Source of the DNA: Candidatus Rokuibacteriota bacterium
GTDB taxonomy: Bacteria > Methylomirabilota > Methylomirabilia > Rokubacteriales > CSP1-6
NCBI GenBank assembly: GCA_016866775.1
Contig: VGLJ01000029.1
Location: 1 to 58,026, forward strand
Direction: 5' to 3'
Length of the DNA stretch: 58,026 bases
The notes beneath the pieces are model-generated. The model had not been told where the DNA came from. It worked only from the letters and a program-made list of their open reading frames with translations, and did no database searches. The position numbers and the translations under genes are program-made. Position 1 is the stretch's first letter. Every line of letters begins with the position of its first letter. Positions 1 through 58,026 of the stretch are shown in pieces.

Positions 1-78
1 ACCATCGAGGGCGAGAGCTATCGGCGGCGCGTGGCCGAGGCGAAGCAGAAGTCGGCGCGAACGGCTTCGTCGAGCTGA
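1..78 (+). CDS. C-terminal fragment of an IS21-type helper ATPase (IstB-like)
   Basis: The first 25 codons of the window are open and end in TGA. The peptide begins TIEGESYRRR, and IstB helper ATPases commonly end with a GESYR motif followed by a short basic tail. The 80 bases after the stop (about 79-160) contain a CGGTTCAAAATTCC stretch of the kind seen at IS21 element ends. The gene is cut by the window edge, so length and activity cannot be judged. It would be the right end of an insertion sequence next to the toxin/antitoxin pair. The assignment rests on one short motif and the flank. Confidence 0.45.
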   Translation, partial: TIEGESYRRRVAEAKQKSARTASSS

Positions 79-160
79 CGTGTCGGCGGCCGGTTCAAAA
101 TTCCGCGTTTCCTCATGTCCGCCAACACGTTGGGCGGCGGATCAAGTGAGGGGGGCGTGA

Positions 161-433
161 TTGCGCTTCGAATGGGATCCAGGCAAGGCGGCGGAGAACG
201 TTGCCACACCTGGTGTCTCGTTCGAAGAAGCGGCAACGGTGTTCCGCGACGTACTGTCGGCAACTGGCGCAGATCCTGACCATTCAATCGACGAAGAGCG
301 ATTCGTCACCTTCGGTATCTCGACCGGAGGCCGCCTTCTGGCCATCTCTCACACCGACCGTGACGATACAATCAGGATCATCAGCGCCCGGCCAGCGACA
401 CGAAGTGAAAGGAAGATCTATGAAGAAGGCTAG
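161..433 (+). CDS. brnT: BrnT-like ribonuclease toxin
   Basis: This 90-residue protein has the BrnT signature: an opening FEWDPGKAAEN, then GVSFEEAATVFRD, an ERFVTFG segment and a closing basic IRIISARPATRSERKIYEE. BrnT toxins are small RelE-fold ribonucleases that inhibit translation, and their partner is encoded just downstream. I chose the TTG at 161 because it gives the family N-terminus and follows a GTGAGGGGGG purine run. The usual N(L/R)xKHG segment reads NVATPG here, so the loop before the second helix is atypical. It overlaps the next gene by 14 nt, as toxin/antitoxin pairs often do. Composition is lower in GC than the catabolic genes further right. Confidence 0.8.
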   Translation: MRFEWDPGKAAENVATPGVSFEEAATVFRDVLSATGADPDHSIDEERFVTFGISTGGRLLAISHTDRDDTIRIISARPATRSERKIYEEG

Positions 434-683
434 CCGAAGAACGACTGAGGATCTGCGGCCCGAATACAAGCGCTCCGACTTTGGGACGCTGGTTCGCGGC
501 AAGTACGCACAGCGGGTCATTGAAGCCACGAATGTGGTCGTCCTCGATCCGAAGGTCGCCAAGGCGTTTCCGAATGATCGCGCCGTCAACAAGGCACTGC
601 GCGGGCTCCTTCGCGATCGCAAGTCCTCCGCTCGCCCAACGACCCGTTCAACACGGACGCGCCGCGAGCGGCGCGCCGGTTAA
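420..683 (+). CDS. Antitoxin of the BrnT-like toxin (RGKY-type, BrnA position)
   Basis: The ATG at 420 lies inside the last codons of the toxin gene and opens an 87-residue protein. It starts MKKASRRTTEDLRPEY and contains VRGKYAQR, a TNVVVLDPKVAKAFP segment and NKALRGLL. Proteins with RGKY followed by VVVLDPDVAxAFPxxxxVNxALR are common partners of BrnT-family toxins and carry a ribbon-helix-helix-like DNA-binding part. It probably neutralises the toxin and represses the operon; this is family knowledge, not something the sequence proves. The C-terminal 20 residues are Arg/Ser/Thr-rich and may be an extension created by loss of the usual stop. Confidence 0.7.
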   Translation: MKKASRRTTEDLRPEYKRSDFGTLVRGKYAQRVIEATNVVVLDPKVAKAFPNDRAVNKALRGLLRDRKSSARPTTRSTRTRRERRAG

Positions 684-780
684 CGGTGCGTTCGGCGCAC
701 GAGCGGTCGACGTGCGGGAGGCGGGCGGGGCCTTTATAAAAGGCAGACAGTGGGTCGAGGGAGGCGTCCAGGCACGTTGA

Positions 781-2210
781 GTGGACGGAGGACCGCTGGT
801 GGACTGTTCCCGCTGCCGGGCTGAGAACCGCCCGGGCCGTCGGTTCTGCGCACGCTGTGGAGCACCACTGGCAGCGGTGTGTCCCTCGTGCGGCTTCGCC
901 AACGACTCGGACGAGGTGTTCTGTGGAGGCTGTGGGCGGAGCCTCGATGCCTCGCGTGGCGATGAGCCGGGGCGTGCCGCAGCGGGGGCGCGATGGGCCG
1001 CCGAGGCCGAACGCCGCCAGTTGACCGTCATGTTCTGCGATCTCGTCGGATCCACCGCGTTGGCGAAACGGCTCGGTCCCGAGGAGCTCCGCGAAGTGGT
1101 CCGAGCGTACCAGGAAGCCGCCGCCCGCGTCGTCGGTCGCTTCGACGGTTACATCGCCCAGTATCTCGGCGACGGATTGCTGATCTACTTCGGGTACCCC
1201 CAAGCCCACGAGGATGATGCCTCGCGGGCCGTGCGCACGGGATTGGGAATCGTCGAAGCGATGGCGGAGCTCAATGGCCGCCTGCATCGTGAGAAGGTGG
1301 CGCGGCTGGCCGTCCGGCTGGGGATCCATACGGGACTGGTGGTCGTGGGTGAGATGGGCGGCGGTGTCAGGCACGAGCAGCTTGCTCTGGGCGAGACACC
1401 AAATCTGGCGGCGCGACTCCAGGAGCAAGCCGAGCCCGACACGGTTCTGATCAGCGACACGACCCACCGGTTGGTCCGGGGCCTGTTCGCCTGCCGCGAG
1501 CTGGGCCCCCGGGACGTCAAGGGCAGCCTCACTCCGCTCGTGCTGCACCAAGTACTCGGCGAGAGTGCCGCTCTGAGCCGGCTGGACGTAGTCGGCCGGG
1601 CCAATCTCACGCCGCTGATCGGCCGCGAACGGGAACTCGGGATGCTGCTGGAGCGCTGGGAGGAGGCGAAAGACGGACTGGGACAGGTGGTGCTGCTGAG
1701 TGGAGAAGCGGGCATCGGGAAGTCGCGTCTGCTGGACGCGCTGAAGGAGCGGCTCGTGAGCGAGTCGCACACCCGCTGGGAGTGCCGCTGTTCGCCCTAT
1801 GACCAGCAGAGCGCCCTCTATCCAGTCGTTGAATTCCTTCAGCGGGCCCTCCGGTTCCAGCGCCACGAGCCCGCCGAGGAGAGGTTGCGAAAGATCGAGG
1901 CGGGGCTCGAGCGGTATGGCCTGGGCGACGCGGCGGCGGCGGCGCTGTGGGCCGGGTTGCTCTCCGTGCCGTTGCCCGATCGATACGCACCAATCACGCT
2001 CACTGCCGAGCGGCAGAAGCAGAAGACCCTGGAAGCCGTGTTGGCGCTCCTCCTGGCCCAGGCCGCTGAGCGGCCCGTCCTGATGATCATGGAGGATCTG
2101 CACTGGGTCGATCCTTCCACGCTGGAGTTGCTCGCCCTGATTCTGGGTCAGGTGCCGACGACCTCGGTCTTGACGATTTTGACTTTCCGCCCAGATTTTC
2201 GTCCGCCCTG
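781..2210 (+). pseudogene. Zinc-ribbon / class III adenylate cyclase / AAA ATPase regulator, 3'-truncated
   Basis: The protein opens with two zinc ribbons (CSRC...CARC and CPSC...CGGC, residues 9-58). A class III nucleotide cyclase domain follows (about residues 78-240) with FCDLVGST and YLGDGLLIYFG, which supply both metal-binding aspartates. Next comes an ATPase domain with Walker A GEAGIGKSR (near residue 306) and Walker B-like LMIMEDLHWVD (near 435). Such cyclase-ATPase proteins are usually about 1,000 residues and end in TPR repeats. Here the homology stops at TFRPDFRPPW (about residue 476). From about 2211 the open frame only runs across the antisense of a Rieske gene to a stop at 2775. 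Start GTG 781; GTG 799 is an alternative. The signalling head is intact but the sensor half is missing. Confidence 0.8.
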
Positions 2211-2213
2211 GGT
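2205..2213. other. Junction joining two truncated genes head-to-tail
   Basis: To the left, the plus strand encodes the cyclase-ATPase motif FRPDFRPPW. To the right, the minus strand encodes the Rieske oxygenase motif LPENDSDGYHPG. Both homologies end within a few bases of each other around CGCCCTGGGTGG. Neither gene has any remnant on the other side. Codon use and GC also change here: the left side is milder and the right side strongly GC-rich. It marks either a real rearrangement (deletion/inversion near an IS) or an assembly join. Confidence 0.75.
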
Positions 2214-2822
2214 GGTAGCCGTCGCTGTCGTTCTCGGGGAGCATCTTCCAGTTGGCCGCGCAGCGGTGCTTCACCCACCCCGCCGTCAGCTCGATCTTGC
2301 CCTCGGGCGACAGGTCGCAGGAGCGATCGATGAGCGTGACGGCCCCGCCGAGGTGCTCGTCGAGCGCGATCCCGTCGGCGCTGAGGCTCGCGAACACGAA
2401 GCCGCGGCAGCTCGCGACGCGCGGCGCGCGCGTCAGGCCGCGCGCGCTCTTGTCGAACGCCGCGTCGTACCCGCCCGGGTACGGCACGCCGAGCAGCGCG
2501 CCGCCGAGATCGTAGGTCCAGCCGTGATAGGGACACGTGAACGCCGCGTCGTCCCGTGCTCGACGGCACAGATCATCGTGCCGCGATGCATACAGCGGTT
2601 GAGCAGCACGGCGATCTCGCCGTCCTGGCCGCGCACCATGATCGCCGGCTGGGTGCCGATGGGACGCGTCACGAAGTCGCCGGGGCGCGGCACCTCGCTC
2701 GCGTGGCCGACGAAGACCCAGCCGCGGTGGAAGATGCGCTCCATCTCGTCGGCGAAGATTCGCGGATCGGTGTAGAGCGAGGCGTGAATGCGATCGTCGC
2801 GGCCGAGATCCTCGTAGCGCAC
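2211..2822 (-). pseudogene. Rieske (2Fe-2S) aromatic oxygenase large subunit, frameshifted and 3'-truncated
   Basis: Reading leftwards from ATG 2822, the protein starts MRYEDLGRDDRIHASLYTD and reaches the first Rieske half CMHRG. At about 2555 the frame changes. The second half, TCPYHGWTYDL, lies in the next frame and continues through NWKMLPENDSDGYH to the junction near 2211. The two halves together make a normal Rieske C-x-H/C-x2-H cluster. The break looks like loss of one G from a GGGG run between EHG and DDAAFTCPYHG. The mononuclear iron catalytic domain is missing beyond the ENDSDGYH iron-site start. It follows the CoA-transferase by 15 nt on the same strand, so it was the second gene of that operon. 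Confidence 0.8.
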
Positions 2823-2837
2823 CGCCCCGGCGCTGAT

Positions 2838-4031
2838 TTAGATCACCTTCTCCGCGCGGAGCTGCGCGATCTCCTCCGCGCCCATGCCGAGGATCTCCGA
2901 GAGGATCCCGTCGGTGTGGCGTCCCATCGCGGCCCCCGCGTGCGTCACGCGGCCCGGCGTCTTCGAGAGCTTGGGAATCACGCCGGGTTGCGGCAGCGTG
3001 CCGAGCCCGTCCGCCGGCACGTCGAGGATCATGTCGCGCGCGCGATAGTGCGGATCCTCGAAGATGTCCGCCATGCTCATGATCGGCGAGTGCGGGATGT
3101 CGGCGGCCTTCAGCTCGGCGAGCGCCTTGTCGAACGGCCGCGCCTTGAACCACTCGGTCATCATGTCGATGATCGTCGGGATGTGCTTCGGCCGCTCCGC
3201 CGCGCTCGCGAAGCGTGGATCCTTCGGCAGATCGCGGTGGCCGATCATCGCGCACAGGCGCTCGAAGAGATGCTGCGCCGGCGCGGTGAAGACGATCCAC
3301 TTGCCGTCCATCGTCTCGAACGCGCCGCCGGGCCAGCCGGAGTGCTGGACGCCGCCGCGCTCGCGGACGACCTTCGTCCGCCCGTACTGCGTGGTGGTGT
3401 ACTCCATCACCCGGAACGCCGACTCGTAGAGCGCGGCGTCGATCCACTGCCCTTCGCCCGTCGCGTCGCGATGCCGCAGTGCCGCGAGCACGCCGAACGC
3501 GGTGAAGAGTCCGGTCATGTAGTCGGGATACACCGGCGTCGGCCGTGCCGGTGGCCGATCCGCGTGACCGTTCACGTACCACGTCCCGCCGAACGCCGAG
3601 CCGATCGCCGCGTAGCCCGGGCCGTCCTTGAGCGGCCCGTCCTGGCCGAACGCGGTGATGCGCGCCATCACCATCCGCGGGTTGATTGCGTGAAGCGCAT
3701 CCCACCCGAGACCCCACTTCTCGAGCACGCCCGGGCGAAAGTTCTCGAGGACGACGTCCGAGCGCGCGACGAGGCGCCGCACGATCTCCTGGCCCTTCGG
3801 CAGGTGGAGGTCGAGCGTCATCAGCTTCTTGTTCCGGTTGTCGACGGCGAACCAGTACGACGTGCCGTCTTCGGACGGGCCGAGCCGGCGCAGGTCGTCG
3901 CCTCGCCCCGGCATCTCGGTCTTGATCACCTCGGCGCCGAACTCGGCCATCAGCGTGCCGCAGAACGGGCCGGCGACGACCTGGGCGAGCTCGAGCACGC
4001 GAATGCCTTCGAGCGGACGTGCGGCTATCAT
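2838..4031 (-). CDS. Class III (CaiB/BaiF) acyl-CoA:carboxylate CoA-transferase
   Basis: This 397-residue protein has the normal length and landmarks of family III CoA-transferases. They include GIRVLELAQVVAGPFCGTLMAEFGAEVIK at the start, NRNKKLMTLDL, SDVVLENFRPG, and PDYMTG, whose Asp (about residue 169) is the catalytic nucleophile. The enzyme moves CoA between carboxylic acids as part of catabolite activation in the cytoplasm. A minus-strand TAGACT hexamer lies at 4042-4047, 10 nt before the ATG. The gene leads an operon whose second gene was the now broken Rieske oxygenase, so the substrate may have been an aromatic or alicyclic acid. The substrate cannot be read from sequence. Confidence 0.92.
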   Translation of the reverse strand: MIAARPLEGIRVLELAQVVAGPFCGTLMAEFGAEVIKTEMPGRGDDLRRLGPSEDGTSYWFAVDNRNKKLMTLDLHLPKGQEIVRRLVARSDVVLENFRPGVLEKWGLGWDALHAINPRMVMARITAFGQDGPLKDGPGYAAIGSAFGGTWYVNGHADRPPARPTPVYPDYMTGLFTAFGVLAALRHRDATGEGQWIDAALYESAFRVMEYTTTQYGRTKVVRERGGVQHSGWPGGAFETMDGKWIVFTAPAQHLFERLCAMIGHRDLPKDPRFASAAERPKHIPTIIDMMTEWFKARPFDKALAELKAADIPHSPIMSMADIFEDPHYRARDMILDVPADGLGTLPQPGVIPKLSKTPGRVTHAGAAMGRHTDGILSEILGMGAEEIAQLRAEKVI

Positions 4032-4089
4032 GGCGCCCCGGAGTCTAGCACCGAGAGGAGTGTCGATCGGCCGAACTACCGGCAGGCGG

Positions 4090-4869
4090 CTACGGTAAGC
4101 GCTCCAGCACGGCCTGGATCATGACGATGCGCCGCTCGGCGCGGTTGCGCTGCTGCGCGGCGACGATCGCGTCGAGCGCATCGCCCATGATCAGGCGGGG
4201 CGCGGAGGCCTGGGTCATGGCCGGACCCGGCACCTCCGTGAGGTCGTCCCACACCTGCACGCGAAAGCCCGAGCGCTCCATCACCGTGCGCATCTCATCG
4301 GGCGAACGGAGGAAGCTCGCGGTGGCGTCGCGCGCCCACATGACCGGATAGACGATCGGCTGCACGGGCCCGGCCATCGGCTCCTGCGTGACGAGCCGGC
4401 CGCCGGGCCGGAGCGCGCGGGCGAAGCCGGCGTAGAGCCGTTCCTTGTTCGCGATGTTCATCCCGCTGTTCTGCGTCCACACCGCGTCGAAGCTGCCGGG
4501 CGGCACGTCGAGCGCGAGGGCGTCGCCCACCCGATGCGTGACGCGATCGGAGAGCTCGAGCCGCTCGGTCAGCGCCCGACCGGTACGAACGTACGACTCG
4601 GTGAGATCGACGACCGTGACGTGACAGCCATGCTCCACCGCGAGCGTGCGCGCCGGCCCGCCGAGCCCGCCGCCGACATCGAGTACCCGTGTTCCCGGGC
4701 TGAACGCGGCCCGGCGCGCAAGCCGATCGGTCGCCGGCTTGCCGCCCCCGTGGAAGTGGTCGGCCTCGGCGAGATCCTCCACCGTCAGAGCATCCACGTT
4801 CTTGCCCGCGGCCGCGAGCGCCGCGAGGATTCTCTCGAGCAGCCCTTCACGCTCCCAGTAACCCGTCAT
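4090..4869 (-). CDS. SAM-dependent methyltransferase (class I, type 11/UbiE-like)
   Basis: The 259-residue protein has the class I SAM-binding fold: motif I VLDVGGGLGGPAR (about residue 62), the acidic end of strand 2 VTVVDLTESY, motif II-like GSFDAVWTQNSGMNI and ALRPGGRLVTQEP. An N-terminal helix rich in EDL/AEADHFHGGG precedes it, as in glycine-sarcosine or quinone-type methyltransferases. It starts at ATG 4869 and shares a 20-nt intergenic palindrome with the divergent hydroxylase gene. That sharing suggests co-regulation, but the methyl acceptor is unknown. No signal peptide or membrane segment is visible. Confidence 0.85.
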   Translation of the reverse strand: MTGYWEREGLLERILAALAAAGKNVDALTVEDLAEADHFHGGGKPATDRLARRAAFSPGTRVLDVGGGLGGPARTLAVEHGCHVTVVDLTESYVRTGRALTERLELSDRVTHRVGDALALDVPPGSFDAVWTQNSGMNIANKERLYAGFARALRPGGRLVTQEPMAGPVQPIVYPVMWARDATASFLRSPDEMRTVMERSGFRVQVWDDLTEVPGPAMTQASAPRLIMGDALDAIVAAQQRNRAERRIVMIQAVLERLP

Positions 4870-4872
4870 GCC

Positions 4873-4889
4873 GGGCTAGACTCTAGCCC
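4873..4889. promoter_or_regulatory. Palindromic divergent promoter between methyltransferase and hydroxylase genes
   Basis: The 20-nt intergenic space contains the perfect palindrome GGGCTAGA-C-TCTAGCCC. On the plus strand it supplies TAGACT at 4877-4882, 7 nt before the hydroxylase ATG. On the minus strand it supplies TAGAGT at 4880-4885, 10 nt before the methyltransferase ATG. Both resemble -10 hexamers placed so that transcripts would have almost no 5' leader. It could equally be an operator for a dimeric regulator; no -35 element is obvious. Confidence 0.5.
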
Positions 4890-6470
4890 ATGGGAGCGCG
4901 GAGCGGACAGGCGTACGTCGAATCGCTGAAGAAGAACACGCCGCGCGTCTACCTCGGCGGCCGGCTCGTCACCGACGTCACGGCGGAGCCGATCTTCCAG
5001 GAGCCGATCCGCGCGATCGCCGAGCAGTACGACATGCAGCTCGACCCCGCGTACCGTGACGTGATGACGTATCCGTCGCCGACGACGGGCGCGCCGGTCT
5101 CGACGTCGTTCCTCGTCCCCTACTCGCGCGGGGACCTGGTCAAGAAGCGCAAGCACTTCAAGCTCCGCGCCGACCACAACTTCGGCTTCATGGGCCGCGC
5201 GCCCGACTTCATGAACCAGTTCGTCACGGGCTGGCACCTGATCGCGGGCCGGTTCGCGCGCGCCGGCGCCCGCTTCGGCGAGAACGCCACGCGCTACTAC
5301 GAGTACGTGCGCGAGCACGACCTGTTCCTCACGCACATGCTCATCAACCCGCAGATCGACCGCTCGAAGACGTCCGCGCAGCAGGAGGATCCGTTCCTCC
5401 ACCTGGGCCGCGTGCGCGAGACGGCGGACGGCATCATCGCGCGGGGCGCGAAGATGCTCGGCACGATGGCGCCGATCACCGAGGAGGTGGCGGTGATCCC
5501 GTTCGGCGGCGTGCCGCCGGGCGACGACGCGTACGGCCTCGTCTTCTCGATCCCGAGCAACGCGCCGGGGCTCACGTTCATCTGCCGCGAGACCGTGTCG
5601 CCGCTGCCGCGCTCGCGCTTCGACCACCCGCTGTCGAGCCGCTTCGAGGAGATGGACTGCATCGCGGTGTTCGAGGACGTGCTCGTGCCGTGGGACCGGG
5701 TGCTCGTCGACGGCAGGCCGGGCAGCGGCGAGCTGATCAACACGCTCGGCTCGGACTTCGGCGCGCTGACGAACATGCAGACCGCGGCGCGCATGCTGAG
5801 CCAGATGGAGTTTTTCTGCGGGCTCGCGATGCGGGTCGCCGACGCGATCGGCATCACCGGCTTCCTGCACGTCCAGGAGAAGCTCGGCGAGATGCTGAGC
5901 CACATGGAGGTCGCGCGCGCCGTGTTCTACGGCGCGGAGGCGATGGGCTATCCGGGCCCCGGCGGCGTGTGGCTGCCCGGCGGTCAGGGGCTGCGGGCGT
6001 TCCACCTGCAGACGGGAAAGATCTACAGCCGCTTCGTCGAGATCGTGCAGACGCTCGCGGCGGGCGGCTTCTTCTACGCGCCGACCGAGGCGGATCTCGC
6101 GAGCCCCGAGGTGCGGCCGATGATCGACAAGTTCGTGCGCGGGCGCGCGGGGATCTCGGCGGAAGAGCGGATCGCGCTGTTCAAGCTCGCGTGGGACGTG
6201 ACGGGCGAGAGCTTCGCTCAGCGGATGCAGCAGTACGTACGCTTCTTCTCCGGCGATCCGATCCGGCTCACCGCCGGCTTCTGGGCCCAGTACGACAAGG
6301 AGCCGCTGCTCGAGATCGTGGAGCGCGCGCTCGGCCGCCGCGAGGGCCAGCCGATCCCGATCTCACCGGATCACGCCGTCGGCGCGGTCCCGTATCAGCC
6401 GGGCAACCGCACGATGGCCGGCCAGTACGCGGCCAGCTCGATGCCCGAGAAGCGCGACGAGCGTCGCTGA
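4890..6470 (+). CDS. 4-hydroxyphenylacetate 3-monooxygenase-type FADH2-dependent hydroxylase (HpaB family)
   Basis: The 526-residue protein matches HpaB/PvcC flavin hydroxylases along its whole length. It has SGQAYVESLKKNTPRVYLGG at the N-terminus, a first domain with HNFGFMGRAPDFMN, and DPFLHLGRVRETADGI. A beta domain follows with RFDHPLSSRFEEMDCIAVFEDVLVPWDRV, then an acyl-CoA-dehydrogenase-like helical domain. These enzymes use FADH2 made by a partner flavin reductase to hydroxylate phenols or related substrates, or to open them. No HpaC-type reductase is present; the nearest electron carriers are the convergent operon at 6474-9337. A TAGACT hexamer sits 7 nt before the ATG and there is no Shine-Dalgarno sequence. 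Confidence 0.88.
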   Translation: MGARSGQAYVESLKKNTPRVYLGGRLVTDVTAEPIFQEPIRAIAEQYDMQLDPAYRDVMTYPSPTTGAPVSTSFLVPYSRGDLVKKRKHFKLRADHNFGFMGRAPDFMNQFVTGWHLIAGRFARAGARFGENATRYYEYVREHDLFLTHMLINPQIDRSKTSAQQEDPFLHLGRVRETADGIIARGAKMLGTMAPITEEVAVIPFGGVPPGDDAYGLVFSIPSNAPGLTFICRETVSPLPRSRFDHPLSSRFEEMDCIAVFEDVLVPWDRVLVDGRPGSGELINTLGSDFGALTNMQTAARMLSQMEFFCGLAMRVADAIGITGFLHVQEKLGEMLSHMEVARAVFYGAEAMGYPGPGGVWLPGGQGLRAFHLQTGKIYSRFVEIVQTLAAGGFFYAPTEADLASPEVRPMIDKFVRGRAGISAEERIALFKLAWDVTGESFAQRMQQYVRFFSGDPIRLTAGFWAQYDKEPLLEIVERALGRREGQPIPISPDHAVGAVPYQPGNRTMAGQYAASSMPEKRDERR

Positions 6471-6473
6471 GCG

Positions 6474-7139
6474 TCAAGCCATCGCGACGTAGAGCTCGCC
6501 CTTCTCCTCCTTCAGCGGGAAGCCCTTCAGGCCCTCCTGCGCGTCGCCCATCGGCGCGCCCGTCTTCACGTCGAACTGCCACATGTGCTCGAGGCACGTC
6601 AGCACCGAGCCGTCACATACGCCCTCGGCGAGCGGGATCGCCTCGTGGGGGCACATCGCCTCGTACGCGACGAAGCCGCGGCCCGTGTTGATGACGACGA
6701 CCCGGGTGCCGTTCGCCGCCACTTCCTTGATGCCGTTCACCGCGATGTCGGCGGCCGCGCCGACGCGATGCCACACCGGGCCCGCGGCCTTCTCGGCCTG
6801 CGGCGTCTTCACCTCGACCTCGATCTTGTTCGCGCCGGGCTTGCCCGGGTTGTAGCGCAGCCGCTCGACCGGCATGCCGCCGATGATGTGCGAGTCGAGG
6901 ATCTCCTTCAGGTCCGACTCCTGCACGCCGTGGTACCAGACGTCCTCCGGGTAGACGACGAGCATCGGGCCGTGGCCGCACTGCGAGAAGCAGCCCGCCT
7001 TGTTGACCCGGACGTCTTGCTGGCGGCCGGCGGCGCGGGCGCCGTCGCGGAGGATCTTCACGAACTTCTCCACGTCACCCTGCGTCGGGCACGTCTCGCC
7101 GCTCGTACACACGAACACGTGACGATCGTACTGACCCAT
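6474..7139 (-). CDS. Thioredoxin-like [2Fe-2S] ferredoxin fused to a Rieske ferredoxin
   Basis: Residues 1-85 form a Shethna/NuoE-like thioredoxin-fold ferredoxin. Its four cluster cysteines lie in CTSGETC and AGCFSQCGHGP, and LVVYPEDVWYHGV follows. Residues 105-221 are a Rieske domain with CPHEAIPL and CLEHMWQFDV, giving the C-x-H and C-x2-H ligands. Two one-electron carriers are thus fused in a single 221-residue soluble protein. It is the last gene of an operon with the reductase and the LLM oxidoreductase. A strong AAGGAGGGG site precedes the ATG. It probably passes electrons from the reductase to an oxygenase; which one is inference. Confidence 0.85.
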   Translation of the reverse strand: MGQYDRHVFVCTSGETCPTQGDVEKFVKILRDGARAAGRQQDVRVNKAGCFSQCGHGPMLVVYPEDVWYHGVQESDLKEILDSHIIGGMPVERLRYNPGKPGANKIEVEVKTPQAEKAAGPVWHRVGAAADIAVNGIKEVAANGTRVVVINTGRGFVAYEAMCPHEAIPLAEGVCDGSVLTCLEHMWQFDVKTGAPMGDAQEGLKGFPLKEEKGELYVAMA

Positions 7140-7154
7140 GCTCGGAGCCCCTCC

Positions 7155-8189
7155 TTAGGAGAACTTGTCGTACCGGATATCGGCGGGCGGCAGGCGCGCC
7201 TCGCGCAGCAAGAGCCGCAGGCTCGCGTCGACCATCGGCGGCGGCCCCGCCACGTACGCGCGGACGCCGGCGAAGCGGTCCTTCATGCGCTCGCCGGCCA
7301 CCGCGTGGACGAAGCCGCGCGCGAAGGCGAAGCCCGGATACTTCGCGACCAGCGAATCCGGGACGTCCTCGTCGGACAGCGCGATGGTGATCGAGAGCCG
7401 GGCCGGAAAGCACGCGCGGAACTCGTCGAGCTCGTCGAAGAAGAACGCGTCGCGCGCGCCCCGCACGCCGAAGAAGACGTGCCCGTCCCACTGCGCGAAG
7501 TGCTGCGCCTGGCACGCGTGCGCGAGGACTGACATCATCCCGGCGATCCCGCTGCCGCCCGCGATGCACAGCACGTGCTTCGCGGTGCCCGGCTGCCAGA
7601 TCGCGTGACCGACGGGCCCGAAGATCTCGAGCCGCGTCCCCTCGACGCCGCCGCCGAAGAGCCACTCGCTCACGCCGCCGCCCGGCTTCTTCTTGACGAC
7701 GAAGGAGAGCCGCCGCGCGCCGCGCTCGAAGTTCACCATCGAGTACGCCCGGGCGCCGGCGATCCCGGGCACGGTCAGCAGCGCGAACTGGCCGGCGTCG
7801 AAGTCCATCGGTGTGTCGAGATCGACCTCGAACGCGACCACGTCGTGCGTGAGGGGCCGGACGTCGCGCAGCACGCCCGCGCATGCGCGCGGCGTCGCCG
7901 TGGCCTCGCGCGCCTTGAGCGCGAAGACCTCCAGCGCGGAGTCCTCGTGTGCCACGCTCTGGCACGTGAGGATGTCGGCCTCGGTCTTCAGATATTTCTT
8001 GCCCGGCGCGTCGGGCCATTGACTGTCGGTGCGTCCGCTCACGAGCTTCGCCTTGCACGTGCCGCACGTGCCGGTCGCGCACTCGTACGGCAGCTCGACT
8101 CCGTGCCGCAGCGCCGCGTGAAGGATCTTCTCGCCGGGATCGCACTCGAAGTCCGCCGCGCCGGTCTTCCCGGTGACGACGATCTTCAC
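7155..8189 (-). CDS. NAD(P)H:ferredoxin-type reductase with plant-type [2Fe-2S], FAD and NAD domains
   Basis: The N-terminal 90 residues are a plant-type ferredoxin with CATGTCGTC and a fourth cysteine in LTCQS. An FAD-binding beta barrel follows (GVLRDVRPLTHDVVAFEVD, and RAYSMVNF as the RxYS FAD motif). The NAD domain has LCIAGGSGIAGMMSV and ends AYVAGPPPMVD. At 344 residues this is the standard layout of single-component electron-transfer reductases of toluene, phenol or benzoate oxygenases. The start overlaps the stop of the LLM gene by 4 nt (ATGA), and the ferredoxin-Rieske gene follows 15 nt later. The three genes form a coupled electron-supply unit. Confidence 0.92.
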   Translation of the reverse strand: MKIVVTGKTGAADFECDPGEKILHAALRHGVELPYECATGTCGTCKAKLVSGRTDSQWPDAPGKKYLKTEADILTCQSVAHEDSALEVFALKAREATATPRACAGVLRDVRPLTHDVVAFEVDLDTPMDFDAGQFALLTVPGIAGARAYSMVNFERGARRLSFVVKKKPGGGVSEWLFGGGVEGTRLEIFGPVGHAIWQPGTAKHVLCIAGGSGIAGMMSVLAHACQAQHFAQWDGHVFFGVRGARDAFFFDELDEFRACFPARLSITIALSDEDVPDSLVAKYPGFAFARGFVHAVAGERMKDRFAGVRAYVAGPPPMVDASLRLLLREARLPPADIRYDKFS

Positions 8190-9337
8190 GAGGTGACGCG
8201 GGCCGCCGCGTAGCGCGGCATCACTTCGGTGGTGAAGAGCTCGATCGAGCGCATCGCCTGCGCGTGGGTGAGGTCACCCCACTGGAACGAGCAGACGAAG
8301 TAGTTCGCGCCGGTCTCGAGGTACTCGTCCATGTACTCGCGTACGGCCACCGGCGTGCCGGCGAGCGCGACACCGCCGAGCCGGTTCGGATGCGAGCCGC
8401 GCTTCACCTGGTCGAAGCGCTCGAGCTCGGCGTCGATGTCGCGCCGGAGCTCGCGCGTCGGCAGGCCCCGCGGGCGCTCGCCCACGAACCCGAACGAGCC
8501 GTCCTTGGTCGACATGAACTGCGTGAGGTTGCGCTTCTCGGCTTCGAGCCGGCGGGGCGCCGCGAGGTTCCAGCGGTACTTCTCCCACGCCGGCTGCGCG
8601 ATCTTCAGCGCCTCCTCGTCGGTGTCCGCGACGACGAGATGGACCACGAGCCCGATCATCGGGTCCTGGCCCTGCACCGTCTTCGTGCCCTTGCCCTGGT
8701 GCTCTTCCCACGCGGCGCGATAGCGCGGCACCGCGACCCCGAGCCCGTCGATCGAGCCGACGATGATGGTGTGCATCCCTTCCATCGCCGCCGTCACCGG
8801 ATTGCGCATGTACCAGAGCGGCGGGTACGGCTGTTGCAGCGGCCGCAGGTACATCGGCAGCTCCTCGAAGCTGTGGAAGCGGCCGGCGTACGTCAGCTTC
8901 TCGTGGCTCAGCCCTTCACGGAGGATCGCGAGCGTCTCGACGTAGCGCGCGTAGTTGACCTCCGGATCGGCTTCCTGACCCCAGAAGAACGCTTCCATCA
9001 CGCCGCCGCGCCCGACGCCGATCTCCAGCCGCCCGCCGCTCACGTTGTCGAGCATGCTGATCTCTTCGATCAGCCGCAGCGGATGGTGCAGCGGCAGCAC
9101 GTAGACGCAGGGCCCGAAGCGCATCGTCGACGTCCGCTGCGCGACCGCGCCGAGGAACACGTTCTGCGAGGGCGCGAGGCTGTGAATGGCCGGCGTGTGG
9201 TGCTCGGCCAGGTGGTAGGCGTAGAACCCGCTGCGATCGAGCTTCTCGATCTGCACGAGCCGCTCGCGATAGATCTGGTCGAGCCGCTGCCCGGGCACGG
9301 GCTCGATGTGGTCGAAGACCCCGAAACGCAGGCTCAT
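8186..9337 (-). CDS. LLM-class flavin-dependent oxidoreductase (bacterial luciferase-like)
   Basis: The 383-residue protein opens MSLRFGVFDHIEPVPGQ and carries the luciferase-family landmarks YAYHLAEHHTP, GPCVYVLPLHHPLRLIEEISMLDNVSGGRLEIGVGRG and PPLWYMRN. These enzymes use reduced FMN or F420 to oxidise small substrates. I chose the ATG at 9337 because GGAGGGGGG lies just before it and family N-terminal homology starts there. It is the first gene of a three-gene operon with the reductase and the ferredoxin-Rieske fusion. Its flavin is presumably reduced by the partners; this is inference. A minus-strand TATCAT at 9357-9362 may be the -10 box, giving an ordinary leader of about 13 nt. Confidence 0.9.
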   Translation of the reverse strand: MSLRFGVFDHIEPVPGQRLDQIYRERLVQIEKLDRSGFYAYHLAEHHTPAIHSLAPSQNVFLGAVAQRTSTMRFGPCVYVLPLHHPLRLIEEISMLDNVSGGRLEIGVGRGGVMEAFFWGQEADPEVNYARYVETLAILREGLSHEKLTYAGRFHSFEELPMYLRPLQQPYPPLWYMRNPVTAAMEGMHTIIVGSIDGLGVAVPRYRAAWEEHQGKGTKTVQGQDPMIGLVVHLVVADTDEEALKIAQPAWEKYRWNLAAPRRLEAEKRNLTQFMSTKDGSFGFVGERPRGLPTRELRRDIDAELERFDQVKRGSHPNRLGGVALAGTPVAVREYMDEYLETGANYFVCSFQWGDLTHAQAMRSIELFTTEVMPRYAAARVTS

Positions 9338-9391
9338 GCGCCCCCCTCCGGAGCGCATGATACCGGATTCGCGCACACGGGATTCACACGC

Positions 9392-9397
9392 TACGCT
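9392..9397 (+). promoter_or_regulatory. -10-like TACGCT for a leaderless metallophosphoesterase transcript
   Basis: TACGCT lies exactly 6 nt before the GTG start at 9404 and no Shine-Dalgarno sequence intervenes. A weak TTCGCG at 9368-9373 could serve as -35 with an 18-nt spacer. The spacing would place the transcription start at the initiation codon itself. Confidence 0.45.
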
Positions 9398-9403
9398 GGG
9401 ACC

Positions 9404-10558
9404 GTGCGCCGCTTCGTCGCCGTCCTGACCACCCTCCTCCTCGCGGGCTACCTCTACCTGGCGTGGCGCCTGACGTCGGGCGCGGAGGCGCGGATCGCGC
9501 TCGCCGTGCCGTTCGCCCTGGTCTTGATCGTCCCGATGATCTACTGGATCGGCGGCCGAGCACGCGTGAGTCCGGCGGATGACGTCGTCCACGGCCTGGG
9601 CTACGTCTCCCTGGCCTGGCTCAACTTTCTCGCCCTCGTCTCCCTGGCGCGCGACGCGCTCCTGCTCGTGACCACCACGTCGCCGGCGTTCGGTGGGCTG
9701 CAGGCGATCCTGAACGACGGCGGAACAGCGGGCGTCGTGATCGCGTCGGTGGCGGTGGTGGCGACCGGGTCAGCGATCGTCTTCCGCGGCCCCCGCGTTC
9801 GCCACGTCGACATCCCGGTGACCAACCTGCCGACGGATCTCGAGGGATTCCGTATCGTCCAGATCAGCGACCTGCACGTCGGCCCGACGATGCGCGGCGC
9901 GTACGTCCGCCGCGTCGTCGACATGACGAAGGCGCTGGCGCCGGACCTGATCGCGCTCACGGGCGACATCGGCGACGGCCCGGTGCACCGCCTGGCCTCG
10001 CACGTCGCACCGCTCGGAGCGCTGGCGGTCGGCGGACGCGCCTTCCTGGTGCTCGGCAACCACGAGTACTACGCCGGAGGCGCGGCGTGGAGCGCGTGCT
10101 TCGAGTCCCTCGGCCTCCGTGTGTTGCGGAACGAGCACGTGACCATCGAGCGCGGGGCCGCACGACTGATCGTCGGCGGTGTCCTCGACCCCGCCGTGCG
10201 GATCGTCGATCCCGAAGCCGAACCGCGGCCCGACCTCGCCGCCGCTCCCGAGGCCGGCGACGCCTGCCGCGTCCTGCTCGCCCACAACCCGTCCATCGCG
10301 CCGCGCGCCGAGGCGGCGGGCTTCGACCTCCAGCTCTCCGGCCACACGCATGCCGGGCAGTTCTTTCCGTGGACGTACGTCATCCATCTCGTGCACGGGC
10401 CGCACGCCGCCGGGCTGTCGCGGCGCGGGCGCATGTGGGTCTACACCAGCGCGGGGACGGGCACGTGGGGTCCGCCGGTGCGTCTGGGCACCGAGCCCGA
10501 GCTCACGGTGCTCCGCCTGGTCCGCGCGGCTTCAGCTTCAGCAGCTTCGCGGCGTTGA
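9404..10558 (+). CDS. Membrane-anchored metallophosphoesterase (YkuE-like calcineurin fold)
   Basis: The 384-residue protein begins at GTG 9404. Four hydrophobic segments lie in the first 130 residues (for example FVAVLTTLLLAGYLYLAW and IALAVPFALVLIVPMIYW). A soluble metallophosphoesterase domain follows with the metal-ligand motifs SDLHVGP, TGDIGDG, GNHEYY and SGHTHAGQ. Members hydrolyse phosphoester bonds of lipids or nucleotides at the membrane; the substrate here is unknown. The last 56 nt overlap the end of the convergent amidohydrolase gene. The Ala/Ser-rich final residues are therefore encoded opposite that gene's C-terminus and may be an extension. Confidence 0.88.
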   Translation: MRRFVAVLTTLLLAGYLYLAWRLTSGAEARIALAVPFALVLIVPMIYWIGGRARVSPADDVVHGLGYVSLAWLNFLALVSLARDALLLVTTTSPAFGGLQAILNDGGTAGVVIASVAVVATGSAIVFRGPRVRHVDIPVTNLPTDLEGFRIVQISDLHVGPTMRGAYVRRVVDMTKALAPDLIALTGDIGDGPVHRLASHVAPLGALAVGGRAFLVLGNHEYYAGGAAWSACFESLGLRVLRNEHVTIERGAARLIVGGVLDPAVRIVDPEAEPRPDLAAAPEAGDACRVLLAHNPSIAPRAEAAGFDLQLSGHTHAGQFFPWTYVIHLVHGPHAAGLSRRGRMWVYTSAGTGTWGPPVRLGTEPELTVLRLVRAASASAASRR

Positions 10559-11591
10559 GGCCGAGGATCTTCGCCTTGTCGGCGTCCTTCAGGAACGCGC
10601 ACCCGTCGACGAAGCCGCGCGGGTCGTACCAGCCCATGTCGTACGGATAGTCGGTGCCGACGACGATGTGATCGACGCCCCAGAGATTGATCAGGTGGCG
10701 GAGCTGCTCGCGGTCGAACACGATCGTGTCGAAGTAGAGCTTCGCCAGCGACTGCCGCGGCTTCTTCTTCACGACCGTGCGCGCGTCCTCGCGCGCGTTC
10801 CAGACGTGATCCATCCGCGCGGGGTAGTGCGAGACGTACCCGCCGCCGTGCGCGACCACGATCTTGAGCTTCGGGAAGCGCTCCAGCACGCCGTCGAACA
10901 CCAGGTAGCCGACGGCCACCGTCGAGTCGAGGGGGTTGCCGATCGCGTTGATGAAATAGTGGTCGGCCAGCCGCTCGCCGCCGGTGAAGCCGTTCGGATG
11001 CATGAAGACCATGACGTCGAGCGCCTGGACCTTCGCCCAGAAGCGATCGCGCCCGCGCGAGATCTCCTGCCCCGCGATGTTCGTCCCGATCTCCACGCCG
11101 CGGAACCCGAGCCGCTTCACGCAGTACTCGAGCTCCTCCACGGCGGCATCCGGCGCCTGCAGCGGCACGTTCGCGAGCGCGACGAACCGGTCCGGATGCT
11201 TCTGCACGATCTCCGCGAGGTTCTCGTTGGTCATCCGCGCGGTCGTGCGGCCGTGCTCGGCGGGCAGCGCGTACATGAACTGGAAGGGCGAGACGGAGAT
11301 CGCCTGGATCTCGACGCCCATCGTGTCCATGTCGCGCAGCCGCTGCTCGACGGACGTGAGGCAGACGCGCACGTTCTCCATCTGCTTCCTGTTCGTCAGG
11401 CGTGAGACCTCGCTCGAGAACCGCGCGTTCGGCTCGAGCTCCGGCCGGTGACTCCCCTTCACCAGCTCGTCCGCCGGCGGAAAGTGGACGTGGCAGTGCA
11501 CGTCGACGCAGCGGTGCCGCTTGCCTCGGGCGCCCTTGGCGGCCGAGCGCGCGCCGCCGCGCGCGACGTCTCCGGGACAGGTGAAGAGCAT
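10503..11591 (-). CDS. Amidohydrolase family 2 (ACMSD-like metal-dependent hydrolase/decarboxylase)
   Basis: The 362-residue TIM-barrel protein has DVHCHVHFPP (the HxH metal site) near residue 32, VFMHPNGF, IVVAHGGGYVSHYPARMDH and GTDYPYDMGW near residue 310. This order is typical of the ACMSD/Amidohydro_2 family, which decarboxylates or hydrolyses ring-cleavage products. The 25-residue Ala/Gly/Arg-rich start before HRCVDVHCH is unusual. It follows the truncated alpha/beta hydrolase by 3 nt in the Tct operon, so it may act on the imported acid. The 3' end overlaps the metallophosphoesterase gene by 56 nt on the opposite strand. Confidence 0.88.
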   Translation of the reverse strand: MLFTCPGDVARGGARSAAKGARGKRHRCVDVHCHVHFPPADELVKGSHRPELEPNARFSSEVSRLTNRKQMENVRVCLTSVEQRLRDMDTMGVEIQAISVSPFQFMYALPAEHGRTTARMTNENLAEIVQKHPDRFVALANVPLQAPDAAVEELEYCVKRLGFRGVEIGTNIAGQEISRGRDRFWAKVQALDVMVFMHPNGFTGGERLADHYFINAIGNPLDSTVAVGYLVFDGVLERFPKLKIVVAHGGGYVSHYPARMDHVWNAREDARTVVKKKPRQSLAKLYFDTIVFDREQLRHLINLWGVDHIVVGTDYPYDMGWYDPRGFVDGCAFLKDADKAKILGLNAAKLLKLKPRGPGGAP

Positions 11592-11594
11592 GGG

Positions 11595-12026
11595 CTAGAG
11601 CTCCTTCAGGCGCGGGAGGACTTCGCGCGAGAACATCTTGTCGAGGATGTCGGGCGTCTCGCGGTCGCTGACCTTGATCCCGAGCGCGTCCACGAGCACG
11701 AGCCGCTCGACGCGATGACTGCACGTCACCGCGATCTCGGAGGCCAGCCACCCGCCGAACGACAATCCCATCAACGTCACGCGCTCGTAGGGCAGCCGAT
11801 CGAGCAACGCGAGGTAGAGATGGACGAGGTCGTAGACGGTGTCGAAGTCGGCCGGACGCGTCGAGTGACCGAAGCCCGGGTGCGTCGGCGCGGAGACCTC
11901 GGCGTCCTGCGCGAGGTCATCGAGGAACGGCGCGTCGGGCTCGACGGGCGCGAACCCGTGCAGCAGCACGAGCGGCGGGCCCTCGCCGCGCCGGAGAATC
12001 TCCAGGTCGACGCCGCTCACCGACAA
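11595..12026 (-). CDS. Alpha/beta hydrolase, C-terminally truncated
   Basis: The 143-residue product shows the N-terminal half of an alpha/beta hydrolase. It has GPPLVLLHGFAP (oxyanion region), the strand APTHPGFGHSTRP, the nucleophile elbow GLSFGGW (Ser about residue 99) and VERLVLVDALGIKV. Full enzymes of this type are about 260-290 residues and supply the acid and the histidine after a cap domain. Here the protein stops at REVLPRLKEL, just after the cap would begin, so Asp and His are missing. The stop lies 3 nt before the next amidohydrolase start. It is probably a non-functional remnant, unless a partner supplies the rest. The start is TTG 12026 or GTG 12020. Confidence 0.75.
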   Translation of the reverse strand: MSVSGVDLEILRRGEGPPLVLLHGFAPVEPDAPFLDDLAQDAEVSAPTHPGFGHSTRPADFDTVYDLVHLYLALLDRLPYERVTLMGLSFGGWLASEIAVTCSHRVERLVLVDALGIKVSDRETPDILDKMFSREVLPRLKEL

Positions 12027-12087
12027 CTGCTCGACCGTGCGATCCGCGATGGCTCCCTCCCCTGCCGCGCGGGGCCGATTCTACTCC

Positions 12088-13599
12088 TCAGGTCGTGTCG
12101 TCCGGCGGTACCGTGCGCAGGAGCCGCTTCACCGGCGGCAGCAGCAGCGGCAGCAGCGCCACGAGCAGCGCGGCGACGATGAAGGCGAGCGCGATCGGCC
12201 GCGTGAGCAGGATCGCGAAGCTTCCGCCCGACATCAGCAGCGACTGGCGGATCGATTCCTCCGTCATGCGGCCGAGCACGAAGGCGAGCACCAGCGGCGC
12301 CGGGTCGAAGCCGAAGCGCTTCATGAGCAGGCCGATCGCCCCGAACGCGAGCATCACGATGATGTCCCAGACGTTGCCGTGCTCGCTGTACACGCCGATC
12401 AGACAGAACAGCAGGATGAGCGGGAACAGGATGCCGTACGGGACGCGCAGGACCTGCACCCAGAGACCGATCAGCGGCAAGTTGAGCACGAGCAGCATCG
12501 CGTTGCCGACGTACATGCTCGCGATGACGCCCCAGAAGATCTCCGGATGCTCCTTGATGAGCAGCGGACCCGGCTGCACGCCGTGGATCAGGAACGCTCC
12601 GAGCAGCACCGCCATGGCCACGTTCGGCGCGAAGCCGAGCGTGAGCAGCGGGATCATCGAGCCGCCGGTCGCCGCGTTGTTCGCCGCCTCGGGGCCGGCG
12701 ACGCCCTCGATCGCGCCCTTGCCGAACCGGTCGGGCTCGCGCGCGAGGCGCTTCTCGAGCGCGTACGACATGAATGTCGGGATGATCGCGCCCATGCCGG
12801 GCAGGATGCCGAGCAGGAAGCCGAGCACGGTGCCCCGGGCGAGCGGCGCCGAGGACCGCCTCCAGTCGTCGCGGCTCGGGAGCAGCCCTTTGATGCGTGT
12901 CTCGAAGACGTCCTGTTTCACGCCCGCGCCGATGTTCAGCAGCACCTCGCTGATGCCGAAGAGGCCCATGATGATCGGGACGAGCCCGAGCCCGTCGCCG
13001 AGCGTGACGCTGCCGTACGTGAAGCGCGGCGAGGCGGAGATCGGATCGAGGCCGATCGTGCCGAGCAGCATGCCGAGCAGCGCCATCGCGACGGCCTTCA
13101 GCTTCGAGCCGGCCGTGAGGTAGGTCACCATCGTGAAGCCGAGGAGCAGCAGACCGAAGATCTCGGGCGGACCGAAGCGCAGCGCGACCGACGTGAGCGG
13201 CGGCGCCAGGAGCATGATGCAGACCACGCTGAACGTGCCCGCGATGAACGAGGCGATCGCCGAGATGCCGAGCGCCGGGCCCGCGCGCCCCTGGCGCGCC
13301 ATCTGGTGGCCGTCGATGCACGTCACGACCGACGCCGCCTCGCCGGGGATGTTCACGAGGACCGACGTGGTCGACCCGCCGTACATGGCGCCGTAGTAGA
13401 TCCCGGCCATCATGATGATCGACGCGGTCGGCGACATCGTGAACGTGATGGGGAGCAGCAGCGACATCGTCGCGGTGGGGCCGACCCCGGGCAGCACGCC
13501 GATGAGCGTGCCGACGAACACGCCGACGAAGCACGCGAGGAGGTTGGCGGGCTGCAGGGTGACGCCGAGCCCGTAGCCGAGGCCGTGGAGCACGTCCAC
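12088..13599 (-). CDS. tctA: Tripartite tricarboxylate transporter large permease TctA
   Basis: The 503-residue, highly hydrophobic protein has the TctA hallmarks GTLIGVLPGVGPTATMSLLLP, MAGIYYGAMYGGSTTSVLVNIPGE, GLLPGMG-like LGILPGMGAIIPTF and EGVAGPEAANNAATGGSMIP. It forms about 11-12 membrane helices and carries substrate across the inner membrane, driven by an ion gradient. The GTG start at 13599 lies 6 nt after the TctB stop. Together with TctB and TctC this makes a complete carboxylate uptake system; adjacent amidohydrolases suggest an organic acid or amide-derived substrate. Confidence 0.95.
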   Translation of the reverse strand: MDVLHGLGYGLGVTLQPANLLACFVGVFVGTLIGVLPGVGPTATMSLLLPITFTMSPTASIIMMAGIYYGAMYGGSTTSVLVNIPGEAASVVTCIDGHQMARQGRAGPALGISAIASFIAGTFSVVCIMLLAPPLTSVALRFGPPEIFGLLLLGFTMVTYLTAGSKLKAVAMALLGMLLGTIGLDPISASPRFTYGSVTLGDGLGLVPIIMGLFGISEVLLNIGAGVKQDVFETRIKGLLPSRDDWRRSSAPLARGTVLGFLLGILPGMGAIIPTFMSYALEKRLAREPDRFGKGAIEGVAGPEAANNAATGGSMIPLLTLGFAPNVAMAVLLGAFLIHGVQPGPLLIKEHPEIFWGVIASMYVGNAMLLVLNLPLIGLWVQVLRVPYGILFPLILLFCLIGVYSEHGNVWDIIVMLAFGAIGLLMKRFGFDPAPLVLAFVLGRMTEESIRQSLLMSGGSFAILLTRPIALAFIVAALLVALLPLLLPPVKRLLRTVPPDDTT

Positions 13600-13605
13600 C
13601 GCTTG

Positions 13606-14052
13606 CTATCCGCTCCAGGGGCCCGCGGGCAGCTGCACGTTGAGCCAGACCTTGAACACGACGTAGGTGACGAACGCGGTGGCGAGCGATCCCGCGAGCG
13701 CGGGCAGCCAGCGCTGCCCCTCCAGCACCTTGAAGAAGAACAGCAGCAGCCCGAACGTCGCGATCACGAAGCCTGCGCGCTCGAGCACGGAGGCGTAGGC
13801 GAAGAGCGCGACGATCGTCGCCGCGATCTTCCACCACGCCAGCCCCGCGACGTCGCCGCCCCCGTCACGCGCGCGCCACGCGACGATGAGGAGTGCCGCA
13901 CAGACGACGGTGAGCGCCGCCGCGAGGACGACCGGGAAGAAGCCCGGACCCGGCTTCGCGACGGCGCCGAATCTGAGCTTGCGCGCCTCCTCGAGGGCCA
14001 GCAGGCCGAAGACGAGGAGGACGGCGGCGGCGGCGCGGTCGCGTCCCCTCAC
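13606..14052 (-). CDS. tctB: Tripartite tricarboxylate transporter small subunit TctB
   Basis: The 148-residue protein has four predicted membrane helices: AAAAVLLVFGLLAL, PVVLAAALTVVCAALLIVAW, KIAATIVALFAYASVL and GFVIATFGLLLFFFKVLEG. It also has the KPGPGFFPVVL motif typical of TctB between the first two helices. It starts at GTG 14052, which overlaps the TGA stop of tctC (GTGA). It is the small membrane partner of TctA and stabilises the permease. Its length and position are standard. Confidence 0.93.
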   Translation of the reverse strand: MRGRDRAAAAVLLVFGLLALEEARKLRFGAVAKPGPGFFPVVLAAALTVVCAALLIVAWRARDGGGDVAGLAWWKIAATIVALFAYASVLERAGFVIATFGLLLFFFKVLEGQRWLPALAGSLATAFVTYVVFKVWLNVQLPAGPWSG

Positions 14053-15014
14053 TGCTTGCCGAGGTTGAGCTTCTTCGCGAGGCGGAGCACGACCTCGTTC
14101 TCGCGTTCCACGAGCTTGAGCGTCCCCGCCGGATCGTGGTGCTCGACCGTCATGCCGGCCTTTTCGATGGCCGCGACCGCCGCCGGATCCTTCATCGTCT
14201 TCTCGAGCGCGGCCGACAGGCGATCGACGATGGGCTTCGGCGTCTTCCCGGGCGCGTAGAGCTCCATCCACGTGCTCAGCGACGCGTCGGGATGCCCCTT
14301 CTCCGTCATGGTCGGCACGTTCGGCGCCACCGCGAGGCGCTTGGTGGCGCTGGTGGCGAGCGGCAGGATGTCGCCCGAGCGCACCACCGAGAGGACCGCG
14401 CTCAGCGAGGCCGCGCCGACGACCACGTGACCGCCGAGCACCGCGTTCTTCACGGGACCGGAGCCGCCGAACGGCACGTGCGCGAGCGTGACGCCGTACG
14501 CCTGCTGCAAGAGCTCCATGTTGAAGTAGCTGTTGGTGCCGAGCCCGGCCGAGCCGTACGTCACCTTCCCCGGGTTCTTCTTCATGTGGTCGACGAGCTC
14601 TTCGAGCGTCTTCCACGGCGCGCCGCTCTTCACGAGGATCACGCCGGAGTCGAACGCGAAGGCGCCGACGGCGGCGAAGTCGGCGAGCTTGTATGTCACG
14701 TCCGGCTGCGTCGCCGGCAGGATCGTCACCGTCGATCGGACGGTCGCGGCGAGCGTGTAGCCGTCGGGTTTCGCCTTCGCGACGAGGTCCATGCCCACGG
14801 CCCCGCCGCCGCCCGCCTTGTTGATGAGCACGATCGGCTGACCGAGGCTCGCGGCGAGCTGAGGCTGGATGATCCGGAACGCGGTGTCGGTCGGGCCGCC
14901 CGTGGCGAACGGGATGATCAGCTCGACGGGACGGGTCGGATACTGCTGCGCGGCGACGGGCAGCGCGATCGTGAGCGCGACGAGCGTGACGATGACGGCG
15001 AGCAAGCGTCGCAT
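14049..15014 (-). CDS. tctC: Tripartite tricarboxylate transporter periplasmic binding protein TctC (Bug family)
   Basis: The 321-residue protein starts MRRLLAVIVTLVALTIALPVAAQQ, a clear Sec signal peptide cleaved after AQ or AA. It continues with YPTRPVELIIPFATGGPTDT, GGGGAVGMDLVAKAKPDGYTL and HVPFGGSGPVKNAVLGG, the Bug-family ligand motifs. It binds a carboxylate in the periplasm and delivers it to TctAB. ATG 15014 was chosen because AGGAGG lies 5 nt upstream and the signal peptide starts there. The ATG shares one base with the TGA stop of the amidohydrolase before it, indicating translational coupling. Confidence 0.95.
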   Translation of the reverse strand: MRRLLAVIVTLVALTIALPVAAQQYPTRPVELIIPFATGGPTDTAFRIIQPQLAASLGQPIVLINKAGGGGAVGMDLVAKAKPDGYTLAATVRSTVTILPATQPDVTYKLADFAAVGAFAFDSGVILVKSGAPWKTLEELVDHMKKNPGKVTYGSAGLGTNSYFNMELLQQAYGVTLAHVPFGGSGPVKNAVLGGHVVVGAASLSAVLSVVRSGDILPLATSATKRLAVAPNVPTMTEKGHPDASLSTWMELYAPGKTPKPIVDRLSAALEKTMKDPAAVAAIEKAGMTVEHHDPAGTLKLVERENEVVLRLAKKLNLGKQ

Positions 15015-16507
15015 CAGTCCTCCTTGGCGATGGGAAACGACCACGGGCTGATCTGTTCGGCGGTGCGCGCGAGCGGGTCCCACTCCTGCACGCGCCGCCA
15101 CACGGTTTCTCCGGCGTCCTGTGCCTGACGGCGCAGTGCCGCGACGTCGACGCCGGGGATCACGCGGTCGCGCATCCGCACGACGCCGTCGACGATCACG
15201 GTGACCACGTCATCGCCGATGCCGCACTCGACGAGCGCCTTGATCGGATCGCGCACGGGGCCGAAGCGCAGCGCGTCGCGCGTGGCGAGGTCCACCACGA
15301 TGAGGTCGGCCTTCGCGCCCGGCGCCAGCCGGCCGAGATCGTCGCGGCCGAGCGCACGGGCGCCGCCGAGCGTGGCGGCCTCGAACACCTCGGCGGCAGA
15401 GGCCGCGAAGAGGTTGTGGCTCATCACCTTGCCGAAGTACGACGCGATCCGCATCTGCATGATGAGGTCGCGCGGATAGGTGTCGCTGCCGAGGGCCAGG
15501 TTCACGCCGGCGGCGCGATACGTCTGCCACGAGTCGAGGTAGCGCGCGCGGCGCGCGATGTTCACGGGGCAGTGAGAGACGGTGACGCCGTGGCGCCCCA
15601 TCAGCTCGAGCTCCCGGCCGCCGGAGTAGTTCAGCAGCGCGTTGTCGGCGATGAGGTTCCCGTGCCCGATCGTCAGGTCGGGGCCGAGCAGCCCGAGGCT
15701 CTCCATCAGCTCGACGGGCGTCATGCGGTGCTCGCGCAGGATCTCGTAGAACTCGATGATGTTGTACGCGGCGTGCGTCACGATGGGCATCCGCAGCTCG
15801 TCCGCCGCCCGGCGCGTCGCGCGCAGCAGGTCGAGCGTGCACGTCTCGACCTCGCGCGGCGCGAGCAGGCCGCGCACGCGCCCGTTCACGGTGCCATCCA
15901 CGCGGCGAATGAAGGCGAGCGCGCTCTCGAACTCCTTCTCGCCCGCGGCCTCGTCGACCACGCGCTTGAGCCGTCCCTTCTCGTCTCCCACCCAGCGGCC
16001 GGAGTCGTAGCCCGCGCCGAGGTAGCCGCGGATGCCGAGGCGCTCGACTTCCACGAGCAGCGCCTCCTGGACGCGGAGCTGGCTGCCGAACTCCATGAAC
16101 GTGGTGATGCCGTTGCGCAGCATCTCGGCGACGGTGAACGTCGCGAGCAGCCGGTTGCCCGCCTCGGCGTCGGCGTCCGTCGGCCGCGCGTAGCGCGGAT
16201 CGCCGCCGACGCGCGCGCCCTCGCGCGGCACCGTGATCTCGAGGAACGGCTGCCCGTAGAAGTCGGGCCGCCCCGTGTCGGTGATGAGCCGGTGCGAGGC
16301 GCGGTGCCCCGAGTGGACGTGCGTGTCGATGAAGCCGGGACACACGAGCATCCCGCGCGCGTCGATCTCCGCGTCGGCGCGGCCGTCGAAGCGGCGCCCC
16401 ACGTGCACGATCCGGTCGTCCTCGTACACGACGACGCCGTCGGGGACGAGCGCGTGGCCGGCGCCGGCGAAGCCGACGACCCAGCCGCCGCGGACCAGCG
16501 TTCTCAC
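15014..16507 (-). CDS. Amidohydrolase (cytosine deaminase/atrazine chlorohydrolase-like TIM barrel)
   Basis: The 497-residue protein carries the subtype III amidohydrolase pattern. It has CPGFIDTHVHSGH (HxH) near residue 70, THAAYN and IGHGNLI in the middle strands, and GSDTYPRDL with the catalytic Asp. ATLGGARALGRDDLGRLAPGAKADLIVVDL closes the urease-like beta sandwich. Such enzymes deaminate or dechlorinate heterocycles or hydrolyse cyclic amides. It begins with GTG at 16507, overlapping the stop of the binding-protein gene (GTGA). It also overlaps the TctC start, so uptake and hydrolysis genes are coupled. Confidence 0.9.
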   Translation of the reverse strand: MRTLVRGGWVVGFAGAGHALVPDGVVVYEDDRIVHVGRRFDGRADAEIDARGMLVCPGFIDTHVHSGHRASHRLITDTGRPDFYGQPFLEITVPREGARVGGDPRYARPTDADAEAGNRLLATFTVAEMLRNGITTFMEFGSQLRVQEALLVEVERLGIRGYLGAGYDSGRWVGDEKGRLKRVVDEAAGEKEFESALAFIRRVDGTVNGRVRGLLAPREVETCTLDLLRATRRAADELRMPIVTHAAYNIIEFYEILREHRMTPVELMESLGLLGPDLTIGHGNLIADNALLNYSGGRELELMGRHGVTVSHCPVNIARRARYLDSWQTYRAAGVNLALGSDTYPRDLIMQMRIASYFGKVMSHNLFAASAAEVFEAATLGGARALGRDDLGRLAPGAKADLIVVDLATRDALRFGPVRDPIKALVECGIGDDVVTVIVDGVVRMRDRVIPGVDVAALRRQAQDAGETVWRRVQEWDPLARTAEQISPWSFPIAKED

Positions 16508-17310
16508 GCGAGCTTCGGGTAGCCCGCGGCGCGCGCGGCGCGGTCGCGCTCGAGGAAGACCTCGAAGTCGGCCGGCGTCACCCGGTCGAAGCACGCGAGC
16601 AGCACGTCGGCGAGCAGCGGCGCCGCATCGGCCGAGCGATGCGCGGTCGTCAATGCCGCGACGAGGCGCTCACGCGCGGCGGCGGGCAACGCCGGCGACG
16701 CGACGAGCGGCGGGCTCGGCGCCGGCGCGGTGGTCTCGACGACGCGCACCTTCGCCGCCGCCGCGGGATCGTGACGGCGCAGGAGATCGAGCGCGTAGCC
16801 GTCGATCGCCGCCACGTCGGCCTCGCCCTTCGCGACGAGATCGATCAACGGGCGCTGGCGCCCGTAGGGGCCGATGACCGCGCGATAGAGCGACGGACGC
16901 TCGCGCGAGACGTGCGCCAACAGATGGTGGCGGGGCGCGTTGTAGCCGGAGTGGGAGTGCTCGCCCGAGTACGCGATCACGCCGCCGAACGTGTCGTCGA
17001 GCGTGCGATACGGGCCGTCCGCGCGGACGACGAAGTCCGTGACGTAGACGGGCCGATTGCCGTAGCGCGGCGGCGACGGCACCGGCGAGGCGAGCAGCGC
17101 CGGCCGGTCCTGGCGCAGCGCCCACGGATAGCCGCACATGAACACGCAGCCCATGTCCTCGCGCTTCCACAGGTCGTCGAGCGGCGTGGGATCGGACTGG
17201 TCCAGCACGGTCAGATCGACCTCGGCCGTCTTCGCGACCCAGCCGAGCAGACGCTCCCAGGCGGCTGCCGACGACGACGACCACGAATACATCCGCGCGG
17301 ATGCGATCAT
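16504..17310 (-). CDS. PhnD/SsuA-like substrate-binding protein without a signal peptide
   Basis: The 268-residue protein resembles periplasmic phosphonate/phosphite binding proteins. It has WKREDMGCVFMCGYPWALR, YVTDFVVRADGPYRTLDDTFGGVIAYSGEHSHSGYNAPRH and DLVAKGEADVAAIDGYAL. Normally such proteins are exported and serve ABC transporters. This one begins MIASARMYSW with no hydrophobic leader and no ABC genes nearby. It may be cytosolic, acting as a sensor or enzyme of the THI5/NMT1 type, or the leader may have been lost. A minus-strand TACACT lies 10 nt before the ATG. It opens the operon with the amidohydrolase and TctCBA. Confidence 0.75.
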   Translation of the reverse strand: MIASARMYSWSSSSAAAWERLLGWVAKTAEVDLTVLDQSDPTPLDDLWKREDMGCVFMCGYPWALRQDRPALLASPVPSPPRYGNRPVYVTDFVVRADGPYRTLDDTFGGVIAYSGEHSHSGYNAPRHHLLAHVSRERPSLYRAVIGPYGRQRPLIDLVAKGEADVAAIDGYALDLLRRHDPAAAAKVRVVETTAPAPSPPLVASPALPAAARERLVAALTTAHRSADAAPLLADVLLACFDRVTPADFEVFLERDRAARAAGYPKLA

Positions 17311-17463
17311 TCGGAGGCGGAGTGTAGCCCAACTCCGGTCGGCTCGTACGCGCGGAGCGAGGCCTCGTCCCCGTCCGTGATCGGTGCGTGATCGCCCACA
17401 AATTTCGTGCGGTCGTGCGCATCCGCGTGCCTTGGAATTCCGCTCGCGAGGCATGGGGGACGT

Positions 17464-17526
17464 ATGATGCGCCGACTTTGGGTGCTGATTCCGATGGTGC
17501 TCGGTGTCGCCACCGCCGCGGCGGCC
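17464..17526 (+). other. Signal-peptide segment in the wrong frame for the di-haem peroxidase
   Basis: ATG 17464 follows a GGGGGAC purine run and encodes MMRRLWVLIPMVLGVATAAAA, a textbook Sec signal peptide ending in an AxA site. Its frame is not the frame of the peroxidase body, which becomes open just downstream. A one-base indel in the GCCGCGGCGGCCC run at about 17515-17530 would join the two. This suggests a recent frameshift or a sequencing error. Confidence 0.75.
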
Positions 17527-18460
17527 CGCCGATCTGCCGATCAAGATGCCCCTCGGCCTCCAGGCGCAGGCGGCGTTCGTCCCGGCCGACAACCCGCTCA
17601 CGCCGGAGAAGATCGCGCTCGGCAAGCAGCTCTTCTGGGACAAGCGGTGGTCGCGCAACGGCACGATCGCGTGCGTGTCGTGCCACGATCCCGCGCACGG
17701 CTGGGCCGACGCGCGCACGGTGTCTCTGCGCTTCGACGGCACGCCGACGCCTCGCCACTCACCAACGCTCGTCAACCGGCTCTTCAGCGACACGCAGCAG
17801 TGGGCCGGTACCCGGACGTCGCTCGAGGACCAGGCGATGAAGGCGTCGGACCAGACGCCGGAGCTGCTGGTCAAGAACCTCGGGCCGATCGAAGGCTATC
17901 GGGTCCAGTTCCAGAAGGTCTTCGGCACCGGCGTGACACCCGAGGGCGTCGCGAAGGCGATGGCCGCGTACGAGCGGACGATCCTCTCCGGCAACTCGCC
18001 GTACGACCGCTTTCGCGCGGGCGACGAGAAGGCGCTGTCGCCGGCCGCGCGCCGGGGCCTCACGCTCTTCGAGGGCAAGGCCAGGTGCGTCACCTGCCAC
18101 GCGGGGTTCAATTTCACGGACGAGACCTACCACAACATCGGCGTCGGGATGAACCGCGAGAAGCCGGACCTCGGCCGCTTCACGGTGACGAAGCGCGACG
18201 AGCACAAGGGCGCGTTCAAGACCCCGACCCTGCGCGACGTCGCGAAGCGGCCGCCGTTCATGCACGACGGCAGCATGACGTCGCTCGCGCAGGTGATCGC
18301 GTTCTACAACGAGGGCGGCGTCAAGAACGAGTGGCTGTCGGGCGACGTGAAGCCGCTCGGCCTGAACGCGACCGAGATGGCGGACCTGGTGGTCTTCCTG
18401 GAATCGCTGACCGGCGAGGTCGCGCGGGAGGTGACGTCGCCGCCCGAGTTCCCGAAGTAG
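17504..18460 (+). CDS. Di-haem cytochrome c peroxidase (CcpA/MauG family)
   Basis: The protein body has two haem-binding motifs, CVSCH near residue 57 and CVTCH near residue 200. It also has the family segments NPLTPEKIALGKQLFWDKRWS, TVSLRFDGTPTPRHSPTLVNRL and FKTPTLRDVAKRPPFMHDGSM. These enzymes reduce hydrogen peroxide in the periplasm or oxidise protein or quinone cofactors. Haem attachment requires export, yet the frame that is open from 17504 has no signal peptide; the leader lies out of frame at 17464-17526. The native gene therefore runs 17464-18460 with one frameshift. It converges with hyuB, with one base between the stops. Confidence 0.88.
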   Translation: MSPPPRRPADLPIKMPLGLQAQAAFVPADNPLTPEKIALGKQLFWDKRWSRNGTIACVSCHDPAHGWADARTVSLRFDGTPTPRHSPTLVNRLFSDTQQWAGTRTSLEDQAMKASDQTPELLVKNLGPIEGYRVQFQKVFGTGVTPEGVAKAMAAYERTILSGNSPYDRFRAGDEKALSPAARRGLTLFEGKARCVTCHAGFNFTDETYHNIGVGMNREKPDLGRFTVTKRDEHKGAFKTPTLRDVAKRPPFMHDGSMTSLAQVIAFYNEGGVKNEWLSGDVKPLGLNATEMADLVVFLESLTGEVAREVTSPPEFPK

Positions 18461-18461
18461 C

Positions 18462-20183
18462 TCACTCGATGATCTGATCCGCCCGTGGCGGCAGCGACGG
18501 CGGAATCGCGAGGCCGTAGTCGCGGCGTGCGGCCTCGGCCGAGACGTACCCTTCTCGGACATCGCGGCGGACGGCCTCGGAGTCGCGCTCCGACGGCGGG
18601 CCCCAGCCACCGCCGCCGCCCGTCATCAACCTGACGACCTCGCCCGCGGCGATCGGGTGCTGCGTGGCCTTGCGCACGTGGCGCACGGAGCCGTCGGGCG
18701 ACGTGATCTCGACCCCGTTGACGGCCCCTTCCTTGCCGCCCCACAGCCCCCACGGCGGCGTCGCCTTGCGCTCGAGGCTGAACGTGATGAACGCCGGGCT
18801 CAGCAGCTCGTAGACGCGCTCGACGCCGAGCCCGCCCCGGAACGTGCCCGCGCCGCCGGAGTCCTGGCGCAGGCCGTACTTCAAGACACGCATCGTCGGG
18901 ATGCGCGACTCGACGACCTCGACCGGATTGTTCCGCGCCGTCGAGCCGCCGAGGATGATCATCGCGGACTCGCCGTCGAACGCCGGCCGCCCGCCGGTCC
19001 CACCGGCGTTGAGATCGCCCTGGATGAAGAGCGTGCCGGTCTCGGGATGCGTGCCGAACGCGATCGTCGGCATCTGGTCGCCGTACGCGGCCGCGGGGAT
19101 GCGGTCCTTCATCGCGGGCGCGAGCGCCTTCAGGCCGAGCTCGATCAGCAGGTTGATCGGCACGTAGTAGCGCGCGGTGGGCGCCGGCTCTTCGACCGCG
19201 AGCACGGAGCGCTTCGGGATGATCACGTCGAGCGGCCGAAAGCAGCCTTCGTCCACCGGATCGTGCGGGGTCGTCAGGCACTTGATGAGCAGGCGGCACG
19301 CGCTCACCGTGATCGCGTCGCCGCAGTTGAACGGCCCCACCACCTGCGCGTCGGTGCCGGTGAAGTCCACGGTCATGCCGCCGTCGCGCACGGTGATCGC
19401 CATCTCGATGCGGACCGGCTGGTCGAGCGTGATGCCGTCGTTGTCGAAGTGGCCGGCGGCGCGGTAGACGCCGGCGGGAATCGCGGCCAGCGCCGCGCGC
19501 GTGCGCTTCTCGGATTGCTCCATGTAGAGGCGCGTGGCGTCGAGGACGGCCGCGCGGCCGTACTTCGCGAGGATCTCCTTGAAGTACGCTTCGCCCGCCC
19601 GGCACACGGCGACCATCGCCTGCGCATCCTTGAGCGTGCCGCTCTCGGTGCGGATGTTCCCGCGGATGATCCGCATCACCTCTTCGTTGAGCTCGCCGCG
19701 GTCGTAGAGCCGCACGGAGATGAAGCGGAGCCCTTCCTGCCGGAACTCGCGCGAGCCGATCTGCATGCTGCTCGGCACGGGCCCGCCGACGTCGCTCCAG
19801 TGCGCCTTCACCGCCACGAAGCCCGTGAGCGTGCCGTCGAAGAACACCGGCATGGTCATCGCGATGTCGTTCAGGTGGTTGCCGTTGCCGGTGTACGGGT
19901 CGTTGTGGATGAAGATGTCGCCCTCGCGGAACGCGCCGATGCCGCGGTCCTTGATGGCGGCTTCGATGGGAAAGCCGAGGTGCCCCTGGAACATCGGCAG
20001 CCCGATGCCCTGGGCGATCATCTGCACGTCGGGGTCGAAGATCGCGCAGCCGAAGTCGAGGCTCTCGTTGATGATGTGGTTGTAGGCGGTCTTGATCATG
20101 GTGATGCGCATGCGGTCTGCTGCCGCGTTGAATGCGGCACGTATCACCTCCACGCCGATCGCGTCGAGCGCTTTAGTCGGCAT
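18462..20183 (-). CDS. hyuB: N-methylhydantoinase B / oxoprolinase subunit HyuB
   Basis: The 573-residue protein matches HyuB throughout. It has EVIRAAFNAAADRMRITMIKTAYNHIINESLDFGCAIFD near the start, HNDPYTGNGNHLNDIAM, VDFTGTDAQVVGPFNCGDAITVSA, and a C-terminal GAGTFRGGLGVERVYEL. With HyuA it hydrolyses cyclic amides (hydantoins, 5-oxoproline or related lactams), or carboxylates ketones using ATP. HyuA lies 8 nt upstream on the same strand. A strong hairpin (20197-20227) lies just before this gene and there is no evident Shine-Dalgarno site, so its translation may be coupled to HyuA or controlled by the hairpin. Confidence 0.93.
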   Translation of the reverse strand: MPTKALDAIGVEVIRAAFNAAADRMRITMIKTAYNHIINESLDFGCAIFDPDVQMIAQGIGLPMFQGHLGFPIEAAIKDRGIGAFREGDIFIHNDPYTGNGNHLNDIAMTMPVFFDGTLTGFVAVKAHWSDVGGPVPSSMQIGSREFRQEGLRFISVRLYDRGELNEEVMRIIRGNIRTESGTLKDAQAMVAVCRAGEAYFKEILAKYGRAAVLDATRLYMEQSEKRTRAALAAIPAGVYRAAGHFDNDGITLDQPVRIEMAITVRDGGMTVDFTGTDAQVVGPFNCGDAITVSACRLLIKCLTTPHDPVDEGCFRPLDVIIPKRSVLAVEEPAPTARYYVPINLLIELGLKALAPAMKDRIPAAAYGDQMPTIAFGTHPETGTLFIQGDLNAGGTGGRPAFDGESAMIILGGSTARNNPVEVVESRIPTMRVLKYGLRQDSGGAGTFRGGLGVERVYELLSPAFITFSLERKATPPWGLWGGKEGAVNGVEITSPDGSVRHVRKATQHPIAAGEVVRLMTGGGGGWGPPSERDSEAVRRDVREGYVSAEAARRDYGLAIPPSLPPRADQIIE

Positions 20184-20191
20184 GCGATTGA

Positions 20192-22258
20192 CTAACGTCG
20201 GGGGGAGCGATGCTCGCTCCCCCCGACACCCCCCATCGCTCCGAAGGCGTCGACCTGGATGATCAGGCAGCCGTGGTCCTCGATCGAAAGGTTGTCGCGG
20301 GTGTCCACAATCGTCGTCGTCCCAGGCTCCTCCACGGCAAGCGGCCCATCGAGGACGTCTCCGGGGCGCAAGTCATCGCGCTGGAAGACGCGGAACTCGA
20401 CCGTCTGCTGCAGACGCGATGAATAGACGTTGCGCGTCGTGAACGCGGGCGTGCCCGACGTGCGCGGCTCCCCGCGCGCGAGCCGCGGGCGCTCGATCGG
20501 ATAGACGACGGTCAAGCGAAGGTTGATGAGCTGCACGTCCACATCGGGCGCCGCGTAGCGGTACGCGCGTTCGTGCGCGGCGTCGAACTCGCCGCGCAGC
20601 GTCGCCCAGTCGCTCAGCTTGCCGACGGCGACCGTGACCGCGTGCTCCTGCCCGAGGTACCGCAGGTCCGCCGCGCGATGCATGACGGGCGCGCCGAGAC
20701 CGGGAAGGATCGCTTCGATCTCGCGCTGCATCTCGGCGTAGCGCGCGTCCGCCCAGTCGGCGTCGGTCCGGTCGAGCGGTTCCAGCACCGTGCGCACGAG
20801 GTCGTGGCGCAGATCCGTCGCGAGCATCCCCCACGCGGAGAACGTCGACGGCGCGGGCGGAATGACGACGCGCGGGATGCCGAGCTCGCGCGCGATCGCC
20901 ACCGCGTGGAGCGGACCGCCGCCGCCGTAGGCGACGAGCGCGTAGTCGCGCGGGTCGAGGCCGCGCTCGGTGCTGATGCTCCGCACCGCGAGCGCCATCT
21001 TCACGTCGGCGAGGCGCACCACGCCGGCCGCCGCGGCGTCGCGGCCGAGACCGAGCGGACGTGCGACCGCGTCGTCGATCGTGCGTGTCGCGCCGGCGGC
21101 GTCCAGCGGCATCGTGCCGCCGAGGAACCGCGCGCCGTCGATGCGGCCGAGCACGACGTTCGCGTCGGTCACCGTCGGCGCCGTCCCGCCGAGCCCATAG
21201 CAGACGGGCCCGGGCTCGGCGCCCGCACTCTGCGGGCCGAGCGCGAGCGCGCCGCCCGCGTCGATCCACGCGATCGTCCCGCCGCCGGCGCTGACTTCCT
21301 TGATGTCGATGACCGGGATGCGGAGCGGCCGGCCCTCGACGTGGTACTCGTCGGTGGTCTGGACCATTCCACGCTCGACGATCGCGCACTTCGCGGTCGT
21401 CCCGCCCATGTCGAACGAGATCAGCCGGTCGAGGCCGAGGATCTGCGAGAGGCTCACGCACCCGACCGCGCCGGCCGCCGGGCCCGATTCGATCGTGTGG
21501 ACGGGCTTCGCGCGCGCGGCTTCGAGCGCGAACGCGCCACCGTTCGACTGCGTGATGAGGACCTGCCCGCGGAAGCCGCGGCCCGCCAGTCCTGCGCCGA
21601 ACCGGCCGAGATAGCGATCGACGATCGGCTGCACGTACGCGTTCACCACCGTCGTGCTCGTGCGCTCGTACTCCCGCCACTCCTGGGTCAGGCGATGCGA
21701 GACCGAGATCGCGACGCCGGGCAGCTCCTCGGCGAGGATCTCCGCCGCGCGCTGCTCGTGCGCGTCGTTGCGATACGAGAAGAGGAAGACGACGGCGACC
21801 GCCTCGACGCCTTCATCCCGCAACCGCCGCGCGGCCGCGCGCACCGCCGCCTCGTCGAGCGGCACCAGCACCTCGCCGCGCGCGCCGAGACGCTCGGGAA
21901 TTTCGAGCCGCCGCCCGCGCGGCACGAGCGGCGTCGGGCGGCGATACAGCACGTCGTACATGCGGAGGAAGTTGCCGCGGCCGATCTCGAGCACGTCGCG
22001 GAACCCCTCGGTCGTGACGAGGCCCGTCCTGGCGCCCTTCTCCTCGATGAGCGCGTTGATCCCGATGGTCGTGCCGTGGATCACGAGGCGGCAGTCGGCG
22101 AGCTCGACGCGCGCCTGGTCGACGCAGTGAAGCACCCCGTCGAGGAGCGCGCGCGGGGTGCTGAGGGCTTTCTCGTTGAGGACGGCGCCGGTGCGCTCGT
22201 CGAGGGCGACGAGATCCGTGAACGTGCCGCCGATGTCGACGCCGATCCGCAGGCCCAC
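20192..22258 (-). CDS. hyuA: N-methylhydantoinase A / oxoprolinase subunit HyuA
   Basis: The 688-residue protein has the ASKHA-type nucleotide-binding opening GLRIGVDIGGTFTDLVALDE. It also has CRLVIHGTTIGINALIEEKGARTGLVTTEGF, ISFDMGGTTAKCAIV and YGGGGPLHAVAIARELGIPRV. It binds and cleaves ATP for the reaction completed on HyuB. GTG 22258 fits the family N-terminus; ATG 22291 in the same frame would add 11 residues. The last dozen residues (GGVGGSEHRSPRR) are encoded by a palindromic hairpin rather than by conserved sequence. The pair sits downstream of a lone permease and a molybdoenzyme in one operon. Confidence 0.92.
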   Translation of the reverse strand: MGLRIGVDIGGTFTDLVALDERTGAVLNEKALSTPRALLDGVLHCVDQARVELADCRLVIHGTTIGINALIEEKGARTGLVTTEGFRDVLEIGRGNFLRMYDVLYRRPTPLVPRGRRLEIPERLGARGEVLVPLDEAAVRAAARRLRDEGVEAVAVVFLFSYRNDAHEQRAAEILAEELPGVAISVSHRLTQEWREYERTSTTVVNAYVQPIVDRYLGRFGAGLAGRGFRGQVLITQSNGGAFALEAARAKPVHTIESGPAAGAVGCVSLSQILGLDRLISFDMGGTTAKCAIVERGMVQTTDEYHVEGRPLRIPVIDIKEVSAGGGTIAWIDAGGALALGPQSAGAEPGPVCYGLGGTAPTVTDANVVLGRIDGARFLGGTMPLDAAGATRTIDDAVARPLGLGRDAAAAGVVRLADVKMALAVRSISTERGLDPRDYALVAYGGGGPLHAVAIARELGIPRVVIPPAPSTFSAWGMLATDLRHDLVRTVLEPLDRTDADWADARYAEMQREIEAILPGLGAPVMHRAADLRYLGQEHAVTVAVGKLSDWATLRGEFDAAHERAYRYAAPDVDVQLINLRLTVVYPIERPRLARGEPRTSGTPAFTTRNVYSSRLQQTVEFRVFQRDDLRPGDVLDGPLAVEEPGTTTIVDTRDNLSIEDHGCLIIQVDAFGAMGGVGGSEHRSPRR
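20197..20227. repeat. 14-bp perfect hairpin at the hyuA end, before hyuB
   Basis: The arms GTCGGGGGGAGCGA and TCGCTCCCCCCGAC pair perfectly around a TGC loop. The hairpin encodes the last residues of HyuA and ends 14 nt before the hyuB ATG on the minus strand. No U-run follows, so it is not a classical terminator. It could be a palindromic repeat insertion, an mRNA stability element or a brake on hyuB. Confidence 0.8.
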
Positions 22259-22311
22259 GGACTTAAGGTAACCGAGTCGGGCGTCTCGCATCCCCGATCT
22301 GGTTGATCCGC

Positions 22312-23196
22312 TCAGACGCGGGCCACGTCCGGGCGGCCGAACAGGCCGTGCGGCCGCGCGAACAGCATCGCGATCAACACGACGTACGAGGCGACGTTGC
22401 TGAAGCCGGCGCCGACCACCGGGTCCAGATAGCCGGCGGCCAGCGTCTCGAGCAGCCCGACGAGCACGGCCGCCACGATCGTCCCCGGAATGCTGTCGAG
22501 CCCGCCGATCACCACGACGGGAAAGACCTTGAGACCGACGAGGACCAGACTCAGCCCGCCGCCGACCGCGGCGGTCCACAAGGTCCCGGCGATCACGGCG
22601 ATGACGCCGGCCGCGGCCCACGCGAGCGCGAGGTGCGTCGGCAGGTCGATGCCCATCGACATCGCGATCTGCTGGTCGTCCGCGATCGCGCGCAGCGCGA
22701 TCCCGGTGCGGCTCCACCGGAAGAACGCGGCGATCAGCGCGACGGCGACGACGGCGACGGCGCCCGCGGCAAGCTTCTCGGGCGCCACGAAGATGTCGTA
22801 CGCGGCCAGCGTCTCGCCCGACAGCGGCAGCGTGATCCGGCCCGGAATGCCGCGCAGCGTGAGGAACGCGGCGCCGCGCAAGAGCGCCGCGAGCCCGAGC
22901 GTGACCATGATGAGCGCGATCACCGGACGGCCGACGAGCGGCCGGACGACGACGCGGTTGAAGATCAGCGCGAGCAGGATCATCCCCGCGCAGGCGGCGG
23001 CGACGGCGCCGGCGAGACCGAGGGAGAACGCGTGCAGGCCGGCGGCGACGAGTCCGGCCGAGACCATGATCCACTCGCCGAGTGCGAAGTTGATCATGCG
23101 CGAGGCCTTGTAGACGACCACGAAGGCGAGGCCCATCAGCGCGTAGACGGCGCCGGCCAGCGCGCCGTCGGCGACGAGGGTCAGGAAGAAGCTCAG
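22312..23196 (-). CDS. livH: Branched-chain amino acid ABC transporter permease, LivH type
   Basis: The 294-residue membrane protein has LivH features: DGALAGAVYALMGLAFVVVYKASRMINFALGEW, GRPVIALIMVTLGLAALLRG, RAIADDQQIAMSMGID and VVVIGGLDSIPGTIVAAVLVG. No ATG, GTG or TTG lies upstream in a sensible place. The first canonical one, ATG 23136, would remove most of the first helix. CTG 23196 overlaps the TGA stop of the molybdoenzyme gene (CTGA) and restores the normal length, so I use it. LivM, LivG, LivF and a binding protein are absent nearby, so its partners must lie elsewhere. Confidence 0.85.
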   Translation of the reverse strand: MSFFLTLVADGALAGAVYALMGLAFVVVYKASRMINFALGEWIMVSAGLVAAGLHAFSLGLAGAVAAACAGMILLALIFNRVVVRPLVGRPVIALIMVTLGLAALLRGAAFLTLRGIPGRITLPLSGETLAAYDIFVAPEKLAAGAVAVVAVALIAAFFRWSRTGIALRAIADDQQIAMSMGIDLPTHLALAWAAAGVIAVIAGTLWTAAVGGGLSLVLVGLKVFPVVVIGGLDSIPGTIVAAVLVGLLETLAAGYLDPVVGAGFSNVASYVVLIAMLFARPHGLFGRPDVARV

Positions 23197-25403
23197 GCCG
23201 GCTCTATCTCGACGGCGTTGCTGTTGTACGTCGACGCGCCGGACGGCGCGGCGCGGGCGGCGGTCAGCACGTTGCAGCAGCCCTGCGTGTCGGCGCCCTC
23301 GGCGTCCGGCGTGTACCAGGCGCCGTCCTTGATCGAGACCACGCCCTGCAGGATGCGATCGGTGACGCGCGCCGGGAGGATGGTCGCGCCGCGGTCGTTG
23401 AAGACGCGCACCTTCTGGCCGTCGACGATCCCGCGCGCGGCGGCGTCCGCCGTGTTGATCCACACGTCGTCGCGGTCCGCGCGCTCGAGGATCGGCTGGT
23501 TGCCGTGGATCGAGTGCGTGCGCGCCCGCGACTTCGGCGAGCAGAGCTGCAGCGGGTACGCCGGATCCGGCGTGTCCGGAATCCACGTGGGGATCGGCGG
23601 AATCGGGCCGAGGCCGCACAGGTCGTCGTTCTCCGCGAGGCGCGTCGCGTAGATCTCGATCTTCCCGGACGGCGTGGTGAACGGATGCTTCACCGGATCG
23701 CGGATCTCGCGCGCGAACGCCACGGCGTCCTCGGGCGCGGGCAGCCGCGCGAGCCCGTTGGCACGGAAGGCATCGAAATCATCAATCGCGTCAGCCGAGA
23801 GGTGACGCAGCCACTCCTCTTCGGTCTTGTCGCTGAAGTCCGTGATGCCGAGCCGCCGCGCGAGGTCGGCGCAGATGTCGAGATCGTTCCGGCACTCCCC
23901 CGCCGGATCGACCGCCTTGTTCATGAAGATTGCGTAGTGGCCGCCGCCCGCCCACGGCGTGTGCATGTCGTTGCGCTCCCAGAACGTCGTCGACGGGAGC
24001 ACGATGTCGGCGTAGCGCGCGGTCGGCGTGATGAAATGCTCGTGCACGACCATGAACTCGAGCCGCCGCGCGGCGTCGGCGATCTTCGCGACGTTCGGCG
24101 TCTGGTTGAAAAGGTCGCCGAAGGCCGAATAGATCATCTTGATGTCGGCGGGATAGCCGCCGGCTTTCCCGCGCTCGAGGACGTCCGCGAGCAGCGACGA
24201 CGCGACGCGCGCGCCGGCCGGGTTCGCGCCCGGCGGCAGCATCTTGATGCCGCTGCGCCCGGTGGCGCCGTTGCTCACGCCGGAGTTGCCGCCGCTCTTG
24301 CCGACGTTGCCGGTCATCGCGGCGAGCGCGTACGCCGCGCGGTGGAACTGCTCGCCGTGGATCGTGCGCCCCGGCGCGTAGCCGCAATGGAGCGCGGCGG
24401 GCTTCGTGGTCGCGTATTCGACCGCGAGGCGGCGGATGACATCCGCGGGCATGCCGGTGATCGCGGCCGCCCACTCCGGCGTCTTCCTCACGCCGTCCGC
24501 GAGACCGAGGAGATACGAGCGGTACGACGCGCCCGCGGGCGCGCCCTTCGGCAGCGTCGCCTCGTCGAAGCCCTGCACGTACCGGTCGAGGAACGCCGAA
24601 TCTTGAAGCCCTTCGGTCACGATGACGTACGCCATCGCGAGCAGCGCGGCGGTGTCGGTCGACGGCCGGATGAAGAAGTGCTCCTCGGCGAAGTCATGGC
24701 TCGTCTTCGTCCGCCGGGGATCGACCGCGACGATGCGCACGCCCTGCTGCTTCGCGAGCTTCAGGTAGAGCCGCGTGTTGGTGCCGAAGTGCCCGTCGCC
24801 CGGGCTCCAGCCCCACATGATGATGAGGCGCGAGTTCACGTAGTCGATCGGCTCGCGGCCGGAGCTCTTGTAGTCGGCCTTCTGGCCGAACGTCTCGCGC
24901 ACCGCGAACACCTCGGCTTCGGCGGACAGATTCGACCAGAGGTCGGTGCAGCCGCCGAACTTGTAGAGCAGGCGCTGCACGATGGCGCGGTTGTGGAGCA
25001 TCGCGGTGTTGCCGGAGCGCGAGCAGTCGAGGATCGCCGCCGGCCCGTACGCGTCGCGCACGCGGCGCAGCTGGCGCGCCACCTCGTCGAGCGCCTCGTC
25101 CCACGTGATCCGTTCGAACGCACCGGAGCCGCGCGGTCCCGTCCGCCGCAAGGGATACTTCAGGCGGTCCGGATGATTCATCCGCTCGACCTGCCCGAAG
25201 CCGCGCACGCACGCGTGCAGCGGCGGCATCTCGGGCGTCCACTTGCGCGGGTCGGTGGTGATCTTCACGATCGTGTTGTCGACGACGTGCGCGTTGACCA
25301 CGCAGCGGCCGCCGCAGTTGTGTCCGCACGTGCTGGTGACGACTTTTTCGTTCGGTCTCGACGGCGCGACGCGCGGCGCCTCGTAGATCGTGCGCGGAGT
25401 CAT
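23193..25403 (-). CDS. Molybdopterin oxidoreductase, DMSO reductase family (DmsA/bis-MGD type)
   Basis: The 736-residue protein opens with a [4Fe-4S] motif TCGHNCGGRC and a fourth Cys in ACVRGFG. ITWDEALDEVARQL, WGWSPGDGHFGTNT, AVDPRRTKTSHDFAEEHFFIRPSTDTAALLAM and a C-terminal molybdopterin dinucleotide-binding domain ending TYNSNAVEIEPA follow. Such enzymes transfer oxygen or hydroxyl groups on sulfoxides, N-oxides, or as hydratase/transhydroxylases. There is no Tat signal, so it should be cytoplasmic. There is no iron-sulfur or membrane subunit beside it. Its start overlaps the MFS stop by 4 nt and its stop overlaps the LivH start, so it is tightly embedded in the operon. Confidence 0.9.
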   Translation of the reverse strand: MTPRTIYEAPRVAPSRPNEKVVTSTCGHNCGGRCVVNAHVVDNTIVKITTDPRKWTPEMPPLHACVRGFGQVERMNHPDRLKYPLRRTGPRGSGAFERITWDEALDEVARQLRRVRDAYGPAAILDCSRSGNTAMLHNRAIVQRLLYKFGGCTDLWSNLSAEAEVFAVRETFGQKADYKSSGREPIDYVNSRLIIMWGWSPGDGHFGTNTRLYLKLAKQQGVRIVAVDPRRTKTSHDFAEEHFFIRPSTDTAALLAMAYVIVTEGLQDSAFLDRYVQGFDEATLPKGAPAGASYRSYLLGLADGVRKTPEWAAAITGMPADVIRRLAVEYATTKPAALHCGYAPGRTIHGEQFHRAAYALAAMTGNVGKSGGNSGVSNGATGRSGIKMLPPGANPAGARVASSLLADVLERGKAGGYPADIKMIYSAFGDLFNQTPNVAKIADAARRLEFMVVHEHFITPTARYADIVLPSTTFWERNDMHTPWAGGGHYAIFMNKAVDPAGECRNDLDICADLARRLGITDFSDKTEEEWLRHLSADAIDDFDAFRANGLARLPAPEDAVAFAREIRDPVKHPFTTPSGKIEIYATRLAENDDLCGLGPIPPIPTWIPDTPDPAYPLQLCSPKSRARTHSIHGNQPILERADRDDVWINTADAAARGIVDGQKVRVFNDRGATILPARVTDRILQGVVSIKDGAWYTPDAEGADTQGCCNVLTAARAAPSGASTYNSNAVEIEPA

Positions 25404-26641
25404 GACGGGAGCATAGCATCGCGGCTCCGCCGCGCGGGAGCCGGGGCCGCGGGGCGTGCCGCGAACCAGGCCGCGACGGCGGAGCCGACGAGAGCGAGCG
25501 CCGCGGCGGCGAACGCCGCCATGTAGTTCCCGGTGACGTCGAAGAGCCAGCCGCCGAGGTACGGGCCGATCGCGCCGCCGACGCCGCCGCCCGCCTGCAC
25601 CACGCCGAGGATCGTGCCGAGACGGGGCCCGGCGAACACGTCGGCCGGAATCGCGGAGAGCTGCGCGATCCGCATGCCGAGGCCGAACGCCGACGCCGTG
25701 TAGAGGACGAGCAACCACCAGTCGTCCGGCCCTCGCGTCGCCGCGAAGGCGCCGATCCCGAGGACGGCGACGATCGATCCGAGCGCGAAGGCGGATCCGC
25801 GGCCGAGCTGGTCCGAGAGCCAGCCGCCGAGCAGGTTGCCGGCCATCATGCAGCCGGCGCCGAGCGCGAAGAGCCACACGACCGACGCCTGCGCGAAGCC
25901 GCGATCCACCGCGTGGGCGACTTGATGCGTCGCCATGATCTGGAATCCCGTCGTCCCCAGCATCATCATGAGGACGGCGGCCCACAGCCGGGAGCTCGCG
26001 AGCGCGCGGCGCAGCGTCCACGGCGCGGCGGGCGAGCCCGGGCCGGCCCGCGGCGTCGCCTCGCCGGCCGGCGGATCGCGGTAGCACAGCGCGAGCCCGA
26101 CCACCGCGGTCGCCACGATCGCGCCGAAGACGACGAGTGCCTCGCGCCACCCGAGCATCGCGATGAGCCAGGCGTTGATCGGATAGAAGGCGATCGCGCT
26201 GCCCGCGTTCCCCGCGCTGAGGATCCCCATCGCCGTGCCGCGCGACCGGACGAACCAGCGCGTGACGATCGTGGTCGCGGGCACGAAGATGCACGCGATC
26301 CCCGCCGCGCCCAGCAGGCCGAACGACAGGTAGTACTGCGGGAGCGACGTCACCCGGCTCGTCGCCGCCAGCGCCGCGCCGAGCAGCAGCCCGCCGAGCG
26401 TGACCACGGGACGGGTGCCCCAGCGATCGGAGAGCCATCCCGCGGCCGGCGCGAAGACCACGAAGCCGAGCCAGCTCAGCGAGTACCCGAGCGCCGTGGG
26501 CCCGCGGCCCCACGCGAGCTCGCCGAGCATCGCGACGTAGAAGAGCGCGAAGGTCGAGCGCACGCTCCAGGCCAGCGCGTTGACCGCGGTCGAGACGCCG
26601 ACGACGACCCACCGGGCGGAGGGGCCCATGGGCATCGACAT
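25400..26641 (-). CDS. MFS transporter
   Basis: The protein has twelve hydrophobic segments and typical major facilitator motifs. They include GWLSDRWGTRPVVTLGGLLLG between helices 2 and 3, FVRSRGTAMGILSAGNAGSA, and the second-half equivalent GGWLSDQLGRGSAFALG. The C-terminus PAAPAPARRSRDAMLPS is cytoplasmic. I chose ATG 26641; TTG 26665 in frame would overlap the divergent arsR region, and ATGs at 26635 and 26629 are also possible. The family resembles oxalate/formate or monocarboxylate-type MFS carriers. It begins the operon MFS - molybdoenzyme - LivH - HyuA - HyuB and probably imports or exports that pathway's substrate. Confidence 0.88.
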   Translation of the reverse strand: MSMPMGPSARWVVVGVSTAVNALAWSVRSTFALFYVAMLGELAWGRGPTALGYSLSWLGFVVFAPAAGWLSDRWGTRPVVTLGGLLLGAALAATSRVTSLPQYYLSFGLLGAAGIACIFVPATTIVTRWFVRSRGTAMGILSAGNAGSAIAFYPINAWLIAMLGWREALVVFGAIVATAVVGLALCYRDPPAGEATPRAGPGSPAAPWTLRRALASSRLWAAVLMMMLGTTGFQIMATHQVAHAVDRGFAQASVVWLFALGAGCMMAGNLLGGWLSDQLGRGSAFALGSIVAVLGIGAFAATRGPDDWWLLVLYTASAFGLGMRIAQLSAIPADVFAGPRLGTILGVVQAGGGVGGAIGPYLGGWLFDVTGNYMAAFAAAALALVGSAVAAWFAARPAAPAPARRSRDAMLPS

Positions 26642-26648
26642 ATCACGG

Positions 26649-26676
26649 TTGACTGATGGGTGCAACCACGTATCAT
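26649..26676 (+). promoter_or_regulatory. Sigma70-like promoter of the ArsR regulator
   Basis: TTGACT (26649-26654) and TATCAT (26671-26676) are separated by 16 nt, the best match to a housekeeping promoter in the window. The ATG at 26683 follows the -10 box by 6 nt, so the mRNA would be leaderless. The promoter lies in the short gap facing the MFS operon, so ArsR bound here could control both directions. Confidence 0.7.
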
Positions 26677-26682
26677 GTATGG

Positions 26683-27366
26683 ATGATGGATGTCGGCGCG
26701 CGCGTCCTCGCGCTCACCCGGGCGATCGCCGATCCCCTGCGGCTCGCGGTGCTCCAGCACCTGATGGGCGGCCCCGCCTCGGTGTCGGAGCTCATGGCGG
26801 CGGTGGGCGTCGAGCAGTCGCGGCTCTCGAATCACCTCGCGAAGCTCCGCGCGCACGATCTCGTCCGCCCCGTGCGGCAGGGACGGCAGATGATCTACGA
26901 GCTGCACGATCCGGCGGTCGCGCGCCTCATCGAATCGCTCGCGCAGATCGGCGGCGCGCCGGCGCGCACGGTGCGGTCGGTGCCGATCGCCCGCGCGCGG
27001 ACGTGCTACGACCACCTCGCGGGACGCGCGGGGGTTGCGATCTTCAACGCGCTGGTGACGCGGAAGGCCGTGCAGGCGCCGGACGCGGCGCCGGGGGACA
27101 TCGCGCTCGGACCGCGGGCCGGCGCGGTCTTCGGCACGCTCGGCGTGGACCTCGCCGCGGCGCGGAGCGAGCGCCGCCGCTTCGCGACCGCGTGCCTCGA
27201 CTGGACGGAGCGCCGGCCGCACCTGGGCGGCGCGCTCGGCGCGGCCCTCTGGGCGGAGCTCACCGCCCGCCGGTGGATCATGCGACGGCCCGGCACGCGC
27301 GCGGTGATCGTGACGCGCCCGGGAGCCCGAGCGTTGAAACGTGCGCTCGGCGTCGTGCTCGACTAG
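26683..27366 (+). CDS. ArsR-family transcriptional regulator with an extra C-terminal domain
   Basis: Residues 1-90 are an ArsR winged helix with the core IADPLRLAVLQHLMGGPASVSELMAAVGVEQSRLSNHLAKLRAHDLV and RQGRQMIYEL. Classical ArsR proteins end at about 100 residues. This one continues for 130 more, with ARARTCYDHLAGRAGVAIFNALV, a known extension in regulators that carry an effector domain. No metal-binding Cys pair (CVC) is present, so it is unlikely to sense arsenic. ATG 26683 is chosen because ATG 26656 lies inside the promoter. It is divergent from the MFS-molybdoenzyme operon and probably regulates it. Its stop shares a CTAG tetramer with the convergent gene. Confidence 0.85.
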   Translation: MMDVGARVLALTRAIADPLRLAVLQHLMGGPASVSELMAAVGVEQSRLSNHLAKLRAHDLVRPVRQGRQMIYELHDPAVARLIESLAQIGGAPARTVRSVPIARARTCYDHLAGRAGVAIFNALVTRKAVQAPDAAPGDIALGPRAGAVFGTLGVDLAAARSERRRFATACLDWTERRPHLGGALGAALWAELTARRWIMRRPGTRAVIVTRPGARALKRALGVVLD

Positions 27367-28988
27367 ATCCTGGGCGGCGACTCCTTCACGCACTCGACGA
27401 GCACGGCGAGGCGTCGCGCGCGCTCGGCGAGATCGACGGTGCCCGGCGCGCGCCCCGCGGGCGCCGGCTCCAGCTCGACCTGCTGACCTTCGAGGAACGA
27501 ACGCACCCGGGTGGTCTGCACCGCGAGGTTCACGTTCTGGACGGGCACGCCGCCGCTCCGCGCCAGCGGGGACGCGCTCGCCACCCGCAGCAGCGCGAGG
27601 TCGTTGGCCTTGTCCACGGCGACGAGCCGTGCGGCCTGCGGCGCGTCGTGCACGGTGTTGCGCGCCCGCACCTTCACGCAGCCGTCGAGGATCTGCGCGC
27701 CCGCCACGATGAACCCCGTGCGGTCGACGAAGAAGCCCGTGCCGGCGCCGCCGACTTCGAGGCCGGTCGCCTTGACGATCGGGGTCAGCGAGCGCTCGCG
27801 CGGCGGCGTCCAGGCGCGCGCGAGCTGCTGCGCCTCGACGATCTGCGGGTGCACGCGTCCGCCGAGGCCGCAGTCGGTCGATGCGATCACGCGCTCGCGC
27901 CCGACGAGGTTCGCGAAGCGGGTGATGCGCTCGGCGACGAGCTCGGGATGCTCGACCACGTTCGTCGCGTGGCTCACGACGCCGGGCAGGATCGCCTTCC
28001 CTTCGGGGAGCTTCACGGTCTCCCACACGCGCCACTCGTGCTCGTGGCGGACGTTGCCGGCCTCGAACGAGTACGCGCCCGCGTGCACCGCGAGCATGAC
28101 GCCGACGATGTCGCGCATCGGGATGTCGGTCGTGTGCGGCCCGTGCCAGCTGCCCCAGCAGAGATGGAAGCGGATCCGATCCTGCGGCAGCCCGCGCAGC
28201 GCGTGGTTGAGGGCCTCGACGCGGACCATGGAGAACGTCTGATAATCCGCCACGGAGGGCTCCGGGTTCACCATGTCCCAGTTCTCGGCGACGGCGGGGT
28301 CGTCGAGCTGGAGGATCAGGCCCGCGTCGACGATCGCCTTGTACTCCTCGCGCATCGCCTCGGCGCACGCGTAGAGGAGCTCCTCGTCGGTCTTGTAGTG
28401 GCGGTTCTCGATGCGCGAGGCGCTGCCGGGCGCGATCGAGGTCATGAAGCCTTCCTCGATGCCGTTCGCCGCGAGCGCGCGCTTGAGGCGCGCGATGTCC
28501 GCCTGGATCGCCGCCTGCCCCGTGTACGTGAGCGGCCCGACGCAGACGGGCCACAGCGCGGCACGCGGCCCTGTCGACACGCCGGAGTCGGGATCCCGAT
28601 ACGCCTCGCCGAACTTCAGCCGATCGCGCCGATCGGCGAAGCTCGTCAGCACGATCTCGCCCGGGCCTGACCGTCGCGCCGGAATGTCGTAGAGACCGGT
28701 GGTGCCGAGCTCGAGGCCGCCGAGGCGGTTGAAGCAGTAGCTCCACCACGCGCGATAGTTCACGCGGTGCCCCATCGACTTGCCGTACTCGCCGTCGCCG
28801 GGCACGTCGATGCCGACCGCGCGCTGCCGGCGCACGACGTTCGCGACGGCGTCGCGCAACGTCGCCTGGAACGCGGCCTCGTCGGCGGCGCCGCCGCCCT
28901 CGCGCTCCTGGTTCGCGGCGATCAGATGATCGGGGCGCGGCAGGCTGCCGGCGTGGCTGGTCAGGATGCGGTCCCGGCTGGCTCTCAT
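27363..28988 (-). CDS. MetE C-terminal-like (cobalamin-independent methionine synthase II) domain fused to a decayed trypsin-like domain
   Basis: Residues 1 to about 390 form a methionine-synthase-like TIM barrel with ILTSHAGSLPRPDHL, GDGEYGKSMGHRVNY, the zinc-site segments HLCWGSWHGPH and STDCGLGGRVHPQI. This stand-alone family often acts on methyl-thiol or dealkylation chemistry rather than methionine synthesis. After HPQIVEAQ the sequence changes to a trypsin/HtrA-like pattern: GTGFFVDRTGFIVAGAQILDGC, then AVDKANDLALLRV, then PVQNVNLAVQTTRVRSFLEG and AERARRLAVLVEC. The usual catalytic His (xNAHVV) reads AGAQIL. The segment that should carry GNSGGP is absent. The extension therefore looks like a protease remnant joined in frame. 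Start ATG 28988; GTG 29024 is an alternative. Confidence 0.85.
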   Translation of the reverse strand: MRASRDRILTSHAGSLPRPDHLIAANQEREGGGAADEAAFQATLRDAVANVVRRQRAVGIDVPGDGEYGKSMGHRVNYRAWWSYCFNRLGGLELGTTGLYDIPARRSGPGEIVLTSFADRRDRLKFGEAYRDPDSGVSTGPRAALWPVCVGPLTYTGQAAIQADIARLKRALAANGIEEGFMTSIAPGSASRIENRHYKTDEELLYACAEAMREEYKAIVDAGLILQLDDPAVAENWDMVNPEPSVADYQTFSMVRVEALNHALRGLPQDRIRFHLCWGSWHGPHTTDIPMRDIVGVMLAVHAGAYSFEAGNVRHEHEWRVWETVKLPEGKAILPGVVSHATNVVEHPELVAERITRFANLVGRERVIASTDCGLGGRVHPQIVEAQQLARAWTPPRERSLTPIVKATGLEVGGAGTGFFVDRTGFIVAGAQILDGCVKVRARNTVHDAPQAARLVAVDKANDLALLRVASASPLARSGGVPVQNVNLAVQTTRVRSFLEGQQVELEPAPAGRAPGTVDLAERARRLAVLVECVKESPPRI

Positions 28989-29027
28989 CGCGCGCACTGC
29001 ATCAAGGTAGTGTACCCTCCGCACACC

Positions 29028-30767
29028 ATGCGCTACGGCTCAGACCTCGTCGTCGACCTCCTCCGGGCGATGGGCATCGAGCACGTCGCCCTCAACCCCG
29101 GCGCGACCTTCCGCGGCCTGCACGACTCGCTGGTCAACTACGGCGGCAACCAGCCCGAGCACATCCTCACCACCCATGAGGAGATCGCCGTCGCGCTCGC
29201 GCACGGCTACGCGAAGGCGAAGGGCCGCCCGATGGCCGCGATCGTCCACGACATCGTCGGGCTCCAGCACGCGAGCATGGCGATCTTCAACGCGTTCTGC
29301 GACCGCGCGCCGATCCTCGTGCTCGGCGGCGGCGGGCCGATGGACGCGACGAAGCGCCGGCCGTGGATCGACTGGATCCACACGGCGCTCGTGCAGGGCA
29401 ACCAGGTGCGTGACTACGTGAAGCTCGACGATCAGCCGGCGAGCGTGAACGCGATCCCGGAAGGACTTCTCCGGGCGTGGCGTGTCGCGCGCACCGAGCC
29501 ACAGGGTCCCGTGTACGTCTGCCTCGACGCGGCGCTGCAGGAGCAGAGCCTCGACGCGCCGATCCGTGTGCCCGACGCCGCGCGCTTCGAGCCGCCGTCG
29601 CCGCCGCACGCGCACGCGCGCGCGCTCGACGAGGCGGCGCGATGGCTCGTCGAGGCGCGTTCTCCGATCATCGTCACGGAATCCCTGGGCCGTCGTCCCG
29701 AAGCGAGCGCGACGCTCTGCCGTCTCGCCGAGCGGCTCGCCGCGCCGATGATCGACATCGCCGCCGACTCGGCGGGACGGCCGAGCGTGCCCAGTCTCCA
29801 TCCGCTCGACATGACGGGCGCGCGCGACGAGTTCGTCCGCGAGGCGGACGTGGTGCTGGCACTCGACGTCACGAGCTTCCTCGCCGCGCTCGGCCAGACC
29901 GACCGCGCCACGCGCGAGGTCCGATTGCTGAACGAGGGCGCGCGCATCATCGCGATCTCCCTCGACGACTACGCGTTCCGGAGCTGGGCGCACACGTTCC
30001 AGTCGCTGGCGCCGGTGGATCTGCCGATCGCCGCGGATGCCGGCCTCGCGCTGCCGTCGCTGCTCGAGCTCGTCGAGGATCGGCTCAAGCGGGACACGCG
30101 GGCGCAGGAACGCCAGCAGCGCGCGCAGCGCGTCGGCTCGCGGCACGCCGCGCTCCGCGCGGAGTGGGCGAACGCGGTGAAGCTCGAGCGCGCGTCGAAG
30201 CCGCTCGCGCCGGCCGTGCTCGCCGCCGAGATCTGGGACGTCATCAAGGACGAGGACTGGGTCGTCGCCAACGGGACCGGCAAGGGCTGGGCGCGCCGTC
30301 TTTGGGACTGGCAGCCCGGGCGCAGCTACGGCGGCAGCGGCGGCGCCGGGCTCGGCTATGGGCTGCCCGCCGCGCTCGGCGTGGCCCTCGCGCATCGAGG
30401 CTCGGGCAAGGTGTGCGTGAATCTCCAGTCCGACGGCGACCTCTTGTATGTCGTCAGCGGCTTCTACACCGCCGCGCACCACCGCCTGCCGCTGCTGACG
30501 GTGACGTTCAACAACCGCACCTACGGCAACGACGAAGAGCACCAGGACGCGGTGGCGAAGGCGCGGGGACGCCCCGTCGAGAACAAGGTCATCGGCATCC
30601 GCATCGACGATCCGCCGCCCGACTTCGCGAAGATCGCGGCCGGTTTCGGCATCCACACCGAGGGACCGATCGACAGCGCGGACGCGGTCGGCCCCGCGCT
30701 CCGCCGCGCGCTCCGCGTGGTGAAGGACGGGCGACCGGCATTGGTCGACGTGCTGACGAGGCTCTAG
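29028..30767 (+). CDS. Thiamine diphosphate-dependent enzyme (acetolactate synthase-like)
   Basis: The 579-residue protein has the three ThDP-enzyme domains. The PYR domain has the activating glutamate in TTHEEIAVALAHGYAKAKGRP (near residue 48). The central domain has ARSPIIVTESLGRRPEA. The PP domain has SDGDLLYVVSGFYTAAHHRLPLLTVTFNN, the GDG-(x)25-NN cofactor motif. It decarboxylates or ligates 2-oxo acids or related substrates; the exact reaction is not evident. ATG 29028 lies 9 nt after a TACCCT hexamer and 40 nt from the divergent MetE-like gene. The next gene, an amidohydrolase, follows by 10 nt with a Shine-Dalgarno site, so the two are an operon. Confidence 0.88.
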   Translation: MRYGSDLVVDLLRAMGIEHVALNPGATFRGLHDSLVNYGGNQPEHILTTHEEIAVALAHGYAKAKGRPMAAIVHDIVGLQHASMAIFNAFCDRAPILVLGGGGPMDATKRRPWIDWIHTALVQGNQVRDYVKLDDQPASVNAIPEGLLRAWRVARTEPQGPVYVCLDAALQEQSLDAPIRVPDAARFEPPSPPHAHARALDEAARWLVEARSPIIVTESLGRRPEASATLCRLAERLAAPMIDIAADSAGRPSVPSLHPLDMTGARDEFVREADVVLALDVTSFLAALGQTDRATREVRLLNEGARIIAISLDDYAFRSWAHTFQSLAPVDLPIAADAGLALPSLLELVEDRLKRDTRAQERQQRAQRVGSRHAALRAEWANAVKLERASKPLAPAVLAAEIWDVIKDEDWVVANGTGKGWARRLWDWQPGRSYGGSGGAGLGYGLPAALGVALAHRGSGKVCVNLQSDGDLLYVVSGFYTAAHHRLPLLTVTFNNRTYGNDEEHQDAVAKARGRPVENKVIGIRIDDPPPDFAKIAAGFGIHTEGPIDSADAVGPALRRALRVVKDGRPALVDVLTRL

Positions 30768-30777
30768 GGGGAATTCC

Positions 30778-31989
30778 ATGGCGCGCCAGGGGTATCGGAT
30801 CTTCGACGCCGACACGCACATCATCGAGCCCGCCGAGCCGATCGAGGAGCACCTGGCGGCCGCCGACCGCGCGAAGCTCGCCGCGCTCGGCCCGGTGATC
30901 GGTCGCGCGCCGGCGAAGGCGGGGATGACGCGCTACCGCATCGGCAAGGTGCCGAAGCTCAACCGGCGCCTCGGCTCGCGCGAGCGCGTCGATCCGCCGT
31001 CCGCCGTCGCGAAGGGCAAGCTCGACGGCGGGACGCCGTGGGACGTGCGCTGGCAAGGCCCGCCGTTCCCGGACGATCGCGTGAGCGTCGATCCGCACGC
31101 GCGCGTGAAGGACCTCGACATCGAGGGCGTCGACGTCAACATGATCCTCCCGTCCGGCAGCCTCCCCGGCTTCTGCGCGATCGACGACGTCGCGCTCGAG
31201 CAGGCGATGTACCAGGCGTATCACCGCTTCCTCTCCGGGTACTGCGGCGCGTACCCCGGTCGTCTCTTCAGCCTCGTGCTCGTGTCGGCGCGCGACGCGA
31301 CGGCGTCGGTCGCGGAGATGCGCCGCTGCGGCAAGGACGGCTGGCCCGTCGGCATCTTTCCCATCTGTCCGCCCGCGCTCTCGCTCGACGATCCCGCGTG
31401 GGAGCCGATCTGGGCGGAAGCGCAGGAGCAGGACCTCACGGTCGTCATCCACTCGTTCACGATGACGGTTCCCTACCCGCCGGGCGTGTGGGACACGTGG
31501 GACAACGTCTTCATCCAGCGCGCGGCCGGCCACGTGTGGAACGCACAGCGCAACATCGCGGCGATCATCGGCGGCGGCGTGCTCGATCGGCATCCGCAGC
31601 TCCGGCTCACGGCGCTCGAATGCGGGCACGGCTGGCTGCCGTTCTGGGCGTCGCGGCTGGACGAGCTCGCGGAGATGGCGCGACGCGCGCTGCCGCCGCT
31701 CAAGCAGAAGCCGAGCGAGTACATCCGCGGACCGCAGTACTTCCAGAGCATCCAGCTCCACGAGGGCGAGCTCTCGCTCAAGCAGGCCATCGAAGCCCTC
31801 GGCGAGGACACGCTGATGTTCGCGACGGACTACCCGCACTCGGAGAGCTGGTTCCCGAAGTCGGTCGACAACGTCCTCGGCTGGACGTCGATCGGCGAGT
31901 CGGCGCGCCGCAAGCTCCTCTGGGAAAACGCCGGGCGCTGCTACCGCCGCGCCGGCGCTCGCGTGCCGGCGGAGGCGCGCGTCACCTAG
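30778..31989 (+). CDS. Amidohydrolase family 2 metal-dependent hydrolase
   Basis: The 403-residue protein begins RIFDADTHIIEP, where Asp and His replace the HxH pattern as in many Amidohydro_2 members. It continues IEGVDVNMILPSGS, VVIHSFTMTVPYPPG, LTALECGHGWLPFWASRLDE and MFATDYPHSESWFP with the catalytic Asp. Family members decarboxylate or hydrolyse aromatic ring-cleavage products. AGGGGGA lies 7 nt before the ATG. It follows the ThDP enzyme by 10 nt, so the two steps may be successive. The gene ends at the border of the lower-GC island. Confidence 0.88.
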   Translation: MARQGYRIFDADTHIIEPAEPIEEHLAAADRAKLAALGPVIGRAPAKAGMTRYRIGKVPKLNRRLGSRERVDPPSAVAKGKLDGGTPWDVRWQGPPFPDDRVSVDPHARVKDLDIEGVDVNMILPSGSLPGFCAIDDVALEQAMYQAYHRFLSGYCGAYPGRLFSLVLVSARDATASVAEMRRCGKDGWPVGIFPICPPALSLDDPAWEPIWAEAQEQDLTVVIHSFTMTVPYPPGVWDTWDNVFIQRAAGHVWNAQRNIAAIIGGGVLDRHPQLRLTALECGHGWLPFWASRLDELAEMARRALPPLKQKPSEYIRGPQYFQSIQLHEGELSLKQAIEALGEDTLMFATDYPHSESWFPKSVDNVLGWTSIGESARRKLLWENAGRCYRRAGARVPAEARVT

Positions 31990-32068
31990 TCATAGAGAGC
32001 CTGGGTCGCGGGGTTTTGAGCGAGGCGAAGCACGTTGCGGCGCTGTACGGGTACGTCGATCCGAAGGC

Positions 32069-33738
32069 GTGGCGATCTTTCCCGTATTCGATCAGGCCCA
32101 ACTCCGGTGGCACTACCGGAGCCGTGACGAGCGCCTGATTACCTTCTCGAACCACTACTTCTATCGTGAGAGGCCGCTCATCACGTTTCCCTCGGCGTCG
32201 ACGACTACCGAGGATCGCGGCGTTCGGCGGGTTTACGTGGCGGATAGCGTCTGGGACCGCGGCGGCAGCCGAACCAATCGTGTGGAGGCTCGGAGGATCG
32301 TTGAGCTCATCGTGGACCACGCCGAGCAACGGCCGGACCGATCGCTCGGTGTAGTGGCCATGAACGTGGCACAGCGGGAGGCAATCGAGGAACTGCTCGA
32401 TGAGCGTTTCCTGGAACGACCGGACCTTCGAGAGCGCCTCTTGGCGAACGCGGAGGAGCCGTTCTTCATCAAGGCCCTGGAGAACGTGCAGGGAGACGAG
32501 CGCGACACAATCATCATCAGCATTGCCTACGGGAAGACCGCGAGCGGCGCACTGAGCTATAACTTCGGTCCGCTCAATCAGGACGGCGGCTGGAGGCGCC
32601 TCAACGTGCTCGTACCCCCGCGCGCTGGCAAACCATCCTTGTGACCAGCATGCGCACGGCCGACCTCTCGGGGATCAACCCGAACAACCGCGGTGCTGTC
32701 GCGCTCCGGAACTTCATCGAATATGCAGAGCGGGACTGCATGCTCCCAGTCGAGGCTGCGGTTCTTACCGAAGAGGAGACCAACGACTTCGAGGACGCTG
32801 TCGCCGAGGCATTGCGCGGCCGCGGCTATGCCGTCGACCAGCAGGTTGGCGCGAGCGGGTACCGCATTGATCTCGCAGTCCGCGATCCAGGCGATCCGGC
32901 TCGCTATCTCCTCGGTATCGAGTGTGATGGCGCGACCTACCACAGCGCGAAGACGGCGCGCGATCGCGATCTACTCCGTGAGCACGTCCTCAAGGACTTA
33001 GGCTGGCGTCTCCACCGGATTTGGTCGACTGAATGGTTCAGAGATCGCGAGCGCGCCATCGACACCGCAGTCGGCGCTGTAGAGAAGGCGCGGCACGCGC
33101 CGGCCGATCACTCGGTCTTCGCCCCTCCGGTCCGGGTTCCCGAAGAAGATCCAGAACGGCGACCAGCGCCAGTACAGACGGTTGCCCGCCGCTATCCCTC
33201 GGGCACGGCGTGTCAGAAATACACCGGCTCAGGTGAGCGGCAGCTTCTCCTCGAAGCTGGCAGGCGGCGCGATCTCGCAGTCCAAGTCGTCAGAATCGTC
33301 ACGGTCGAAGGACCGATTCACCAAAACCTACTCACGGAGCGGCTCAAGGAGGTCAATGGCGTCGGGAGAGTCGGGGACAGGGTGGCTGCGAACATCCAGC
33401 ATGCCGTGCAGATCGCTCTCGGACGGCAGGAGCTCGAACGGCTAGGCACGGATTTCCTCAGACGGCCGGGCCGCACCCTGTCGACCTTCCGGACGTCGGG
33501 TGACGGTGTCCAACGCCCAGCCGCATGGATTCCAATCGACGAGATCCAACTCGCGGTGCTTCACATCGTAGAGGACCAGTTCGGCTGCCAGCGCGGCGCG
33601 TTGCCGAGAGCCGTAGGAGAACTCTTCGGTTTCGATCGCACACCCGGCGGTCTTGCGGAACTGGTAGCCACAGCCGTAGACATTCTCATCGACGAAACGC
33701 GGCTCCAGACGAGTGGCCCGAACGTGTACGTGCCGTGA
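32069..33738 (+). pseudogene. C-terminal remnant of a SF1 helicase - MTES_1575 nuclease - DUF3320 protein, frameshifted
   Basis: From about 32099 one frame gives helicase C-terminal motifs: LRWHYRSRDERLITFSNHYFY, ENVQGDERDTIIISIAYGK and SYNFGPLNQDGGWRRLNVLV. At 32613-32614 one base is missing and the gene continues in another frame with TSMRTADLSGIN. A Vsr/MTES_1575-like nuclease domain follows (RIDLAVRDP, LLGIECDGATYHSAKTARDRDLLREHVLKDLGWRLHRIWSTEWF). A DUF3320-like end follows with VVRIVTVEGPIHQNLLTERL and AVGELFGFDRT. Intact proteins of this architecture exceed 1,400 residues and are linked to phage defence or plasmid control. Here the N-terminal two thirds are absent. The last codons overlap the PIN gene start (GTGA). 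Confidence 0.75.
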
Positions 33739-34218
33739 TTGCACGAACGAGGCTTTACATCGATACGTCGACCCTCGGGGCCACCGCAGATCAAGGCCCG
33801 GAAGACCGCTTCACGGCAACCCGCCGACTTCTTGATGACGTCGCGGTAGGCAGGTAAGAGGCATTCATTCATTTCGACGGTCGTTCTCACCGAGGTTGAC
33901 GCAGCCGCAGAATCAATCCGCAAGAAGATTGAGGACGAGTTGAGGCGAACATCGATGATCGTCCTGGAAGAGACTGCCGAGAGCGTGCAACTCGCGGGAA
34001 GATATGTGTCCAGTGGCGCAATGTCGGCGAACGCCGAGAACGACGCCCGGCACATCGCCATTGCTTCCGTCAACGACATCCGTGTCGTCGTGTCGTGGAA
34101 CTTTCGGCACATGGTCAATATCGAGCGAAAGCGTAGGATCAACAGCGTAAACTTGGCAGAAGGTTTCGCAGTCATCGATATCGTCTCGCCATGGGAGGTG
34201 GGAGGTGACGAAGCGTGA
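33735..34218 (+). pseudogene. PIN-domain toxin, inactivated by a stop codon and a 4-bp duplication
   Basis: GTG 33735 opens a PIN protein, RLYIDTSTLGATADQG, with the first catalytic Asp, and runs to LLDDVAVGR, where TAA stops it at 33855. Beyond the stop the homology continues in another frame: FISTVVLTEVDAAAESIRKKIEDEL, ENDARHIAIASVNDIRVVVSWNFRHMVN, which carries the later acidic residues. Removing one copy of the tandem ATTC at 33867-33870 and reading TAC for TAA would restore a continuous protein of about 160 residues. PIN toxins cleave RNA. The toxin is broken while the small downstream partner remains open. Confidence 0.75.
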
Positions 34219-34390
34219 CAGTCAGCCTGAAAGGTGGGAAACGGAGTCCCTCGCATGGATTCACGCGATCAGACAGAAAGAGCAGGTGACCCGTAAGGGC
34301 GACCCGCCGTGTCCTCTGTCTCGGGAAAAGGCAGAAGAGCTCGCTGCTCGGTATGGCCTGAAGCTGGCGAAGGCAGTGTCTCCGAGATAG
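34205..34390 (+). CDS. Small partner (antitoxin-like) protein of the PIN toxin
   Basis: The 61-residue product begins at GTG 34205, overlapping the end of the PIN frame by 14 nt. It reads ESLAWIHAIRQKEQVTRKG and ends REKAEELAARYGLKLAKAVSPR. Short proteins with a WIHxVR helix and a KAEELARKxGLKL tail often sit beside PIN genes and are presumed antitoxins. The toxin gene is broken, so this gene is free of constraint, yet it has no visible disruption. The function is inferred only from position and pattern. Confidence 0.5.
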   Translation: MTKRDSQPERWETESLAWIHAIRQKEQVTRKGDPPCPLSREKAEELAARYGLKLAKAVSPR

Positions 34391-34446
34391 CTCCCCTGCT
34401 TGGTGACGGCCCACCCGACTGACGCGATCAAGGAGGGAAGACGGGT

Positions 34447-34659
34447 ATGGCCGAACTGAAAGTGCTCTACGATCGTGAAGGTCGAACTCTCACCGTCTGG
34501 TTCAGCGATCGGCATCAGGAGCACATCTGCGAAGAAACTGGAGACGAAGTCGTTCTCATGCAGGATGCCGCCGGACGCGTCATCGGCTTTGAGAAACTCA
34601 ATTTCTCGATTCCGGAAGCCGACCGACTTCGCGTCGCGCTCGAGACGACGCCCGCCTGA
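34447..34659 (+). CDS. DUF2283 domain protein
   Basis: The 70-residue protein has the DUF2283 pattern: KVLYDREGRTLTVWFSD, CEETGDEVVLMQDAAGRVIGFEKLNFS. These small beta-rich proteins commonly neighbour DUF4258 or PIN toxins and are suspected antitoxin components; biochemistry is lacking. AAGGAGGGAAG gives a strong ribosome site 8-10 nt before the ATG, unlike many genes here. It closes the lower-GC island; no DUF4258 partner is visible. Confidence 0.8.
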   Translation: MAELKVLYDREGRTLTVWFSDRHQEHICEETGDEVVLMQDAAGRVIGFEKLNFSIPEADRLRVALETTPA

Positions 34660-34704
34660 ACCGCCCCCAGAGCGTCACCGCCACCAACCAGTGATCCGCG
34701 CGCG

Positions 34705-35259
34705 CTACCTCATGGTGCGCGGTGGGATCGTCCAGAGAGACAGCAGGTGCGCGCCCCCCGGCAGCGGGAGGCGCACGGTCTTGTCCGGCTCCCAGTCGCC
34801 CATGTCGTAGTCGTGCGACACGATCCGCGTGCCCGGCTTCAGCTCGGCGAGCAGCTTCGGACGGAGGCGCAGGTTCACCTCCGGCAGCAGATACCGCGTC
34901 ACCACCGTCGCTTGGCGGAGATCCGCTTCGAAGATGTCGCCCTCGGCGAAACGAACACGCTTCGCCACGCCGGCGCTCCGCGCGTTGGCCCTCGCCTCCT
35001 CGATGCGCTCGGGATCGAGGTCGATGCCGAGCCCGCGCGTGCCGAACCGTTTTGCCGCCGCGATGGGAATGCGGCCGTCGCCGCAGCCCAGGTCGATCAG
35101 GAAGTCGTCCTTCGTCACCTTCGCCAGGTCGAGCATCGCCTTGACGATTCGCTCGTGCGTGGCGATGTAGGGGACGTCGAGCGGCCTGCTCGGTTGCCGG
35201 ATGATCGGCTGCGCCGCCACGCGCCGCGGCGCCGCGCCGGACAGAACGGCGAGGAGCAT
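34705..35259 (-). CDS. Class I SAM-dependent methyltransferase with a Tat/Sec-like leader
   Basis: Residues 30-184 contain the SAM motif FLIDLGCGDGRIPIAAAKRFG, acidic strand LGIDLDPERIEEA, FAEGDIFEADL and LLPEVNLRLRPKLLAELKPGTRIVSHDYDMGDW. This is the pattern of small methyltransferases resembling protein-lysine or SpeE-type enzymes. ATG 35259 starts MLLAVLSGAAPRRVAAQ. In-frame codons upstream read LTRRRVLRA, which together with this leader form a Tat-like signal. That extension would start at CTG 35298, overlapping the stop of the preceding gene. An exported SAM enzyme is puzzling because SAM is cytoplasmic. It follows the amidohydrolase gene on the same strand. Confidence 0.8.
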   Translation of the reverse strand: MLLAVLSGAAPRRVAAQPIIRQPSRPLDVPYIATHERIVKAMLDLAKVTKDDFLIDLGCGDGRIPIAAAKRFGTRGLGIDLDPERIEEARANARSAGVAKRVRFAEGDIFEADLRQATVVTRYLLPEVNLRLRPKLLAELKPGTRIVSHDYDMGDWEPDKTVRLPLPGGAHLLSLWTIPPRTMR

Positions 35260-35290
35260 GGCGCGAAGAACGCGCCGCCGGGTGAGCGCG

Positions 35291-36532
35291 CTACGCAGAG
35301 GCTGAGGCCGTCGATGCGGCGCGCACCTTCCTGCCCATCGGCGTGTCCTCGAGATGGAAGAACGTCAGCACGTTGCCCGCGGCGATCCGGTAGGCCTCGT
35401 CGGCCGGCACGCCCGCGAAGAGCCGCTCGGCGAACGGGCGCGTGTTCGGCCAGTCACACTCGATGTGCGGGAAGTCGGTGGCGAACATGACGTGCCCGAC
35501 GCCCAGGTGATGGCGGAGCTCCATCGCCACGCGCTCGACGTGCTGGATGCTGAACGAGATGTGCTCCTGCACGTACTCGCTCGGGCGGCGCTTCGGCGGC
35601 GTGAAGCCGAGCAGCCGCTCCGCCCAGTGGCGGTGCCGCTCGAACCAGTAGTCGGCTTCCTCCATCCAGAACGGCACCCAGCCGAGCCGCGTCTCCGCGA
35701 AGAAGATCTTCAGATCGGGCAGGCGGTCGAACACGCCCGACATCGTGAGCTGCGCCAGGCTGATCGACGGCGGCACGCTGAGGAACGGCAGCGCGACCCA
35801 CTCGACGATCTTGCGCGCACCGACCTTCTTGAGGATCTCGGGATCCGCGCCCGGGTACTCGAACGTCGGCTGCTGCGCGCGCGGGCCGAGGCGATCGAAG
35901 CCCACGTGCACGGTGAGCGGCATCTGCATGTCGATCGCGGCCGCCCAGAACCTGTCGTCCTCCGGCTTCGGGTACGACTTGCCGTTCGGGAACACGCCCA
36001 GGTTCACGCCCTTCAGCCCGAGCTTCTTGCAGTGATGCAATTCGGCGATCGCGTCGTCGAGGTTCGTCCACGGGATCACGCCGAGACCGATCAGCCGATC
36101 GCGCGAGACCGAGCAGTATTCGTCGCCGAGCCAGTCGTTGTAGGCGCGCACGGTCGCGCGATACACGTCTTCATCGGCGAGCGCGCGCCACAAGCGCGGG
36201 CCCACCTGCATGTTGGGGAACAGGACCTCGGCGTGGAGCTGGTCCATGTCCTGTTCTTTCAGTCGCTGCTCGGGCGGGCCCACGCCCGCGGTGTCGTCGA
36301 CGGTGGCGCCGAACGGCAGCCACGTCTCGTTGGTCCGTCCCGCTCGCAAATCTAAGAATGGCGCCGGGTACGGCGGCTGTCCTTCGATGAGCAAGGCGTC
36401 GCCGCCGTCGGGCAGCTTGATCGTGCGCGGTCCTTTCTCGCGAAGCTCCGCCGGCATTCGCGGGGTCCAGCGCTCCGGACGCACTTCGAGATGACCGTCA
36501 CTCGAGATCAGCGGTGGTAGCGTGGATGCCAT
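35291..36532 (-). CDS. Amidohydrolase family 2 metal-dependent hydrolase
   Basis: The 413-residue protein begins MASTLPPLISSDGHLEV, where the usual first metal site is reduced to a D-x-H. It has GVIPWTNLDDAIAELHHCKKLGLKGVNLGVFP, PLTVHVGFDRLG, IFFAETRLGWVPFWMEEAD and VMFATDFPHIECDWP, the last giving the catalytic Asp. The overall order matches Amidohydro_2 enzymes of aromatic catabolism. ATG 36532 is preferred over an upstream start because the family N-terminus begins there. The divergent HAD gene starts 26 nt away. The 3' end overlaps a possible CTG start of the methyltransferase. Confidence 0.88.
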   Translation of the reverse strand: MASTLPPLISSDGHLEVRPERWTPRMPAELREKGPRTIKLPDGGDALLIEGQPPYPAPFLDLRAGRTNETWLPFGATVDDTAGVGPPEQRLKEQDMDQLHAEVLFPNMQVGPRLWRALADEDVYRATVRAYNDWLGDEYCSVSRDRLIGLGVIPWTNLDDAIAELHHCKKLGLKGVNLGVFPNGKSYPKPEDDRFWAAAIDMQMPLTVHVGFDRLGPRAQQPTFEYPGADPEILKKVGARKIVEWVALPFLSVPPSISLAQLTMSGVFDRLPDLKIFFAETRLGWVPFWMEEADYWFERHRHWAERLLGFTPPKRRPSEYVQEHISFSIQHVERVAMELRHHLGVGHVMFATDFPHIECDWPNTRPFAERLFAGVPADEAYRIAAGNVLTFFHLEDTPMGRKVRAASTASASA

Positions 36533-36558
36533 ATGCAGAACCCCCCGTCGGCGGTCGG

Positions 36559-37197
36559 ATGGTAACACTCAAGGCCGTCATCTTCGATTACGGCGGCGTG
36601 CTGCGCGGCGACAGCCGCGAGGAGTGGGACACGGTCGACGCCGCGAACACCCCGCCGCGCGGCTCCCTGTGGAAGGCGTGGCACGACATCCCGGAGTATC
36701 GGCTCGCGCGCGAGGGCGCGATCGACGGACCCGCGTTCCGCACGGCGATCCACCGCGCGCTGAGCGCCGTCGCGGGCGACGCGGCGCGTGCCGAGGCCGC
36801 GATCGCAGCGCTCGAAAAGCACCTGGCGAGCCTTCCGCCCATCGACGCCGGGATGCGCGCGCTCGTCGATCACCTCCGGCGAAACGGACGCGTCAAGCTC
36901 GGCATGCCCTCCAACGCGAACCGCGGATGGACGGAGGAGTTTCGCGCGCGTGGCGTGGCCGACCTGTTCGACGACGTCGTCGTCTCGGGGGACGTCGGCG
37001 TGGCGAAGCCGGACCAGGCGATCTTCCGCCTCGCGGCGCAGCGCCTCGGCGTCGCGCCCGAGGCCTGTCTCATGATCGACGACCAGGCGCAGCACCTGCG
37101 GGGCGCCGCGGCCGCCGGCATGCGCACCTATCTCTATGCGCCGGAGGGCATCGCCCCGCTGATCGCCGAGTTGGAAGAGGCCGGCGTCCTGGAGTAG
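36559..37197 (+). CDS. HAD-superfamily hydrolase (subfamily IA)
   Basis: The 212-residue protein has the HAD motifs in order: motif I IFDYGGVLRGD (the nucleophile Asp and a Tyr/Gly start typical of the epoxide-hydrolase N-terminal class), motif II GMPSNAN, the Lys in GDVGVAKPDQAIF and motif IV LMIDDQAQHLRGAAAAGM. It acts on phosphate esters or haloacids in the cytoplasm. ATG 36559 fits the family; ATG 36526 in frame would add 11 residues and lies 2 nt after a TAGCGT hexamer. It is followed by a LigB-type dioxygenase gene 24 nt later, suggesting an operon. Confidence 0.85.
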   Translation: MVTLKAVIFDYGGVLRGDSREEWDTVDAANTPPRGSLWKAWHDIPEYRLAREGAIDGPAFRTAIHRALSAVAGDAARAEAAIAALEKHLASLPPIDAGMRALVDHLRRNGRVKLGMPSNANRGWTEEFRARGVADLFDDVVVSGDVGVAKPDQAIFRLAAQRLGVAPEACLMIDDQAQHLRGAAAAGMRTYLYAPEGIAPLIAELEEAGVLE

Positions 37198-37221
37198 CCT
37201 TTTGCCGCGGAGGGCAAGTCC

Positions 37222-38268
37222 ATGGCGGAGATTCTCGGCCTCGGCGTCACCCACTTTCCTCTCCTGGCCAGCAAGGACCAGAACATGACGCGCATCATCC
37301 GCCGCATCATGGCGGATCCGGGCCTGCCCGAGCGCCTGCGTCATCCCGAGAGCTGGCCCGAACCGATGCGCAAGGAGTGGGGCAGCGACGAGGGCGTCGC
37401 CGCCGCGCGCCGGCATCGCGAGGCCCTCGTCGCCGAGTTCCGCAAGGCGCGGCGCGTGCTCGACGACTTCGCGCCGGACGTCGTCATCGTCTGGGGCGAC
37501 GATCAGTACGAGAACTTCCGCGAGGACGTGATCCCGCCGTTCTGCGTGCTCGCCTACGACGCGATCGAGCACCGGCCGTGGGAGCACTCCGCATCGAACT
37601 TCTGGGACGAACCGAAGGACACCGTGTTCACGTACAAGGGCCACCGGCAGGCGGCGAAGGCGCTCGTCTCCGACCTCCTCGACGAGGGCTTCGACCTCTC
37701 CTACGCGTACAAGCCGCTGCACCATCCGCTCGGCCACGCGTTCATGAACACGCTGCTCTTCCTCGACTACGACCGCCAGGGCCTCCCCTATCCCGTGATC
37801 CCGTTCCAGGTGAACTGCTACGGGCGCCGGGTGATCGCGCAGCACGGCAGCACGCGCGGCCTCGCCGCGTCGCCCACCGAGGAGCAGCTCGATCCGCCGT
37901 CGCCGGCCCCGTGGCGCTGCTTCGACCTCGGCCGCGCGACCGCGCGCGCGGCGGCCCGCAGCCCGTGGCGCGTGGCGCTAATCGCTTCGTCGAGCTGGTC
38001 GCACGCGTTCCTCACCTACAAGCACCACCTCCTCTATCCCGACGTTCCGGGCGATCGCGCGCTCTACGAGGCGCTGCGCGCCGGCGATTACCAGACGTGG
38101 CGGCAGACGCCGCTCGCGCAGATCGAGGACAGCGGCCAGCAGGAGATGCTGAACTGGATGTGCCTCGCGGGCGCGATGGCCGAGCTGCAGCGCACCCCGG
38201 CCGCGTGCACGTTCATCGAGAGCTGGATCTTCAACTCGAACAAGGTGTTCGCCACCTTCCCCGCATAG
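37222..38268 (+). CDS. Class III extradiol dioxygenase (LigB superfamily)
   Basis: The 348-residue protein has the LigB-fold signals GLGVTHFPLL (first His), VVIVWGDDQYENF, HPLGHAF and IASSSWSHAFL (later His), with an iron-binding Glu expected in the C-terminal half. Such enzymes open catecholic rings between a hydroxylated and an adjacent carbon using Fe(II). GCGGAGGG precedes the ATG. The neighbours are the HAD hydrolase before it and a beta-lactamase-fold hydrolase after it, all on one strand with small gaps. The substrate is unknown. Confidence 0.82.
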   Translation: MAEILGLGVTHFPLLASKDQNMTRIIRRIMADPGLPERLRHPESWPEPMRKEWGSDEGVAAARRHREALVAEFRKARRVLDDFAPDVVIVWGDDQYENFREDVIPPFCVLAYDAIEHRPWEHSASNFWDEPKDTVFTYKGHRQAAKALVSDLLDEGFDLSYAYKPLHHPLGHAFMNTLLFLDYDRQGLPYPVIPFQVNCYGRRVIAQHGSTRGLAASPTEEQLDPPSPAPWRCFDLGRATARAAARSPWRVALIASSSWSHAFLTYKHHLLYPDVPGDRALYEALRAGDYQTWRQTPLAQIEDSGQQEMLNWMCLAGAMAELQRTPAACTFIESWIFNSNKVFATFPA

Positions 38269-38281
38269 CCAGGAGCCACAT

Positions 38282-39412
38282 ATGGCGTTTCCGCTCGCCG
38301 CGTCGAAGCCGTCCGCGCTGGGTCTCAACGATCGCGCGCTCGACCGCCTGCAAGAGCTGATCGCGCGCCACATCGCGGAAGGCCGGTATCCCGGCGCGCA
38401 GATCGCGCTCGCGCGGCGCGGCCAGCTCGCGCTGACGGCCAGCTTCGGCGACGCGCGCACCGAGCCGAAGCGCGTCCCGGCGAGCGACGACACGCTGTGG
38501 CTCCTCTACTCGAACACGAAGGTCATCGTCGCCAGCGCCGTCTGGCTCCTGGCCGAGCAGGGCGCGCTGTCGTTCACCGACACGGTCGCCGCGCATCTCC
38601 CCGGCTTCGAGGCCAACGGCAAGGGCGAGATCACGATCCTTCAGGTCCTCACGCATCAGGGCGGGTTTCCGACGGCCGAGATGCCGGACGCCGCGTGGAC
38701 CGATCACGAGCTGCTGCGGCGCACCGTCTGCGGCTTCACGCTCGAGTGGACGCCGGGCTCGCGCGTGCGCTATCACGGCCTCGCCGCGCACTGGGTCGCC
38801 GCCGCGCTGATCGAGGCGAAGACCAAGACCGACTACCGCGACTTCATCCGCCTGAACGTCACGGAGCCGCTCGGCCTCGCGAACGAGCTCTTCGTCGGAC
38901 TGCCGGATGCGCAGCACGCGCGCGCCGTGGACATGCACGAGCCCGCTGCGGACACCGGCCGCCAGGTGCTCCGCGCCGAGAACAACACCGCGGAGTTCCG
39001 TCGCGCGGGCGTGCCCGGCGGCGGCGGATACGCGACGGCGCGCGCGATGGCCGCGTTCTATCAGATGCTCGCGCAGGGCGGCACGCTCAACGGCGTACGC
39101 CTGTTCTCGCCGCGCCTCGTGCAGTACGTCACCCGCAACTTCACGGACGACCGCGTCGACCTCTACATGGGCATGCCGATGCACCGCGGGATCGGACCCC
39201 ACTCGCGCGGCACGACGCCGAACATCCGCGGCCTCGGCGCGCTCGCGCATCCGCGCACGTTCGGCCACGGCGGCGTCGGCTCGTCGTACTGCTGGGCGGA
39301 TCCCGAGTCGAGCGTGTCGTTCGCATATCTCTCGAACAGCCGCGTGCCCGATCCGTGGCACAGCGAGCGCATGGATCGGATCTCGAACCTCGTGCATACG
39401 TCCATCGACTGA
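38282..39412 (+). CDS. Beta-lactamase-family serine hydrolase (class C/esterase EstB-like)
   Basis: The 376-residue protein has the serine-hydrolase motifs SNTK (catalytic Ser and Lys, near residue 81), YHG in place of the usual Y-x-N, and FGHGGVGSSYCW at the C-terminal KTG-like strand. It also has ITILQVLTHQGGFP, as in class C beta-lactamase-like esterases. There is no signal peptide, so an intracellular esterase or amidase is more likely than a resistance enzyme. CAGGAGCC precedes the ATG. Its TGA stop overlaps the CTG start of the MFS gene. Confidence 0.87.
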   Translation: MAFPLAASKPSALGLNDRALDRLQELIARHIAEGRYPGAQIALARRGQLALTASFGDARTEPKRVPASDDTLWLLYSNTKVIVASAVWLLAEQGALSFTDTVAAHLPGFEANGKGEITILQVLTHQGGFPTAEMPDAAWTDHELLRRTVCGFTLEWTPGSRVRYHGLAAHWVAAALIEAKTKTDYRDFIRLNVTEPLGLANELFVGLPDAQHARAVDMHEPAADTGRQVLRAENNTAEFRRAGVPGGGGYATARAMAAFYQMLAQGGTLNGVRLFSPRLVQYVTRNFTDDRVDLYMGMPMHRGIGPHSRGTTPNIRGLGALAHPRTFGHGGVGSSYCWADPESSVSFAYLSNSRVPDPWHSERMDRISNLVHTSID

Positions 39413-40647
39413 GCGCGCCGTCGCCGCAGCACCTTTACGTCGCCACCCAGGCGCTCCTCGCCGTACTGCTGGCGACGGTGCAGACCACGTACGGCCTGTA
39501 CGCCGTCAAGACGGCGGGGCTCGGGGCGCTCGAGCTCGCGCTCGTCGGGACCGCGCTCGAGCTGTCCATCGCCGTCGCCGAAGTTCCCACCGGTGTCGTG
39601 GCCGACGTCTACAGCCGGCGTCTCTCCGTGATCATCGGGCTCGTCGTGATCGGCGTCGGCGTCGTCACGATGGGCGCGGTGCCGACGTTCCCCGGCATCG
39701 CCGGCGGCAGCGTCCTTATGGGCACGGGCTATACCTTCATCAGCGGCGCGCACCAGGCGTGGCTCGCCGATGAGATCGGCGACGCGGACGCCGGCCCGGT
39801 GTTCGTGCGCGGCGCGCAAACGGGCCAGCTCGGGCGGCTTGCCGGCGTGCCCGTCGGTGTCGCGCTCGCCTCGATCAACCTCCACATGCCGATGCTCGTC
39901 GGCGGCGCCGCGTACTGGCTGCTCGCCGCCGTCCTCGTCGCCGTCATGACCGAGCGCGGGTACACGCCGACCGCGCGCGAGCGGCGGAGCGCGTGGGCGG
40001 CGATGCGCGCCACGCTCGCCGGCGGCATCGGCGCCGTGCGGGAGCGCCCGGGGCTCGCGGGGATCCTCGCCATCGTGCTCCTGTGCGACATGTCGGGTGA
40101 AGGCATCGGCCGGCTGGCGCCGCTGCACTTCCTCACGACGGTCGGGTTGCCCGAGCGGTTCAATGAGGCGACGTGGTTCGGCGTGCTCAGCGCGGGCTCG
40201 TACCTCGGAGCCGCGCTCGTCACGACCGTCGTCGGCCGCGTCGCGGAAGCGGACGCACGGCGGCTGATGCAGGTCCTGCTCGGCCTCACGATCCTGATGG
40301 CCGTCGCCACGTTCGTCTTCGCCGTGGCGCCGGGCTCCTGGCTCGCGCTGTTCGGGTTCTGGATCGCGCGATGGGTGCGCTTCGCGATGCACCCGCTGCT
40401 CACGGCGCACGTGAACCGGGGGCTCGCGCCCGGAACGCGCGCGACGGTGCTGTCGATCCTCGGCCAGGCCGGCGCGGTCGGTGAGGTCTGCGGCGGACCA
40501 CGGGTCGGGCTCATCGGCACGCTGCGGAGCGTTCGCGTCGCGTTGATGACGTCGGCCGGCATCCTCGTGCCGGCGATCGCGCTCTACGCGCGCGAGCTCG
40601 GACGGCTCAGTCCCGCACCGCCCACGTCTGCGCCGCGTCGACCGTGA
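39409..40647 (+). CDS. MFS transporter with CTG initiation
   Basis: The 412-residue membrane protein has twelve hydrophobic segments, with EVPTGVVADVYSRRLSVIIGLV as the motif between helices 2 and 3. The first helix (YVATQALLAVLLATVQTTYG) begins right after the stop of the hydrolase gene, where no ATG, GTG or TTG exists. CTG 39409 overlaps that TGA (CTGA) and yields SAPSPQHLYVATQ with a complete helix. The first canonical codon, GTG 39478, would remove the first helix. Its C-terminal end overlaps the convergent ABC ATPase gene by 41 nt. Substrate is unknown. Confidence 0.82.
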   Translation: MSAPSPQHLYVATQALLAVLLATVQTTYGLYAVKTAGLGALELALVGTALELSIAVAEVPTGVVADVYSRRLSVIIGLVVIGVGVVTMGAVPTFPGIAGGSVLMGTGYTFISGAHQAWLADEIGDADAGPVFVRGAQTGQLGRLAGVPVGVALASINLHMPMLVGGAAYWLLAAVLVAVMTERGYTPTARERRSAWAAMRATLAGGIGAVRERPGLAGILAIVLLCDMSGEGIGRLAPLHFLTTVGLPERFNEATWFGVLSAGSYLGAALVTTVVGRVAEADARRLMQVLLGLTILMAVATFVFAVAPGSWLALFGFWIARWVRFAMHPLLTAHVNRGLAPGTRATVLSILGQAGAVGEVCGGPRVGLIGTLRSVRVALMTSAGILVPAIALYARELGRLSPAPPTSAPRRP

Positions 40648-41734
40648 GCGTGACGGCGCTGCCGAGCGCGACGGTCTGATCGGGCGGCGCGTCGACGGTC
40701 ACCCGGAGGGCGGCGAGGCCGCCGCCGTGCGCGCCCGTCTCGACCGTGTAGAGATTGCGCGCCCCGCGGAAGATCCGCTGGCGCGCGACACCGCGCCACG
40801 CGATCCCCGGACGTCCGCCGTTCCCGGCGCCCGCGGCGTCCGTGGCGATGCGAATGATCTCCGGTCGCACGACGACGGTCACGGCATCGCCCTCACACAC
40901 GTCATCCGGCGCGGCGCCCCAGCCCTCCCAGCCCTCGCCGTCCACGCGCGCGAGCGCGCCGTCGCCCTCGCGGCGGACCTCGCGCACCTTGGCCGCGAGG
41001 AGGTTCGGCGCGCCGAAGAACGCGGCGACGGTGCGCGACGCCGGACGCGCGTAGACGGTCTGGGGATCGGCCCGCTGGAGCACGCGGCCCTCGTGCATCA
41101 CCGCGATCTCGTCGGAGAGGACCATCGCCTCTTCCTGGTCGTGGGTGACGTAGACCGTCGTGATCCCCAGCCGCTGCTGCAGCGCGCGGATCTCGAGGCG
41201 CATCTGCTCGCGGAGCTGCGCGTCCAGGTTGGAGAGCGGCTCGTCCATGAGCAGCACGCGCGGCTGGAAGACGAGCGCGCGCGCGATGGCGACCCGCTGC
41301 TGCTGCCCGCCGGAAAGCATCGTCGCCTGGCGAGTCGCGAGGTGCTCCATCTGCATGAGGCGAAGCACCTCGCCCACGCGCTCGATGACCGCCGTGCGCG
41401 TGAGCCGTCGCACCTCGAGCGGATAGGCCACGTTGGCGAAGACCGTCATGTGCGGCCAGATCGCGTAGGACTGGAAGACCATGCCGATCTCGCGCCGCTC
41501 GGGCGCGACGAAGACACCGGCCGCGGCGTCGCTCACCACGCGATCCGCGATCACGATGCGGCCGGCGTCGTTGTGCTCGAGCCCCGCGATCATCCGGAGC
41601 GTCGTCGTCTTGCCGCAGCCCGACGGGCCGAGCAGCGTCAGGAGCCGCCCGTCCGCCACGTCGAGCGACACCCGGTCGACGGCGCGCACCGCGCCGAAGT
41701 GCTTGCTGACGCCGTCGACGGTGACGCCGGGCAT
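40607..41734 (-). CDS. ABC transporter ATP-binding protein (Fe3+/spermidine/thiamine type)
   Basis: The 375-residue protein has the ATPase motifs LLGPSGCGKTTTL (Walker A), YPLEVR, LSGGQQQRVAIARAL (signature) and RVLLMDEPLSNLDAQLR (Walker B). A C-terminal TOBE-like domain regulates uptake. It energises the permease encoded two genes upstream on the same strand. The start lies 2 nt after the binding-protein stop. The 3' end overlaps the MFS gene by 41 nt on the opposite strand, so the last residues (TVDAAQTWAVRD) are encoded opposite its C-terminal tail. Confidence 0.92.
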   Translation of the reverse strand: MPGVTVDGVSKHFGAVRAVDRVSLDVADGRLLTLLGPSGCGKTTTLRMIAGLEHNDAGRIVIADRVVSDAAAGVFVAPERREIGMVFQSYAIWPHMTVFANVAYPLEVRRLTRTAVIERVGEVLRLMQMEHLATRQATMLSGGQQQRVAIARALVFQPRVLLMDEPLSNLDAQLREQMRLEIRALQQRLGITTVYVTHDQEEAMVLSDEIAVMHEGRVLQRADPQTVYARPASRTVAAFFGAPNLLAAKVREVRREGDGALARVDGEGWEGWGAAPDDVCEGDAVTVVVRPEIIRIATDAAGAGNGGRPGIAWRGVARQRIFRGARNLYTVETGAHGGGLAALRVTVDAPPDQTVALGSAVTLTVDAAQTWAVRD

Positions 41735-41736
41735 CG

Positions 41737-42753
41737 CTACTTGTAGATCGCCTTCGCCAGCTTGAGCATGTCGTCCTGCAGCTTGGGGTCCGTCGTGCCG
41801 AGCAGCTTGACCTGCGCGATCGTCCGCGCTTCCGCGGCGATCCTGCCCTCGAGCCCGCCGACGACCGGGACGAAGCCGAGGTTCGCGTAGTGCAGCTGCG
41901 CCTCGTCGCTCAGCAGGAAGTCGAGGAACAGCTTCGCCGCGTTCGGGCGCGGCGCGCCCTTGAAGATCGCGCCGTCGAAGCGCACGTACGGCGAGCCTTC
42001 GGGCGGCATGATCGCCTTCACCGGCAGGCCCTTCAGGTCCAGGCTGTCCGGCAGCGTGAACGGGAAATAGACCGGGTACTCGCCGCGCGCCACGCGCGGA
42101 TAGTTGCCGCGCAGCTCGCGGTTCATGTGCGGCTGCTGCTGGGCGAGCTTTTCGTGAAATTCCTTTCCATGTTTCTGTGTCATCACCATGAAGAACACCG
42201 CCCCGCCCCCCAGCGCTCTCATGTCGTCCGACAGCAGCTTCCCCTTCCACCGCGGGTTCAAGAGGTCCTGCCACGTCTTCGGCTCCTCGCCGGGCTTCAC
42301 CATGTCCGTGTTGACGAGGATGCCGTACGTGATGACGTAGATCGGGACGCGGATGTCGTCGGTGGCGAACGGCGCCACCGGACGCTTGCCGTTCGGGGGC
42401 GTGCCGTGCGGCTGGAACGTGCCCTCGGCGAGCTGCAGCGCGGTGGTCGTGGACCCGTTGTGCGAGACGTCGCCGAGCACTTTGCCCGAGGCCTGCTCGG
42501 TGCGGATGCGCTCGCGCAGCTCGCTCGCCCGCGCCTCGAGCAGCTCGAAGCGCACGCCGTACTTCGCCTCGAACGCGGCGCCGACCTTCGGCAGCACCGG
42601 CGTCCCGACGGCGCCGTTGTAGACGACGACCTTGCCTTCCTTCTTCGCGGCGTCGACGACCTTCTTCCAGTCGGCGTCCTGCGCGGCGGCAGGGCGCGCG
42701 ACCGCAAGCGGTGCGAGCGCAGCAAGTCGCAGGACGGATCGGCGTGTCAGCAT
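41737..42753 (-). CDS. ABC extracellular solute-binding protein (Fe3+/2-aminoethylphosphonate/thiamine type)
   Basis: The 338-residue protein begins LTRRSVLRLAALAPLAVARPAAAQ, a Tat-type leader with RRSVL. The mature part has EGKVVVYNGAVGTPVLPKVGAAFEAKYGVRFELLEAR, GDVSHNG and YGILVNTDMVKPGEEPKTWQDLLNPRWKGKL, typical of family 1 binding proteins for iron or phosphonate-type ligands. The start codon overlaps the permease stop by 7 nt. The operon order is permease, binding protein, ATPase. The ligand cannot be named from sequence. Confidence 0.9.
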   Translation of the reverse strand: MLTRRSVLRLAALAPLAVARPAAAQDADWKKVVDAAKKEGKVVVYNGAVGTPVLPKVGAAFEAKYGVRFELLEARASELRERIRTEQASGKVLGDVSHNGSTTTALQLAEGTFQPHGTPPNGKRPVAPFATDDIRVPIYVITYGILVNTDMVKPGEEPKTWQDLLNPRWKGKLLSDDMRALGGGAVFFMVMTQKHGKEFHEKLAQQQPHMNRELRGNYPRVARGEYPVYFPFTLPDSLDLKGLPVKAIMPPEGSPYVRFDGAIFKGAPRPNAAKLFLDFLLSDEAQLHYANLGFVPVVGGLEGRIAAEARTIAQVKLLGTTDPKLQDDMLKLAKAIYK

Positions 42754-44567
42754 TCGGGCCCTCCGAGCGCGGGCTTTGCCCGCGCAATCCTAGGGGGAGG
42801 CAGCGACGAACCGGCGTCAGCCGGTGAGGAGCGTCGGAAGGGGGACGAAGTCCCCCTCCGAGTGAAGCGTTGCTCCGCGAACCGGAACAGGAACACGAGC
42901 GCGAGCATGACGAGCGCGATCACGCTCACCTGCCCCGCCTTGCCTTCGGTCCACAACCGCATGATCACCACCGAGAGCACCTCGTTGCCGACGCTGTAGA
43001 GCAGGATCGACGCGGAGAGCTCGCGGAGGATGATGAAGAAGATCAGGATCCAGCCGACGGCGAACGCCGGCCACGCGAGCGCCAGCAGGATGCGCCGGAA
43101 CGTCGTCCACCACGGAGCGCCGTGCACCCGCGAGCACTCCTCGAGGTCGTGCGCGAGCTGCGCGAACGCGCCCGCCATCGTGCGCACGGCCAGCGGCGTG
43201 CCGAGCGTGACGTACGCCACGCCGAGCGCCCACAGCGTGCCGTAGAGCTGCACCGGCCCGGGCATCAGCGCGTACGCCCACAGGAACCCGATGCCGAGCA
43301 CCATGCCCGGCATCATCCACGGCAGCCACGCGAGCACCTCGAGCGCGCGCCGGATGCCGAAGCGGGTGCGCACGAGCACGTACGCGATCAGCCCGCCGAG
43401 CATCATCGTCGCGGTCGCGCCGAGCACCCCGAGCAGCAGCGTGTTGGCGAGGGCGCGCCACACGAGCCGGTTGTTCCACACGGTGAAGTAGTGGTCGGTC
43501 GTCACCATGCTCCAGCGGTAGAAGCCGAAGAACTTGAAGAACGAGCTCACGATGAGCTGGCCGACCGGCAGGACCACGGTGACGACGAAGAACAACACGC
43601 AGAACGCGAACGTCGCCCAGCGCCAGCGGCCGAGCCGCGCCACGCGCGGCGTGTAGCCCTTGCCCGTCACGGTGAAGAAGCTCCGCCCGCCGAGGAGGCG
43701 CCACTGCCACGCGACGAGCAGGAACATGAGCACCATGATCCCGAGCGCGAGCGCCGTCGCCTGCTGGTAGTCCGGCCGGTTCGTGTGGTGGATGAGGTGA
43801 TAGATCTCGGTGGTGATCACCTCGATGCCCACGGGCGAGCCGAAGATCAGCGCGGACTCGAAGCTCTCCACGCCGCGGATGAACGACAGCAGGAACGCGC
43901 TCGTCGTCACCGGCAGCATGAGCCCGAGCGTGACGCGGCGGAACGTCGTGAAGGCGGTCGCGCCCGAGGTCCGGCTCGACTCCTCGAGCGCCGGGTCCAT
44001 CGACTTGAACGCGCCGACCATGAGGAGGAACAGGAACGGCGTGGAGTACTGCATCATGTGCCACACCACGCCGCCGTAGGAGTAGATGTTGACGAGCGGC
44101 TCCCGGCTGCCCGTCAGCCCCGTCCACGCGAGGTTGATCACGCCGCCCTTCGGCGTCGCCAGCATGCCCCACGCCATCGCGGTGAGGATCGGCGGGATGT
44201 AGAACGGCAGCGTGACGAGCACCTCCAGCGTCTCGCGATACGGCGTGTCGGTGCGCGCGACGATCCACGCGAGGAACAGCGCGAGCACCATCGCGAGGCC
44301 GGTCTTCACGAGCGAGAGCCCGATGGTGTTGAGGAGCACCACGGCGTTGGTCCGCGTGAGCATCGCGCGGTAGCCGTCGAGGTTGAACGTGCCCGCCTCG
44401 CCCGGCGGCGTGGTGTGCAGGCTCCCGTAGACGAGCATCGCCAGCGGATACGCGGTCAGGAACAGGAGGAGCGCGACCAAGGCGCCCAGCGCGACGTTGC
44501 GCGCGAGCCGGCCGCTCGCGAGGCCGCGTGCCGTCTCGACCCGCGTGCCGACGGTGATCGAGCTCAT
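42747..44567 (-). CDS. ABC transporter permease with two fused permease domains
   Basis: The 606-residue protein has about 12 membrane segments and two BPD permease domains. Their EAA loops read LEESSRTSGATAFTTFRRV (first half) and LEECSRVHGAPWWTTFRRI (second half), so one chain replaces two subunits as in FbpB/CysTW-like transporters. Residues after FAEQRFT form a 37-residue tail (GTSSPFRRSSPADAGSSLPPPRIARAKPALGGPEC) encoded entirely by palindromic DNA (42767-42861). ATG 44567 overlaps the amidase stop by 4 nt, so transport and amide hydrolysis are coupled. Confidence 0.9.
   Translation of the reverse strand: MSSITVGTRVETARGLASGRLARNVALGALVALLLFLTAYPLAMLVYGSLHTTPPGEAGTFNLDGYRAMLTRTNAVVLLNTIGLSLVKTGLAMVLALFLAWIVARTDTPYRETLEVLVTLPFYIPPILTAMAWGMLATPKGGVINLAWTGLTGSREPLVNIYSYGGVVWHMMQYSTPFLFLLMVGAFKSMDPALEESSRTSGATAFTTFRRVTLGLMLPVTTSAFLLSFIRGVESFESALIFGSPVGIEVITTEIYHLIHHTNRPDYQQATALALGIMVLMFLLVAWQWRLLGGRSFFTVTGKGYTPRVARLGRWRWATFAFCVLFFVVTVVLPVGQLIVSSFFKFFGFYRWSMVTTDHYFTVWNNRLVWRALANTLLLGVLGATATMMLGGLIAYVLVRTRFGIRRALEVLAWLPWMMPGMVLGIGFLWAYALMPGPVQLYGTLWALGVAYVTLGTPLAVRTMAGAFAQLAHDLEECSRVHGAPWWTTFRRILLALAWPAFAVGWILIFFIILRELSASILLYSVGNEVLSVVIMRLWTEGKAGQVSVIALVMLALVFLFRFAEQRFTRRGTSSPFRRSSPADAGSSLPPPRIARAKPALGGPEC
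42767..42861. repeat. Cluster of three stem-loops within the permease 3' end
   Basis: Three palindromes follow one another. GCGCGGGC-TTT-GCCCGCGC lies at 42767-42785. ACCGGC-GTCA-GCCGGT lies at 42810-42825. The arms TCGGAAGGGGGAC and GTCCCCCTCCGA (one bulged base), around a GAA loop, lie at 42834-42861. The permease frame stays open through all three. They resemble palindromic intergenic units that have been captured by the coding sequence; no T-tract marks a terminator. Confidence 0.75.
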
Positions 44568-46081
44568 GAGTCGAGCGTGGTGAGGAAGCGTGGCGTCCGG
44601 CGCGCCTGCGTCGCCTGCTCGAACGCGTGGGCGAAGCCGATCAGGCGCGGCTCGCTCCACGCGCGCCCCATGAACGTGATCCCGAGCGGCAGCCCGCGCA
44701 CCTCACCCGCCGGCACGCTGATCAGCGGATACCCGGCGAGCGCGGCGCTCTTCGCGCTGCTGCCGCGGCTCGAGTCGCCGTTCACCAGGTCGATCGGCCA
44801 CGGCGGCGTCGACGTCGGCGCCACCATCGCGTCGAGACGGTACTCCTCGAATGCCGCGTCGAACGGGTCGCGCCCGAGCCGGCGGCACGCCGCGAGCGCG
44901 TCGAGATATTCGGGCTCGGTCAGCGGGCCCTTCGCCTGCGCGCGCTCCAGCCACTGCTGGCCGAAGAACGGCAGGTTCTCGCTCGCGTGGCGCGTGTTGA
45001 ACGCGATGACGTCCTGGAGCGTCTTCACGACGCCGCCGGGCGCGACGTCGGCGAGGTACGCGTTCACCCCCGCTTTGAGCTCGTAGCAGAAGACGATGCG
45101 CTCCGGCGCGGTGAGCGCCTCCCGATCGAAATGCGCGATCGCGACCGGATCGACGATCTCCGCGCCGAGCGAGTGCAAGATCGCGATCGCCGCGTCGGCC
45201 GCGGCATCGGCGCTCGCGCTGTAGCCGAAGTATCCGTGGCGCGGCACCCCGACGCGCGCGCCGCGGAGCGCGTCACGGTCGAGGAAGCGCGTGTAGTCGG
45301 CGTGCGCCTTGCCCGCGCTCGCCGCCGTCGCGGGATCGCGCGGGTCCACGCCGGTGATCGCGCCGAGGAGCGCCGCGGCGTCGGCGACGGTGCGGCCGAA
45401 CGGGCCGATCGTGTCCTGCGTCGCCGAGATCGGGATGACGCCGGCACGGCTCGTCAGCCCGACGGTCGGCTTGATCCCGACGACACCGTTCGCGGCGGCG
45501 GGCGACATGATCGAGCCGTCGGTCTCGGTGCCCACCGACACCGTGACGAGGCCCGCCGCGACGGCGATCCCGGACCCGGAGCTCGAGCCGCCCGGCGTGC
45601 GATCGAGCACGTGCGGGTTGCGCGCCTGCCCGTTGCGCCCGCTCCACCCGCTCGAGCTCGGGTTCGACTTGAAGTTCGCCCACTCGCTCAGCGCGGCCTT
45701 GCCGAGGATGACGGCGCCGGCCTCGCGCAGGCGCTGGGCGACGAAGCTGTCGCGGCGGGGCCGCGCGCCGACGAGCGCGAGGGCGCCGGCCGTGGTCTCC
45801 ATCCTGTCCGCCGTCGCGATGTTGTCCTTGAGCAGGACCGGGATGCCGTGAAGGTGGCCGCGCGGTCCCGTCGCGCGCCGCTCCTCGTCGAGCGCCCGCG
45901 CGATCGCGAGCGCGTCCGGATTCACCTCCTGCACCGACCGCAGCGCGGGACCGCTGCGGTCGATCGCCTGGATGCGCCGGACGTAGTGGTCGACGAGTGC
46001 CTCAGCGCTGAGGCGGCCCGCCTGCATCGCGGCCTGCAGCGTCGCGACGGTCGCGTCGTCGAGCGCAAACGGCGTGGCCAT
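44564..46081 (-). CDS. Amidase signature-family hydrolase
   Basis: The 505-residue enzyme has the amidase signature Ser-cisSer-Lys elements: the lysine in GIPVLLKDNIAT, and TPGGSSSGSGIAVAAGLVTVSVGTETDGSIMSPAAANGVVGIKPT with the two serines. It also has VIPISATQDTIGPFGRTVADAA. It hydrolyses amides, possibly releasing acids or ammonia for growth. Its stop overlaps the ABC permease ATG. A minus-strand TATGAT (46090-46095) lies 8 nt before the ATG, so the operon amidase - permease - binding protein - ATPase is likely transcribed from there. The substrate is probably an amide imported by the ABC system. Confidence 0.93.
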   Translation of the reverse strand: MATPFALDDATVATLQAAMQAGRLSAEALVDHYVRRIQAIDRSGPALRSVQEVNPDALAIARALDEERRATGPRGHLHGIPVLLKDNIATADRMETTAGALALVGARPRRDSFVAQRLREAGAVILGKAALSEWANFKSNPSSSGWSGRNGQARNPHVLDRTPGGSSSGSGIAVAAGLVTVSVGTETDGSIMSPAAANGVVGIKPTVGLTSRAGVIPISATQDTIGPFGRTVADAAALLGAITGVDPRDPATAASAGKAHADYTRFLDRDALRGARVGVPRHGYFGYSASADAAADAAIAILHSLGAEIVDPVAIAHFDREALTAPERIVFCYELKAGVNAYLADVAPGGVVKTLQDVIAFNTRHASENLPFFGQQWLERAQAKGPLTEPEYLDALAACRRLGRDPFDAAFEEYRLDAMVAPTSTPPWPIDLVNGDSSRGSSAKSAALAGYPLISVPAGEVRGLPLGITFMGRAWSEPRLIGFAHAFEQATQARRTPRFLTTLDS

Positions 46082-46089
46082 GGGTCGCG

Positions 46090-46106
46090 ATCATACGCGG
46101 TATCCT
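46090..46106. promoter_or_regulatory. Overlapping divergent -10 elements for amidase and antiporter genes
   Basis: The 31-nt gap holds a minus-strand TATGAT (46090-46095), 8 nt before the amidase ATG, and a plus-strand TATCCT (46101-46106), 6 nt before the antiporter ATG. No Shine-Dalgarno site fits either gene. Transcripts would have no or nearly no leader. Confidence 0.5.
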
Positions 46107-46112
46107 TCCTCC

Positions 46113-48083
46113 ATGTCCGCCGACCCCTTGCTGTTCCGCGACCTGAGCTTCGTGCTCGTCGCCGCGGTGCTCGGCGGGCTCGCGGCGCGGTTCGCGCGCC
46201 AGCCGCTCGTCGTCGGCTTCGTCGTCGGTGGCATAATCATCGGCCCCTTCACGCCGGGCCCGTCGATCTCGGACGTCCACGTCCTCGATCGGTTCGCCGA
46301 GGTCGGCGTCGTGCTCCTCATGTTCTCCATCGGGATCGAGTTCTCGCTGAAAGATCTGCTCCGGATGAAGGGGGTCGCGCTGATCGGCGGGCCGCTCGGC
46401 ATCCTGCTCACCGTCGCGATGGGGATGGGTGTCGGCGCCGCGCTCGGGTGGCCGCCGCTCCAGGGGGCCGTCATCGGCATCGTCATCTCGGTCGCGAGCA
46501 CGATGGTGCTCGTCCAGCTCCTGATGGATCGCGGCGAGCTCCACACGACGCACGGGCGCATCATGGTCGGCATCGCGTTGGTCGAAGACATCGCCGTCGT
46601 CGTGATGACGGTGCTGCTGCCTGCCCTCGGTGCCCTCGAGCCGGGACGGCTCGTCGCGGTCGGCCGGGCGTTGCTGACCGCCATGGCGATCCTCGTTCCG
46701 TTCTTCTATCTCGCGGCGAAGGTCGCCCCGCGCGCGATGGGACGGATCGCGGCCACGCAGCGCGACGAGCTGTTCCTGCTGGTCGCGCTCGTCATCGGCG
46801 CCGGCACGGCGGCCGTGACCCAGGCCGCAGGTCTGACGCCTGCGCTCGGCGCGTTCCTCGGCGGGCTCCTCATCAGTGGCTCCGACTACGCGCACGAGAC
46901 GCTCGCGCGACTCCTGCCGTTTCGCGATGTGTTCGTCGCCCTCTTCTTCGTCACGGTCGGTGCGCTGATCGAGCCCGTCAGTGTCCTCGGCAACGTGCCG
47001 CTCCTGGCGCTCCTCGTGGCGCTCATCCTCGTCGGCAAGCTCGTGATCCGGACCGCGATCGTGTGGCTCTTCCAGTATCCGCTCCGCACCGCGCTGCTCG
47101 CGGGCCTCGGATTCACGCAGACCGGCGAGTTCTCCTTCGTGCTGGTCCACGTGGCACGCGAGGCCGGGCACGTCGGCCCCGACGTCTACCACGCCGTCCT
47201 CAGCGCTTCGCTCATCACGGTGCTCGTCAATGCGGCGCTCGTGCGCCTCGTCCCGGACTGGCTCGCCTCCGCCCGGCTCCGTCACGGCTTGACGCACGTG
47301 CCGCCGGAGACGCCGCCGCTGCGTGTGCTGGTGTGCGGCTTCGGCCGCGTCGGCAGCGCGATCGGCGAAGCGCTCGAAACGTTCGGCATCCCGTTCGTCG
47401 TGATCGAGCGCGATCCCGACCTCATCAGGGATCTGCGCGCGCGCCGCATCCCCGCCTTGTTCGGCGACGGCGGCAATCGGACCGTGCTGCAGCATGCCGG
47501 CGCGGCGACGGCCACGCTCGTCATCGTCGCGCTGCCGGAGATCCGGCCCGCGGAGCGCGCCGTGCGCTCGGTGCGCGCGATGAATCCGGACGTGCCGCTG
47601 CTGGCCCGCGCCCACCGCCGCCTCGAAGCCGAGAGCTTGCGCGAGCTCGGCGCCACGGAAGTCATTCAGCCCGAGGTCGAGGCGTCGGCCACGCTGATCC
47701 GCCACGCGCTCGCGATCCTCGGGCTGCCGAAGGAGCGGGCGATCGCGTACCTCGAACGTTTCCGCGGCGCGATGCTCACGGGTCGCGCCGATGACGTCGC
47801 CGGGCCCTCCCAGCTCCCGCACGTCGACGAGATCACGCTCGACGGCGACGCGCTCGCCGGTCAGTCGCTGCGCGACGCGAAGATCCGTGAACGGTTCGGC
47901 GTCACGGTGGTGGCCATCGCCCGTGAGAACCTCATCGTCTTCAATCCGGCGCCCGAGACGATCCTGCATACGGGCGACGTCGTGCGCGTCTTCGGCCTCA
48001 GCCCCCAGATCGCCGCGTTCGCCGTGAGCGCGCGGGGAGGACGCGATCGCGCGCGCCTTGACGGTGACTGGATGCACTCGTAA
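46113..48083 (+). CDS. CPA2-type K+/H+ or cation:proton antiporter with TrkA-N and TrkA-C domains (Kef/YbaL-like)
   Basis: The 656-residue protein has about 12 membrane segments with the CPA2 elements PLVVGFVVGGIIIGP, FAEVGVVLLMFSIGIEFS, ASTMVLVQLLMDRGEL and LTPALGAFLGGLLISGSDY. A TrkA-N Rossmann domain follows (VLVCGFGRVGSAIGEALETFGIPFVVIERD, then FGDGGNRTVLQHAG). A TrkA-C domain follows with DEITLDGDALAGQSLRDAKIRERFGVTVVAI. It exports K+ or Na+ in exchange for protons and is gated by NAD(H) or glutathione adducts bound to the TrkA part. ATG 46113 is preferred over an upstream ATG at 46074 that overlaps the amidase start. Confidence 0.92.
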   Translation: MSADPLLFRDLSFVLVAAVLGGLAARFARQPLVVGFVVGGIIIGPFTPGPSISDVHVLDRFAEVGVVLLMFSIGIEFSLKDLLRMKGVALIGGPLGILLTVAMGMGVGAALGWPPLQGAVIGIVISVASTMVLVQLLMDRGELHTTHGRIMVGIALVEDIAVVVMTVLLPALGALEPGRLVAVGRALLTAMAILVPFFYLAAKVAPRAMGRIAATQRDELFLLVALVIGAGTAAVTQAAGLTPALGAFLGGLLISGSDYAHETLARLLPFRDVFVALFFVTVGALIEPVSVLGNVPLLALLVALILVGKLVIRTAIVWLFQYPLRTALLAGLGFTQTGEFSFVLVHVAREAGHVGPDVYHAVLSASLITVLVNAALVRLVPDWLASARLRHGLTHVPPETPPLRVLVCGFGRVGSAIGEALETFGIPFVVIERDPDLIRDLRARRIPALFGDGGNRTVLQHAGAATATLVIVALPEIRPAERAVRSVRAMNPDVPLLARAHRRLEAESLRELGATEVIQPEVEASATLIRHALAILGLPKERAIAYLERFRGAMLTGRADDVAGPSQLPHVDEITLDGDALAGQSLRDAKIRERFGVTVVAIARENLIVFNPAPETILHTGDVVRVFGLSPQIAAFAVSARGGRDRARLDGDWMHS

Positions 48084-48086
48084 GGT
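48058..48086 (+). promoter_or_regulatory. Sigma70-like promoter inside the antiporter 3' end
   Basis: TTGACG (48058-48063) and TAAGGT (48081-48086) are separated by 17 nt, and the ATG of the next gene follows 7 nt later. This supplies the amidohydrolase with its own leaderless-type promoter, independent of the antiporter gene it follows by 10 nt. Confidence 0.6.
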
Positions 48087-48093
48087 GCGAGGC

Positions 48094-48933
48094 ATGCACA
48101 TCGTCGATTCGCAAGTGCACATCTGGGGCGCAGACACGCCGGATCGTCCGTGGCCGCCGGGCCGTACGAACCAGGCGCAGAAGCCCTATCCGATCGACAA
48201 GGAAGCGCTCCTCTTCCAGATGGATCTCGCGGGCGTGAGCCGTGTGGTGATCGTGCCGCCGTCGTGGGAGGGCGATCGCAACGACCTCGCGCTCGACGCC
48301 GCGCGCACGTTTCCCGATCGCTTCGCGGTGATGGGTCGGGTCCCGCTCGAGCGGCCGGAGAGCCGCGGGCTCGTCGCGGGGTGGAAGCGGCAGCCGGGCA
48401 TGCTCGGCATGCGCTTCACGTTCCACACGGATCTCATGCGGCCGTGGCTCACCGACGGGACGGCGGACTGGCTCTGGACGGAAGCGGAGAAGCACGGCGT
48501 GCCGCTCATGGTGCTCGTCCCCGGCTCACTCGACGCGCTCGACAGGATCGCCGAGCGTCATCCGGGCGTACGTCTCACGATCGATCACGTCGGGCTGAAT
48601 CGTCTGCAGAAAGGTCCGGACGTCTTCGAGGACTTGCCGAGGGTGTGCGCGCTCGCGAAGCGGCCGAACGTCGCGGTGAAGGCCTCGGGCATGCCGTCGC
48701 TCTCGAGCGAACCGTATCCGTTCCGTGACCTGCACGAGCCGATCAAGCGGCTCGTCGATGCCTACGGTCCCAAGCGCGTCTTCTGGGGCACGGACCTCAC
48801 GCGGATGCCGTGCACGTACTACGAGTGCATCCACCTCTTCACGGATCACTTGCCCTGGCTGAAGGGCGAGGACCTCGAGTGGGTGATGGGCCGCGGCGTC
48901 TCGGACTGGCTCGGCTGGCCGTTGCCGAAGTAG
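48094..48933 (+). CDS. Amidohydrolase family 2 hydrolase (lactonase-type)
   Basis: The 279-residue protein begins MHIVDSQVHIWG, an HxH-like variant (QVH) of the first strand. It has MDLAGVSRVVIVPPSWEGDRND, PGMLGMRFTFHTD, LTIDHVGLN and VFWGTDLTRMPCTYYE, with the catalytic Asp. This matches short Amidohydro_2 enzymes related to 2-pyrone-4,6-dicarboxylate or 4-sulfomuconolactone hydrolases. It has its own promoter within the antiporter gene end. It is separated from the downstream genes by a sparse stretch. Confidence 0.88.
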   Translation: MHIVDSQVHIWGADTPDRPWPPGRTNQAQKPYPIDKEALLFQMDLAGVSRVVIVPPSWEGDRNDLALDAARTFPDRFAVMGRVPLERPESRGLVAGWKRQPGMLGMRFTFHTDLMRPWLTDGTADWLWTEAEKHGVPLMVLVPGSLDALDRIAERHPGVRLTIDHVGLNRLQKGPDVFEDLPRVCALAKRPNVAVKASGMPSLSSEPYPFRDLHEPIKRLVDAYGPKRVFWGTDLTRMPCTYYECIHLFTDHLPWLKGEDLEWVMGRGVSDWLGWPLPK

Positions 48934-48954
48934 CGTCCTGACGCGGCAGCTGGG

Positions 48955-49137
48955 CTACGAGCGGCGCGACTCGGAACGACGAAGCTCGTCCAGGCGGGAC
49001 TCCATCACTCTGGTGAACTGTTCGCGGACGCCCGGCAGCGTCGTGTACAGGGCGGCGAAGTTGCCGGCGCTCATCTTGTACACGCGGACGGGCGTCACGG
49101 TACGGATTCTTCGGAGCAACCCGCGCATATCAGCCTG
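48955..49137 (-). pseudogene. Possible fragment of a cyclic-nucleotide-binding-domain protein
   Basis: An open minus-strand stretch reads LLRRIRTVTPVRVYKMSAGNFAALYTTLPGVREQFTRVMESRLDELRRSES. It resembles the end of a cNMP-binding domain (xxRTATVRAxTPVRVYxLxxxxFxxLLxxxPxxxxxFxxxMExRL), but the phosphate-binding cassette is missing. Residues before it look unrelated. The whole 48934-49418 stretch otherwise shows no convincing gene, so this is likely a remnant. A poor match cannot be excluded. Confidence 0.4.
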
Positions 49138-49418
49138 ATTCGTCGTCGAAGCCGCTCCATCGTCAGCCGCGCGCCGGCGTCCTCGGGAAATCCCTCCGAC
49201 ATCACCATCGCTCGAGAGATCGCGGACGCCGTCACAAACCACTTGACGGCCGGTCCTTCCATATCAGCTAGCGCGTCGATGGCCCGAGCCTAATCGCCCC
49301 GCACAGATCTGTCAATGAAACGCGATCTCCGGCCATGGGGGTGGCCGCCGGGACACCCTCTTCCACGAGCCGCCGCGCGAGGATTTCGGGTCTCCGGGGC
49401 GGCGGCGCTCCTCCATCG

Positions 49419-50453
49419 TCACCTTGCCGATCGCGCAGCCCACGAAGAGCGTCGGTCCGACGGGCGGATGGGCGGCGGAAGCACCCGGGAGGACACGAGC
49501 CAGCCGGCGGCGGCGGCGAAGACGATCACGCCCGACCACAGGTGTGTGGACCACACGATGCCGTCGCTCGTCGCCGCCGCGAGGAAGTACGCCGCGGTCG
49601 GCAGCGTGGGCACGGCCACGGCGAAGATCCTGAACGCGCGCCGCCGCTCCGGCGACGGGCGGAGCGCGGCGCGCAGGACGTCGAGGCAACACGCTGCCGC
49701 GACGATCGCGGCCACGACTCTCCGCGGATATGCGCCGTGGTAGACGATGAAGCCCATCACGAACGCGTTGAACCCGACGAGGATCGTTCCCCCGCCGTGC
49801 GGTAAGCGTCCGTGGCGCAGGAGGAACAGGAGCGGCGCGGTCAGGATGACCGACGTCAGCAGAAAGCCGGTGATGCCGAGCTCGACCGTGACGCCCATGA
49901 CCGCCTGCCGCGTCCCGAAGAGGTTCGCGATCGGATGCGCGATCTGCGTGAAGAACGTGAGGATCGACACCACGAACGTCAGCGAGAAAAGCATCGGCAG
50001 CTCGTTCCACCACCGCCGCGGCGGGCGCCCGAGCGCCGCGCGCAACGGCCCGGACGTCATGAGCGCGAAGCCGAGCGCGAGCAGCGCGTGCGCCGGGCTC
50101 ATCAGCGCCTCGGTGTCGACCTCGAACCCGAACAAGGTGTGCCAGACCGCATCGAACAGCCCGCCGACGATCCAGCACGCGACGCCGACCAGACAGAGCC
50201 CGTAGCCGTTCGGCATCGCGCGGTGCCACGGCACGCCCTCGCGCCGGACCGTCCAGGCCGCGCGCCCCACGAGGAGCGCGGCGAGCGCGACGTAGCCGGA
50301 ATAGAGGACGGCGTGCCAGGGGGTGAGGAAGGTCTCGTCGACCAAGCCGTGCGTGTGCGCCCATCCGTCGAGGTAGACGCCGCCGGTGAAGAGTGCCCCG
50401 AGCGCCGTGGCCGCCCAGTCGAAGGACGGCCCGCTGTCGTTGGACGAGGGCAT
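49419..50453 (-). CDS. Polytopic membrane protein of unknown function
   Basis: The 344-residue protein has about ten hydrophobic segments, for example TALGALFTGGVYLDGWAHTHG, AVLYSGYVALAALLVGR, YGLCLVGVACWIVGGLFDAVWHTLFGFEV, HALLALGFALMTSGPL and GFLLTSVILTAPLLFLLRHG. Several His residues lie at helix ends (DGWAHTHG, AVWHTLFG, MSPAHALL). That hints at metal or haem binding, but I do not recognise the family. The C-terminus (SSRVLPPPIRPSDRRSSWAARSAR) looks like read-through. It is divergent from the rhodanese gene, 15 nt away. Confidence 0.75.
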   Translation of the reverse strand: MPSSNDSGPSFDWAATALGALFTGGVYLDGWAHTHGLVDETFLTPWHAVLYSGYVALAALLVGRAAWTVRREGVPWHRAMPNGYGLCLVGVACWIVGGLFDAVWHTLFGFEVDTEALMSPAHALLALGFALMTSGPLRAALGRPPRRWWNELPMLFSLTFVVSILTFFTQIAHPIANLFGTRQAVMGVTVELGITGFLLTSVILTAPLLFLLRHGRLPHGGGTILVGFNAFVMGFIVYHGAYPRRVVAAIVAAACCLDVLRAALRPSPERRRAFRIFAVAVPTLPTAAYFLAAATSDGIVWSTHLWSGVIVFAAAAGWLVSSRVLPPPIRPSDRRSSWAARSAR

Positions 50454-50455
50454 GG

Positions 50456-50461
50456 TAAGGT
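50456..50461 (+). promoter_or_regulatory. -10-like TAAGGT of the rhodanese operon
   Basis: TAAGGT lies 7 nt before the rhodanese ATG (50469), the same hexamer and spacing as at 48081. The intervening CCCCCGT gives no ribosome site. It implies a leaderless transcript for the rhodanese-LigB-LigA-SDR operon. Confidence 0.5.
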
Positions 50462-50468
50462 CCCCCGT

Positions 50469-50873
50469 ATGAAGCTCACAAAGGGTTTCCGCCAGATGGT
50501 CGACGAGGCGAAGGCCCGGATCACCACGCTCTCCCTCGAGGAGGCGCGCACGCGCCACGGCCGCGACGACGTCGTGTTCGTGGACCTGCGCGACGTGCGC
50601 GAGCTGGAGCGCGAGGGCGTGATCCCGGGCGCGTTCCACTGCCCGCGCGGGATGCTCGAGTTCTGGCTCGATCCCGAGAGCCCGTACCACAAGACGGTCT
50701 TCGCGGAGGACAAGGACTTCGTGTTCTTCTGCAACGGCGCATGGCGCTCCGCGCTCGCCGCCGACACCGCGCAGCAGATGGGCCTGCCGCGCGTGTTCGA
50801 GATGGACGGCGGGTTCACCGCGTGGAAGAACGCGGGCTATCCGACCGCCCCGCGCGAGAAGAAGAAGGGCTGA
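50469..50873 (+). CDS. Rhodanese-like sulfurtransferase
   Basis: The 134-residue single-domain protein has VVFVDLRDVRELEREGVIPGAFHCPRGMLEFW and the active-site loop FFCNGAWRSA, with the catalytic Cys (residue 92) followed by NGAWR. It ends FEMDGGFTAWKNAGYPTAP. It transfers sulfur from thiosulfate or persulfides in the cytoplasm. It is the first gene of an operon whose next gene starts 4 nt after its stop. Rhodaneses beside aromatic genes are common but their role there is unproven. Confidence 0.9.
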   Translation: MKLTKGFRQMVDEAKARITTLSLEEARTRHGRDDVVFVDLRDVRELEREGVIPGAFHCPRGMLEFWLDPESPYHKTVFAEDKDFVFFCNGAWRSALAADTAQQMGLPRVFEMDGGFTAWKNAGYPTAPREKKKG

Positions 50874-50877
50874 CGCG

Positions 50878-51723
50878 ATGGGCACGATCGTCTTCGCCGG
50901 CGCGATGTCGCACGTGCTCGACCCGGACTACTACGATCGCGCGTGCGGCGCGATCGGGCGGCGGATGATCACCGAGACGATGGCCGAGATCGCGCAGATG
51001 GGCGAGCGGCTGTCGGCGGCGAAGCCCGACGCGCTCATCGTCGTGGCCGACGATCATCTGAACGCGTTCTCGTTCAACTGCGTCCCGGCCATCTGCGTCA
51101 GGATCGGGCGCACGGTCCATCGCATGGTCCAGGACCACGCCGAGGCGTTCGACCAGGTCCTCGACCACATGCCGCCCGCGTATCCCCTGCACGAGAGGCT
51201 CGCCAACGCCGTGCTCGAGCAGGGGCTCGACGCCGGGTTCGACCTGGCGCTCTCGTGGGAAGCGCCCGTCGACCACGCGTTCCTCGCGCCCGTGAACACG
51301 ATGCTCGGCACGCGGCCGATCCCGCCGCTCGTCCCGATCTTCGTGAACGCGTTCGTCGCGCCGCAGCCCACCGCGCGGCGGTGCTTCGCGTTCGGCCAGC
51401 ACGTCGCGCGCGTGGTCGCGCAGAGCCCCTGGAACGTCGGGATCATCGCGACCGGCGGGCTCTCGCACTTCCCCGAGCTGTCGCTGCCGCGCGTCGGCGA
51501 GACGGACGTCGCCTTCGACCGGAAGCTGATCCGCTGCATGGAGACCGGCGAGCACGGCCCGCTGCAGGCGCTCACTGCCGAGGAGCTGCACAAGACCGGC
51601 GGCCACGAGTTCCTCAACTGGATGGTGCTGCTCGGCGCGGTCACGCCGGCGCGCGCGAGCCTGCGCTACTTCGGCGAGCTGCCGAGGATCAACCTCGCGG
51701 CCGTGGAGTGGCAGCTCGCATGA
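50878..51723 (+). CDS. ligB: LigB-type extradiol dioxygenase catalytic (beta) subunit
   Basis: The 281-residue protein has the LigB motifs GTIVFAGAMSHV (first His), VVADDHLNAFSFNCVPAICV, AYPLHERLANAVLEQG and GIIATGGLSHFPE (second His), matching protocatechuate 4,5- or gallate-type dioxygenase beta subunits. It uses Fe(II) to open a dihydroxylated aromatic ring. Its TGA stop overlaps the ATG of the small alpha-subunit-like gene (ATGA), which strongly links them. The start lies 4 nt after the rhodanese stop. Confidence 0.88.
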   Translation: MGTIVFAGAMSHVLDPDYYDRACGAIGRRMITETMAEIAQMGERLSAAKPDALIVVADDHLNAFSFNCVPAICVRIGRTVHRMVQDHAEAFDQVLDHMPPAYPLHERLANAVLEQGLDAGFDLALSWEAPVDHAFLAPVNTMLGTRPIPPLVPIFVNAFVAPQPTARRCFAFGQHVARVVAQSPWNVGIIATGGLSHFPELSLPRVGETDVAFDRKLIRCMETGEHGPLQALTAEELHKTGGHEFLNWMVLLGAVTPARASLRYFGELPRINLAAVEWQLA

Positions 51724-51935
51724 GCCGCTACGAGATCAACAGCCTGCTCTACCGGCTGAAGAAGGATCCGGACTTCCGCGCGCGGTTCCTCGCCGACGCG
51801 AACGCCGCGCTGGCCGGCGCTGATCTCACCGACACCGAGCGCGCGGCGTTCGTGGCGCACGACATGCGCAAGATCAACGAGCTCGGCGGCTACCTCCACC
51901 TCGTGATGTCCATTCCTGGGCTCGCAGCCCACTAG
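51720..51935 (+). CDS. ligA: LigA-type extradiol dioxygenase small (alpha) subunit
   Basis: The 71-residue protein SRYEINSLLYRLKKDPDFRARFLADANAALAGADLTDTERAAFVAHDMRKINELGGYLHLVMSI matches the helical LigA subunit that caps the LigB active site in protocatechuate 4,5-dioxygenase. Classical LigA is about 120-139 residues; the N-terminal third is absent here, as in several minimal LigA homologues. The ATG overlaps the ligB stop by 4 nt. It probably forms a heteromer with the upstream protein. Confidence 0.85.
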   Translation: MSRYEINSLLYRLKKDPDFRARFLADANAALAGADLTDTERAAFVAHDMRKINELGGYLHLVMSIPGLAAH

Positions 51936-51945
51936 GAGCCCGTCC

Positions 51946-52710
51946 ATGCGATTCAAGGACAAGGTCGCGCTCATCACCGCGGCGGCGAGCGGCATCGGCA
52001 AGGCGACGGCGGAGATCATCGGGTCGGAGGGCGGCGTCGTGGTCGGCGTCGACACCGACCAGGGGCGCCTCGACAAGGCGATGGCCGCGATCCGCGACGG
52101 CGGCGGCCGGGCGCAGGGGCACGTGGCCGACGCGCTCGACGCGGCCCAGGTGCAGCGCGTGGTCGACGCCGTCGTGCGCGAGCACGGCCGCATCGACATC
52201 CTCGTCAACGCCGTCGGCGGCAGTACCGTCATCGCGCGGCCCGCCGCCACGGTGGACGAGCTGAGCTTCCCCGAGTGGCAGAAGCTCCTCACGTTCAACC
52301 TCGACGGGACGTTCCTCTTCTCTCACGCCGTCGCGCCGGTGATGAAGCGGCAGGGCGGCGGCAAGATCGTCAATCTCGCGTCGGTGGCCGGCCGCGGCAT
52401 CAGCGACTCGAGCAGCAGCGCGTACGCCACGGCGAAGGGCGGGATCATCGCGTTCACGAAGAAGCTCGGGCGCGAGCTCGGACCGTTCGGCATCACGGTG
52501 AACGCGATCGCGCCGAGCCTCACGCTGACCGAGCGCATCCGCCCGCACTGGGACAAGCGCACGCCGGAGCAGCAGAAGCAGGAGATCGATCGCACGCCGC
52601 TGCGCCGCGTGGCCGAGGCGCGCGATCAGGCGCGCGTGATCTGCTTCCTCGCGTCGTCCGACGCCGACTTCGTCACCGGCGTGACGATCGACGTCACGGG
52701 AGGAGTCTAG
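51946..52710 (+). CDS. Short-chain dehydrogenase/reductase (SDR)
   Basis: The 254-residue SDR has the cofactor motif TAAASGIG (an Ala replaces the first Gly of TGxxxGIG), the NAG-like LVNAVGG, catalytic Ser in NLASVAG, and YATAK as YxxxK. It ends VTGVTIDVTGGV. The acidic residue after strand 2 (GVDTDQ) suggests NAD(H) preference. It follows ligA by 10 nt with AGGAGCCC upstream. It may oxidise the ring-fission aldehyde or an earlier diol, which is inference from the operon. Its stop shares CTAG with the convergent lactonase. Confidence 0.92.
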   Translation: MRFKDKVALITAAASGIGKATAEIIGSEGGVVVGVDTDQGRLDKAMAAIRDGGGRAQGHVADALDAAQVQRVVDAVVREHGRIDILVNAVGGSTVIARPAATVDELSFPEWQKLLTFNLDGTFLFSHAVAPVMKRQGGGKIVNLASVAGRGISDSSSSAYATAKGGIIAFTKKLGRELGPFGITVNAIAPSLTLTERIRPHWDKRTPEQQKQEIDRTPLRRVAEARDQARVICFLASSDADFVTGVTIDVTGGV

Positions 52711-53651
52711 CTCCCCGCGATCCCCTGCGTGTTGACGTAAAGCGAGTACACCGACGTGCTCGCCACCATGAACAGGCGGTTGCGGTACGTGCCGCCGAAG
52801 CAGAGATTGGCGCACCGTTCGGGCAGGTCGATGCGTCCGATGAGCCGGCCCTCCGGGTTGAAGACGTGCACGCCGTCGAGCCCTGGCTGGCCCATGCCCC
52901 AGCCGCACCAGAGGTTGCCGTCGACGTCCACGCGGAAGCCGTCAGGCGTGCCCGGGCCGGCGTTGATCAGCGTCCGCTTCTTCGCGAGCTTCTTGCCGCC
53001 CACGACGTCGTAGGCGCTGATCGTGCGCGGGTTCGCGCGCGACTCGACGACGTAGAGGATCGATTCGTCGGGCGAGAACGCGAGGCCGTTCGGCCCGTTG
53101 ACGTCGTCGGCCACGACCGACAGCTCACCGGTCGCGCCGTCAATGCGATAGACGCACGTGACCGGGCCTTCGGGCTCGGCCTTGTAGCCTTCGTAGTAGC
53201 CGAGGATGCCGAACACGGGATCGCTGAACCAGATCGAGCCGTCGGATTTCACGACGACGTCGTTCGGCGAGTTCAGGCGCTTGCCGTCGTAACGCTCGGC
53301 GAGCGTGGTGATGGTGCCGTCGTACTCGGTGCGGACGACGCTGCGTCCGCCGTGCAAGCACGTGATCAACCGGCCCTGCCGGTCGCGCGTGTTGCCGTTC
53401 GCGAAGTTCGACGGCTGGCGGAAGACCGTCGCGGCGCCGGTCGCTTCGTCCCAGCGCATGATGCGGTTGTTCGGGATGTCGCTCCAGAGCAGGCAGCGGA
53501 CGTCGCCGAACCACACGGGCCCTTCGGCCCAGCGGAACCCGGTGCAGAGACGCTCGACCTTCGTCTGGTTCAGTCGATAGCGCGCGAAGCTGTCGTCGAC
53601 GATGACGATGGAGGGGTCCGGATACCGCTGGCTCGGCTGCCACTCGCTCAC
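52707..53651 (-). CDS. SMP-30/gluconolactonase/LRE family lactonase
   Basis: The 314-residue six-bladed propeller protein has FRWAEGPVWFGDVRCLLWSDIPNNRIMRWDE with the metal-binding Glu, NSPNDVVVKSDGSIWFSDPVFG with Asn/Asp ligands, GPNGLAFSPDESILYVVES and GTPDGFRVDVDGNLWCGWG. It hydrolyses lactones, likely of sugar acids or ring-fission products. AAGGAGG lies 8 nt before the GTG start and a TATGAT -10 box lies at 53676-53681 on the same strand, so it has an ordinary leader. It faces the dehydrogenase gene divergently. Confidence 0.92.
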   Translation of the reverse strand: MSEWQPSQRYPDPSIVIVDDSFARYRLNQTKVERLCTGFRWAEGPVWFGDVRCLLWSDIPNNRIMRWDEATGAATVFRQPSNFANGNTRDRQGRLITCLHGGRSVVRTEYDGTITTLAERYDGKRLNSPNDVVVKSDGSIWFSDPVFGILGYYEGYKAEPEGPVTCVYRIDGATGELSVVADDVNGPNGLAFSPDESILYVVESRANPRTISAYDVVGGKKLAKKRTLINAGPGTPDGFRVDVDGNLWCGWGMGQPGLDGVHVFNPEGRLIGRIDLPERCANLCFGGTYRNRLFMVASTSVYSLYVNTQGIAGS

Positions 53652-53703
53652 GCGTGCCTCCTTTTGGGTTCGCGCATCATACCCTCTCGCGTCGAGGCCG
53701 CGC

Positions 53704-53709
53704 TATGCT
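53704..53709 (+). promoter_or_regulatory. -10-like TATGCT of the hydroxyacid dehydrogenase gene
   Basis: TATGCT lies 6 nt before ATG 53716 and no ribosome site intervenes, so the message would be leaderless. The lactonase on the other strand has its own TATGAT box 23 nt away. Confidence 0.5.
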
Positions 53710-53715
53710 CGGGTC

Positions 53716-54684
53716 ATGCCGACACTCCTGATGCTGCCGCCGCAATCCGCGAAGACGCGCGAGTGGGCCGAGCGCCTGACGCAGGCCGTTCCGCAGCTCA
53801 CGATCGTGGTCGCCGAGACCGAGACCGACGCCGCGCGCGCGATCGGCGACGCCGACGCGGCCTTCGGCACGATGCCGGACACGCTGCTCGCGAAGGCCGC
53901 GCGCCTGCGCTGGCTGCAGGCGCCACAGGCCGCGCCGCCGGCCGGGTACTACACGCCCGACCTCGTGCGCCACCCGGTCACCGTCACGAACTTCCGCGAG
54001 ATCTACAACGACACGATCGGCGCGCACATCATGGCGTTCGTCCTCGCGTTCGCGCGCGGCTTCCACCTGTACTTCCCTCGCCAGCTCCGGCGCGAGTGGC
54101 GTCAGGAGTCCGGTGAAGAGAGCGGCGTCATCCACCTGCCCGAGGCGACGGCGCTGATCGTGGGCGTCGGGGGCATCGGCGCCGAGGCGGCGCGGCTGAT
54201 GGAAGCGTTCGGGATGCACGTGACGGGCGTGGACGCGCGCCGGCGCGACGCGCCGCCCGGCGTCCGCAAGCTCGACGGTCCCGACGCGCTCGACGCGCTG
54301 CTGCCGCTCGCCGACTTCGTCGTGCTCACCGTGCCGCACACGCCGGCGACCGAGGGCTTCATGGACCGCGCGCGGTTCCGGCGCATGAAGCGGAGCGGGT
54401 TCTTCATCAACATCGGGCGCGGGCGGACGACACGGCTCGACGACCTCGTGGAGGCGCTCCGTGCGGGCGAGATCGCGGGCGCCGGCCTCGACGTGTTCGA
54501 GCAGGAGCCGCTGCCGGCCGATCACCCGCTGTGGACGACGCCGGGCGTGCTGCTGACCCCGCACGTCGCGGGCCACGGCCCGTATCTCGACGAGCGGCGG
54601 TTCGAGATCATCCTCGACAACGCGCGCCGGTTCCTCGGGAATCAGCCGCTGAGGAACGTGGTCGACAAGGCGAACTGGTTCTAG
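53716..54684 (+). CDS. D-2-hydroxyacid dehydrogenase (NAD-dependent)
   Basis: The 322-residue protein has ALIVGVGGIGAEAARLMEAFGMHVTGVDARR (NAD motif GxGGIG with Asp), VVLTVPHTPATEGFM, SGFFINIGRGRTTRLDDLVEALRAGEIAGAGLDVFEQEPLP with catalytic Arg and Glu, and LLTPHVAGHG with the proton-relay His. It reduces a 2-oxo acid or oxidises the corresponding hydroxy acid. The region before the cofactor domain contains a PAGYYTPDLVRHPVTVTNFREIYNDTIGAHIMAF segment typical of the GyaR/GhrA-like branch. It lies opposite the lactonase, so both may process sugar acids. Confidence 0.92.
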   Translation: MPTLLMLPPQSAKTREWAERLTQAVPQLTIVVAETETDAARAIGDADAAFGTMPDTLLAKAARLRWLQAPQAAPPAGYYTPDLVRHPVTVTNFREIYNDTIGAHIMAFVLAFARGFHLYFPRQLRREWRQESGEESGVIHLPEATALIVGVGGIGAEAARLMEAFGMHVTGVDARRRDAPPGVRKLDGPDALDALLPLADFVVLTVPHTPATEGFMDRARFRRMKRSGFFINIGRGRTTRLDDLVEALRAGEIAGAGLDVFEQEPLPADHPLWTTPGVLLTPHVAGHGPYLDERRFEIILDNARRFLGNQPLRNVVDKANWF

Positions 54685-54693
54685 CGGTCGAAG

Positions 54694-55164
54694 TCAGGGA
54701 GCCGGACGCACGAACAGGGAGTCGCCGCCTCGATGCTCGGCCATCCGGAGGTCCGAATACTGCGGCTCATCGTTCGCCGAGACGCCCACGTAGAACGAGT
54801 CACCTCCGACCACGCTGCTCATCCCTTTCGCCACGAACTCACGAAACCCGGCCTGGGGATTCGCGTAGACCCACAGCGCCACCGTGAAGTCCCCGCTCGC
54901 AGGCGGCCCGCCCCCGACCGCGCCCGGGATTTCGACGAACGAGGTGCCACCGTCGAAGTGGAAGGCTTGTCCGAAGCGTCCGGGCGCAAAGGTCACGGCA
55001 TTGAGCACCCCGTGACAGCCACCGACGCAGTCCTGGGCGCTACCGTTCGCCTTGTAGAGTGCGATGAGACCGCGGTCGAGCGGCTGCGCGACGGCGTGCG
55101 CGGCCAGCGTTGAGCCGAGCACCAGCGCCGCGACGGAGAAGCGACGGGAGAGCGGGCGCCTCAA
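54694..55164 (-). CDS. Secreted LamG/concanavalin-fold protein, short
   Basis: The 156-residue protein begins MRRPLSRRFSVAALVLGSTLAAHAVAQ, a Sec signal peptide. GLIALYKANGSAQDCVGGCHG with a Cys pair, and the LamG core APGRFGQAFHFDGGTSFVEIPG...FTVALWVYANPQ follow. LamG domains bind glycans or proteins outside the cell. The usual domain is about 180-200 residues, and this one stops soon after the YVGVSANDEPQY strand, so the last strands may be missing. The ATG overlaps the stop of the amidohydrolase gene by 4 nt. Confidence 0.75.
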   Translation of the reverse strand: MRRPLSRRFSVAALVLGSTLAAHAVAQPLDRGLIALYKANGSAQDCVGGCHGVLNAVTFAPGRFGQAFHFDGGTSFVEIPGAVGGGPPASGDFTVALWVYANPQAGFREFVAKGMSSVVGGDSFYVGVSANDEPQYSDLRMAEHRGGDSLFVRPAP

Positions 55165-56837
55165 GGCCCTGAAGATACTACGCGGCCGCCGACGACCGTC
55201 AGCTCCGAGACGATGTCGGCGATGCGCGCTTCGTCGACGGTGAACGGGTTGGCCGACAGCACCGCGAGATCCGCGAGCTTGCCCGGCTCGAGCGTCCCCT
55301 TCGCGTGCTCCTCGAAGGTGAGGTACGCGCCGGCGGTGCTGGCGGCGCGCAACGCTTCTTCGCGTGACAGCCGCTGCGACGGCGCGATCGGGCGTCCCGC
55401 GAAGCGGTCGAGGCGCGTGATCGTCTGCGCGATCGGGTTCCAGAGCGTGGTCGGGACGTTATCCGTCGCGAGAGCGACCGTCACGCCGGCGTCGCGCAGC
55501 TTCCTGAGGGGCACGATCGTGTCCTCGGCGCCGGGCCCGACGCGCGCGGCGAGGATCGCGCCCTGCTTCGCGATGTAGCTGTTCGTGTGCGTCGTCACCA
55601 CGATGCCGAGGTCGCGGATGCGCCGGATGTCGTCGTCGCTCAGCACGTTGATGTGCTCGAGCACCCAGCGGCGATCGCGAATCGGCAGCACGCGGTCGAC
55701 TTCTTCATACAGGTCGAGGAGCCCGGGCTGCGTCCCGCCCACGCGGATGTCGTGGCGCGCGGCCGCGACCAGGACCTCGCGCAGCTGCTCGCGCGGCAGC
55801 CCGGTGTCGTAGGCGAAGCCCGACCAGCCCGTGTACGGCCAGACGCGGGCGCGCACGGCGTTCTCAGCTTTCACCCCGGCCTCGGCGAAGAACCCTGAGA
55901 GGCGAAGCCAATCGTCGCCGCTCCCGCGCCCTCCGAGCGTGGACCCCCACGCCGCGACTTGCTCGACCGCCGGCTTGCCGCCCGCGGCCCACGCCGGGCT
56001 CATCGTGAGGTGCGCGCGCACGGTCATGTCGCCGGCGGCGGCGACATCGCGATAGACCGCGCGCACCTCGTCCGCGACCCCGTGGCCCTCGAACGTGCTC
56101 GTCGTCGCCGTCGAGTTGTAGATACGCATCGACGCGCGCAGCGCGTCCACGCGCTGCGCGTGCGTGAAGCGCGGGAGGCACGCCATCAGCGACAGCTCGA
56201 CGACCGGCATGAAGGTCCACTCGATGAAGATGCCGTTCGGCTCGCCGGTCTCCCAGACCTTGTCGATCTGGATCCCGGCCCACGGCGGCAGCGTCTCGGC
56301 GGTGACCGCGGCCCGCCGCAGCGCTTCGCTGTTCGCGACGGAGACCAGGGGCAGCGTGTGGCGCCAGTAGCCCCAGAGCGGACGGATGAAGACGGGATGG
56401 CGCGGCGACACGCGATCGAGCTCCCACCGCGTCGGGAACCGACGCTCGCGGAGGTTGTTCGGGACGTCGCGATACTCGGGCGGCTCGCCGATCGGCATCG
56501 TCACGATCCACTCGCCCGGCGGCGTCTCGTGCGCGAGGGCTTCGATCCGCTGCAGCACGTCGTCGATCGAGGCGGCGCCGGCGAGCGAGGGGTAGATCGC
56601 TTTCAGGCCTTCGCGATCCATGTGGGCGTGCGCGTCGACGAGCCCGGGGATGACGGCGCGCCCGCGCAGGTCGATGCGCCGCGCGTCGGGTCGGGCGAGC
56701 GGGAGCATGTCGGCGTCACGCCCGATCGCGAGGATGCGGTCGCCGGCGACGGCGATCGCCTCGGCGATCGTCGAGCGCGCGTCGAGCGAGATGACGCGCC
56801 CCCCGTGGAGGACGAGGCTCGCGGAGTTCTGGCTCAT
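55161..56837 (-). CDS. YtcJ-like amidohydrolase family 3 protein
   Basis: The 558-residue core has VIPGLVDAHAHMDREGL (HxH), EWIVTMPIGEPPEY, EWTFMPVVELSL and VRAHLTMSPAW. VTVALATDNVPTTLWNP, with the Asp, and GTLEPGKLADLAVLSANPFTVDEARIADIVSELTVVGGRVV as the closing sandwich follow. These metal-dependent enzymes hydrolyse N-substituted amides. ATG 56837 starts SQNSASLVLHGGRVIS, the family N-terminus. The frame is open upstream into a lipoprotein-like leader with no stop (56838-57032), so the native product may be longer and membrane-anchored. Confidence 0.9.
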   Translation of the reverse strand: MSQNSASLVLHGGRVISLDARSTIAEAIAVAGDRILAIGRDADMLPLARPDARRIDLRGRAVIPGLVDAHAHMDREGLKAIYPSLAGAASIDDVLQRIEALAHETPPGEWIVTMPIGEPPEYRDVPNNLRERRFPTRWELDRVSPRHPVFIRPLWGYWRHTLPLVSVANSEALRRAAVTAETLPPWAGIQIDKVWETGEPNGIFIEWTFMPVVELSLMACLPRFTHAQRVDALRASMRIYNSTATTSTFEGHGVADEVRAVYRDVAAAGDMTVRAHLTMSPAWAAGGKPAVEQVAAWGSTLGGRGSGDDWLRLSGFFAEAGVKAENAVRARVWPYTGWSGFAYDTGLPREQLREVLVAAARHDIRVGGTQPGLLDLYEEVDRVLPIRDRRWVLEHINVLSDDDIRRIRDLGIVVTTHTNSYIAKQGAILAARVGPGAEDTIVPLRKLRDAGVTVALATDNVPTTLWNPIAQTITRLDRFAGRPIAPSQRLSREEALRAASTAGAYLTFEEHAKGTLEPGKLADLAVLSANPFTVDEARIADIVSELTVVGGRVVSSGP

Positions 56838-57032
56838 GTCTTCGTTCGAATCCGGCACGCGCTCAAATCCTTGCCGCTGAAACTCCTGAATGCACTGCGA
56901 TTCTCGGATCGCAGACGCCGTGGCGGCGGAACCCGTGTCAGGATATGGGCCACACTTCACGGTGCGTCCATCGGGGTGGCGGAGGATGATCGGCTTCGTC
57001 ATGCAGCCCGCAAGCAGGCTCGCGAGCGCCAA
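56838..57032 (-). other. Lipoprotein-like leader in frame with the YtcJ-like amidohydrolase
   Basis: From TTG 57032 the peptide LALASLLAGC forms a lipobox with Cys lipidation. About 55 residues follow: MTKPIILRHPDGRTVKCGPYPD, ESQCIQEFQRQGFERVPDSNED. Small lipoproteins of this type usually end with a stop after RVPD. Here no stop occurs and the frame flows into the amidohydrolase ATG. The segment also contains ATG 57002 at MTKP. A +1 frame opens MRLVVVW at 57045, suggesting a lost base near the true start. The leader is either fused or its stop has been destroyed. Confidence 0.6.
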
Positions 57033-57243
57033 ACAACGACGAGTCTCATGCCGACTGCCTGAGTAGCGCGGGTGTGGCCGCAGCAATTGCGGGCTTCGGC
57101 ATGGGCGGAGTATCGCACGGCGCCCTCGCATCGCCCGACGGTTCCGACCGTATGAGTCCGGATACAGTCGCAGCGCTCTGTCGCGCATGTGCGGGTCTCG
57201 CCCCACCGCATTTCGACGGTTCGCCGTCCACGGAACGGCCGCC

Positions 57244-57281
57244 GACATACGTAACAGCGTAGACCACGGACATGGGTGACA
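57244..57281. repeat. IS481-type terminal repeats
   Basis: GACATACGTAACA (57244-57256) and GGACATGGGTGACA (57268-57281) are tandem copies of the GACATrGGTrACA motif that forms the ends of many IS481-family elements. They lie directly beside the cut end of the transposase gene. They mark one end of the element, now close to the transposase remnant because the intervening part was deleted. Confidence 0.6.
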
Positions 57282-57298
57282 CTCGGTCGCTGTTGCAG

Positions 57299-57820
57299 CG
57301 TCCTCATGGTGTGCGGGAATCCAAATTCACCAAACGCGGACTCGAACACCGAACGCGTCGGCGCGAAGAGAGGGCGCTTCAACGCCTGGCAGCGCAGGAG
57401 AAACCGGCTGAATCCATCCATGATGGTCAAGGGGTGACACCGCCTGTCGCCGACCGGAAAGTGGCCCTTAAAGTCCGCACACCAAATCGCATTCGGCGCC
57501 GCGTACTCGCGCAGTCGCTCAGCATACGGGGCACTGTAACGACGCCGGCATCGGGGACGCACAAGACCACGCCGCCGGAGGATCGTGCCCACGGTGGTAG
57601 CAACGGGCCACGGACGATCTGGCACGCGTCGCCGCAGGATGGCAAGTAACTTTCGCGGACCCCAGTGCGGATGCCGCCGACGCAGGGCTATCACGGCATC
57701 GACGACGGCGGCGGCTACGGCGTGGGGATGCGAGTGCGGTGCACGAGACCGATCAAAGAGTGAGCGCACGCCGCCGGCCTCATAGCGCTCGACCCACTTG
57801 TAGCCGGTCTTGCGACTAAT
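57299..57820 (-). pseudogene. IS481-family transposase, truncated at both ends
   Basis: On the minus strand the homology starts at ISRKTGYKWVERYEAGG (a helix-turn-helix end), continues with LFDRSRAPHSHPHAV, WGPRKLLAIL and the first part of the DDE domain (IWCADFKGHFPVGDRRCHPLTIMDGFSRFLL). It stops at FGEFGFPHTMRT, where DNGPPF with the second acidic residue should follow. The upstream residues (MNFFAHVRSPE) belong to other sequence. The frame then runs into the IS end repeats. It cannot be active. It borders the lipoprotein-amidohydrolase gene, whose altered start may be linked. Confidence 0.8.
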
Positions 57821-57849
57821 TTCAGGACTCCTGACATGGGCGAAGAAGT

Positions 57850-58026
57850 TCATGCATCACCGGGGGCCTCGTAGACCAGGGTCAGGCTCGTTCCCGGGCA
57901 CAGAACCTCAAGCGCGGTGAGGGTCGCACACACGTGGGCCAGGGCCTGGTTGCTGCGCGGGTTCGCCAGGGAATGCAGGCGGATCCGCAGGTGCTGAGCG
58001 TCTGGGATGACATCCACGCTCGACGA
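57850..58026 (-). CDS. C-terminal fragment of a transposase of another family
   Basis: The last 177 bases of the window encode, on the minus strand, PDAQHLRIRLHSLANPRSNQALAHVCATLTALEVLCPGTSLTLVYEAP, ending in TGA at 57850. This resembles the C-terminus of putative ISNCY/IS1634-like transposases (LTVRLHxLAxxxxNxALxxLxxxLNxxxxxFPGTxLxLxYE). The gene is cut by the window edge. Its stop overlaps the spurious ATG of the neighbouring IS481 remnant, so one element was inserted into or joined to the other. Confidence 0.5.
   Translation of the reverse strand, partial: SSSVDVIPDAQHLRIRLHSLANPRSNQALAHVCATLTALEVLCPGTSLTLVYEAPGDA

Follow-up and report, generated by a model that had tools for sequence, protein, structure and literature searches.

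A recurrent ferredoxin-Rieske fusion and its reductase form a conserved two-gene unit in Rokubacteriales that may supply oxygenases encoded elsewhere

Analysis of a 58,026-nucleotide contig of a Candidatus Rokuibacteriota bacterium (VGLJ01000029.1 of assembly GCA_016866775.1; the whole stretch is called the window hereafter) revealed a gene in which a thioredoxin-like [2Fe-2S] ferredoxin is fused to a Rieske ferredoxin. Wherever this fusion was found in the order Rokubacteriales, it was paired with the same Fer2-FAD-NAD reductase. The two genes may well constitute a self-contained, NADH-driven unit for oxygenases in trans, most likely Rieske oxygenases that come without their own redox chain, a functional reading that we hold with about even confidence.

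A ferredoxin-Rieske fusion and a reductase form a conserved gene pair

The fusion protein is encoded by one open gene (positions 6474-7139, minus strand; 221 amino acids), and thus the earlier note on this DNA was right to describe it as a real fusion. It comprises the ferredoxin half (residues ~1-104), a linker (105-122) and a Rieske ferredoxin of the T4moC/CarAc type (123-220). Cluster ligands are C11, C17, C50 and C54 in the ferredoxin half and C163, H165, C182 and H185 (CxH...CxxH) in the Rieske half, and in an alignment of the 11 full-length fusions described below all eight are invariant. The Rieske half is matched by the Pfam Rieske family at residues 123-197 (51.7 bits, cut-off 20.3) and by T4moC (4p1c) at residues 128-219 (3e-14), with CarAc (1vck) as a further close match (2e-9). 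No Pfam family covers the ferredoxin half, which also scores under the NCBIfam cut-offs; residues 5-95 match NF041612, which describes thioredoxin-like [2Fe-2S] ferredoxins, with 63 bits, under its 150-bit cut-off. The naming of this half therefore rests on the match of the same residues to Aquifex Fd1 (1f37, 6e-14) and on a fold search. Four conserved cysteine ligands and a thioredoxin-like fold were both found, the latter in a moderately confident AlphaFold model (mean pLDDT 70.7; linker below 50). The fold search with this model returned matches to ferredoxin halves and to Rieske halves separately, and among the best 50 matches listed the longest alignment spanned at most 124 columns, compared to the 221 residues of the fusion. 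In the open-access literature that we searched, no description of a thioredoxin-like ferredoxin fused to a Rieske domain was found.

Full-length fusions are present in 11 of the 60 genomes of the order, which belong to nine genera (G000, G001, G005, G007, G008, G012, G022, G026, G027, G028 and G031). G009 carries the Rieske half alone and no full fusion. A profile search of 95 genomes of the phylum recovered the same 11 full fusions and no others. Peptide patterns taken from the window fusion alone, which reach close relatives only, were also searched for in about 85,000 species genomes; full-length copies were found solely in Rokubacteria (6 of 15 loci). Among plasmid records, none of 246 matching ones covered 80% of the fusion. 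Since the fusion recurs across genomes, it is neither a product of chance nor a sequencing accident, and the possibility raised earlier that it occurs only here is refuted. The ferredoxin halves of the fusions share 79% and the Rieske halves 70% mean pairwise identity, compared to 22% for the linkers, which vary in length from 15 to 26 residues. This difference in conservation indicates that both halves are under selection.

The fusion gene lies 15 bp downstream of a gene on the same strand that encodes a ferredoxin reductase of 344 amino acids with Fer2, FAD_binding_6 and NAD_binding_1 domains (7155-8189, minus strand). The best solved match of the reductase is CarAd (7c3a, 8e-49), followed by T4moF (4wqm, 2e-34); GcoB and BenC are other near solved relatives. 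Its stretch RAYSMVN is invariant and GGSG.AGMM near-invariant in the 11 intact copies. Twelve of the 60 genomes encode the reductase, and these are precisely the 11 with a full fusion and G009 with the Rieske-only form; in all 12 it adjoins the fusion or the Rieske-only form on the same strand. In view of this strict pairing, we regard fusion plus reductase as a conserved two-gene unit, and the term hard-wired relay, used in the earlier note, is a fair name for the pair.

A recurrent fusion together with a constant reductase fits the type of oxygenase chain in which a plant-type Fer2/FAD/NAD reductase is encoded together with a Rieske ferredoxin. The window operon contains no intact Rieske or diiron oxygenase, and no recurrent oxygenase neighbour was seen among the 12 units. 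Other neighbours of the unit are a cupin protein in G007, G022 and G026, and ABC-transporter genes, named by eye, in G005 and G008. The other possibility raised earlier, that orthologues would have unrelated neighbours, holds for oxygenases, which are not constant, and fails for the reductase, which is.

Origin of the ferredoxin half and natural variants of the unit

Most genomes of the order carry a stand-alone ferredoxin that is about 70% identical to the ferredoxin half of the fusion; in nine genomes in which both domains were compared, the fused and the stand-alone copy share 70-81% identity. Of the 31 genomes whose stand-alone locus was read, 25 have ispG beside the gene and 27 have proS there, and none lacks both. 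The Methylomirabilota record L014 likewise has a stand-alone ferredoxin with both ispG and proS. All 12 unit-bearing genomes have kept the stand-alone gene. Judged from these sequences and their neighbours, the ferredoxin half of the fusion is evidently a duplicated copy (a paralogue) of the ispG/proS-linked ferredoxin. In a tree of 42 ferredoxin domains, the fused ones fall outside the well-supported stand-alone clade (96/97) and form no single supported clade among themselves; the fused domains may have a single origin.

Two of the genomes contain variants of the unit. In G009, the Rieske protein encoded after the reductase begins with MGQ and continues straight into the Rieske half. MGQ also starts every full fusion except two, the exceptions being MGP in G001 and, in G031, LGQ with TTG as its first codon. 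By visual inspection, G009 shares its ribosome site and initial codons with its congener G008, in which the fusion is full-length. The G009 form is most simply explained by the ferredoxin half having been lost in frame. Since G009 lost the ferredoxin half yet kept the reductase, the step from the reductase to the Rieske half appears to be the core of the unit. In G031 it is the reductase that is damaged: about 36 residues around the GGSGIAGMM stretch are lost and the frame is changed. This is the only copy with a damaged reductase, and G031 is also one of the two unit-bearing genomes without a PF00848 match.

Candidate client enzymes

Alpha subunits of Rieske oxygenases (PF00848) are encoded in 10 of the 12 unit-bearing genomes, compared to 18 of the 48 others (Fisher p 0.008, uncorrected for kinship). 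Apart from G031, the unit-bearing genome without them is G001, which is 75% complete and has neither a PF00848 nor a PF19112 match. The 18 unit-less genomes that have oxygenase genes must use other reductases for them. Beside several alpha genes lies a small beta-like gene, recognized by eye from length and position without a family search. In nine stretches that were read, no relative of the window reductase or fusion was found near alpha genes at 1e-6. We clustered 61 reading frames from 60 fetched stretches, which represent most of the PF00848 matches (L212 gave no frame). The two largest groups are found in 7 and 6 of the 12 unit-bearing genomes, respectively, and each also in unit-less genomes; no cluster tracks the unit exactly, and a single Rieske-oxygenase group was therefore rejected as its exact partner. 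The distribution of PF19112 oxygenases, which we also considered as clients, was uninformative (4 of 12 unit-bearing genomes, namely G000, G008, G009 and G027, against 10 of 48 others).

The window itself contains an apparently broken gene for a Rieske-oxygenase alpha subunit (2205-2837, minus strand), 3.6 kb downstream of the unit. The earlier note had overlooked it, and it represents the most natural client type for a Rieske ferredoxin. The N-terminal piece lies at 2541-2837 and the next piece, in another frame, at 2205-2547; at about 2205 the gene stops abruptly, meeting a truncated cyclase/ATPase gene of the opposite strand. It starts directly after a CoA-transferase gene of family III (CaiB; 2838-4031, minus strand), and close relatives of this CaiB protein adjoin Rieske-oxygenase genes in related genomes. 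In G007, G014 and G018, relatives of the broken gene (66-81% identity) are encoded in one unbroken frame. We consider the broken gene a candidate for a former client in cis. Speaking against a Rieske-oxygenase client, the open gene that adjoins the window unit encodes a luciferase-like monooxygenase (LLM; 8186-9337, minus strand; 383 amino acids; PF00296, 140.9 bits).

The LLM gene overlaps the reductase gene by 4 bp, and the unit might accordingly supply this enzyme, the three genes forming an operon in which the reductase, which is of the BenC/CarAd kind, or the fusion would reduce FMN or enzyme-bound flavin. Indeed, G012, which belongs to another genus and has different outer neighbours, shows the same order of LLM, reductase and fusion with the same 4-bp overlap, and LLM orthologues (at least 82% identity) occur in 8 of the 12 unit-bearing genomes against 8 of the 48 others (Fisher p 0.0014, uncorrected for kinship). 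However, 14 of these 16 genes lie away from the unit and only those of G000 and G012 are beside it, so that eight genomes have an LLM gene without the unit and four have the unit without LLM. Unit-bearing genomes cluster only weakly on the LLM tree (34 of 500 label shuffles gave a value as low), and the LLM and reductase trees, with the G031 reductase left out, are too poorly resolved to tell an inherited LLM-unit operon from one assembled twice. Moreover, free reduced flavin can be made without a Rieske step, the window genome encodes three PF01613 flavin reductases, and no report of an LLM enzyme with a Rieske chain was found in the open-access literature searched. LLM is thereby weakened as a fixed partner, and we keep it as a rival with a minor though real chance of being correct. 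The LLM coupling proposed earlier gains a little from the arrangement in G012 and loses in the other 10 unit-bearing genomes, where the gene is elsewhere or absent. On the other side of the fusion, the gene of an HpaB-type hydroxylase (4890-6470, plus strand; HpaB_N and HpaB; TIGR02309 score of 425.9 bits, under the 480.2 equivalog cut-off) is convergent with the fusion gene and has no flavin reductase partner on the contig, just as the earlier note had stated; all three PF01613 proteins are encoded elsewhere in the genome. These features would suit a unit that gives reduced flavin or electrons to HpaB, but no HpaB relative is encoded in the flanking DNA fetched for the other 11 units (loci of ~11 to 20 kb). 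Orthologues with 81-85% identity were found in four other genomes, on contigs without the unit, and two of these genomes (G024 and G035) lack the unit altogether. The G035 orthologue is divergent to a PF01613 (HpaC-type) flavin reductase; the short contigs of the other three were inspected by eye only. On the strength of the neighbourhoods and of the PF01613 gene in G035, HpaB was rejected as a client and judged to lie outside the unit, a link between the two being highly improbable. The two flavin oxygenases are at best occasional neighbours of the unit.

Two further destinations of the electrons are suggested by the halves of the fusion themselves. The Rieske half is closest to T4moC, and the unit might serve diiron monooxygenases of the PF02332 superfamily in the manner of T4moF and T4moC. 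In G008 and G009 the reductase gene has a divergent neighbour for a PF02332 protein of 263 amino acids, and in G012 such a protein is encoded on the contig that carries the unit. However, the window genome has no PF02332 match, the family is missing from 7 of the 12 unit-bearing genomes, and its frequency (5 of 12 against 15 of 48 others, p 0.51) reveals no enrichment. We therefore rejected the PF02332 protein as a general client and regard service to diiron enzymes as improbable. Because the ferredoxin half is a copy of the ispG-linked ferredoxin, the unit might instead deliver to isoprenoid synthesis, either to IspG or to the pool of stand-alone ferredoxin, and electrons from the reductase would enter through the Rieske half. 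The linkage of all 31 stand-alone loci read to ispG and/or proS and the high identity of stand-alone and fused domains argue for such a route. On the contrary, the retention of the stand-alone gene in all unit-bearing genomes argues against it, as does G009, which dropped the ferredoxin half while the reductase stayed, and neither ispG nor proS lies close to the fusion. In addition, the potential of Rieske clusters is usually too high for them to reduce a low-potential acceptor. For IspG of E. coli, PMC8896826 gives a required E' below -300 mV. The open-access literature searched yielded no report of a thioredoxin-like [2Fe-2S] ferredoxin acting with IspG, and we consider this route distinctly improbable.

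Proposed electron path and relation to known systems

The reading that we prefer is the NADH-driven unit acting on oxygenases in trans. NADH would reduce the FAD of the reductase, and electrons would then move to the reductase's own plant-type [2Fe-2S] cluster (Fer2) and from there to the Rieske head of the fusion. This head would pass them on to oxygenases encoded elsewhere, most likely Rieske oxygenases. We infer this direction of flow by comparison with T4moF/T4moC- and CarAd/CarAc-type systems, in which such a reductase feeds a Rieske ferredoxin. The N-terminal ferredoxin head could serve as an additional site for docking and electron storage, or as an additional entry or exit for electrons. 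In a more speculative extension, to which we give only a small chance, the fusion would be a two-headed hub through which both the low-potential ferredoxin pool and NADH drive oxygenases without chains of their own, one adaptor thus serving many clients.

Several known systems share parts of this design. The T4moF-T4moC pair of toluene-4-monooxygenase likewise combines a Fer2-FAD-NAD reductase with a Rieske ferredoxin, whereas here the Rieske domain is fused to a thioredoxin-like ferredoxin, the operon has no monooxygenase genes and the genome has no PF02332 protein. CarAd and CarAc of carbazole 1,9a-dioxygenase represent the best solved match of the reductase and a close match of the Rieske half, respectively, but there the ferredoxin is separate, and the terminal oxygenase is co-encoded, which is not the case for the window unit. 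Aquifex Fd1 and Azotobacter FeSI (Shethna protein I) have the same four cysteines and the same fold as the ferredoxin half; they are single-domain proteins, while here the domain is joined to a Rieske domain. NdmD, the multidomain reductase of the caffeine demethylases, has an extra Rieske domain. According to the review PMC12445004, it provides an electron chain for Rieske oxygenases in which one polypeptide carries several redox domains; these domains lie within the reductase, whereas in the window unit the reductase is a protein of its own and it is two ferredoxins that are fused. By analogy, the unit can be likened to a T4moF/T4moC or CarAd/CarAc chain from which the co-encoded oxygenase is missing and to which a fused ferredoxin has been added.

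In these uncultured bacteria, genes for Rieske oxygenases often stand without recognizable redox partners. If our reading is true, a shared, unlinked reductase-ferredoxin unit would explain their power supply, and it would give a concrete pair of proteins to co-express. The natural deletion in G009 indicates which head of the fusion is the core, and the ispG/proS-linked ancestry of the other head opens a way to test whether oxygenases are connected to the low-potential ferredoxin pool.

Broken oxygenase gene and its CoA-transferase neighbor

At the left end of the window, the Rieske-oxygenase alpha gene (2205-2837) is broken, with a frame change near 2541 and a cut near 2205. This break coincides exactly with the disruption of a zinc-ribbon/guanylate-cyclase/AAA gene on the plus strand (781-2775), which has lost its natural reading, and the double disruption stems from a rearrangement or else from a join made in assembly. 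Directly upstream of the oxygenase gene lies a family III (CaiB) CoA-transferase. Since close relatives of this CoA-transferase (85-94%) adjoin Rieske-oxygenase genes in one genus, g7 (loci L262 and L263, and neighbors of L229, L232, L238, L242, L243 and L257), we suggest that the pairing is conserved. Elsewhere in the window, G+C drops to 0.63 at 32001-34000, compared to about 0.70 in the remainder.

Damaged reductase and short diiron protein

In genome G031, the reductase of the unit (L053:8149-9783) lacks the NAD-binding stretch and carries a frame shift; either this copy is decaying or the assembly is at fault here. A short stand-alone PF02332 diiron protein of about 263 aa with DExRH motifs (L058:8011-8802, minus strand) is encoded at this L058 locus and in 16 other genomes. 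It is widespread within one genus, and no subunits or reductase lie nearby.

Stand-alone ferredoxin and IspG

Across the order, ispG and/or proS accompany the gene of the stand-alone thioredoxin-like [2Fe-2S] ferredoxin (L063:7595-9012 and 30 other stand-alone loci), often within a run resembling rseP-ispG-Fd-proS-rimP-nusA, in which rseP, rimP and nusA were named by eye. In some genomes (L069, L070, L190), two parts of IspG homology are separated by about 0.4-1.1 kb, a layout suggestive of a longer IspG into which a domain has been inserted, a form that occurs in other phyla. The stand-alone ferredoxin is a candidate for a dedicated electron donor of IspG.
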